Of a stretch of DNA of 37,189 nt, positions 1 through 37,189 are shown piece after piece (within the stretch, counting starts at the first letter, position 1; each line of letters opens with the position of its first letter). The notes below the pieces were generated by a model, which worked only from the letters and a program-made list of their open reading frames with translations, was not told the DNA's origin and did not search any database. Both the position numbers and the translations under genes were made by a program. The stretch comes from Prevotella sp. (GTDB lineage: Bacteria; Bacteroidota; Bacteroidia; Bacteroidales; Bacteroidaceae), in assembly GCA_017483185.1 (NCBI GenBank), contig JAFULM010000025.1, positions 1 to 37,189 of the forward strand, given 5' to 3'.

Positions 1-20
1 CCGAAGAAATGTGTACTTTT

Positions 21-72
21 GCCCATCGTTATTTATGTTTTGTTTCGCGACTACTAAATAACGATAATGGGC
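21..72 (+). promoter_or_regulatory. Upstream hairpin overlapping the first terminator
   Basis: Bases 21-35 pair with 55-72 (gcccat plus cgttattta against taaataacg plus atgggc, with a two-base bulge). The last bases of this hairpin (69-72) are also the first bases of the terminator stem at 69-97, so the two structures cannot form completely together. This arrangement resembles an attenuator, but no gene that it would control is visible, so a role is only inferred. Confidence 0.35.
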
Positions 73-104
73 TGACTCCTGCAAATGGAATCAGCCCTAA
101 TTTT
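69..104 (+). terminator. Rho-independent terminator of a gene to the left
   Basis: Stem gggctga (69-75) pairs with tcagccc (91-97). It is extended by tcc/gga after one mismatch, and a run of T follows. It probably ends a rightward transcript that starts before the window. Confidence 0.6.
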
Positions 105-305
105 TATTCAACTCAAAATGTTTAGCGGACAGTAATATTTATATATACAACTCTCTGCACACATCTCTCTCTTGGTCTGCACAGACACAACGGCCTAATC
201 GGAGAGGCCTTTATGTGGGGTATGTTCAAAGAGGTTGTTGCGTTTCCGGTAATGATAAATATGTGCGCAGAGAGTAGATTGTATGTCGAAAGGTCTGTTA
301 TGGTA

Positions 306-359
306 AAACCAGAAAGGAATTGCAGGGAAGAATGGGTCCCTGCAATTCCTTTCTGGTTT
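306..359 (-). terminator. Perfect 23-bp hairpin downstream of the ROK kinase
   Basis: Bases 306-328 and 337-359 are perfect reverse complements around an 8-nt loop. The hairpin lies 37 bp past the stop codon of the leftward ROK kinase, and on that strand it is followed by TTTTACC, so it can act as its terminator. It contains aattgcag/ctgcaatt, and 208-222 (cctttatgtggggta) lies nearby. Both sequences recur in the large palindrome at 36789-37054, so this may be a degraded copy of that repeat. Confidence 0.5.
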
Positions 360-396
360 GGCTTCAAAGCCATCTCTTTCCTCTGTTATGCCTCTG

Positions 397-1383
397 TCAT
401 TCGGTCGTTCTGATGTCCCATCCGATGGCACTTGCGCCAAGCACTGCAGCCGACGAGCCGTCGAGGCCGCTGATGAGAAACTGTGCCTTGCCGCGGAACA
501 CCGGCATGACGTGGGCGTCGTAGGCCTCGCGGATGGGTTTCATGATCAGCTCTCCGGCCTTGACGAGGCCGCCGAAGAATATGAATGCCTCGGGGCTGGA
601 GAACGCGGCGAAGTCGGCGCAAGCCTCTCCGAGCATCTTGCCCGTGAAGCGGAATATCTCGTTGGCAAGCTCGTCGCCCTTTTCTGCTGCGATGCTGACA
701 TCCAAGGATGTGATCTCCTCTGGATTCAGGTCGCGGAGCAGTGACGGCTGTCCGGTCTTTTCCAACATCTCACGAGCTGTGCGTGCCACACCCGTTGCGG
801 AGCAGTAGGCCTCCAGGCATCCCGTGCGGCCACAACCGCAAGTGCGTCCGCCCTTGCGAATCATGGTCACGTGGCCCAGTTCTCCGGCAAATCCGTCGTG
901 TCCGTAGACCAGTTGTCCGTTGACGACGATGCCCGAACCGACACCTGTTCCGAGTGTTATCACAATGAAATTCTTCATTCCGCGGGCCACACCATACGTC
1001 ATTTCGCCGATGGCGGCAGCGTTGGCGTCGTTGGTCATGGCCACGGGGACGCCAAGCTTCTGACGGAACATGTCTGCCAGGGGGACTATGCCTTTAGCCC
1101 AAACGATGTTGGCTGCATGCTCGATGGTCCCCTTATAGTAGTTGGCGTTGGGTGCGCCGATGCCCATTGCCTTTATCTTGTCTATCCCTCCGACCTGATC
1201 TATGATGATTTGCAGTGCCTCAACGGCTGCTTCTACGTATGCTTCCGCCGTCTCATAGCCCTGTGTCTTGATGGCCGTAGTCGCTTTGATGTCACCCCGA
1301 CTGTCGACAATGCCGAAGACGGAGTTTGTCCCTCCTAAATCAAGTCCTATCACATAGGGCATGACTGATGTTTGTTCGTTCAT
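397..1383 (-). CDS. ROK family sugar kinase (glucokinase-like)
   Basis: A 328-aa cytoplasmic ATP-dependent sugar kinase of the ROK family, probably phosphorylating glucose or a related hexose at the entry to glycolysis. The N-terminal phosphate-binding motif DLGGTN is at residues 15-20. The catalytic-region motif TNDANAAAIGE is near 117-127, LGTGVGSG is near 144-151, ExGH is at 168-171, and the structural zinc motif CGCGRTGC is at 182-189. Length is normal for the family. The ATG at 1383 lies about 50 bp below a strong Bacteroidetes-type promoter (1433-1441). It is transcribed alone and divergently from the LysE-type gene. The exact sugar cannot be read from the sequence; N-acetylhexosamine kinases belong to the same family. 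Confidence 0.9.
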   Translation of the reverse strand: MNEQTSVMPYVIGLDLGGTNSVFGIVDSRGDIKATTAIKTQGYETAEAYVEAAVEALQIIIDQVGGIDKIKAMGIGAPNANYYKGTIEHAANIVWAKGIVPLADMFRQKLGVPVAMTNDANAAAIGEMTYGVARGMKNFIVITLGTGVGSGIVVNGQLVYGHDGFAGELGHVTMIRKGGRTCGCGRTGCLEAYCSATGVARTAREMLEKTGQPSLLRDLNPEEITSLDVSIAAEKGDELANEIFRFTGKMLGEACADFAAFSSPEAFIFFGGLVKAGELIMKPIREAYDAHVMPVFRGKAQFLISGLDGSSAAVLGASAIGWDIRTTE

Positions 1384-1432
1384 ACTGAAATGTTTTTGGT
1401 TATTGGCAATAAATAAATATGTATAATCTCAC

Positions 1433-1464
1433 GCAAAGATATTAAAAAAAACGACCGGAGCAAG
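1433..1464 (-). promoter_or_regulatory. Promoter of the ROK kinase
   Basis: On the minus strand the -7 box TATCTTTGC (1441-1433) is preceded, at the expected distance, by TTGCTCCGGTCG. The -33 region is also one arm of a hairpin (1457-1464 with 1481-1488). The spacer sequence is nearly identical to that of the toxin-antitoxin promoter at 36713-36745. Confidence 0.65.
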
Positions 1465-1832
1465 CGTTTGGTTTTAAAAACTTGCTCCTGCCGTCAGATT
1501 TTCATGTTTTCCTGTGGAAGACCCTGCCCTGATATATGATATTCGGAAGAACAAACGGTTGAATGTCGCTGCCGAAGGCCGCGATATGCTCGTTGGGATA
1601 TATTCGCTGCTCTGGACTGTCAGTCTGTTTTTCGGACGATTTGCGTTCCGGAAGAATGGTTCCGCGGCGGAGGCGATGTCGCATCGTAGCGGATTTGCAG
1701 TCAGCGACCTCATGAAAGTGACGTCTCCTCAAGAGAGTTTAAAGTCAGAAGCTCCCGCCGCCCGAAGTCATGAAAAACGGCGGAAGAGAAAACATTTAGC
1801 GACAAAAACTTGTGTAATTCGTATAATTTTAG
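1442..1832. other. Intergenic region between divergent promoters
   Basis: About 390 bp without a convincing gene. Short reading frames on both strands have no recognisable motif or ribosome binding site. The only structure seen is the small hairpin 1457-1488 beside the ROK promoter. Confidence 0.5.
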
Positions 1833-1841
1833 CAATTTTGC
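1833..1841 (+). promoter_or_regulatory. Candidate promoter of the LysE-DUF4924-rfbD-prfC cluster
   Basis: CAATTTTGC differs at one base from the TAnnTTTGC box and lies 20 bp after TTG (1810-1812). It would start transcription just before or at the ATG at 1849, giving a nearly leaderless message. Confidence 0.4.
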
Positions 1842-1848
1842 ATTCGCT

Positions 1849-2514
1849 ATGCCGTTCCAAATACATATAAGCATACTTGATTTTATATTCAAGGGAATTC
1901 TCATCGGAATCATCGCTTCTGCGCCGATGGGGCCTGTCGGCGTGCTCTGCGTGCAGCGGACGCTGAACAAAGGACGCTGGTATGGCTTCATCACCGGCAT
2001 CGGAGCGGCAGTGAGCGACATCATCTACGCCGGTATCACGGGCTTCGGCATGAGCTTTGTCATGAACTTCATCAACGACCAGCAAAACCGTTTCTATCTG
2101 CAGATAGTCGGCAGCGTGCTGCTGATGCTGTTCGGCATATATACCTATCGCACCGACCCAACGCGCAACATCCGTCGTTCGGGCGCCAACAAGGGCACGC
2201 TGGTTCACAACGGCGTGACGGCCTTTCTCGTCACACTGTCCAATCCGCTCATCATTCTGCTCTTTCTCGCCTGTTACGCCCAGTTTGCCTTTGTGCTGCC
2301 GGACCATCCGTTTGAGATGGTCGTAGGCTTCATGAGCATTATCGCAGGCGCACTGCTGTGGTGGTTCGGACTGACATGGCTTGTGGACAAGATACGCGGC
2401 AAGTTCGACGACAATGGCATACGGCTCATCAATCAGGTCATCGGAGCAGTCGTGGTGATATGCTCCGTGATAATGTTTGTTGGCACGGTGACCAACTTAT
2501 ACAGATTTTTCTGA
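1849..2514 (+). CDS. LysE/RhtB-type amino-acid exporter family protein
   Basis: A 221-aa integral membrane protein of the LysE translocator family, which exports amino acids or related small molecules. The N-terminal helix is followed by the family signature around ASAPMGPVGVLCVQRTL. Further hydrophobic segments, NPLIILLFLACYAQF and a C-terminal helix ending near the stop, give about six membrane spans. The ATG at 1849 (MPFQIHISILDF) is chosen over an in-frame ATG at 1810, because the longer start would place the promoter inside the gene. It is first in a tight rightward cluster, with DUF4924 starting 8 bp after its stop. The substrate is unknown. Confidence 0.8.
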   Translation: MPFQIHISILDFIFKGILIGIIASAPMGPVGVLCVQRTLNKGRWYGFITGIGAAVSDIIYAGITGFGMSFVMNFINDQQNRFYLQIVGSVLLMLFGIYTYRTDPTRNIRRSGANKGTLVHNGVTAFLVTLSNPLIILLFLACYAQFAFVLPDHPFEMVVGFMSIIAGALLWWFGLTWLVDKIRGKFDDNGIRLINQVIGAVVVICSVIMFVGTVTNLYRFF

Positions 2515-2522
2515 TTATATAT

Positions 2523-3068
2523 ATGTATATCTCACAGGAACTGAGGAAAAAGAACATAGCGGAATATCTGCTATACATGTGGCAGGTGGAAGACACTATC
2601 CGGGCTTTCGACTGCTCTTTGTCGCGTATCCGCAGGGAGTATATCAGCCGTTTTGATTATACCGACGAACAGAAGGAGGAGATGTCCGACTGGTACGGCT
2701 ATCTGATACGCATGATGAACGAAGAGGGGTGCCGCGAGCAAGGCCATCTGCAGATAAACAAGGTCACGATGATGCAGCTCGAGGAACTCCATGCGCGGCT
2801 GTTGCAGAGCAGCAAGTTCCCGTTCTACAACGCCGAGTATTACAAGGTGTTGCCGTTCATCGTGGAGTTGCGCAACCGCGGGGCCGACAAGGACGAGCAT
2901 GAGGTGGAGACCTGCTTCAACTCCCTCTACGGTGTGATGATGTTGCGTTTGCAGAAGAAGGACATCAGCCCCGATACGGCTCATGCCGTCAAGGAAATAA
3001 CCACGCTGGTGGGGATGCTCAACGACTATTATCTGAAAGACAAGGAGAAACCGCTCGAATTTGATTAA
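2523..3068 (+). CDS. DUF4924 family protein
   Basis: A 181-aa, mostly alpha-helical soluble protein matching the Bacteroidetes-specific DUF4924 family, beginning MYISQELRKKNIAEYLLYMW. No signal peptide, membrane span or catalytic motif is visible; charged and aromatic residues dominate. The start at 2523, 8 bp after the LysE-type stop, is preferred over the longer open frame, whose N-terminal part only overlaps that gene in another frame. It is followed 19 bp later by rfbD. Its function is unknown. The constant neighbourhood with rfbD and prfC is a lineage habit recalled from related genomes rather than evidence of a shared pathway. Confidence 0.8.
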   Translation: MYISQELRKKNIAEYLLYMWQVEDTIRAFDCSLSRIRREYISRFDYTDEQKEEMSDWYGYLIRMMNEEGCREQGHLQINKVTMMQLEELHARLLQSSKFPFYNAEYYKVLPFIVELRNRGADKDEHEVETCFNSLYGVMMLRLQKKDISPDTAHAVKEITTLVGMLNDYYLKDKEKPLEFD

Positions 3069-3087
3069 AAGAAAACGATATAAGACA

Positions 3088-3939
3088 ATGAACATACTGA
3101 TCACGGGCTGCAACGGCCAATTAGGAAATGAGATACAACTGATAGAGAAAAACTATCCGCAGCATAAATTCTACAACACCGACGTCGCCGACCTCGACAT
3201 TACGGACAGTGACGCCGTGACATCGTTTGTGGAGCAAAACGCTATCGACGGCATCATCAACTGTGCCGCATATACGGCGGTTGACAAGGCTGAAGACGCT
3301 GAGGAACTCTGCATGTTGCTTAACGCGACGGCTCCGTCGTATCTGGCTGCTGCCGTAGGACGACGCGGCGGATGGATGGTGCATGTATCGACAGACTATG
3401 TCTTTGACGGGACGGCCCACATACCTTATACGGAAGATATGCCGACGTCGCCCGACAGTGTCTATGGACGTACCAAACTGGCAGGAGAAGAGGCCGTGAT
3501 GAGTTGTTGTGACCGCGTGATGGTGGTTCGGACGGCATGGCTTTACAGCGAGTTCGGCAACAATTTCGTCAAGACCATGATGCGTCTCGGGCGTGAGCGA
3601 GAGCAGTTGGGCGTAGTGTTCGACCAGATTGGGACTCCGACCTATGCCGGCGACCTCGCCGTGGCTATCATGACGGCGGTAGATAAGGGCATTGTGCCCG
3701 GCATATACCATTATTCCAACGAGGGCGTGACCAGCTGGTATGACTTCACCAAAGCCATACATCGTATCGCCGGCATTACCACATGCGACGTTCGCCCGCT
3801 CCATACGGCCGAATATCCGGCCAAGGCAAACCGTCCTGCTTACAGCGTGTTGGACAAGACGAAGATAAAGTCGACCTACGGAATAACCGTTCCCCATTGG
3901 GAGGAATCGCTGGAGAAGTGCATCGGAGGCTTGGCATGA
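3088..3939 (+). CDS. rfbD: dTDP-4-dehydrorhamnose reductase
   Basis: A 283-aa NAD(P)H-dependent reductase of the extended SDR family. It performs the last step of dTDP-L-rhamnose synthesis for surface polysaccharide. The Rossmann motif GCNGQLG is at residues 6-12, the NCAAYTAVDKAE segment follows, STDYVFDG precedes the active site, and the catalytic YGRTK (YxxxK) lies near residue 127. The start is the ATG at 3088 (MNILITGCNGQLG) because the family begins directly with the beta strand; an ATG at 3061 overlaps the upstream gene. No other rhamnose genes (rfbA, B or C) are in the window, so in this genome the pathway is split. Confidence 0.9.
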   Translation: MNILITGCNGQLGNEIQLIEKNYPQHKFYNTDVADLDITDSDAVTSFVEQNAIDGIINCAAYTAVDKAEDAEELCMLLNATAPSYLAAAVGRRGGWMVHVSTDYVFDGTAHIPYTEDMPTSPDSVYGRTKLAGEEAVMSCCDRVMVVRTAWLYSEFGNNFVKTMMRLGREREQLGVVFDQIGTPTYAGDLAVAIMTAVDKGIVPGIYHYSNEGVTSWYDFTKAIHRIAGITTCDVRPLHTAEYPAKANRPAYSVLDKTKIKSTYGITVPHWEESLEKCIGGLA

Positions 3940-3996
3940 CCGTCACTGTGACGGAAAGGGTAGGGCAGAGGATTGCTTTATTATGTAGACAGTAAA

Positions 3997-5565
3997 ATGA
4001 ATAAAGAAATAGAGAGAAGACGTACCTTTGCGATTATTTCGCATCCGGACGCCGGTAAGACGACGCTTACCGAAAAGTTTCTGCTCTTCGGTGGCCAGAT
4101 ACAGGTGGCCGGTGCCGTGAAGAGCAACAAGATAAGAAAGACAGCCACATCCGACTGGATGGAGATAGAGAAACAGCGCGGTATCTCCGTGTCGACATCG
4201 GTTATGGAGTTTGACTACGAGGGATATAAGGTTAACATCCTTGATACGCCCGGTCACCAGGACTTCGCCGAAGACACGTTCCGCACACTGACTGCCGTCG
4301 ACTCGGCCATCATCGTCGTCGATAGTGCCAAAGGCGTGGAGACACAGACACGCAAGTTGATGACGGTCTGCCGCATGCGCAATACTCCGGTCATCATCTT
4401 CATCAACAAGATGGACCGCGAGGGCCGTGACCCGTTCGATTTGCTTGACGAGTTGGAGCAGGAATTGGGCATCAAGGTACGCCCGTTGAGCTGGCCGATA
4501 AACCAGGGAGCAAAGTTCAAGGGTGTTTATAATATATATGAGAAGAAGCTGGACCTTTTCACGCCGGACAAACAGCGCGTGACCGAAAAGGTCGAAGTGA
4601 ACGTGGATAGCGACGAACTGGATGCGCGTGTCGGTCATGTCGACGCTGAAAAGCTGCGCGAGGATTTGGAATTGGTGGACGGTGTCTATCCCGAATTTGA
4701 CGTAGAGGATTATCGTGCGGCTGAGGTTGCACCAGTATTTTTCGGTTCGGCACTCAATAATTTCGGCGTTCAGGAGCTGCTCAACTGTTTTGTGGAGATA
4801 GCTCCGAGCCCACGTCCGACTAAGGCAGAAGAACGCATGGTGAGTCCCGAAGAACCTAAGTTCACCGGTTTTATTTTTAAGATAACGGCCAACATCGACC
4901 CCAACCACCGCTCATGTATCGCTTTTTGTAAAGTATGCAGCGGACGTTTCGTGCGCAACCAGCCTTATTTGCACGTGCGGCAGGGCAAGACCGTGCGCTT
5001 CTCGTCGCCGACACAGTTTATGGCTCAGCGCAAGAGTACCATCGACGAAGCTTATCCCGGAGACATTGTCGGACTGCCGGACAACGGTATCTTCAAGATA
5101 GGAGACACGTTGACGGACGGCGAGCAGCTGCATTTCCGTGGTCTGCCGAGTTTTTCGCCGGAAATGTTCAAGTATATCGAGAATGCGGACCCGATGAAAT
5201 CCAAGCAACTTCAGAAAGGCATCGATCAGCTGATGGACGAGGGTGTGGCCCAGTTGTTCGTCAACCAATTTAACGGCCGCAAGATTATCGGAACCGTCGG
5301 GCAACTCCAGTTTGAGGTAATACAATATCGTTTGGAGAACGAATACAATGCCAAATGCCGCTGGGAGCCCGTCCATCTTTATAAGGCATGCTGGATAGAG
5401 AGCGATGATGAGTCCGAACTGGAGAATTTCAAGAAGCGCAAGTATCAGTATATGGCCAAGGACAAGGACGGCCGCGACGTCTTTCTTGCCGACAGCGGCT
5501 ACGTGCTCAGCATGGCGCAGGAGGATTTCAAGAAGATAAAATTCCATTTTACAAGCGAATTTTGA
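3997..5565 (+). CDS. prfC: Peptide chain release factor 3
   Basis: A 522-aa translational GTPase that removes RF1/RF2 from the ribosome after peptide release. The P-loop SHPDAGKTT is at about residues 15-23, DTPGHQDF is the G3 motif, and NKMDR is the G4 motif. It is followed by EF-Tu-like domain 2 and the RF3-specific C-terminal domain ([14 protein letters not shown], ending KFHFTSEF). The start [18 protein letters not shown] at 3997 is the conserved one. It lies 57 bp after rfbD and probably ends the cluster, since a palindrome follows directly. Confidence 0.95.
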
Positions 5566-5570
5566 ATTAG

Positions 5571-5625
5571 GAGTTATTAATTATGAGTTGTCTGTCGCAT
5601 GTCGACAACTCATAATTAATAATTC
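5571..5625. repeat. AT-rich palindrome between prfC and the Sua5-type gene
   Basis: Arms 5571-5592 and 5604-5625 (22 nt, one mismatch) around an 11-nt loop, followed by further attaat/aattcaaaactcataa repeats. AT-rich palindromes of this type are scattered in Bacteroidetes genomes. It may act as a terminator or mRNA stabiliser. Confidence 0.6.
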
Positions 5626-5649
5626 AAAACTCATAATTTTAGAAAGTTT

Positions 5650-6219
5650 ATGACCCAAGAAGAAGATATAAAGAAGGCCGTGGAAACCCTCCGCAATGGT
5701 GGTGTGATACTCTATCCGACCGATACCGTGTGGGGCATAGGATGTGATGCGACCAACGCCGAGGCCGTGGCCAAGGTCTACAAGATAAAGCAACGTGACG
5801 ACTCAAAGGCGCTGATATGTCTTGTCGACAGTGATGCCAGGTTGCAGCGGTATGTACGTAATGTCCCCGAGGTGGCATGGCAACTGCTTGATTGTGCCGA
5901 CAAACCGACAACGGTGATACTTGACGGAGCCGTCAATCTGGCTCCCAATCTCATCGCCGCTGACGGCAGTATAGCCCTGCGTATCACATCGGAGACTTTC
6001 TCCAAGCAACTTTGCTATCGTTTTCAGAAAGCCATAGTCTCCACGTCGGCCAATATATCCGGTGAACCGACTGCCCAAAACTACCGCGATATAGCTCCGG
6101 AAATCATAGATGCCGTGGACTACGTGTGTTGGAGCCGACGTCAGGAGCACAAGCCGCACACCCCGTCAAGCATCATCAAGCTCGGTATGGGCGGCGAAGT
6201 AGAGATAATCAGGAAGTAG
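5650..6219 (+). CDS. L-threonylcarbamoyladenylate synthase (Sua5/YciO/YrdC family)
   Basis: A 189-aa cytoplasmic enzyme that makes threonylcarbamoyl-AMP, the precursor of the t6A modification of tRNAs reading ANN codons. YrdC-fold motifs are visible: YPTDTVWGIGCDA near residues 22-34, KIKQRDDSKAL, KPTTVIL, and STSANISGEPT near 138-148. Only the catalytic YrdC domain is present, without the C-terminal Sua5 domain. The start lies 24 bp after the upstream palindrome. The stop TAG abuts the ATG of the ClC gene directly, which indicates translational coupling. A YciO-type paralogue with weaker activity cannot be excluded. Confidence 0.85.
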   Translation: MTQEEDIKKAVETLRNGGVILYPTDTVWGIGCDATNAEAVAKVYKIKQRDDSKALICLVDSDARLQRYVRNVPEVAWQLLDCADKPTTVILDGAVNLAPNLIAADGSIALRITSETFSKQLCYRFQKAIVSTSANISGEPTAQNYRDIAPEIIDAVDYVCWSRRQEHKPHTPSSIIKLGMGGEVEIIRK

Positions 6220-8028
6220 ATGAGAATAGCTCGGATTGAAGCAAAGATCCATGAGACATTCCTTGCACTACTGAAATGGCGCGAGGAACATGTCAGTGAG
6301 CGCAGTTTCAAACTCGTGCTTGCATTTCTTGTGGGCCTTTTTGCGGCAGTGGCAGCATTTGTACTACACGGTTTGATCAATCAGATCGGCGCACTGCTGA
6401 CCAGTTCGTTCAACCGTCATTCGGCCAATGGGCTTTATCTCGTATATCCCGTTGTCGGCATATATCTGACCTCGCTCTTTGTCCGTTACGTCGTGAAAGA
6501 CGATATCAGTCATGGCATCACACGTATTCTTTATGCCATCAGTAGCAAGCAGAGCCGTCTTCGCGGTCACAACTGCTGGTCGTCGGTGGTCGCATCGGCC
6601 ATCACCATCGGTTTCGGAGGTTCTGTCGGTGCGGAGGCACCTATCGTTTTGACCGGTTCTGCCATCGGTTCCAACCTCGGGAAACTGTTCCGGATGGACA
6701 ACAAGACACTCATGCTGCTTGTCGGATGCGGTGCTGCCGGTGCCATAGCGGGCATTTTCAAGGCGCCGATAGCCGGTCTTGTGTTTACCTTGGAGGTGCT
6801 GATGATAGACCTGACGATGGCTTCCCTGCTGCCTGTGCTTGTCTCCTGCGTCACCGCAACGTGCTTTACGTATATCTTCAGCGGTGATTCCGTCCTTTTT
6901 TCGTTTCATATCGACAGCGGATGGACTGTCGAGCGTATTCCCGCCAGCATCCTGTTGGGTGTCACTTGCGGTCTGATCAGCCTCTATTTCATACGGACAA
7001 TGACCTTTTGCGAAGGCATTTTCGCCCGTTTCAAGAACCGGACGCTTGTCCGGTTGCTCATCGGCGGAGCCACTTTGAGCCTGTTGATATTCCTCTTTCC
7101 GTCACTCTATGGCGAAGGCTATCGCGACATCAACCTCCTTCTCAACGGTCAGACACAAGCCGATTGGGATGGCGTTTTGCGTAATTCGCTCTTCTCCGGT
7201 CAGGGCAATCTCGTCATTCTGTACGTCTCTTTGGTACTTCTGACCAAGGTGGTGGCCACTTCGGCGACCAACGGTGGCGGCGGTTGTGGCGGTACGTTTG
7301 CTCCGAGCCTCTTCGTCGGATGCTTCGGCGGTTTCCTTTTCGCCCGTCTGTGGAACCTATATAATATAGGTGTATATGTTCCGGAAAAAAACTTTGCCCT
7401 GCTTGGCATGGCCGGTGTGATGTCCGGAGTGATGCATGCGCCGCTCACGGGAATATTCCTCATCGCCGAGATAACCGGCGGGTATGACCTCTTTTTGCCG
7501 CTGATGATTGTCAGCGTGTGCTCCTATCTCACCATCAGTATATTCGAACCGCACAGCATTTACGGCATGCGTTTGGCCAAACAGGGCAAGCTCATCACCC
7601 ATCACACCGACCATGCAATCCTCACATTGATGAATCTGGACAGTGTGATAGACCGCAATTATACTCCTGTCACTCCCGATATGGAACTTGGTAAGATTAT
7701 CCATAAGATCAGTCTGAGCCGCCACGACCTTCTGCCGGTGCTCGATGCGGGTGGCAATCTGCTTGGTGAGATAAACATCAGCAAGCTCCGTCATATAGTT
7801 TTCCGCACCGAGCTATATCATCATTTCAAGGCCCATCAGCTCATGATGCCGCCTCCGGCCATGCTTCATGACGACACTCCGATGACGGTTGTCATGAAGG
7901 AGTTCGACCGGACCCATGCTGACGGTCTTCCGGTGTTGGACAGTGAGAACCATCTCAAAGGCTATATCTACCGTCAGCGCATGTATGGCATGTACCGGAA
8001 GATGGTCGCTGACATGAGTCAGGACTGA
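6220..8028 (+). CDS. ClC-type chloride channel or H+/Cl- antiporter with CBS pair
   Basis: A 602-aa inner-membrane protein. The ClC membrane domain covers about residues 20-440. It carries GFGGSVGAEAP, whose glutamate corresponds to the gating glutamate, then AAGAIAGIFKAPIAG, and GGGGCGGTFAPSLFVG, which supplies the G-F-A-P anion-site loop. The GSGIP serine motif of well-studied ClCs is not evident near the N-terminus (DDISHGITRILYAIS lies there). The C-terminal 140 residues form two CBS domains (starting near LDSVIDRNYTPVTPD and MMPPPAMLHDDTPM), likely a nucleotide-responsive regulatory module. It starts immediately after the preceding stop, so it is co-transcribed with the Sua5-type gene and followed 40 bp later by fmt. 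Confidence 0.9.
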   Translation: MRIARIEAKIHETFLALLKWREEHVSERSFKLVLAFLVGLFAAVAAFVLHGLINQIGALLTSSFNRHSANGLYLVYPVVGIYLTSLFVRYVVKDDISHGITRILYAISSKQSRLRGHNCWSSVVASAITIGFGGSVGAEAPIVLTGSAIGSNLGKLFRMDNKTLMLLVGCGAAGAIAGIFKAPIAGLVFTLEVLMIDLTMASLLPVLVSCVTATCFTYIFSGDSVLFSFHIDSGWTVERIPASILLGVTCGLISLYFIRTMTFCEGIFARFKNRTLVRLLIGGATLSLLIFLFPSLYGEGYRDINLLLNGQTQADWDGVLRNSLFSGQGNLVILYVSLVLLTKVVATSATNGGGGCGGTFAPSLFVGCFGGFLFARLWNLYNIGVYVPEKNFALLGMAGVMSGVMHAPLTGIFLIAEITGGYDLFLPLMIVSVCSYLTISIFEPHSIYGMRLAKQGKLITHHTDHAILTLMNLDSVIDRNYTPVTPDMELGKIIHKISLSRHDLLPVLDAGGNLLGEINISKLRHIVFRTELYHHFKAHQLMMPPPAMLHDDTPMTVVMKEFDRTHADGLPVLDSENHLKGYIYRQRMYGMYRKMVADMSQD

Positions 8029-8068
8029 CGGCAACAGGCCAAAATTATTTAAGAAAATAACAACAACG

Positions 8069-9046
8069 ATGAAAAAAGAAGACTTGAAAATAGTATTCAT
8101 GGGCACTCCGGAGTTTGCTGTTGCCACACTACGCGCTCTTGTGGAAAACGACTACAACGTAGTGGCCGTTGTCACACAGCCGGACAAACCCGTCGGACGT
8201 CACGGCAGCGTTCTTCAGGCATCAGCCGTGAAGCAGTATGCCTTGGAGCAAGGACTGCCGGTGCTGCAACCCGAGAAGATGAAGGACCCGGAGTTTGTTG
8301 CCGCTCTCAAGTCCTACGGCGCCAACTTGCAGGTCGTCGTGGCCTTCCGTATGCTCCCCGAGATTGTCTGGGACATGCCGGAGTATGGCACATTCAATGT
8401 CCATGCCGCCCTGTTGCCACAGTATCGCGGCGCGGCGCCCATCAACTGGGCTGTCATCAACGGCGAGACACGGACCGGCGTGACCACATTCTTCCTTGAC
8501 AAGGACATCGACACGGGGCGCGTCATAATGCAATTGCCCTTTGATATTGCCGACGACTACAACGTAGAGAATGTTTACGACGGCCTGATGAACCTCGGAG
8601 CCGACATCTGTCTGCGCACCCTTGAGCGTATAGTCGCATCCGATGGTCATCCCGAGTCCATCCCCCAGGATGAGATGACCGCGCAGGAAGGTGAGTTGCA
8701 TGTCGCTCCGAAGATATTCAAGGAGACCTGCCGCATCTCATGGGAGCAGCCGCAGAAGCGCATCTACGACTTCGTGCGCGGTCTGAGTCCCGTCCCCGGC
8801 GCATGGACCATGTTCCGATCGCCTGACGGAAAGGAGACTGTATTGAAGCTGTTCCGTACCGAAAAGACCGACAGACGTTGTTCGGAACGTCCCGGAACCG
8901 TTGTTGTCGACCGCAAAGAGATGTATGTCGCCACCACCGACGGTCTGCTGCGAGTTTGCGAATTGCAGCTTGCCGGCAAGAAGCGGATGGCTGCGCAGGA
9001 CTTTCTTAACGGCATGAAAGACGCAGCGGACTATTCCGTTGAGTAG
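8069..9046 (+). CDS. fmt: Methionyl-tRNA formyltransferase
   Basis: A 325-aa cytoplasmic enzyme that formylates initiator Met-tRNA with 10-formyl-tetrahydrofolate. The N-terminal formyltransferase domain has FMGTPEFAVATL, VTQPDKPVGR and the active-site region NVHAALLPQYRGAAPI, followed by TGVTTFFLDKDIDTG. The C-terminal OB-like domain (about 205-320) includes YDFVRGLSPVPGAWT. Length is usual for the family. The start MKKEDLKIVFMGTPEF follows a purine-rich leader. It lies in a rightward cluster with the ClC gene upstream and a small protein gene plus rpe downstream. Confidence 0.95.
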   Translation: MKKEDLKIVFMGTPEFAVATLRALVENDYNVVAVVTQPDKPVGRHGSVLQASAVKQYALEQGLPVLQPEKMKDPEFVAALKSYGANLQVVVAFRMLPEIVWDMPEYGTFNVHAALLPQYRGAAPINWAVINGETRTGVTTFFLDKDIDTGRVIMQLPFDIADDYNVENVYDGLMNLGADICLRTLERIVASDGHPESIPQDEMTAQEGELHVAPKIFKETCRISWEQPQKRIYDFVRGLSPVPGAWTMFRSPDGKETVLKLFRTEKTDRRCSERPGTVVVDRKEMYVATTDGLLRVCELQLAGKKRMAAQDFLNGMKDAADYSVE

Positions 9047-9166
9047 CACGGAATGACTCATCCGAATGGAGACCTTCGTGCCGATAGAATAAAAAAAGCG
9101 TCATTCTGTATAATAAAATCAGGGCCGTAGCGTTTGATATATAAACGTATTAAACCGGAATAGCCT

Positions 9167-9295
9167 ATGAAGTATTTTACACAAGAAACGCTTAATCCAA
9201 GTGAAAGAACGCTCGAGATCATCAAGCAGATTGCTTACACTTATAGAGTTATAAGACTGGCAGACGGCACCAAGATGCCTTATTGCCTGAATTGA
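9167..9295 (+). CDS. Small conserved protein, 42 aa
   Basis: The frame ATG 9167 to TGA 9293-9295 encodes a 42-aa product starting MKYFTQETLNPSERTLEIIK and ending in ...DGTKMPYCLN. It has a predicted helix (residues 8-28) and a short strand-like C-terminus with one Cys. I recall similar short proteins at this position, before rpe, in related Bacteroidales, which makes it likely to be real although it is very short. No function is known. The region 9047-9166 before it holds no other gene. Confidence 0.6.
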   Translation: MKYFTQETLNPSERTLEIIKQIAYTYRVIRLADGTKMPYCLN

Positions 9296-9316
9296 AAGCA
9301 TTAACACTCAGAGATA

Positions 9317-9964
9317 ATGGTATTAGTATCACCGTCACTTCTTGCTGCCGACTTCCTGAAGCTCGGCAGCGAGATAGACATGATTAACCGCAGTGAGGCC
9401 GATTGGCTCCATCTGGACGTGATGGACGGTTCTTTTGTTCCCAACATTTCATTCGGTTTTCCCGTTATAGAGGCAGTGGCCAAGGTCTGCGAGAAGCCTC
9501 TCGATGTCCATTTCATGATAGAGCGGCCGGAACGTTACATCGAGCAGACGGCTCGTCTCGGTGTAATGATGATGAACATTCACATAGAGGCATGCACCCA
9601 TCTCCATCGTGCGGTACAGGAGATACATGCCGCCGGCATGAAAGCCGGAGTCACCCTCAATCCGACGACGCCCGTATCGATGCTTGAAGACATCATCGGC
9701 GACATCGACATGGTACTTCTGATGAGCGTCAATCCCGGTTTCGGAGGTCAGGACTTCATTGAGAATACCATTTCAAAGGTCACCCGTCTGCGCCGCATGA
9801 TAGACGCCGCCGGTTCCCATGCCCTTATCGAAGTCGATGGAGGCGTCCATGCCGGGACAGCCCCGAGGCTGGTACAGGCCGGTGTCGACGTGCTCGTGAG
9901 CGGCAGTTATGTCTTCAAGAGCGCATCGCCGGAACAGACCATCCATGAGTTGAAGAACCTTTAA
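9317..9964 (+). CDS. rpe: Ribulose-phosphate 3-epimerase
   Basis: A 215-aa TIM-barrel enzyme interconverting ribulose 5-phosphate and xylulose 5-phosphate in the pentose phosphate pathway. Family motifs are complete: SPSLLAADF at residues 5-13, LHLDVMDGSFVPNISFG with a metal-binding His and Asp, VHFMIERP, MSVNPGFGGQ, and EVDGGV with the second catalytic Asp. Start ATG 9317 lies 21 bp after the small gene. It is followed by murF after 59 bp, in the same direction. Confidence 0.95.
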   Translation: MVLVSPSLLAADFLKLGSEIDMINRSEADWLHLDVMDGSFVPNISFGFPVIEAVAKVCEKPLDVHFMIERPERYIEQTARLGVMMMNIHIEACTHLHRAVQEIHAAGMKAGVTLNPTTPVSMLEDIIGDIDMVLLMSVNPGFGGQDFIENTISKVTRLRRMIDAAGSHALIEVDGGVHAGTAPRLVQAGVDVLVSGSYVFKSASPEQTIHELKNL

Positions 9965-10023
9965 ACCATTCGCGCATAGCTCTGCCGCATAAGAAAAACA
10001 TATCATACGAACACTGTGAAGCT

Positions 10024-11322
10024 ATGGAAATATCAGAATTGTATAGCATCTATGCCGCCAATCCCGTGCTGACGACCGACAGCCGCAACTGTCCTGCCGG
10101 TTCAATCTTCTTCGCCCTCAAAGGCGCGTCGTTCGACGGCAACCGTTTTGCCGCAGCCGCGTTGGAGAAGGGTTGTGCCCGGGTCGTGGTGGACAACCCC
10201 GCGTATGCCACCGATCCGCGCTGCATCCTCGTCGACGACTGTCTGCAGGCGTTCCAGCAACTGGCCCGCTACCATCGTCGCCGGTTCTCCATTCCCGTCA
10301 TCGGCATCACCGGCACCAATGGCAAGACGACCACCAAGGAACTCGTCTCCGCCGTGTTGGCCCGCCGTTACAATGTCCTCTTCACCGAAGGCAATTTCAA
10401 CAACGACATCGGCGTGCCCAAGACGCTCTTCCGTCTCACTCCCGAACATGATATTGCCGTCGTCGAGATGGGAGCAAGCCATCCCGGCGACATCCGCACG
10501 CTGGTCAATCTGGTCGAGCCGACCTGCGGACTGATCACCAATGTCGGCCGCGCCCATCTTCAGGGTTTCGGTTCGTTGGACGGCGTGCTCCACACCAAGG
10601 GCGAACTCTATGACTTCCTGCGCACCGACAAGGATAGCGTCACATTCATCAATACCGACAATCCGCTGCTGATGTCCATTGCCGACGGACTGCCCCGGAC
10701 GGTCAGCTACGGCCGTGGAGAGGGTGTCGCCGTGCGCGGCGAGGTCATCGGTTGCGCCCCGTTCCTCTGCTTCCGTTGGCAGGCCGAGGCCGCAGACGAC
10801 GGGTGGCATGAAGTCTCCACCCATCTCATCGGAGCCTACAACATGGACAACATGCTGGCCGCCATCACCGTCGGTCTCCATTTCGGTGTCGCTCCGGCGG
10901 ACATCTGCCGTGCCTTGGAGGACTATGTGCCGGGCAACAACCGCTCGCAGCTCACCGTCACCGCCACCAACCGCCTCATCGTCGATGCCTACAACGCCAA
11001 TCCGACCAGCATGACAGCCGCGATAGAAAATTTCCGCGACATGCAGGTCGACGGCAAGATGGCCATACTCGGCGACATGGGCGAACTGGGTGACGTCAGT
11101 GCCGAGGAACACCGCCGCATCGTTCGGTTGCTTGAGGACGCCGGCATCGCCGACGTGTGGCTTGTCGGCAGCGAGTTCGGACGGACGGAGTCGCCGTTCC
11201 GCAAGTTTGCCGATGTCGGCGAAGTGAAGGCCGCGCTGGCCAACAAACGACCCGAAAATCGTTGCATCCTCATCAAGGGCAGCCATTCGACTCGTCTCTA
11301 CGAATTGCCAGAATTGCTCTGA
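10024..11322 (+). CDS. murF: UDP-N-acetylmuramoyl-tripeptide--D-alanyl-D-alanine ligase
   Basis: A 432-aa ATP-dependent ligase that adds the D-Ala-D-Ala dipeptide to the cell-wall precursor in the cytoplasm. The N-terminal domain begins MEISELYSIYAANPVLTTDS. The Mur ligase P-loop GITGTNGKTTTKE lies near residues 97-109, followed by EGNFNNDIGVPKTLF and VEMGASHPGDI. The central domain contains ITNVGRAHLQGFGS, and the C-terminal domain has DAYNANPTSM. Length is normal. The gene is GC-rich with long open frames in other phases, which are shadows. It is last in the rightward cluster and is followed by a terminator. Confidence 0.95.
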   Translation: MEISELYSIYAANPVLTTDSRNCPAGSIFFALKGASFDGNRFAAAALEKGCARVVVDNPAYATDPRCILVDDCLQAFQQLARYHRRRFSIPVIGITGTNGKTTTKELVSAVLARRYNVLFTEGNFNNDIGVPKTLFRLTPEHDIAVVEMGASHPGDIRTLVNLVEPTCGLITNVGRAHLQGFGSLDGVLHTKGELYDFLRTDKDSVTFINTDNPLLMSIADGLPRTVSYGRGEGVAVRGEVIGCAPFLCFRWQAEAADDGWHEVSTHLIGAYNMDNMLAAITVGLHFGVAPADICRALEDYVPGNNRSQLTVTATNRLIVDAYNANPTSMTAAIENFRDMQVDGKMAILGDMGELGDVSAEEHRRIVRLLEDAGIADVWLVGSEFGRTESPFRKFADVGEVKAALANKRPENRCILIKGSHSTRLYELPELL

Positions 11323-11355
11323 TAGTCAGCTGTTTAGGCGCTTGAAATTTTGACA

Positions 11356-11423
11356 TAAAAATCCGGTTCACTCGTTTTCGATTCCAAAATATGGTCTCGG
11401 AGACGCGGTGAACCGGATTTTTT
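11356..11423 (+). terminator. Terminator after murF
   Basis: aaatccggttcac (11359-11371) pairs with gtgaaccggattt (11408-11420), followed by TTT. The stem is 13 bp with a long loop, 35 bp past the murF stop. The flanking A and T runs make it usable in both directions. Confidence 0.65.
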
Positions 11424-11600
11424 GTGTCCCGGCCGTCTTTCGTCGGTAGTTCCGCATCTGTTATTCGGACATGTCGTCTTGCGCCTAATTCGCTGACATG
11501 TCGTCACATACGTTGCTTTTCTGACGTTTGGAGACACCCGTCTGTCACCTTCGCAAAACACTTGAAATCGTCTCGTTTTGTCCTGATAATTCTGAATTTC

Positions 11601-11974
11601 GGGTGTTTCAAAAAAACGAGTCTGCTGCGCCGATTTTCCGATTTCGGCCCCGTTTTTTCGTCGGAAAATAGTCGCGGTCTTGCCGTAAGGCCCTCCCGGG
11701 GTTGCAACGGGGCGCCCGTTGCGTCGCAACAAGCACGCCGTTGCAACATGACGAGCGCCCCGTTGCAACCCCGGGAGGGCCCCGTTGGTCGAAAATTCCT
11801 TACCTTTTGGGCCTGAATAATTGCACACTTGACCCTTTGTTTGATTTACACTGTTGACAACCAGCGTGTTATAGTTGCACGCGCAAAACTCGAGAATTTG
11901 AAAATAAAAATCCCGCGGTCCGAAATTCTCGAGTTTTGCGAACGCTTTGTCCGCATTTTTCCGAATTTTGCGCC
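11601..11974 (-). repeat. Dispersed intergenic repeat element, copy 1
   Basis: A non-coding element of about 370 bp. Its reverse complement aligns along its length with 25618-25960. Shared blocks in order are tgcacgcgcaaaactcg (11876-11892, exact in copy 2 at 25693-25709), a ttgcacactt block (11821-11830), a GC-rich core, ccttacggc...ccgcga, and a TTTTTTGAA block. The core has perfect 27-bp arms (11689-11715 and 11755-11781). A second perfect 18-bp inverted repeat is at 11882-11899 and 11923-11940. Reading frames through it (for example on the minus strand) have odd Arg/Gly/Cys-rich composition and no ribosome binding site. Confidence 0.65.
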
Positions 11975-12011
11975 AGCCCCATCGTTTCGCCCGACATGTA
12001 GTGTCTTGTAA

Positions 12012-14941
<2,930 letters not shown>

Positions 14942-15045
14942 AGGCCATCAGTACCACGCCGGAATACCTAAATATGGTTATTCATGTGGAGCCGGCCGGT
15001 TGCAAATACTTATAAATTGTTATTGTGACGGTCTGCGCTTTTTTG

Positions 15046-15054
15046 TAATTTTGC
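15046..15054 (+). promoter_or_regulatory. Promoter of the di-iron/LuxR regulator
   Basis: TAATTTTGC is a perfect TAnnTTTGC box, 20 bp after TTG at 15023-15025 and 29 bp before the ATG at 15083. Confidence 0.7.
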
Positions 15055-15082
15055 GCACGGATATAATATAATAAGGTGTAGG

Positions 15083-16042
15083 ATGAAGAATCATAAGATA
15101 TATGAAGCTGACGACAAGATGATCTTGCTCCTCAAGGATAACTACGATTTGCTTCAGTCGTTGGGCAGTTTCGGCATAAATCTCGGTTTCGGGGACAAGA
15201 CAGTGCGCGAAATTTGTGAGGACAACGGTGTGGACACATACACTTTTCTCGCTGTGGTCAACCTGACCATCAACGGATATTCCGATTTTGACAATGACGA
15301 ACAGTTGTCTGTGCCGACGCTGATGCACTATCTTGAGGCCAGTCACGTCTATTATCTTGACTTCCAGCTTCCTTATATCCGTCGCGAGTTGGAGGAGTCT
15401 ATCGACCGGACCAATGGTCTCGGCAGGCTGATAATGAAACTCTACGACGACTATGCCCGCGAAATCCATAAACACATGGATTATGAGAAACGTATGCTCT
15501 TCCCTTACGTCAACGCTCTGATGGCCGGACGTTCGGCCGGAGACTATAGCATCGAGACCTTTTCGCGCTGTCACGAAGAGCCGGCAACCAAGCTGAAAGA
15601 ACTCAAAATGCTCATTATCAAATATATGCCGCAGGATACTCACCGTAATAATCTGCTTATGGCGACACTACACGACATATATAATAATGAGGAATGGCTC
15701 AATCTCCACGCTCTGGTGGAGGACAAAATTTTCGTTCCGGCCATACGTAGGTTAGAGCAGATCTCGCGCAAAACGGATGTAGCGAAGAATATCTCGACGA
15801 TGGTTTTTAAGGGAGGAACGGACAACGGTGACCTCCTTTCCGATCGCGAGCGTGATGTCGTGGTGGCTCTTGTCCAAGGAATGGCAAACAAGGAAATAGC
15901 AGACCACCTTTGCATAAGTGTCAACACGGTCATCACTCACAGACGCAACATCGCCCGTAAGTTGCAGATACACAGTCCGGCAGGTCTGACTATTTATGCA
16001 ATAGTTAACGGATTGGTTGATATTTCAACCGTAAAGCTCTGA
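15083..16042 (+). CDS. RIC/hemerythrin-like di-iron protein fused to LuxR DNA-binding domain
   Basis: A 319-aa cytoplasmic regulator. Residues 28-60 (GINLGFGDKTVREICEDNGV) match the ScdA/RIC N-terminal domain. Residues 80-225 form a hemerythrin-like four-helix bundle. Candidate di-iron ligands are H88, H131 and E135 (HxxxE), H164, and H209 and E213 (HxxxE), with order and spacing matching the RIC protein YtfE of E. coli. Residues about 250-315 are a LuxR-type helix-turn-helix (LSDRERDVVVALVQGMANKE, then THRRNIARKLQIHS). RIC proteins bind di-iron and react with NO and oxygen. A sensor-regulator role is inferred. It lies directly upstream of nrdD, separated by a terminator and a separate promoter. 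Confidence 0.85.
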   Translation: MKNHKIYEADDKMILLLKDNYDLLQSLGSFGINLGFGDKTVREICEDNGVDTYTFLAVVNLTINGYSDFDNDEQLSVPTLMHYLEASHVYYLDFQLPYIRRELEESIDRTNGLGRLIMKLYDDYAREIHKHMDYEKRMLFPYVNALMAGRSAGDYSIETFSRCHEEPATKLKELKMLIIKYMPQDTHRNNLLMATLHDIYNNEEWLNLHALVEDKIFVPAIRRLEQISRKTDVAKNISTMVFKGGTDNGDLLSDRERDVVVALVQGMANKEIADHLCISVNTVITHRRNIARKLQIHSPAGLTIYAIVNGLVDISTVKL

Positions 16043-16072
16043 AAAAAGTTTCTTTTTGGGATAATTTTTTGT

Positions 16073-16100
16073 AAAATCCGGTACGTAGTATCGGATTTTT
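16073..16100 (+). terminator. Terminator after the di-iron/LuxR gene
   Basis: aaaatccg (16073-16080) pairs with cggatttt (16092-16099) around an 11-nt loop, and a T run follows. It separates the regulator from the nrdD promoter. Confidence 0.55.
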
Positions 16101-16104
16101 GTTG

Positions 16105-16112
16105 TATCTTTG
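16105..16112 (+). promoter_or_regulatory. Promoter of nrdDG
   Basis: TATCTTTG is a perfect -7 box. It would give a leader of about 115 nt before the nrdD start. Confidence 0.65.
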
Positions 16113-16126
16113 TGACCGCTTACGTA

Positions 16127-16228
16127 TTCCAAAAAGGAAAACCGATAGCCTTAGACCAAAACCGTAAATTATCAAAAACGGGAAACTTTTTCTAAAAATG
16201 ATTTGGAAAAGTTTTCCAAAAAGGAAAA
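16127..16228 (+). promoter_or_regulatory. Duplicated TTCC-N5-GGAA sites in the nrdD leader
   Basis: ttccaaaaaggaaaa occurs exactly at 16127-16141 and 16214-16228. Each copy contains the dyad TTCC-N5-GGAA. Next to the second copy lies a perfect palindrome ggaaaagttttcc (16205-16217). The pattern suggests an operator or an RNA structure near the ribosome binding site. The binding protein is unknown. Confidence 0.4.
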
Positions 16229-16233
16229 GAAAC

Positions 16234-18333
16234 ATGGAAATGAAGACTTTTGCCATCATCAAGCGCGATGGTTCTGCAGACCGCTTTTCGCTTGATAAAA
16301 TAATGAATGCCATAATTAAGGCATTCCAGTCTGTAGACACTCCGGCTGATCTTGGCTGCATATCCAAAGTGTTGAGTCATCTCGATATTCATGAGGGTAT
16401 CACCGTCGAGGATATACAAAATCAGGTTGAGGAAGCTCTGATGAAAGAAGGGTATTATGCTGTTGCCAAGTCATTCATGCTTTACAGACAGCGTCATACG
16501 GAAGATCGTGAGACGATGGATAAGTTGAAGTTTCTGGCAGATTACTGCGATGCCGCCAATGCCGCTTCGGGCTCAAAATATGATGCTAACGCCAACGTGG
16601 AGCACAAGAATATCGCCACGCTTATCGGTGAACTGCCGAAGTCTAACTTCATACGTCTGAATCGTCGGCTGCTTACAGACCGCATAAAGAAAATGTACGG
16701 AAAGGATCTGTCCGACCGCTATATCGACTTGCTCACACACCACTTTATATATAAGAACGACGAGACGAGTCTGGCAAACTATTGTGCCTCGATAACAATG
16801 TATCCGTGGCTCATCGGCGGAACGATGTCTATCGGCGGTAACTCTACGGCGCCGACGAACTTGAAGTCATTCTGCGGCGGATTTGTCAACATGGTGTTTA
16901 TGGTCTCCAGCATGCTCAGTGGCGCATGCGCTACACCGGAATTTCTGATGTATCTTAACTATTTCATCGGATTGGAGTACGGTCGGGAGTATTATAAAGA
17001 AGCAGACAAGGTTGTGGACTTGTCAGCCAAACAGCGCACGATTGACAAGATGATAACGGACTGCTTTGAGCAGATTGTCTATTCAATTAACCAACCGACA
17101 GGCGCGCGTAACTATCAGGCCGTGTTCTGGAACATAGCATATTATGACCGTCCGTATTTTGAAAGCCTGTTCGGTGAGTTCTATTTCCCGGACGGCAGTC
17201 GCCCCGATTGGGACGGATTGAGCTGGCTGCAGAAACGATTTATGAAATGGTTTAACCAGGAACGCACCAAGACCGTGCTCACATTTCCCGTCGAAACGAT
17301 GGCTCTGTTGAGCACGGACGGCGAGATGGTGGATAAGGAGTGGGCTGACTTTACGGCTGAAATGTATGCCGATGGTCATTCTTTCTTCACCTATATGAGT
17401 GACAATGCGGACTCTCTGTCCAGTTGCTGCCGTCTGCGCAACGAGATACAGGACAACGGTTTCAGCTATACACTGGGCGCTGGGGGTGTGTCAACGGGTT
17501 CCAAGAGTGTGTTGACGGTTAATCTCAACCGTTGTATTCAGTATGCGGTGAATAACAAGATGGACTATTGTGAGTTCCTGACAGATATCATCGACGTCTG
17601 CCATAAGGTGCAGTTAGCATACAACGAGAACCTCAAAGAATTGTGGCAACACGGCATGCTGCCTCTTTTCGACGCCGGATATATCAACATCGGGCGTCAA
17701 TATCTGACCATTGGAGTTAACGGTCTCGTTGAGGCAGCGGAGTTTATGGGGCTTCAGATAACTGACAATCCCGACTACCTAAAGTTCGTCCAGACCGTTT
17801 TGGGGCTGGTGGAGAAGAAGAACAAGGAGTACAGAACAAAGGATGTGATGTTCAACTGCGAGATGATTCCTGCTGAAAACGTTGGTGTCAAGCACGCAAA
17901 GTGGGATCGTGAGGACGGCTATTTCGTGCCACGTGATTGCTACAACAGCTATTTTTATGTTGTGGAAGATGACTCATTGAATATCATTGACAAGTTCAAA
18001 CTGCACGGAGCTCCTTATATCCAGCATCTCACGGGTGGCTCGGCATTGCACATGAACCTCGAAGAACATCTTTCTCAGGCTCAATATCGCCAACTACTGA
18101 ATGTGGCGGCAAAGGAAGGTTGCAACTATTTCACTTTCAATATACCGAACACTATCTGTAACGATTGTGGCACGATAGACAAGCGTTATTTGAAAGAATG
18201 TCCTCATTGCCACTCAAAGAATGTTGATTATATGACGCGAATAATTGGTTATCTCAAGCGTGTCAGCAACTTCTCTGAGGCTCGTCAACAGGAAGCCGGC
18301 CGCCGTTATTATGCCGAGGCTGCCAAGATGTGA
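16234..18333 (+). CDS. nrdD: Anaerobic (class III) ribonucleoside-triphosphate reductase
   Basis: A 699-aa glycyl-radical enzyme that makes dNTPs without oxygen. An ATP-cone regulatory domain covers about residues 1-90 (KTFAIIKRDGSADRFSLDKI). The catalytic barrel contains SGACATPE, whose Cys is the thiyl-radical candidate. A C-terminal four-cysteine zinc site (CNDC and CPHC) is followed by the radical loop RIIGYL with G672. The start at 16234 follows an AAAAGGAAAAG ribosome binding site; the in-frame ATG at 16198 lies in the leader. The activase gene nrdG follows 53 bp downstream. The enzyme is oxygen-sensitive, which fits the adjoining di-iron regulator, although control of nrdDG by it is inference. 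Confidence 0.95.
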   Translation: MEMKTFAIIKRDGSADRFSLDKIMNAIIKAFQSVDTPADLGCISKVLSHLDIHEGITVEDIQNQVEEALMKEGYYAVAKSFMLYRQRHTEDRETMDKLKFLADYCDAANAASGSKYDANANVEHKNIATLIGELPKSNFIRLNRRLLTDRIKKMYGKDLSDRYIDLLTHHFIYKNDETSLANYCASITMYPWLIGGTMSIGGNSTAPTNLKSFCGGFVNMVFMVSSMLSGACATPEFLMYLNYFIGLEYGREYYKEADKVVDLSAKQRTIDKMITDCFEQIVYSINQPTGARNYQAVFWNIAYYDRPYFESLFGEFYFPDGSRPDWDGLSWLQKRFMKWFNQERTKTVLTFPVETMALLSTDGEMVDKEWADFTAEMYADGHSFFTYMSDNADSLSSCCRLRNEIQDNGFSYTLGAGGVSTGSKSVLTVNLNRCIQYAVNNKMDYCEFLTDIIDVCHKVQLAYNENLKELWQHGMLPLFDAGYINIGRQYLTIGVNGLVEAAEFMGLQITDNPDYLKFVQTVLGLVEKKNKEYRTKDVMFNCEMIPAENVGVKHAKWDREDGYFVPRDCYNSYFYVVEDDSLNIIDKFKLHGAPYIQHLTGGSALHMNLEEHLSQAQYRQLLNVAAKEGCNYFTFNIPNTICNDCGTIDKRYLKECPHCHSKNVDYMTRIIGYLKRVSNFSEARQQEAGRRYYAEAAKM

Positions 18334-18386
18334 GGATAAAATAGAGTATAAAATAGCATGGTGAAATCACTCCAAACGACAAAGAT

Positions 18387-18854
18387 ATGCTGAAATACGT
18401 TAATACAGGCATCGTCTTTCAGGAGATTCCTGATGAAGTGACGCTTTCGATAAACCTTTCCAATTGTCCGTGTCACTGTCCCGGCTGTCATAGTCAGTAT
18501 TTGTGGCAGGACATAGGCGAACCGCTTACTCCCATGACACTGGAAAGTTTCATTCGTGATTATGGCGGGGAAATCACCTGTATTTGTTTTATGGGAGGCG
18601 ACGCGGAGCCGACTTATATCAATACGCTTGCCCGCTATCTGCGCCGTGAGCATCCGAAGCTGAAGGTCGCTTGGTATAGCGGTCGTGCGAAAGTGCCATC
18701 TTCGGTGCGCAAGTCGGATTTCGATTACATCAAAGTAGGTCCTTATATCGAGCACCTTGGGTGTCTGAAGGAGCGCACGACCAATCAGCGGCTTTACAAG
18801 CGGGCGTCAGGTGATGATTTTACGGATATCACTTCGCTGTTCTGGAAGAGATGA
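18387..18854 (+). CDS. nrdG: Anaerobic ribonucleotide reductase activating protein
   Basis: A 155-aa radical-SAM activase that installs the glycyl radical on NrdD. The CxxxCxxC motif binding the 4Fe-4S cluster is at C27, C31 and C34 (NCPCHCPGCHSQ). The glycine-rich SAM contact is CFMGGDAEP near residues 67-75. The short length is typical of NrdG. It is in the same transcript as nrdD and followed by three tandem repeats and a terminator. Confidence 0.95.
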   Translation: MLKYVNTGIVFQEIPDEVTLSINLSNCPCHCPGCHSQYLWQDIGEPLTPMTLESFIRDYGGEITCICFMGGDAEPTYINTLARYLRREHPKLKVAWYSGRAKVPSSVRKSDFDYIKVGPYIEHLGCLKERTTNQRLYKRASGDDFTDITSLFWKR

Positions 18855-18856
18855 AT

Positions 18857-18922
18857 GGTTCTCATTTGAATCATAAACGGTTTTCATTTGAGTCATAAAA
18901 GGTTTTCATTTGAATCATAAAC
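18857..18922 (+). repeat. Three tandem 22-bp repeats after nrdG
   Basis: Units 18857-18878, 18879-18900 and 18901-18922 share the pattern ggtt(c/t)tcatttga(a/g)tcataaa(c/a), differing at only a few positions. They start 2 bp after the nrdG stop and run directly into the terminator stem. No spacer structure of CRISPR type is present. Confidence 0.8.
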
Positions 18923-18967
18923 GGTCACCCCGATACATACCAGTGATGTATCGGGGTGACCGTTTTT
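18919..18967. terminator. Bidirectional terminator between nrdG and manA
   Basis: acggtcaccccgatacat (18921-18938) pairs perfectly with 18946-18963 around a 7-nt loop. A runs precede the stem and T runs follow it. It serves the converging nrdG and manA transcripts. Confidence 0.85.
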
Positions 18968-18998
18968 GTTTTCTTATAAAGAATCGGTAGGTTTATTG

Positions 18999-20075
18999 TT
19001 ACTTTCTTGTTATATGCAAGAATCTTGTTGCTCTTTTCACGAGACTGTTGTCCTTGTTGTTTATAAAAGCGTCGAGCAGTTTGACATGGCCTGTCTTGTT
19101 GCTTTCTTTGGGGACGGGAATGATATCGTAATCGGCAATAGCAGAAGGGATGAGGCATGACCATCCCTCTTTGAGGAGCACTTCGTCGCCTGTCGTGCGT
19201 ATCTTTATCAGGCAGTCGTTTTCCATACACATGGTGATGATAAACGAGTCGTATTTGATCAGATTGCGGTGGAATGGGGTGTCGATGTCAACAACCCGCA
19301 CGTTGAAGAAATGGGAGTCGATGCAATGGTTGGCCTGCGCCTCAGCACTCTTGTATATAGTCCGGTATTCGTCATAAACGTTGAAGTCCAGCGCTTGTGC
19401 TGCCAATTCGGTGTGCAGTTCGCGTGGTTTTCCGTCCATGCCGGGGCGATTGTAGTCAAATATGCGGTATGTCACGTCGCTGCTCTGTTGTACTTCGGCC
19501 AAGAGAATTCCTCCGCAGATGGCATGCACGCGGCCGGCAGGAATGTAGAACACGTCTCCGCGATGAACTTCATGACGTGCCAACGCGTCGGTTATGGTTC
19601 CGTCGGCAATTTTTCGTTTATAATCGTCTTCCGACAGATGCTCCTTGAAACCGGCATAGAGGTATGCGCCCGGTTTTGCGTCTATGACATACCACATCTC
19701 AGTCTTTCCGAATTTGCCGTGTTCGCGCTGTGCCATGATGTCGTCGGGATGGACTTGAATGGACAGATCTCGTTCCGCATCAATGAATTTGACCAGCAAA
19801 GGGAGTTTGTTGCCATAGCGTTTGGCCACTGCCGCGCCCAAAATCTCCTCAGGATTTTCACTTATCACGTCAGGCAAAGGGCGGCCGACATTCACCCCGT
19901 TGGCTATTATTGACGGGGAAGACTCGACCGCACTCACTTCCCAGCTTTCTCCGACGGGCTCATTCTGATTTGTGGTGGCATCGAGTTGCTTCCATGTCGT
20001 AAGTCTTGTTCCGCCCCAGATGACCTTATGGAGGTTGGGTTTGAACAGCATGGGGTATAATAAAGTCTCACTCAT
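18999..20075 (-). CDS. manA: Type I mannose-6-phosphate isomerase
   Basis: A 358-aa zinc enzyme interconverting mannose 6-phosphate and fructose 6-phosphate. Zinc-site and family motifs are present: QVHPDD, KTEMWYVIDA, and IPAGRVHAICGGILLAEVQQ with the conserved His. The C-terminal tail after about residue 325 (VKLLDAFINNKDNSLVKRAT) is longer than the roughly 320-residue family norm and lysine-rich, probably a lineage extension. The start ATG 20075 lies about 50 bp below a TATTTTTG promoter box. It is transcribed alone, convergent with nrdDG. Confidence 0.9.
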   Translation of the reverse strand: MSETLLYPMLFKPNLHKVIWGGTRLTTWKQLDATTNQNEPVGESWEVSAVESSPSIIANGVNVGRPLPDVISENPEEILGAAVAKRYGNKLPLLVKFIDAERDLSIQVHPDDIMAQREHGKFGKTEMWYVIDAKPGAYLYAGFKEHLSEDDYKRKIADGTITDALARHEVHRGDVFYIPAGRVHAICGGILLAEVQQSSDVTYRIFDYNRPGMDGKPRELHTELAAQALDFNVYDEYRTIYKSAEAQANHCIDSHFFNVRVVDIDTPFHRNLIKYDSFIITMCMENDCLIKIRTTGDEVLLKEGWSCLIPSAIADYDIIPVPKESNKTGHVKLLDAFINNKDNSLVKRATRFLHITRK

Positions 20076-20126
20076 GATACTGTTGTTCTATGATGACTAT
20101 TCTGCAAAAGGGATATGATATATCTA

Positions 20127-20134
20127 CAAAAATA
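20127..20134 (-). promoter_or_regulatory. Promoter of manA
   Basis: On the minus strand, TATTTTTG matches the -7 consensus and lies about 50 bp upstream of the manA ATG. Confidence 0.55.
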
Positions 20135-20177
20135 GCGCTTTTTGGCATAACGGCGTCATGACAGGTATTAAAAATAT

Positions 20178-20214
20178 GAAAAAAGGAAACACTTTCGACA
20201 ATATTCAGGTTTCC
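20178..20214 (-). terminator. Terminator of the decarboxylase/LuxR cluster
   Basis: On the minus strand, ggaaac (20214-20209) pairs with gtttcc (20190-20185) and TTTTTT follows. It lies 15 bp past the LuxR stop codon. Confidence 0.55.
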
Positions 20215-20229
20215 GCTTTCCTTCATGTG

Positions 20230-20862
20230 TCAGATTTTGTTGATATCCACGTATCCGTTCATGACTGCATAGATGGTCAGTGCCGATACGCTTTTGAGGC
20301 CGAGTTTGTCCATGACATTCTTGCGGTGGGTGACCACTGTGGGCAGACTGATGTTGAGACGGTCGGCTATTTCCTTGTTGATGAGACCGCGGACGACGAG
20401 CGCCATCACTTCTTTTTCTCGTTCGGTGAGACTCTTTTTGGTGTCGGAATCGGTCGTGCTGCTGTCCGACAGCGTGGGAGGCAGGTTGCGACCGTGGGCG
20501 TGTGCGCTTTGTACGAGAGCGAGGAGAGACCTTATCAATTGTTTTTCCGGTACATTGATGCAAAGACTGTGAAAATCTTTTGGTCTTGATGCGTCAAGCG
20601 AGAGTGTTAGTACGATTGTCTTGTTGCGCCGCTCGCTGAAAAAAGAGCGGTTTGGCAGAAAGACGCCCATTGCCACAAAGTAATGGAAATAGCTGTCCGG
20701 TGCGTTGGCGTCGAGTTCCGCAAACGACCCGAACGTGTCCACCTGTGCAATCGGCATGACGTCCTGCAATATACATTTCAACCCTAACACTGCGAGAGTG
20801 TTAGGGTCGATGATAGCTATTTTGGGCATGACTCGCATGCCGTGAGAATCTTTCCGGTCCAT
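20230..20862 (-). CDS. LuxR-type response-regulator-like protein with degenerate receiver
   Basis: A 210-aa transcription factor. The N-terminal half resembles a receiver (KIAIIDPNTLAVLGLKCILQ), but the acidic phosphorylation site is not seen: the strand FVAMGVFLPN carries no Asp. It is therefore unlikely to be switched by normal phosphotransfer. Residues about 145-205 are the LuxR helix-turn-helix (LTEREKEVMALVVRGLINKE, THRKNVMDKLGL). This half closely resembles the DNA-binding half of the di-iron regulator at 15083-16042. The start could also be the internal ATG nine codons in (MRVMPKIAII). It lies 6 bp after the OadB-like gene, so it is likely co-transcribed with the decarboxylase subunits. 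Confidence 0.8.
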   Translation of the reverse strand: MDRKDSHGMRVMPKIAIIDPNTLAVLGLKCILQDVMPIAQVDTFGSFAELDANAPDSYFHYFVAMGVFLPNRSFFSERRNKTIVLTLSLDASRPKDFHSLCINVPEKQLIRSLLALVQSAHAHGRNLPPTLSDSSTTDSDTKKSLTEREKEVMALVVRGLINKEIADRLNISLPTVVTHRKNVMDKLGLKSVSALTIYAVMNGYVDINKI

Positions 20863-20868
20863 CCTTTC

Positions 20869-22026
20869 TTACGACAGGAATCCGAGCAGTGTTCCTGCGG
20901 CTACTGCCGAACCTATCACGCCGGCCACGTTCGGACCCATTGCGTGCATGAGCAGGAAGTTGTGGCGGTCATATTCCAGTCCGAGGTTGTTGCTGATACG
21001 TGCGCTCATCGGTACGGCGGATACTCCGGCATTACCGATCAGCGGGTTGAGCTTCTTGTCGGCCGGCAGGAAGAGATTCATCAGTTTGACGAACATCACT
21101 CCGCTGGCCGTAGCCACCATGAAGGCGCAAGCGCCGACGAGGAATATGAACAGCGTGTTGAGTGTGAGAAACTCGCTTGCCTGGGTAGAGCAACCGACGG
21201 TCAGACCGAGTAGCATCACGACGATGTCATTGAGTGCCGAACCTGCGGTTTTGGCCAGACGTGTGGTCTTTCCGGACTCTTTCAGCAGGTTGCCGAAGAA
21301 GAGCATACCCAACAGGGGAAGACCGGAAGGCACGAGGAATGTTGTCAGGAGCAGTCCGATGATGGGGAAGAGGATGCGCTCCGTCTGGCTGACCTGACGT
21401 GCCGGCTTCATGCGGATGACGCGCTCCTTCTTGGTTGTGAGCATACGCATCAGTGGCGGCTGGATGAGTGGCACGAGGGCCATGTACGAATAGGCGCACA
21501 CTGCGATGGCACCCATCAGGTTGGGGCTGAGTTTTGAGGAAAGGAATATGGCCGTCGGGCCGTCAGCACCACCGATGATGGCTATGCCGGCAGCCTGATT
21601 CGGCTCAAATCCCAGTGCAAGAGCGACCATGTATGCGCCGAAGATACCAAACTGAGCGGCAGCTCCGATGAGCACCAGCTTCGGGTTGGCTATCAGGGCG
21701 GAGAAGTCCGTCATGGCACCGATGCCGAGGAAGACCAGCGGCGGATACCATCCTAATCGTACACCCTGATAGAATATGTTCAAGACAGAGTTGTCCTCGT
21801 AGAGTCCTATCTCCAGTCCTGCGTCGGCACGGAACGGGATGTTGCCCAATATGATGCCCAGACCGATAGGTATGAGCAACAGCGGTTCGAAGTCCTTCTT
21901 TATCGCGAGGTAGATGAGCACTGCTCCCACCACAATCATGACGAGGTTTCCTGCCGAGGCATTTGCGAACCCCGTGTAAGTCAGAAACTCGTTGAAGTTT
22001 TCTATAAGAAAGTCAGTAAATCCCAT
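20869..22026 (-). CDS. Sodium-pumping decarboxylase beta subunit (OadB/MmdB-like)
   Basis: A 385-aa integral membrane protein of the OadB family, with about nine to eleven spans. It couples decarboxylation of methylmalonyl-CoA (or oxaloacetate) on biotin to Na+ export. Typical segments are GADGPTAIFLSSKLSP, NAGVSAVPMSARI and NFLLMHAMGPNVAGVIGSAV. The upstream biotin carrier gene ends 7 bp before the start. With the methylmalonyl-CoA mutase genes nearby, methylmalonyl-CoA decarboxylase is the more probable activity. The carboxyltransferase subunit is not in the window. Confidence 0.9.
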   Translation of the reverse strand: MGFTDFLIENFNEFLTYTGFANASAGNLVMIVVGAVLIYLAIKKDFEPLLLIPIGLGIILGNIPFRADAGLEIGLYEDNSVLNIFYQGVRLGWYPPLVFLGIGAMTDFSALIANPKLVLIGAAAQFGIFGAYMVALALGFEPNQAAGIAIIGGADGPTAIFLSSKLSPNLMGAIAVCAYSYMALVPLIQPPLMRMLTTKKERVIRMKPARQVSQTERILFPIIGLLLTTFLVPSGLPLLGMLFFGNLLKESGKTTRLAKTAGSALNDIVVMLLGLTVGCSTQASEFLTLNTLFIFLVGACAFMVATASGVMFVKLMNLFLPADKKLNPLIGNAGVSAVPMSARISNNLGLEYDRHNFLLMHAMGPNVAGVIGSAVAAGTLLGFLS

Positions 22027-22033
22027 ATCGCTG

Positions 22034-22495
22034 TCATCCTATTGTGAGCAAAACGGCTCCTTCCATCACCGTGTCACCCTGATTAGCTACGATTGAAGTC
22101 ACTGTGCCTGTCACGTCAGCCTCGATGTTGTTCTGCATCTTCATGGCTTCGAGCACAACGACGGTGTCGCCGACGTTGACCTTGTCTCCCACCTTGACAC
22201 AGATGGTTGTGACCGTACCGGGCAGCGGGGCCTTGATTGCGGTTCCTGCTCCTGCCGGTGCTTGTGTGGCGGCAGGTTGCGGTGCCTTTACGAAGTCTGT
22301 TGTGGTTGTCTTCGACGGTTTTGGGGCCTCCACCTTGCGGCGTGTGATGGCGTGAGACGGGTTGATGGGCTGCTTGAGTTCGACCTCAAAGAGGATGCCG
22401 TTGACGTTCACTTTGGCGAGGTTGCCCTCCATTTCTTCTATTTCCACGTCGTAGTCGACGCCCTGTACTTTATACTGAAATTTATTCTGGTTCAT
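22034..22495 (-). CDS. Biotin carboxyl carrier protein of the decarboxylase (MmdC-like)
   Basis: A 153-aa carrier. Residues about 1-55 are an N-terminal fold. A Pro/Ala-rich flexible linker follows (about 57-85). The biotinyl domain (about 86-153) has the canonical EAMKM motif with the biotinylated lysine at K119. It shuttles CO2 between the carboxyltransferase and the membrane beta subunit. It sits between the OadG-like and OadB-like genes, with only 7 bp to OadB. Confidence 0.93.
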   Translation of the reverse strand: MNQNKFQYKVQGVDYDVEIEEMEGNLAKVNVNGILFEVELKQPINPSHAITRRKVEAPKPSKTTTTDFVKAPQPAATQAPAGAGTAIKAPLPGTVTTICVKVGDKVNVGDTVVVLEAMKMQNNIEADVTGTVTSIVANQGDTVMEGAVLLTIG

Positions 22496-22530
22496 ATTAG
22501 CGTGTCTTGTTATATAATGGTTAGTCTTTT

Positions 22531-23505
22531 TTACTCATGAAATTGGGTCATCTGGATGAACTCGACGTTCCAGTCCGTGTCCTTCGGTTTGATGGTGATG
22601 ATGCCGCTTTCTATGTCATGGACGTTGTTCTGATACTGCTTGATGGCCATTGCGATGACGGCGATATAGATCTCCTTGTCGATACCTTTCGACTTGAGAC
22701 CGTCCTGCAGTATGACACTCGTCTTGCTTCCGATTTCGGCAGCCGTCTCCACCATTTTCACGCCGGCTTTCAGGGGTTGGATGTTGGCAACTTTCTTGGC
22801 TGCCGAGCGGTGGTTCATGATGAGTCCGAAGATTGTGAAGAAGATGAAGAGCATGGCCAGACAAGAGAACACGATGCCCATCGCGAGCACGGAGATACCG
22901 AATCCGTGGGGGTCTTCGCGTTTGAGTTTGGCCACTTTCGACTCGCTGACCGTAGTGTGGTTGGCGATGCCCGGTGTGACGGTGTCTTCCGTCTTCACCT
23001 GCCACTGTGCCGCTCCGTCATGCAGACGGGCATACGACTGGTTCGGTCCGAGCACGGGTATGGTGACGGAGTCGATGAGTTGTGTTGCGTTGCCGTTGTA
23101 GAGAGCAAGCCATGTCGGCTGTTCCGGCTTGATGTCGACCGAGAGATGGAGCGCCCCCTTTGCGGGTTCGCTGTTGCAGAAGAAGAGCAGATGCTGGCGG
23201 GCGCCCAGACTGGTGCGCGGTTCGCCGTTGGGGATGATGCTCATGCGCTTGATGCGTTCCGGGACGCTCATGTTCGGGTCGAGCACGGCGCGGTCGGTTG
23301 TGAGGAACATGCCGCGTATGTTATACGTTGTGTATGACACGTTGGCAATTTCCACCCATGCTTTGCACCGTCCGTATTCGTCCTGCATGCTGGTCGTGTT
23401 GACGGTCATGACCTCGTTCAGCTTGATGCTCTTCTCCATTTGAGCGAACATCATCGAGTGGCCGACCGTCATCAGAAGACCTAACAGTAATCCGAATTTT
23501 TTCAT
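22531..23505 (-). CDS. OadG-like gamma subunit with lamin-tail-type domain
   Basis: A 324-aa exported membrane protein. An N-terminal signal peptide (residues 1-21, LLLGLLMTVGHSMMFAQ) precedes a periplasmic domain (about 25-185) resembling a lamin tail domain (IKLNEVMTVN, WVEIANVSYTTYNIRGMFL). One membrane span lies at about 208-232, and the cytoplasmic tail corresponds to the small OadG gamma subunit. The usual OadG is under 100 residues; the added extracellular domain is a Bacteroidetes form. It probably holds the decarboxylase complex together. It lies 35 bp upstream of the biotin carrier gene. Confidence 0.8.
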   Translation of the reverse strand: MKKFGLLLGLLMTVGHSMMFAQMEKSIKLNEVMTVNTTSMQDEYGRCKAWVEIANVSYTTYNIRGMFLTTDRAVLDPNMSVPERIKRMSIIPNGEPRTSLGARQHLLFFCNSEPAKGALHLSVDIKPEQPTWLALYNGNATQLIDSVTIPVLGPNQSYARLHDGAAQWQVKTEDTVTPGIANHTTVSESKVAKLKREDPHGFGISVLAMGIVFSCLAMLFIFFTIFGLIMNHRSAAKKVANIQPLKAGVKMVETAAEIGSKTSVILQDGLKSKGIDKEIYIAVIAMAIKQYQNNVHDIESGIITIKPKDTDWNVEFIQMTQFHE

Positions 23506-23567
23506 TTGGTGTAGTCAGTTTTATTATAAAATTTTATTTTGAATGTATTTTCGTCGCGTTTCCGGCA

Positions 23568-25256
23568 TCATCCTCCGCAGCAGAAGAGGATGATCAGCTG
23601 GGCTGTGAGGATTCTGAGGAACATGCTCAGCGGATAGACCGTCGAGTAGCCCACGGCCGGAGCTTCCTTGGAGCACACCTGGTTGGCGTAGGCCAATGCG
23701 GGCGGGTCTGTGTAGGTGCCGGCTATCATACCCATGATGGTGAAGTAGTTGAATTTGTACTTCATGCGGGCTATGGTTCCCGTGATGAGTATCGGTATGA
23801 CGGTGATGAGGACTCCGGTGTAGACATATTTGAGCCCGTCACCCTGGACGACGGTGTCCCAGAATCCTGCACCGGCCTTGATGCCGACGCTGGCGAGGAA
23901 GAGGACGAGACCTATCTCGCGCAGCATCATGTTGGCGCTGGTCGTCGTGTAAGTCACCAGGTGCACCTTATATCCGTAGCGTCCGATGAGTATGGCGATG
24001 ATGAGCGGGCCGCCGGCGATACCGAGTTTCAGCGGTACGGGCATGCCCGGTATGGCTATGGGCAGGCTGCCGAAGACGATACCCATGATGATTCCGAGGA
24101 AGATGGTGGCTATGTTGGGCGCGTCGAGTCGCTTGATGGAGTTGCCGAGCACTTTGGCCACGTGGTTGACGGCATCTTCCGGTCCTACGACCATCACGCG
24201 GTCACCTACCTGCAGCGACAGGTCGAGGCTGGCGAAGAGGTCCATGCCCTGACGGGTGACGCGGGTGACGTTGACGCCGTGCACGGACGAGAAGTGCATC
24301 TGTCCGAGTGTCTTTCCGTTGATGGACGGTTGGGTGATGAGGATGCGCTTTGAGACGAGCGGCTGGTCCTGCTTCTCCCATGCCACTTCGGTTTCCGGTC
24401 CGATGAAGGCGATGATGGCTTCGGCGTCAGCCTTGGCGCAGACGATGAAGACCTGGTCGCCCAGTTCGAAGATGGTGTCGCGGTTTGGTATGCTCACGTG
24501 ACCTTCGTGGAGGATGCGTGAGCAGACAAAGTCTCGGTTGAGGAAGTCGTGTATCTGTTTGAGCGTGCGTCCGGCGAGATAGGAGTTGGTCACCTTCAGA
24601 TGCATCATGTGTGGTTTGATGTGGGCGTTTTCGGCCGCCTCGTCGTTGAGACGTCTTTCCTCTTTCTCGAGCCTGATGCGGCAGATATATTTCAGCGCTA
24701 TCGTCGCTCCGATGATGCCGAGCACGCCGAGCGGATAGGCACAGGCGTAACCCGAGGCTATCTGCGGTTTGGTCGCTCCCGTGAAGACACTTCCCAACGC
24801 TTCGTTGGCCGCTCCGAGACCGGGGGTGTTGGTCACGGCGCCATACATCGTGCCGACCATCATCGGCAGATTGACCGGATCGGATGTGTCGAAGAAAAGG
24901 AAATAGCATCCGAACATCACCGCCACGTTGAGCAGGATGGTGGCCGTCGAGAGGGCGTTGAGTGTCACTCCTCCCTTGCGGAAGCTTTCGAAAAATCCCG
25001 GGCCGACCTGCAGACCTATCATGAAGACGAAGAGAATGAGGCCGAAGTCCTGAATGAATGTCAGGATGTTGGTGGGTGCCGTGAGTCCGACGTGGCCGGC
25101 AACGATGCCGGCGAAGAGCACAAACGTCACTCCGAGGGCGATTCCCCCGAATTTTACCTTGCCGAGCAGCACGCCCACAGCGATGACTATCGCATAGAGC
25201 ATGGCTATATGTGCTACCGACTCGGTGTTGGTGAACAGATTAATAAGCCAGTCCAT
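23568..25256 (-). CDS. YidE/AspT-family putative transporter
   Basis: A 562-aa inner-membrane protein of the aspartate:alanine-exchanger (AAEx) type. Five N-terminal spans (residues about 10-190) and six C-terminal spans (about 390-562) surround two TrkA_C domains (about 215-375), seen as [17 protein letters not shown] and [20 protein letters not shown]-like segments. The duplicated membrane motif appears as [11 protein letters not shown] and [13 protein letters not shown]. The substrate is unknown; AspT exchanges aspartate and alanine. It is first of the leftward cluster, 62 bp before the OadG-like gene. This places a dicarboxylate or amino-acid exchanger with the decarboxylase subunits, which is suggestive but not proof of a shared role. 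Confidence 0.85.
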
Positions 25257-25311
25257 AAATCTACATTAGATAATATACAATCCTTATTTAATTTAATATT
25301 ATAGAAGCCGT

Positions 25312-25320
25312 GCAAAATTA
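25312..25320 (-). promoter_or_regulatory. Promoter of the YidE-decarboxylase cluster
   Basis: On the minus strand TAATTTTGC is a perfect -7 box, about 55 bp above the YidE ATG, in a long A/T-rich leader. Confidence 0.65.
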
Positions 25321-25477
25321 GGCAAAATATTGCGCAAAAACTAATTTTTGTGCATATATTTTCGGCACTGCGATTAAGTTTTGTTTTTTTCTTTACGAAA
25401 GCTGTGTTTTTTGATTGACACATTCCGGTCTTCTCCAATCACTCTTTGATAATTTATTTCAGGTTATATCACCAAAG

Positions 25478-25580
25478 AAGTAGGGTCGCGACCGCCTCGT
25501 GACCAGATGCCCACCGGCCATACACGTGCCCATCCTGTCGGGTGACACCGTGGCGGTCGCGACGGGTCGCGACCCTACTT
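25478..25580. repeat. GC-rich palindrome with 16-bp arms
   Basis: aagtagggtcgcgacc (25478-25493) pairs perfectly with 25565-25580. A second copy of the inner motif (ggcggtcgcgac, 25552-25563) can pair with 25485-25496 instead, so two alternative hairpins compete. The GC content contrasts with the AT-rich surroundings, which is typical of a dispersed repeat. Confidence 0.7.
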
Positions 25581-25617
25581 GTGGATGTGAGTCCGCCGGA
25601 AGTGTAACTGTTAAAAA

Positions 25618-25975
25618 CTCGGAATAATCTCAACAAAAAGTCTCGATTTTAACATAAATTCCGCACCAAGTCGTCCCTCGGTCTCAAATATGCGAGTTTT
25701 GCGCGTGCATCTTTAATCGGCTATACAGCAGGATGTTACGACAAAAATCACGAAAGTGTGCAACTTTTTCGCGGTTTTTTCCTTCCCGTAAGGGCCTTAC
25801 GGCATTGCAACGGGGCCCTCGTTGCGTCACGACGGCAGCCCCGTTGCAAGACAATGGGCACGCCGTCAGAGACCAACGGGGCCCTTACGGCTCGGCCGCG
25901 AAAATTTTTTGGTCGCGAAATGACGTCCGGATGTTAAAATCGTAGCGCTGCCGTCGATTTTTTGAAGCATTTTCC
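25618..25975 (+). repeat. Dispersed intergenic repeat element, copy 2
   Basis: This is a diverged copy of the element at 11601-11974, in opposite orientation. It keeps cgagttttgcgcgtgca (25693-25709), gtgtgcaa (25757-25764), the GC-rich core with ttgcaacggggc, the ccttacggc...ccgcga block and TTTTTTGAA. Core inverted repeats are 25786-25796 with 25880-25890 and 25805-25816 with 25838-25849. The palindromic core has changed faster than the flanks. The element ends about 120 bp before the mutA promoter. Confidence 0.65.
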
Positions 25976-26096
25976 GTGTGTTAAATTTTTGATATTTTTG
26001 TGACATTAATGATTTGCCGGAATCGGATGGAATGATGGCGCCGGGCGAAATATGCTTTTATTTTTGCTGATTATCAAAAATTTACCTACCTTTGCA

Positions 26097-26105
26097 TGTT
26101 GATGT
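26097..26105 (+). promoter_or_regulatory. Promoter of mutAB
   Basis: TACCTTTGC with TTTG at 26073-26076 and a 20-bp spacer, giving a leader of about 65 nt to the mutA ATG at 26178. Confidence 0.75.
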
Positions 26106-26177
26106 ATCGGCACGATGAAGTCGTGACGGTATGGTCTGCAACGTATTAACTTATATATAACAAACATAATAAAGGCT

Positions 26178-28031
26178 ATGTCAAACAACAAAGAAAAGCT
26201 CTTTAGCGAGTTTGCGGCGCCCACCACTCAGGAGTGGTTGGACAAGATTCAGGTTGACCTGAAAGGCGCTGACTTCAACAAGAAGCTCGTGTGGAGGACC
26301 AATGAGGGGTTCGACGTGCAACCCTTCTACCGTAGAGAAGACGTACTGAAGCTGAAGACCCCCGAGGCTCTGCCCGGTGAGTTCCCCTTCGTGCGTGGTA
26401 ACAAGAAAGACAACAACGAATGGTATGTTCGCCAGAACATCGTCTGCGAAGATGCCGCCGAGGCCAATGCCAAGGCTCTCGACATCCTCAACAAGGGTGT
26501 CGACTCGCTCGGTTTCCGCATCCCCGGCGACAAGGTGAGCGCCGAGTTCATCGACACGCTGCTCAAGGACATCCGCTGCGACATCGTCGAAGTGAACTTC
26601 CGCACCTGTCCCTGTCACGTGCTCGAGTTGGCGGACATCCTCATGGCCTACTTCGAGAAGCAGGGTTATGACAAGGAGAAGATTTGCGGCTGCATCGGTT
26701 TCGACCCGATCGAGAAGATGGTCATGAAGGGCAAGGACACGTCTAAGAAGATTGCCGACGCTGCCGTGCTCGTGGAGAAATTGAAGGATTATCCGGGCAT
26801 CCGTTGCATCACGGTCCACTCGGAAGCTCTCAACAATGCCGGCGCATACATCGTTCAGGAGCTGGGATATGCCCTTGCCTGGGGTAACGAGTATCTCCAC
26901 CAGCTCGTCGAGGCCGGTGTCGATGTGGATTTGGCTGCCCGCAGCATCAAGTTCTACATGGGCGTGAGCGAAAACTACTTCATGGAGATTGCCAAGTTCC
27001 GCGCTGCCCGTCTGCTTTGGGCCGAGATTGTCAAGCAGTATGAGCCCAAGTGCGACTGCTCTTGCAAGATGATTGTCAACGCTCAGACCACGACTTACAA
27101 CAAGACCGTGTTTGACAGCTATGTCAACCTGCTGCGCACGCAGACCGAGACGATGAGCGCCGCTCTGGCCGGAGTCCATTCTATCGTCGTTACACCGTTT
27201 GACGCAGTCTACGAGCAGCCGACGGAGTTCTCCGAGCGCATCGCCCGCAACCAGCAGCTGCTGCTCAAGGAGGAGAGCCACTTCGACAAGGTCGTTGACC
27301 CGTCGGCCGGTTCCTATTATATCGAGGAGTTGACCAATTCGCTGGCCGACGTCGCCTGGAAACTCTTCCTCAAGATCGAGGATGAGGGCGGATTCCTCGC
27401 TGCTGTCAAGGCCGGCACAGTTCAGGATGACATCAACGCCACCAACGACAAGCGTCACGCCGACGCCGCCAAGCGCAAGGAGTTCATCCTCGGAACCAAC
27501 CAGTTCCCCAACTTCACCGAGACATCCGACGGCAAAGCGGCACAGGCTTGTTCTTGCGCTTGCGGTCACAAGCATGAGCCCACGCTCAAAGCCATCTCCA
27601 CGACACGTCTCGCCGCCGATTTCGAGCAGCTGCGCCTCGCAACGGAGCAGAGCGGCAAGACTCCTGTGGCCTTCATGCTGACCATCGGCAACCTCGCTTG
27701 GCGTCAGGCACGTGCACAGTTCTCGTCGAACTTCCTCGCATGCGCCGGCTACAAGATCATCGACAACCTCGGTTTCGAGACCGTCGAGGAGGGTGTCGAC
27801 GCAGCTCTGAAGGCCGGTGCCGACATCGTCGTGCTCTGCTCGAGCGATGACGAATATGCTACCTACGCCATCCCGGCATACCAGTATCTCGCCGGCCGCG
27901 CCATGTTCATCGTTGCCGGCGCTCCCGCCTGCATGGAAGAGCTCAAGGCTGCCGGAATCGAGAACTTCGTTCACGTGAAATGTAATGTGCTTGAAACACT
28001 GAAGGAGTATAATGCGAAGTTAGGAATATAA
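26178..28031 (+). CDS. mutA: Methylmalonyl-CoA mutase small subunit
   Basis: A 617-aa non-catalytic partner of MutB in the mutase that interconverts succinyl-CoA and methylmalonyl-CoA. The N-terminal region (FAAPTTQEWLDKIQVDLKGA) and barrel match the small subunit. The C-terminal B12-like domain lacks the DxHxxG cobalamin ligand motif, as expected for MutA. An unusual Cys/His cluster, C458, C460, C462, H464 and H466 (CSCACGHKH), lies in the linker before the C-terminal domain. The start ATG is 72 bp below a perfect promoter. A 597-aa open frame on the opposite strand is a GC-driven shadow. Confidence 0.93.
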   Translation: MSNNKEKLFSEFAAPTTQEWLDKIQVDLKGADFNKKLVWRTNEGFDVQPFYRREDVLKLKTPEALPGEFPFVRGNKKDNNEWYVRQNIVCEDAAEANAKALDILNKGVDSLGFRIPGDKVSAEFIDTLLKDIRCDIVEVNFRTCPCHVLELADILMAYFEKQGYDKEKICGCIGFDPIEKMVMKGKDTSKKIADAAVLVEKLKDYPGIRCITVHSEALNNAGAYIVQELGYALAWGNEYLHQLVEAGVDVDLAARSIKFYMGVSENYFMEIAKFRAARLLWAEIVKQYEPKCDCSCKMIVNAQTTTYNKTVFDSYVNLLRTQTETMSAALAGVHSIVVTPFDAVYEQPTEFSERIARNQQLLLKEESHFDKVVDPSAGSYYIEELTNSLADVAWKLFLKIEDEGGFLAAVKAGTVQDDINATNDKRHADAAKRKEFILGTNQFPNFTETSDGKAAQACSCACGHKHEPTLKAISTTRLAADFEQLRLATEQSGKTPVAFMLTIGNLAWRQARAQFSSNFLACAGYKIIDNLGFETVEEGVDAALKAGADIVVLCSSDDEYATYAIPAYQYLAGRAMFIVAGAPACMEELKAAGIENFVHVKCNVLETLKEYNAKLGI

Positions 28032-28051
28032 TATTAATTTAAACGTGATTA

Positions 28052-28087
28052 TTAAACGCAAAGACGCTGAGTCGCAAAGTCTTTAAT
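28052..28087 (+). repeat. Left inverted repeat of the GxxExxY unit
   Basis: A 36-nt sequence with core acgcaaagacgct and cgcaaagt. It matches the reverse complement of 28611-28646 at 31 of 36 positions. It begins 20 bp after the mutA stop. Confidence 0.75.
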
Positions 28088-28111
28088 CAAAGAAAGAAAG
28101 GAACGAAGTTT

Positions 28112-28537
28112 ATGGAAGATAGGTCGCAAAGAATTAACGCATGGAGTAAGGTTGTTATCGGAGCGGCCATTGAGGTTCATAAATGTTTAGGACCTGGACT
28201 TTTGGAATCAATTTATGAAGATTGTCTGAAAATGGAATTAGAACAGCGAGGACTTCATGTTGAGACTCAGGTTAATGTGCCAGTCATATACAAAGGTGTA
28301 GATACAAAGAAACATTTCAGATTAGATATGCTGATTGAAGACGAAATCGTAGTGGAATTGAAAGCCGTTGACGTTTTGCTTCCGGTACACGAAGTTCAAT
28401 TGGTTACCTATCTGAAGTTGACTGACAAACGTTTGGGGTTGTTGATAAACTTCAATGTCCCGATATTAAAAGACGGAATTAAAAGAAGAGTGAACGGTCT
28501 ATATGAATATACAGGCATAAAGCCTATAAGAGATTGA
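28112..28537 (+). CDS. GxxExxY family protein (PD-(D/E)XK-like fold)
   Basis: A 141-aa protein with the name-giving motif GPGLLESIY (G29, E32, Y35). A nuclease-like core has D72, E82 and K84 (LDMLIEDEIVVELK), the PD-(D/E)XK pattern. Such proteins are common in environmental and gut bacteria, are usually annotated as of unknown function, and are often next to short repeats. Here the gene lies between mutA and mutB and is enclosed by a 36-nt inverted repeat pair, so it looks like an inserted unit. Base composition is more AT-rich than that of the neighbours. It is presumably transcribed with mutAB. A DNA-acting or repeat-mobilising role is inference. Confidence 0.85.
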   Translation: MEDRSQRINAWSKVVIGAAIEVHKCLGPGLLESIYEDCLKMELEQRGLHVETQVNVPVIYKGVDTKKHFRLDMLIEDEIVVELKAVDVLLPVHEVQLVTYLKLTDKRLGLLINFNVPILKDGIKRRVNGLYEYTGIKPIRD

Positions 28538-28610
28538 ACGCTCTGCGCCTTGCTTTTACGTTTTGATATATTGCTTTGCTCTTTCTTTGCGTTTCTGGGC
28601 TTGGCCTTAA

Positions 28611-28646
28611 ATTAAAAACTTTGCGCCATAGCGTCTTTGCGTTAAA
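28611..28646 (-). repeat. Right inverted repeat of the GxxExxY unit
   Basis: Partner of 28052-28087. Weaker matches to the same acgcaaag theme also occur just inside it (28581-28595). It is followed 36 bp later by the mutB start. Confidence 0.75.
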
Positions 28647-28682
28647 AAATAAACAACGTTACGTTTAAAAATATAAAACAAG

Positions 28683-30830
28683 ATGAGAAAGAATTTTAAA
28701 GACATAGACATATATGCCGGTATAAAGGCCGCCGACGGCGCCGACTGGCAGAAGGCTAACGGCATTGCTCCCAACTGGAAGACTCCGGAGCACATTGAGG
28801 TTAAGCCCGTTTATACCAAAGAAGACCTTGAGGGCATGGAGCACCTCGACTTCACGGCCGGCATCCCGCCGTTCCTGCGTGGTCCGTACTCTATGATGTA
28901 CCCGTTCCGCCCGTGGACTATCCGCCAGTATGCCGGATTCTCTACGGCCGAGGAGTCCAACGCATTCTACCGCCGCAACCTTGCGTCGGGTCAGAAGGGT
29001 CTGTCCGTTGCGTTCGACCTGCCGACACACCGCGGCTACGACCCCGACAACGAGCGCGTGGTCGGTGACGTGGGCAAGGCCGGAGTGTCCATCTGCAACG
29101 AGGAGAACATGAAGGTGCTCTTCGACGGAATCCCCTTGAACAAGATGTCAGTGTCGATGACCATGAACGGAGCCGTGCTTCCCATCCTCGCTTTCTACAT
29201 CGTGGCCGGATTGGAGCAGGGAGCCAAGCTCGAAGAGATGGCCGGAACGATTCAGAACGACATTCTGAAGGAGTTCATGGTGCGCAACACCTATATCTAT
29301 CCGCCAGCCTTCTCAATGAAGATCATCGCCGACATCTTCGAGTACACATCGCAGAACATGCCGAAGTTCAACTCCATATCAATCTCCGGTTATCACATGC
29401 AGGAGGCCGGTGCCACTGCCGACATTGAGTTGGCATACACCCTGGCCGACGGTATGGACTACATCCGTGCCGGTGTGAACGCCGGAATCGACATCGACGC
29501 CTTCGCTCCGCGTCTGTCCTTTTTCTGGGCTATCGGCGTGAACCACTTCATGGAGATTGCCAAGATGCGTGCCGGCCGTCTGCTGTGGGCAAAGATTGTG
29601 AAGAGCTTCGGCGCAAAGAACCCGAAGTCGCTCGCTCTGCGCACACACTCGCAGACATCGGGATGGTCGCTCACCGAGCAGGATCCGTTCAACAACGTCG
29701 GACGTACCTGTATCGAGGCAATGGCCGCAGTGCTCGGTCACACCCAGTCGCTGCACACCAACGCCCTCGACGAGGCTATCGCCCTGCCTACCGACTTCTC
29801 CGCACGTATCGCCCGCAACACCCAGATCTACATCCAGAATGAGACTAAGGTCTGCAAGCAGATTGACCCGTGGGCCGGTTCCTACTATGTGGAGACGCTG
29901 ACCAACGAGCTCGTTCACAAGGCGTGGGAGCACATTCAGGAGATTGAGAAGCTCGGCGGTATGGCCAAGGCCATCGAGACCGGCGTGCCCAAGATGCGCA
30001 TTGAGGAGGCCGCTGCCCGCACTCAGGCCCGCATCGACTCCGGCGTACAGACAATCGTCGGTACGAACAAGTATCGTCTCGACCACGAGGACCCCATCGA
30101 CATCCTCGAGGTGGACAACACCGCCGTGCGCAAGCAGCAGGAGGAGAGTCTCGCCGCCGTCCGCGCGTCGCGTGACGAGGAGGCTTGCCGCAAGGCTCTG
30201 GCCGACCTGACGGAGTGCGTCCGCACAGGCGAGGGCAACCTGCTGGCTCATGCCATCGAGTGCGCCAAGCTGCGTTGCACATTGGGAGAGATAAGTGACG
30301 CCTGCGAGGAAATCGTTGGACGTTATAAGGCTGTAATCAGAACTATTTCAGGAGTGTATTCATCAGAAAGCAAAAACGACAAGGACTTCGAGCTGGCATG
30401 CCAGCTGACGGAGGAATTCGCCAAGAAGGAGGGCCGCCGCCCGCGTATCTTCGTGGCAAAGATGGGACAGGACGGTCACGACCGCGGTGCAAAGGTTGTC
30501 GCAACGGGTTATGCCGACTGCGGTTTCGACGTGGACATGGGTCCGCTCTTCCAGACTCCGGCCGAGGCTGCGCGTGAGGCAGTGGAGAACGACGTCCATG
30601 TTGTGGGCGTTTCGTCGCTTGCCGCGGGTCACAAGACGCTCGTTCCGCAGCTCATCGAGGAGCTGAAGAAGGCCGGACGCGAGGACATCATGGTCATTGC
30701 CGGCGGTGTGATTCCCGCTCAGGACTACGACTTCCTCTATCAGGCAGGCGTAGCCGCAATCTTCGGCCCCGGTACTTCGGTTGCCAAGGCTGCCGTCGAA
30801 ATGATGAAGATATTGCTCGACAAGGAGTAA
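28683..30830 (+). CDS. mutB: Methylmalonyl-CoA mutase large, catalytic subunit
   Basis: A 715-aa cobalamin enzyme. The N-terminal barrel binds CoA ester ([55 protein letters not shown]). The C-terminal B12-binding domain carries [11 protein letters not shown] with D597, H599 (the lower axial ligand) and G602. The sequence is strongly conserved and full length. It works with MutA to convert succinyl-CoA to methylmalonyl-CoA, feeding the decarboxylase whose membrane subunits are at 20869-23505. The gap of 651 bp to mutA is filled by the GxxExxY unit. Confidence 0.95.
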
Positions 30831-30843
30831 TTCTATTTCATTT

Positions 30844-30963
30844 AAGGAGATAGAAGAAGATAAAAGGAGAAAGAGGGAGATAAAGGACAATGGTCTTAGT
30901 TCCAGCAACAAGACATACGTCCTTTATCTCCCTCTTTCTCCTTTTATCTCCTTCTATATTCTT
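30844..30963. repeat. Purine/pyrimidine palindrome between mutB and the HAD gene
   Basis: Perfect 31-bp arms at 30858-30888 and 30919-30949, extended with mismatches to about 30844 and 30963, around a 30-nt loop. The left arm is almost pure purine (gga/gata/gaaga repeats). It lies between convergent genes and probably ends both transcripts. Confidence 0.75.
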
Positions 30964-30982
30964 CTATCTTCTTCTATCTTCT

Positions 30983-31777
30983 TTATTCTATCACTCCGAA
31001 ATGGCGCAGGGCATTCATTATGCCGTCGTCATCGACGGACGTTGTTATATAGTCGGCCACGGCTTTCACGTCGTCGCCGGCATTTCCCATAGCCACTCCA
31101 ATGCCGGCGCGGCGTATGATAGGTATGTCGTTGCCGCCGTCGCCGAAGGCCATCGTCTCCGAGATGTCGAGACCGAGATGACGGGCCATTGCTGCGAGCC
31201 CTTTGCCCTTGTCTGCTCCGTCGGCTGTAATATCGGTGAAAGCCGGATGCCATCGCGCCGAGACGCATCCCGTCACGCGGGCCATGAGCCGCTCTTCCTG
31301 TTCCTGAGAGCAGAACGATGTCACTTGCAGGACGTTGCCTTTGAGTACATCGTCGGCCGGACGGTCGATGTCGAGGTTGCTCACATTCAGCTCACCGCGA
31401 AAGATTTGGTCGACAATCTCACGTGCGTTGCCAAAGACAGCGATGCCTCTGTCGCTTGCGATGATGCACGGATAGCCTTCGGTCACGGCGTCGTCAGTCA
31501 GCGTGAGAACGTCTGCAGTCGGGATGGGCGTGCAGCATACCGCTGTATCGCCGACGAAACAGTAGGCTCCGTTGGTCGTGATATATCCGTCGACGAGGTG
31601 CTCTATTGCTCCGATATTGTTGATGATCTGTATCGGGCGACCTGTTGAAATGAAGATTTTGACACCCCGTTCCTTTGCCATAGTGATGGCCCGGACGGTC
31701 GATTCTGGTATCTCGTGGGTCTTGAGACTGCATAGAGTGCCGTCGATGTCGAAAAACAAACTCTTTATCATTGTCAT
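30983..31777 (-). CDS. HAD-superfamily Cof-type phosphatase
   Basis: A 264-aa hydrolase that probably dephosphorylates sugar phosphates or other small metabolites. Motif I FFDIDGTL, motif II STGRP, a C2-type cap in the middle (about 85-185), a conserved lysine in GADKGKGL, and motif IV FGDGGNDIPIIRRAGIGVAMGNA are all present. The start is MTMIKSLFFDID at 31777 (or 31771). The longer frame to 31801 would overlap the promoter box at 31798-31806. It is transcribed alone, towards mutB. Confidence 0.88.
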   Translation of the reverse strand: MTMIKSLFFDIDGTLCSLKTHEIPESTVRAITMAKERGVKIFISTGRPIQIINNIGAIEHLVDGYITTNGAYCFVGDTAVCCTPIPTADVLTLTDDAVTEGYPCIIASDRGIAVFGNAREIVDQIFRGELNVSNLDIDRPADDVLKGNVLQVTSFCSQEQEERLMARVTGCVSARWHPAFTDITADGADKGKGLAAMARHLGLDISETMAFGDGGNDIPIIRRAGIGVAMGNAGDDVKAVADYITTSVDDDGIMNALRHFGVIE

Positions 31778-31797
31778 TACAATCTTGATTTTGCGGT

Positions 31798-31806
31798 GCA
31801 AAGGTA
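31798..31806 (-). promoter_or_regulatory. Promoter of the HAD phosphatase
   Basis: On the minus strand, TACCTTTGC is a perfect -7 box, leaving a leader of only about 10-20 nt. Confidence 0.6.
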
Positions 31807-31902
31807 CTGCTTTTTTATTCCCGCGCGATGCAAAATGCGCCTAAAGACATTGCAAAGGCTCACAAACATACGGTTTTTTGCCGCTTCGTGAAAAAAACGA
31901 AT

Positions 31903-31910
31903 TATTTTTG
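31903..31910 (+). promoter_or_regulatory. Candidate promoter of the region-4 sigma-like gene
   Basis: TATTTTTG is a perfect -7 box 51 bp before the ATG at 31962. Confidence 0.5.
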
Positions 31911-31961
31911 TAGTAAAATTACTGCGGCTGCGTCTAATTGGCAAAACGTTGAAAACCAAGT

Positions 31962-32237
31962 ATGATAACCTGCATTTCCGCCGATCGTAAGAAAAAGCGT
32001 CGGCCGGTTCGTCTGAACATGGACATCAATCTTTATGAAGACACCGACACCGGCACGCGCCAGGTTCAGATGCTCTACAAGCGAATCAGCCGACTCGGTC
32101 CGTTCGACAGGGCTATAATATTGCTTTGGCTCGACAATATTCCATACGACGAGATAGGCGAGATAGTCGGCATTTCGGCCAAATATGTGTCCGTGCGATT
32201 GCTTAGAATCAAGGAGGAATTGCGAAAAATGAAGTGA
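31962..32237 (+). CDS. Sigma-70 region-4-only protein
   Basis: A 91-aa protein equal to the C-terminal half of an ECF sigma factor. Residues about 40-91 form the region 4 helix-turn-helix (LGPFDRAIILLWLDNIPYDE, VGISAKYVSVRLLRIKEELR). Region 2, needed for -10 recognition and core binding in normal sigma factors, is absent. An in-frame stop lies about 12 bp upstream of the ATG, and a promoter box precedes it, so this is not an annotation error. It may be a truncated sigma gene or a regulator of its own class. A membrane protein gene follows after 47 bp. Confidence 0.75.
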   Translation: MITCISADRKKKRRPVRLNMDINLYEDTDTGTRQVQMLYKRISRLGPFDRAIILLWLDNIPYDEIGEIVGISAKYVSVRLLRIKEELRKMK

Positions 32238-32284
32238 AAAGAGGCATCCGTAGGTTGACGGAGGTATAAGATAGTAAAGAAAAG

Positions 32285-32950
32285 ATGGATAATAATAAGA
32301 AAAAGAAATCGGATATGGAGACAAATGATATAAAATTCAACAACGAAATAGAACAGATGCGTGAGCAGCTTGACATCATGAAGCGCAAACTGGCCCGTCA
32401 GGAGATCATTAACGACAACCTCATCTGTCAGGCTATGAGCCGTCGCATGTCGTGGATAAAGGAGTTTGTGTGGCTTGAGGCGTTTCTGATTGTTCCGATT
32501 GTGATAGTCATGTATGCCTTGTTCATGTATGTTTTCAATCTCCCGCTGTGGCTCTATGTCGTCATTGTGGCGGCCTGCATCGTCGACACATACGCCGACT
32601 ACCGCATCAACCGGACAGATCCGTCCGACTGGATAGCGGAAAATCTCGTCGATACAGGCCGTAAGCTCGTGAAGATGAAGCGCCAGAGGATGATATCCTT
32701 TGCTATATCGATGGCCGTGACCATCGTGCTTTTCGGACTGTTCGGTCACGAAATATTCTCTGCCGACAATTCTATCGTAATAATAGGTGCCCGTGTCGGA
32801 TTTTTTATAGGTTGTATCATCGGACTTACGGCCGTATGTATGATTTACCGACGGATGCAACGCACCAACGACACGCTCATCCGTCAGATAGATGAACTGA
32901 CAGACAAGCATGGCGAATATGACGGAGAAATCCTGACGGAAAGGAAATAA
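32285..32950 (+). CDS. Four-helix membrane protein of unknown function
   Basis: A 221-aa protein. A charged N-terminus with a coiled coil (residues about 18-45, EIEQMREQLDIMKRKLARQE) precedes two close membrane helices (about 60-100), a soluble loop, and two more helices (about 133-190). The C-terminus is charged and cytoplasmic. No catalytic motif is visible. Its position right after a sigma-region-4 gene suggests an anti-sigma-like or signal-transducing role, as in other sigma/membrane-protein pairs, but there is no sequence proof. The start could also be the internal ATG at 32315. Confidence 0.65.
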   Translation: MDNNKKKKSDMETNDIKFNNEIEQMREQLDIMKRKLARQEIINDNLICQAMSRRMSWIKEFVWLEAFLIVPIVIVMYALFMYVFNLPLWLYVVIVAACIVDTYADYRINRTDPSDWIAENLVDTGRKLVKMKRQRMISFAISMAVTIVLFGLFGHEIFSADNSIVIIGARVGFFIGCIIGLTAVCMIYRRMQRTNDTLIRQIDELTDKHGEYDGEILTERK

Positions 32951-32976
32951 ACAGACAACAATCAAATGAAAACAAT

Positions 32977-33888
32977 ATGAAGACAAAACGTATTTCAACC
33001 ATTCTCTTGCTGCTTGCAGCAGTATTCACAGGTGTTCGTGCCCAGTTATTATATAAGGTGTCAGGCGGTCAGCTCACCAAATCCTCCTACATCATCGGTA
33101 CCTACCATCTCGCGCCGGTCACGTTTGTAGATTCCATTCCCGGCCTGCGTGACGCGATGGACAGTGCCGAGCAGGTCTGCGGGGAGCTCGACATGCAGGA
33201 CATGATGAGCGCCGAAAATGTCCAGAAGATGATGCAAGCCATGATGTTGCCCGAAGGAAAGAGCATGAAGGACATCCTTTCAACGGACGAGATGACGCGC
33301 CTCAACTCGTTCATGACCAAGTATATGGGTGCCGACATGACCAATCCGATGGTGGAACAGCAGATGGGGCGCATGACGCCGCAGGCCCTCGTGACCCAGT
33401 TCACGCTGCTGATGTATCTCCGTCAGACGCCCGGTTTTGATCCGACAAACCTCTTTGACGGCTACTTCCAGAAGCATGCCGCCGAGAGCGGCAAGCCGGT
33501 TGTCGGTCTGGAGACGACGGATTTTCAGATCAAGACACTCTATCAGGGCATGTCGTTGGACCGTCAGAAGCAGCTTCTTATGTGCCTTTTGGACAATCCC
33601 GACTATTATGGCGGTATGACCCGGAAACTGACCAAGGCCTATTTTTCCCAAGACATAGAGAAGGTCAAGGCTGCGATGGATGAGAAGCAGAACAACGCTT
33701 GTGACTCGACACCCGAGGAAGAAGCACAGCTCATCGACAGCCGCAATGCCGACTGGCTCAAGAAGATGCCGCAGATGATGGCCGAGCGGGCTACTCTCTT
33801 TGCCGTCGGCGCAGGCCATCTGCCGGGCGAGCGTGGTGTGCTTCGGCTGCTCCGTGATGCCGGATATACGGTTGAGGCGGTACGATAA
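32977..33888 (+). CDS. TraB/GumN family exported protein
   Basis: A 303-aa protein with a signal peptide (residues 1-22, ISTILLLLAAVFTGVRAQ). The family core has GTYHLAP near residue 41 with the conserved His, GLETT near 177, and the C-terminal VGAGHLPGERGVL. These His and Glu positions correspond to the metal-dependent protease-like site proposed for the TIKI/TraB family. It is likely periplasmic or lipid-anchored; no lipobox Cys is visible. It lies 26 bp after the membrane protein gene, so probably forms an operon with it. Confidence 0.85.
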   Translation: MKTKRISTILLLLAAVFTGVRAQLLYKVSGGQLTKSSYIIGTYHLAPVTFVDSIPGLRDAMDSAEQVCGELDMQDMMSAENVQKMMQAMMLPEGKSMKDILSTDEMTRLNSFMTKYMGADMTNPMVEQQMGRMTPQALVTQFTLLMYLRQTPGFDPTNLFDGYFQKHAAESGKPVVGLETTDFQIKTLYQGMSLDRQKQLLMCLLDNPDYYGGMTRKLTKAYFSQDIEKVKAAMDEKQNNACDSTPEEEAQLIDSRNADWLKKMPQMMAERATLFAVGAGHLPGERGVLRLLRDAGYTVEAVR

Positions 33889-33910
33889 GCAAGAAGTCAC
33901 TCCCTTTCGC

Positions 33911-33975
33911 AATAATTGTGATATTCAGGCGTTTACTTTATATAAAGGATGCGCAATCCGAATATCACAATTATT
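33911..33975. repeat. Perfect 16-bp inverted repeat before the IMPase-like gene
   Basis: aataattgtgatattc (33911-33926) pairs with 33960-33975 around a 33-nt loop. It lies between the GumN-type stop and the following ATG at 33990, so it may be a terminator, a leader structure or a protein-binding site. It lacks a T run. Confidence 0.6.
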
Positions 33976-33989
33976 TTATATTGCCAGAC

Positions 33990-34778
33990 ATGCATAACAA
34001 CGAAATTCCGTTTTTGGACACGGTCGGCAGCATCGTCAAAGAAGCCTCCGGGCTGATGCTGACCGACGCTTTTGAGATTTCACAAAAGGAGGGCTATGCC
34101 AATATCGTCACCTCTTCAGACGTCGCCGTGCAGGACTTTCTGTGCCGACGGCTGTCCTCACTGCTCCCCGGCAGCGGTTTCCTGTGTGAGGAGGATGACA
34201 TCCACGACACGTCCCACGACCTGACATGGATCATCGACCCCATCGACGGGACGGCCAACTACAGCCGCGGCATAGCCCAGTGCGCCATCAGCGTGGCGTT
34301 GAAGCACGGCCGCGACATCGCTCTCGGCGTCGTCTGGCTGCCGCGCACGGGCGAACTCTTCACTGCCGAACGTGGCCGCGGAGCGTTCCTCAACGGCCGA
34401 CGCATATCAGTCTCAAAGCGACCGTTCGCTGATGCCGTGATGTGTACGGCCCTGCCCGTCTATCACAAGGAGTATGCACCGTTGTGCTCAGCCATCATCA
34501 GCGAGACTTTCATGCAATGCAACGACATCCGCCGCTTCGGCGCGGCCGCTCCCGAACTGTGCTATCTGGCTATGGGACGCTGCGAACTCTACTTCGAGTA
34601 TCTGCTCAGCCCGTGGGACTTCGCCGCCGCGTCGCTCATCCTCACCGAGGCCGGCGGCGTGATAACCGACCTTTCCGGCCGGCCGCTGACATGCACGCAG
34701 CCGTCGGGAGTGATAGCCGGCAACAGCCGTGAAAATCATGGAAAATTGCTGGAGATAGTGAAGCGTCATATCGGATGA
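33990..34778 (+). CDS. Inositol-monophosphatase-family phosphatase
   Basis: A 262-aa Mg2+-dependent phosphatase of the IMPase/CysQ superfamily. Metal-site motifs are present: LCEEDD (the EE motif near residue 68), WIIDPIDGTANYSRG near residues 80-94, and the C-terminal SPWDFAAASLILTEAGG. The start MHNNEIPFLDTVGSIV at 33990 is preferred over the in-frame ATG at 33918, which lies in the inverted repeat. Substrate may be inositol phosphate, 3'-phosphoadenosine 5'-phosphate or another sugar phosphate. A strong terminator follows. Confidence 0.85.
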   Translation: MHNNEIPFLDTVGSIVKEASGLMLTDAFEISQKEGYANIVTSSDVAVQDFLCRRLSSLLPGSGFLCEEDDIHDTSHDLTWIIDPIDGTANYSRGIAQCAISVALKHGRDIALGVVWLPRTGELFTAERGRGAFLNGRRISVSKRPFADAVMCTALPVYHKEYAPLCSAIISETFMQCNDIRRFGAAAPELCYLAMGRCELYFEYLLSPWDFAAASLILTEAGGVITDLSGRPLTCTQPSGVIAGNSRENHGKLLEIVKRHIG

Positions 34779-34804
34779 TGCCGCTTCCGGACTACCATGA
34801 TTGC

Positions 34805-34866
34805 AAAACAGAGAAACGGAGACACCGGGTTATTTTAACCTCGGTGTCTCCGTTTCTCTGTTTTTA
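34805..34866. terminator. Strong terminator after the IMPase-like gene
   Basis: Arms 34805-34827 and 34842-34864 are perfect 23-bp complements with A and T tails on both sides. It can act for both the rightward gene and the leftward SusD fragment. Confidence 0.85.
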
Positions 34867-34900
34867 TATTATAAGTTCATTATGATGATTGGTCACCAAT

Positions 34901-35700
34901 TTATCTATATGGCAGATAGCAGTTCTTTGTCGTAATGCCTGCTGCGTTGTTCTGCAGTTTGTGGCTCAGCCAGATGTCACCGAAGTTTCCGCTGTATGTT
35001 CCGGCCCGATTCTTGTGTAGCGTGAGACGGCGCAGATCAGAGAACCTCGTGCCCTCGAAAGCAAATTCCATTGCGTATTCATCGCAAAGCAAATCCTCGA
35101 CAGCGTTGATGTAGTCTTCCTTTGTGTAGTCTGTAAGGCCGAGGTTGAACTTATTGCTGATGTCGGCAATCTTTTCCTCGACCACACTACTGTAACGGTA
35201 TGTTGAATAAAGGTCGCCGACGGCTCCTGCACCATGAGCGTGGATGCCGACAATGTCATTTGTCTCACTGCTGAAGATTGCGGCGTTTTCTTGAGAAAGG
35301 AACGACAGTTTCGTAGTAAGCAGTTCGTATGATTCCGGTGTCAGATAGTATTTGTCGTCGATGTGGGACTGTGTCATGTCGAGTACTTTATTGCCGTCTT
35401 CATCAACAATGTCATTGCCTTCGTTGTCTTTTTGATACACTTCAAGATAGCGGAAGTTGGGCAGCTCAGAGTTCAGTCCGTTTTTCAATATGGCAAAGGC
35501 GGCGTCGGGATATCCCATGCGGTTAATGGCTTCTGCGAGGTGCAGCCATACGGTGGCGTTGCGGTAGAGCAGGATATATGCCGTTGACGGCTTCTGACAG
35601 TAGACGAATGAAGATTTGTCGCCGTTGCTCTGTGTCACGATGTAGGTAGTAGATCTGTGATTATTGTAGAACCCAATTAGTTCGTAAATTGATTGCCAGC
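34901..35700 (-). pseudogene. C-terminal fragment of a SusD/RagB outer-membrane glycan-binding protein
   Basis: The fragment ends ...GTRFSDLRRLTLHKN and ...TTKNCYLPYR before the stop at 34901. It contains the tetratricopeptide-like helix YILLYRNATVWLHLAEAINR and EDLLCDEYAMEFAFEGTRF, both typical of the C-terminal half of SusD/RagB proteins. About 250-265 residues remain of a family length of 500-650. There is no signal peptide, lipobox or SusC partner. A GTG at 35638 lets an open frame be drawn, but homology seems to continue upstream to WQSIYELIGFYNN (about 35700) and then stop at the palindromic junction. It is a remnant, or one part of a recombining locus. Confidence 0.75.
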
Positions 35701-35740
35701 CGCACGGGACGTGTAGCTGGCAATATTTTTTTTGTCCCGT
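35692..35740. other. Palindromic junction between two gene fragments
   Basis: attgccagc (35692-35700) pairs with gctggcaat (35716-35724), and acgggac (35704-35710) pairs with gtcccgt (35734-35740). The two interleaved dyads lie exactly where the leftward SusD fragment and the rightward enzyme-like fragment both lose their 5' parts. No recombinase gene is next to it. Confidence 0.45.
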
Positions 35741-35756
35741 TGAGATGTGGCAATAG

Positions 35757-35990
35757 TGTGTTGACGGCGGTGAGGAAAAGGTGATTTCCTTCCGTGTGAA
35801 ATATCATAGCCCAGAATGGGACAATAACGTGTTGCGTGGTCAGGCCGTGACAAAGACTCCCGTCGAACTGTCTAAGGGCAATCATACGCTGGTCATCCGT
35901 GCGCTTGACGACCACGTGGTCATTGAGTGGATGGTCGACTATAAGCCGAAACGCAAGTTCTACCTCTTCCCCGTCACCTATAAGCCCTGA
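35757..35990 (+). pseudogene. C-terminal fragment of a glycoside-hydrolase-like protein
   Basis: About 77 residues (VDGGEEKVISFRVKYHSPEW, then LSKGNHTLVIRALDDHVV and ending FYLFPVTYKP) form a beta-rich domain. It resembles the C-terminal domain of alpha-glucuronidase-type GH115 enzymes (WxxNV...GxHTLxI...DxxVV pattern). An in-frame TAG at 35754 closes the frame upstream, and no start signal is evident, so the catalytic part is missing. The family assignment is tentative. It points away from the SusD fragment. Confidence 0.45.
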
Positions 35991-36018
35991 CGCCTCTCCT
36001 GACGCGAGGGCGTAAAAA

Positions 36019-36082
36019 GACATAGACATTGCATTTTGCGGGAATACTTATTGTCCCGACAAAGTGCAATGTCTATGTTTTT
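36019..36082. terminator. Hairpin between the fragments and the toxin-antitoxin pair
   Basis: catagacattgcattttgcggga (positions 36021-36043) pairs with 36054-36077, with one bulge and few mismatches, flanked by A and T runs. Probable bidirectional terminator for the rightward fragment and the leftward toxin. Confidence 0.7.
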
Positions 36083-36114
36083 GTGGATATCTCCTATTTT
36101 ATGTTTACGGGGAT

Positions 36115-36456
36115 TTATTTAAGGCTGTTGTCTTTCAGTAGTCTTTCGATTTCGCTCTTCGTGATGTTTGAGCGTTCTGTCTTGTCGTAGATAAAGAGCA
36201 GGTTGACGTCTGTTTCGTCCATCGCGGCAATCACCGTGAAGGTTATCACCCGTGCGCCGCCGCTCTTTCCCTTACCCTTTGACGTTATCTGCATGCGTAT
36301 CTTGCGCAGACCGTTGCCGAGGTCTGTGCCGAGGGTGGGGTTGGCAAGAATATCCTTTCTTAGGTTTTCAATGTCATCAGACAGACTTCTGTATCTTTTA
36401 CCTAACCGCTTAGCTTCTTTTAAGAAAGAAAGTGAAACCCTGAGATTATATTTCAT
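36115..36456 (-). CDS. RelE/ParE-family toxin of a type II system
   Basis: A 113-aa basic protein with the RelE/ParE fold pattern: an N-terminal helical hairpin (SFLKEAKRLGKRYRSLSDDI), then strands with GLRKIRMQI, KGKSGGARVITFTV and LLFIYDKTERSNI. Toxins of this family cut mRNA on the ribosome or poison gyrase; which of these is not visible. The gene overlaps the upstream antitoxin by 11 bp, the usual antitoxin-toxin order, and so is translationally coupled. Confidence 0.8.
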   Translation of the reverse strand: MKYNLRVSLSFLKEAKRLGKRYRSLSDDIENLRKDILANPTLGTDLGNGLRKIRMQITSKGKGKSGGARVITFTVIAAMDETDVNLLFIYDKTERSNITKSEIERLLKDNSLK

Positions 36457-36688
36457 CTTCCCTCAATTCTTTCATAAAATCCTCAAAGGACATTGTTCTT
36501 CCTGCCTTCATGTCTTTCAGTCCCGCGTCAATTCCCGCCAGAATCTCCTCTTTGGTGATATATTCCGTCTCTTCTTCCTTGCGTCTGAGCTTGCGGACAT
36601 AGTTGAGAACCTTGCGCACCATGTTCTCGTCGTCGCTGATGTATGTAATCTCTTGTTGGAGAGACTGGTTCAGTTCCATTGCTGTCAT
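36446..36688 (-). CDS. Antitoxin partner of the RelE/ParE-type toxin
   Basis: An 80-aa acidic protein (MELNQSLQQEITYISDDENM, ending FEDFMKELREDEI) of the type found upstream of RelE-like toxins in Bacteroidetes. It is largely helical, and the C-terminal part probably wraps around the toxin. No classic ribbon-helix-helix is obvious. The ATG at 36688 is 25 bp below the promoter box at 36713-36721; an internal ATG three codons in (MELNQ) is an alternative start. Confidence 0.75.
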   Translation of the reverse strand: MTAMELNQSLQQEITYISDDENMVRKVLNYVRKLRRKEEETEYITKEEILAGIDAGLKDMKAGRTMSFEDFMKELREDEI

Positions 36689-36712
36689 ACCGGTATGCTT
36701 TTGTTGATTTCT

Positions 36713-36745
36713 GCAAATGTATAAATAAAAAACGACCGGAACAAA
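36713..36745 (-). promoter_or_regulatory. Promoter of the toxin-antitoxin pair
   Basis: On the minus strand TACATTTGC (36721-36713) is a perfect -7 box, preceded by TTTGTTCCGGTCGTTTTTT. This region nearly repeats the ROK promoter at 1433-1464. Confidence 0.6.
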
Positions 36746-36788
36746 TATCAGGCTGTTTTTTTATCCGGTCCATAAAAAGTGCTTCGTC

Positions 36789-37054
36789 CGGCATTTGGTA
36801 TGAAAGTTTAAGTAACATCAACGGAACATGCTCATTGGGAGACCTTTATGTGGGGTAATTGCAGTCCCCTCCTCTGAAGGAGGGGCAAGGGGTGGTTAGG
36901 CACTCGCGATCATTCAAAACGATGATTTTCATAAAGCTATTGTCTAACCACCCCTGGCCCCTCCTTCAGAGGAGGGGACTGCAATTACCCCACATAAAGG
37001 TCTCCCAATGAACCTGTTCCGTTGATGTTACTTAAACTTTCACACCAAATGCCG
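36789..37054. repeat. 266-bp near-perfect palindrome (111-nt arms)
   Basis: Arms 36789-36899 and 36944-37054 match as reverse complements at all but about four of 111 positions, around a 44-nt loop. Each arm contains the hairpin cccctcctctgaaggagggg, a motif widespread in Bacteroidetes intergenic DNA, and cctttatgtggggta, which also occurs at 208-222. There are no open frames of note. It may be an extended REP/REPIN-like or MITE-like unit. Confidence 0.85.
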
Positions 37055-37128
37055 ACGAGACAAACACATGTACGTGAGTTCGGGATAAGAAAGTTCTTAT
37101 AAAAGTTGGTAATCTCGCAAATATGTTG

Positions 37129-37136
37129 TATCTTTA
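37129..37136 (+). promoter_or_regulatory. Candidate promoter for a gene running off the right end
   Basis: TATCTTTA differs from the consensus only at the last base. TTG at 37106-37108 is 20 bp upstream. Confidence 0.4.
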
Positions 37137-37176
37137 TAGTGCTAAAATACAAGATATTACAACAATATATTAAGCG

Positions 37177-37189
37177 ATGATTACCGAAG
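37177..37189 (+). CDS. Possible start of a gene cut by the window end
   Basis: ATG at 37177 is followed by four open codons (MITE...) to the window end, 41 bp after the promoter candidate. Nothing can be said about the product. Confidence 0.25.

Follow-up and report, generated by a model that had tools for sequence, protein, structure and literature searches.

The window analysed here, 37,189 nucleotides of a Prevotella genome, contains a gene for a GxxExxY protein that lies between mutA and mutB and is enclosed by two inverted arrays of a short word. With a probability of roughly 0.6, we interpret this insert as a one-gene selfish element whose nuclease acts on the word arrays at its own ends. 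Most likely, the predicted nuclease would read the two terminal arrays of its own element, as the anatomy of the word and its specificity to protein clades suggest, and cutting there would copy or move the unit, as word bursts and patchy occupancy suggest. Such an element would reside between co-directional host genes and would probably lack a promoter of its own, depending on read-through; its sole gene would encode a small PD-(D/E)XK nuclease, and both ends would be inverted arrays of about three copies of the word (here CGCnRAG). GxxExxY, or a complex containing it, would read the word in DNA as its own tag, with GxxExxY itself presumably binding and cutting the arrays; cuts or nicks at the arrays may mobilise or copy the element, and gene-less hairpins may be its non-autonomous products. 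If this is true, one small nuclease gene would have a means of maintaining itself between host genes that has not been described before. The arms would then offer a concrete candidate substrate for the GxxExxY protein and tie dispersed short repeats to a gene family. In the open-access papers searched, we found no link of GxxExxY to such repeats and no established function of PF13366 proteins, a common family; five word strings of 12-15 letters led, judging by title, only to papers on animal genes.

The insert in the mutAB gap

The end of mutA (28031) and the start of mutB (28683) leave a gap of 651 bp that is occupied by the GxxExxY gene (Table 1), an arrangement that the earlier note had described and that profile matches and coordinates bear out. 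The gene product matches TIGR04256 at 150.1 bits (cut-off 35) and PF13366 (PDDEXK_3) at 146 bits; its score above the curated cut-off and its motif (G29, E32, Y35) place it in the GxxExxY family, and D72, E82 and K84, all invariant, would place it in the PD-(D/E)XK superfamily, in line with the type of core first proposed. Because ten residues (G29, E32, Y35, D72, E82, K84, Q96, Y100, N113 and F114) are invariant in 35 aligned GxxExxY sequences, the window's included, the nuclease core is, as judged by sequence, intact. The D...ExK...QxxxY core is shared with Cas4 and RecB-type PD-(D/E)XK nucleases. Cas4 profile matches of the window's protein are weak and not significant (E 0.58 for PDB 4ic1, a Cas4; E 0.014 for PADLOC Cas4), while 6 of the 35 aligned sequences match Pfam Cas_Cas4 (best E 0.002) and one shows a non-significant likeness to phage endonuclease I (E 0.0085). 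Likeness to Cas4 or endonuclease I would presumably suit an enzyme whose substrates are branched or single-stranded DNA.

Table 1. Features of the mutAB locus, in positions of the window
Feature	Positions	Strand	Basis
mutA, methylmalonyl-CoA mutase small subunit (upstream host gene)	26178..28031	+	TIGR00642, 681.6 bits, cut-off 617.25
Left inverted arm	28048..28092	+	repeat search, motif map, sequence
Left-arm words, head to tail: CGCAAAG, CGCTGAG, CGCAAAG	28057-28063, 28065-28071, 28073-28079	+	motif map, sequence
GxxExxY protein gene, 141 aa, predicted PD-(D/E)XK nuclease superfamily, the element's only gene	28112..28537	+	TIGR04256, PF13366
Codons of the GxxExxY motif (G29, E32, Y35)	28196..28216	+	invariant in 35 aligned sequences
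Codons of the D72 ... E82-x-K84 ... Q96-xxx-Y100 core	28325..28411	+	five residues invariant in 35 aligned sequences
Extra word on the right, inward of the main arm (CGCAGAG on - strand)	28541..28547	-	motif map, sequence
Right inverted arm	28606..28650	-	repeat search, motif map, sequence
Right-arm words: CGCAAAG, CGCTATG (one letter off), CGCAAAG	28635-28641, 28627-28633, 28619-28625	-	
mutB, methylmalonyl-CoA mutase large subunit (downstream host gene)	28683..30830	+	NF006944, 1288.6 bits, cut-off 876

The 36-nt inverted repeat (28052-28087 and 28611-28646) matches at 31 of 36 positions, exactly as first reported, and extends to arms of 45 nt each that are 82% complementary. The left arm consists of ACGCAAAG-ACGCTGAG-TCGCAAAG and the right arm of the same in reverse, with few changes; the upstream array is situated some 30-55 bp ahead of the GxxExxY start codon. 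Arms were scored as the best inverted similarity between the 350 bp upstream and the 350 bp downstream of a gene, with swapped loci and sham positions as controls. At the mutAB locus the score is 31, compared with a 99th percentile of 17.5 at 304 sham positions, and the arm 12-mer ACGCAAAGACGC has 58 copies in the 2.47-Mb genome of the window (61 contigs, 74.7% complete; labelled G000) while its backward-read pattern has none; the inverted repeat is therefore not a product of chance. Terminal inverted repeats, as used to recognise insertion sequences, are thus present; no known transposase (DDE, HUH, serine or tyrosine) was found in the element, whose sole gene has TIGR04256 as its only NCBIfam match and PF13366 as its only Pfam match at E 0.001.

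In order to establish how the gap is occupied in relatives, we located mutB in 58 of 90 genus genomes; 30 genomes yielded loci and, together with one locus found through its GxxExxY gene (L059), gave 31 loci. The earlier note had named presence of the gene here in every relative, with no conservation of the repeats, as a finding against its reading, and such uniform occupancy is not what was found: the gap is empty in 26 of the 31 loci, measuring -8 to 58 bp, and filled by GxxExxY in three (651 bp in the window's genome, 631 bp in G066 and 530 bp in G087), two loci being uncalled. On a mutA tree with 29 rows, three changes are required to explain the three filled sites, and supported branches force the same number. 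Two named MAGs (L186, L187) also have, by eye, a GxxExxY gene between MutA-like and MutB-like ORFs, and these five mutAB proteins form a 6-tip group of weak support with that of L068, which by eye lies between two other, sugar-operon-like ORFs. The words at the elements of this group differ (ACGCAAAG, ACGCAGAG, ACACAGAG and ACACAAAG). The mutAB lineage of GxxExxY thus favours the site, through either repeated arrival, transfer, or an old arrival with many losses; as the five proteins are almost one group, descent with losses is possible, and as their words differ, either history requires the word copies of an element to change together. An ordinary gene inherited at mutAB and accompanied by a chance inverted repeat could account for five genes of one protein group at this site; we consider this scarcely credible given the short gap in most loci and the recurrence of the arms across phyla relative to sham and swapped controls (see below), which refutes the part assigned to chance.

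Arms across phyla and the anatomy of the word

PF13366 was present in 85 of 149 genomes (the window's own included), and GxxExxY genes were assembled in three sets with no stretch in common (90% identity over 300 bp); five pairs of near-copies fall inside individual sets. The relatives set, drawn from the best-scoring matches and including the window's own, comprised 71 genes in 70 loci; here the median arm score was 23.5 versus 11.5 for both swapped loci and sham positions, with 51 of the 71 genes above the sham 99th percentile and 39 above the swapped-locus one. For the named set, the pattern GPGLLE[SKT][VAI]Y gave 579 relatives in named genomes, the best 80 of which were kept, covering many phyla. 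The 76 of these that were usable for arms (four with short flanks being left out) had a median of 21.75 versus 12.0 in either control, 45 of them exceeding the sham and 30 the swapped threshold, and one of the two archaeal loci passed the arm threshold. The later set, 31 genes in 29 loci of other genomes of the same phylum, had a median of 18.5 versus 12.0 and 11.5; 20 of its genes exceed 17.5, 14 exceed 19.755 and 13 exceed the swapped 99th percentile. Arms were not detected at 20 of 71 genes in the relatives set, 31 of 76 in the named set and 11 of 31 in the later set. Similarity in 4-mers between left and right arm averaged 0.60 within an element and 0.17 between elements (83 of 151 elements, those with an arm score of at least 18, a selection that favours this outcome): different GxxExxY genes use different words, and both arms of one gene use the same word. 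The earlier suggestion that repeats may be the clue to GxxExxY proteins is strongly supported by these inverted word arrays, which flank the genes across phyla and are associated with them at the genome level.

At L082, L322 (G240:C4:68680-69767) and L323 (G178:C1:1593378-1594187) two GxxExxY genes lie in tandem, separated by a few hundred bases, with stretches 94-100% alike, although the stretches compared in L323 may overlap; the pairs are perhaps step-wise duplications of the element. With the window's GxxExxY protein as query, matches were rare in plasmids (8 of 72,556 records) and absent from 50,697 phage records. In Bacteroides finegoldii (L271, NZ_OY725952.1) a GxxExxY gene lies co-directionally between radA and a gene for an FAD-dependent protein, in a record that is filed as a plasmid yet has housekeeping genes.

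In the named set the word reads C-R-C-n-R-A-G. Mismatch between the arms was measured in 44 of the 80 named elements, those with an arm score of at least 15, with words anchored in one arm. For 98 left-anchored words it amounts to 2% at C1, 7% at R2, 0% at C3, 41% at N4, 13% at R5, 3% at A6 and 1% at G7, compared with 32% at the letter before the word and 43% at the letter after; two letters outside the word, at the start of the adjacent words, the values are 13% and 21%. The 100 right-anchored words behave similarly (C1 4%, C3 1%, N4 38%). Start-to-start spacing is 8 bp in 71, 9 bp in 36, 10 bp in 20 and another value in 21 of the 148 intervals of up to 20 bp. Since C1, C3, A6 and G7 differ in 0-4% of cases but N4 and the adjoining spacers in 32-43%, we infer that the arms are constrained by sequence recognition and not by pairing, the fixed and free positions probably being the mark of a base-reading protein. 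Copying of one arm onto the other would keep N4 and the spacers alike, whereas both vary between arms, and pairing as the sole constraint would not single out N4.

The words cluster around the gene, up to about 150 bp away, and face inward. In the named set, CRCNRAG occurs at 0-50 bp upstream 1.43 times per locus in the inward orientation versus 0.27 in the other, and downstream 1.64 versus 0.60 times, whereas beyond 200 bp from the gene its density is 0.01-0.16 per 50-bp bin per locus. At least two inward words on both sides are found in 34 of 74 loci, as against 11 of 74 for the wrong orientation, and the later set has 3.39 inward versus 0.61 outward words per locus. The words of one element also agree with each other: in the 60 of 151 elements with enough words, agreement is 0.859 at R2 (shuffled 0.512) and 0.800 at R5 (0.507), and even at N4 it is 0.516 versus 0.411, beyond all 500 shuffles (maximum 0.462).

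As to orientation, both neighbours are co-directional with the GxxExxY gene at 51 of 71 genes in the relatives set and 51 of 80 in the named set, together 102 of 151, and both are opposite at 3 of 71 and 5 of 80, together 8 of 151, all by rough ORF calls. Among other ORFs at these loci, co-directional neighbours likewise predominate (15 of 26, with 4 of 26 opposite), and for four-helix-bundle genes, considered further below, the figures are 24 and 0 of 30. Random insertion would yield equal counts of both orientations, so the skew means that insertion or survival favours the sense orientation. This preference would suit arms that act as RNA, as a stem in the operon transcript that is cut out in an RNase III-like manner or that shields the neighbours, rendering the insert harmless; a parallel, according to passages of PMC4990558, is the S23-coding rRNA intervening sequence of Coxiella, which RNase III excises and whose ORF is preceded by heptamers. 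We nevertheless deem an RNA role very unlikely. Arm mismatches show no G-U bias in sense RNA (167 G-U-compatible versus 208 A-C in 83 elements, p 0.039 in the opposite direction), the freely varying N4 and spacers would break a stem as much as a change of C1 or C3, and the region 27700-29000 has no Rfam match. Neither the G-U bias test nor the free word positions support reading the arms as an RNA stem.

Word bursts and gene-less hairpins

Within the 90 genus genomes, the 12-mer ACGCAAAGACGC is present 66 times in G071 and 17 times in G085 in addition to its 58 copies in the window's genome, once in each of 12 genomes and not at all in 75, while the backward control occurs 0-4 times per genome; the motif thus forms a burst in a few lineages. 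Exact inverted pairs take up 14 of the 58 sites in the window's genome, giving seven pairs 45-58 bp apart, and some of the other sites have a degenerate second arm. Eleven hairpins picked by hand in this genome are 51-87 bp long and, by rough ORF calls, all lie between ORFs; most have outer ends like TTYAA-ACGC. Their arms differ at 4 of 159 fixed and 9 of 88 free positions and are more alike than the arms at genes, as expected of young copies.

Gene-less copies that share ends and have multiplied in one lineage are a hallmark of MITEs and REPINs. The short gene-less hairpins and the motif burst in one genome resemble these repeats; the differences are that no helper transposase was identified, that the candidate partner is GxxExxY, and that no target duplication recurs consistently. 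For 18 motif elements in the window's genome the direct-repeat score averaged 6.17 versus 5.51 for swapped flanks, with no common length. The proposal of a small mobile or self-propagating unit is accordingly plausible, with patchy occupancy at mutAB and word bursts on its side and the lack of a consistent target duplication against it.

Many of the 58 sites belong to a longer repeat in which CGCAAAG words enclose a GC-rich core (for example C39:371-622, C6:38322-38755 and C44:28019-28260). The same genome contains a second hairpin family in another dialect, CACAGAGACACGGAGACACAGAG (C14:29926-29981, C14:40803-40858, C16:25599-25655, C23:31747-31802, C31:56997-57052 and C32:18187-18242); the assembly's one GxxExxY gene has the CGC dialect. 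In one gene-less hairpin (L048, C52:38100-38163) the inverted likeness extends about 16 bases outside the words (AAGCCGGAATGTTTAA). This looks as though adjacent DNA had been reverse-copied and hints at fold-back copying.

Of 118 genomes of the phylum (the window's own included), 26 contain the triple word CRCNRAGRCRCNRAGRCRCNRAG and none its backward reading. GxxExxY is encoded in 24 of the 26 triple-word genomes versus 36 of the 92 others (Fisher 9e-7), Y1_Tnp in 23 of 26 versus 60 of 92 (p 0.028), and the number of arrays correlates with that of GxxExxY copies (Spearman 0.53); all three statistics ignore kinship. Repeats found elsewhere with no link to GxxExxY had been named in the earlier note as evidence against its reading, and on this point the results divide: 28 of 30 array loci examined (stretches of 2-3 kb, one or two per genome) are without a GxxExxY gene, which is present in the other two, but the statistical link at the genome level is strong.

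Word arrays could instead be host-wide repeats of the REP or MITE kind that are spread by another enzyme, such as a Y1 transposase of the RAYT or TIRYT type, with GxxExxY genes as passengers. Array loci without GxxExxY and the greater frequency of Y1_Tnp in array genomes point this way, as do the burst genomes G071 and G085, in which none of their 5 GxxExxY genes has the same word (both assemblies are incomplete); moreover, Y1 genes flanked by TIRs are known as TIRtrons (PMC3733652, in part). We regard this explanation as unlikely, for the link of arrays to GxxExxY is stronger than that to Y1 and holds both within genomes with Y1 (p 1e-4) and within those without (p 0.034), three array genomes (G149, G178, G252) have GxxExxY but no Y1 match, and the one Y1 gene of the window's genome has its own GTAGGGACA-type flanks, unlike CGCAAAG. 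A passenger would also not produce a word class that follows the GxxExxY clade and differs at four-helix-bundle genes. As its repeats differ, the RAYT was rejected as mover of the CGCAAAG words.

That RAYT-like Y1 match (L053, about 2470-3170, on C41) lies, by eye, between genes resembling ferredoxin-oxidoreductase subunits and has GTAGGGACAAATTCTTGTATCTGTCCGC-like flanking repeats; an GTAGGGACAAATTCTTGTATCTGTCCGC-like repeat is also found beside two CGCAAAG sites (L009, L052). In both L331 and L332 (G203:C33), a Y1_Tnp gene is located within a few hundred bases of a GxxExxY gene of the GNGFQEVIY type; in L331 the Y1_Tnp gene is outside the CACGGATT-type arms.

It is also conceivable that the arrays are binding sites through which a resident nuclease is controlled or marks itself, as in autoregulation, addiction or defence, and are not mobile ends. 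Words that are conserved like protein sites and an upstream array so close to the start codon at mutAB would be in keeping with such a role, yet an operator needs no inverted array downstream, the motif bursts genome-wide in a few genomes, the mutAB gap is patchily occupied, and PADLOC returned only weak Cas4 matches (E 0.014 and 0.017); we rate a purely regulatory function as quite unlikely.

Known systems, word classes and four-helix-bundle genes

Returning to the reading of the insert as a selfish element with a nuclease acting on its own ends, a homing endonuclease gene, which cuts the empty allele and is copied into it, offers one comparison: occupancy at mutAB is patchy, and cutting is here putative. 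The closest working likeness is with REPtrons and TIRtrons, in which, according to sections of PMC3733652, a RAYT or TIRYT gene is flanked by REPs or TIRs. These share with the present element a single gene between inverted repeats and gene-less repeat copies dispersed in genomes, but their gene is a Y1 (HUH) transposase where the GxxExxY element has a predicted PD-(D/E)XK nuclease, and their repeats are GTAG hairpins where the arms here are arrays of a 7-letter word with free positions (PMC3733652, same sections). The defining Y1 enzyme is absent between the mutAB arms, the genome's only Y1 match lying on C41 with other repeats.

In the Coxiella 23S rRNA intervening sequence with its S23p ORF, tandem heptamers precede the ORF; inverted repeats are mentioned for such intervening sequences, and an old idea sees them as transposition remnants (PMC4990558, in excerpt). 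The likeness consists in a small element with one short ORF and word-like repeats, the difference in a four-helix-bundle protein, a location in rRNA and excision by RNase III (PMC4990558, as above). The GxxExxY element, in contrast, occupies a gap between protein genes, encodes a member of a nuclease family, has another word and shows no sign of selection for RNA pairing; with a GxxExxY ORF at mutAB in place of an S23 ORF in rRNA, it is not an S23p intervening sequence. Arrays of the heptamer TAACTGA, described in Beggiatoaceae, Cyanobacteria and Bacteroidetes, are likewise mostly intergenic, made of 2-6 heptamers and patchy across phyla; they differ in being mostly direct and situated before start codons, and the portions of PMC4679880 consulted describe no flanked gene family.

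The class of word goes with the GxxExxY clade and with the protein family. Across 83 elements, protein distance correlates with arm-word distance (Mantel r 0.27, p 0.0005), as against r 0.04 (p 0.08) for flanks outside the arms; in the named set alone the values are 0.20 for arms (36 elements) and 0.05 (p 0.19) for outside flanks, and in Bacteroidales alone r is 0.24 for arms (47 elements), with the outside flanks also tracking (r 0.08, p 0.019). In tree order, proteins of the GLLESxY type mostly have CRCnRAG words, and other GxxExxY proteins have CACGGATT, ACGTAAAT, ACGGACT, CGCAGATT or ACGGAAA. Fixed and free letters, together with a class that varies with the protein clade, make the word a natural candidate for a recognition code. 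At a finer scale, fitting the CAC/CGC dialect to the best protein tree takes 14 changes (mean of shuffles 17.5, with 29 of 500 as low), supported branches forcing only 2, and R5 takes 10 (shuffled 15.8), with 3 forced; these changes speak against a tight protein-word code. A single residue that sets the dialect was considered and rejected: a C-terminal V/I column correlates with it (29 V and 1 I/L with CGC, 5 and 11 with CAC), with only 2 supported independent pairs for tree control.

Genes for four-helix-bundle proteins (TIGR02436, S23) are present in 119 of 149 genomes (the window's own included). At 18 of 30 loci their arms score above 17.5, a threshold borrowed from the GxxExxY sham set, and at only 3 of 30 above the swapped 99th percentile (30.15), because these arms resemble each other across loci. 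Their word is a different one: AGTTRA/AGTWGA occurs 2.9 times inward versus 0.14 times outward per locus (29 loci) and 0.20-0.44 times at GxxExxY genes, and CRCNRAG 0.21 times per locus (29 loci) versus 4.4 at named GxxExxY genes. It is close to an even chance, if slightly less, that GxxExxY and S23/four-helix-bundle genes both belong to a hitherto undescribed class of selfish elements dwelling in operons. In each such element one small protein would recognise a private iterated word at both ends; the word class would be set by protein family and clade, dialects would change in concert across all copies within an element, and gene-less arms would multiply as CRCnRAG hairpins in several phyla. 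In that case GxxExxY would represent a novel type of mobility nuclease, a PD-(D/E)XK enzyme acting through word arrays and not a fixed end.

The only TIGR02436 match in the window's genome (L033 / L054, G000:C4:98789-99100) is flanked by inverted GGAGTTAAG-type arrays with a score of 35 whose arms carry AGTTAAG words, and this locus is a sister element with another word.
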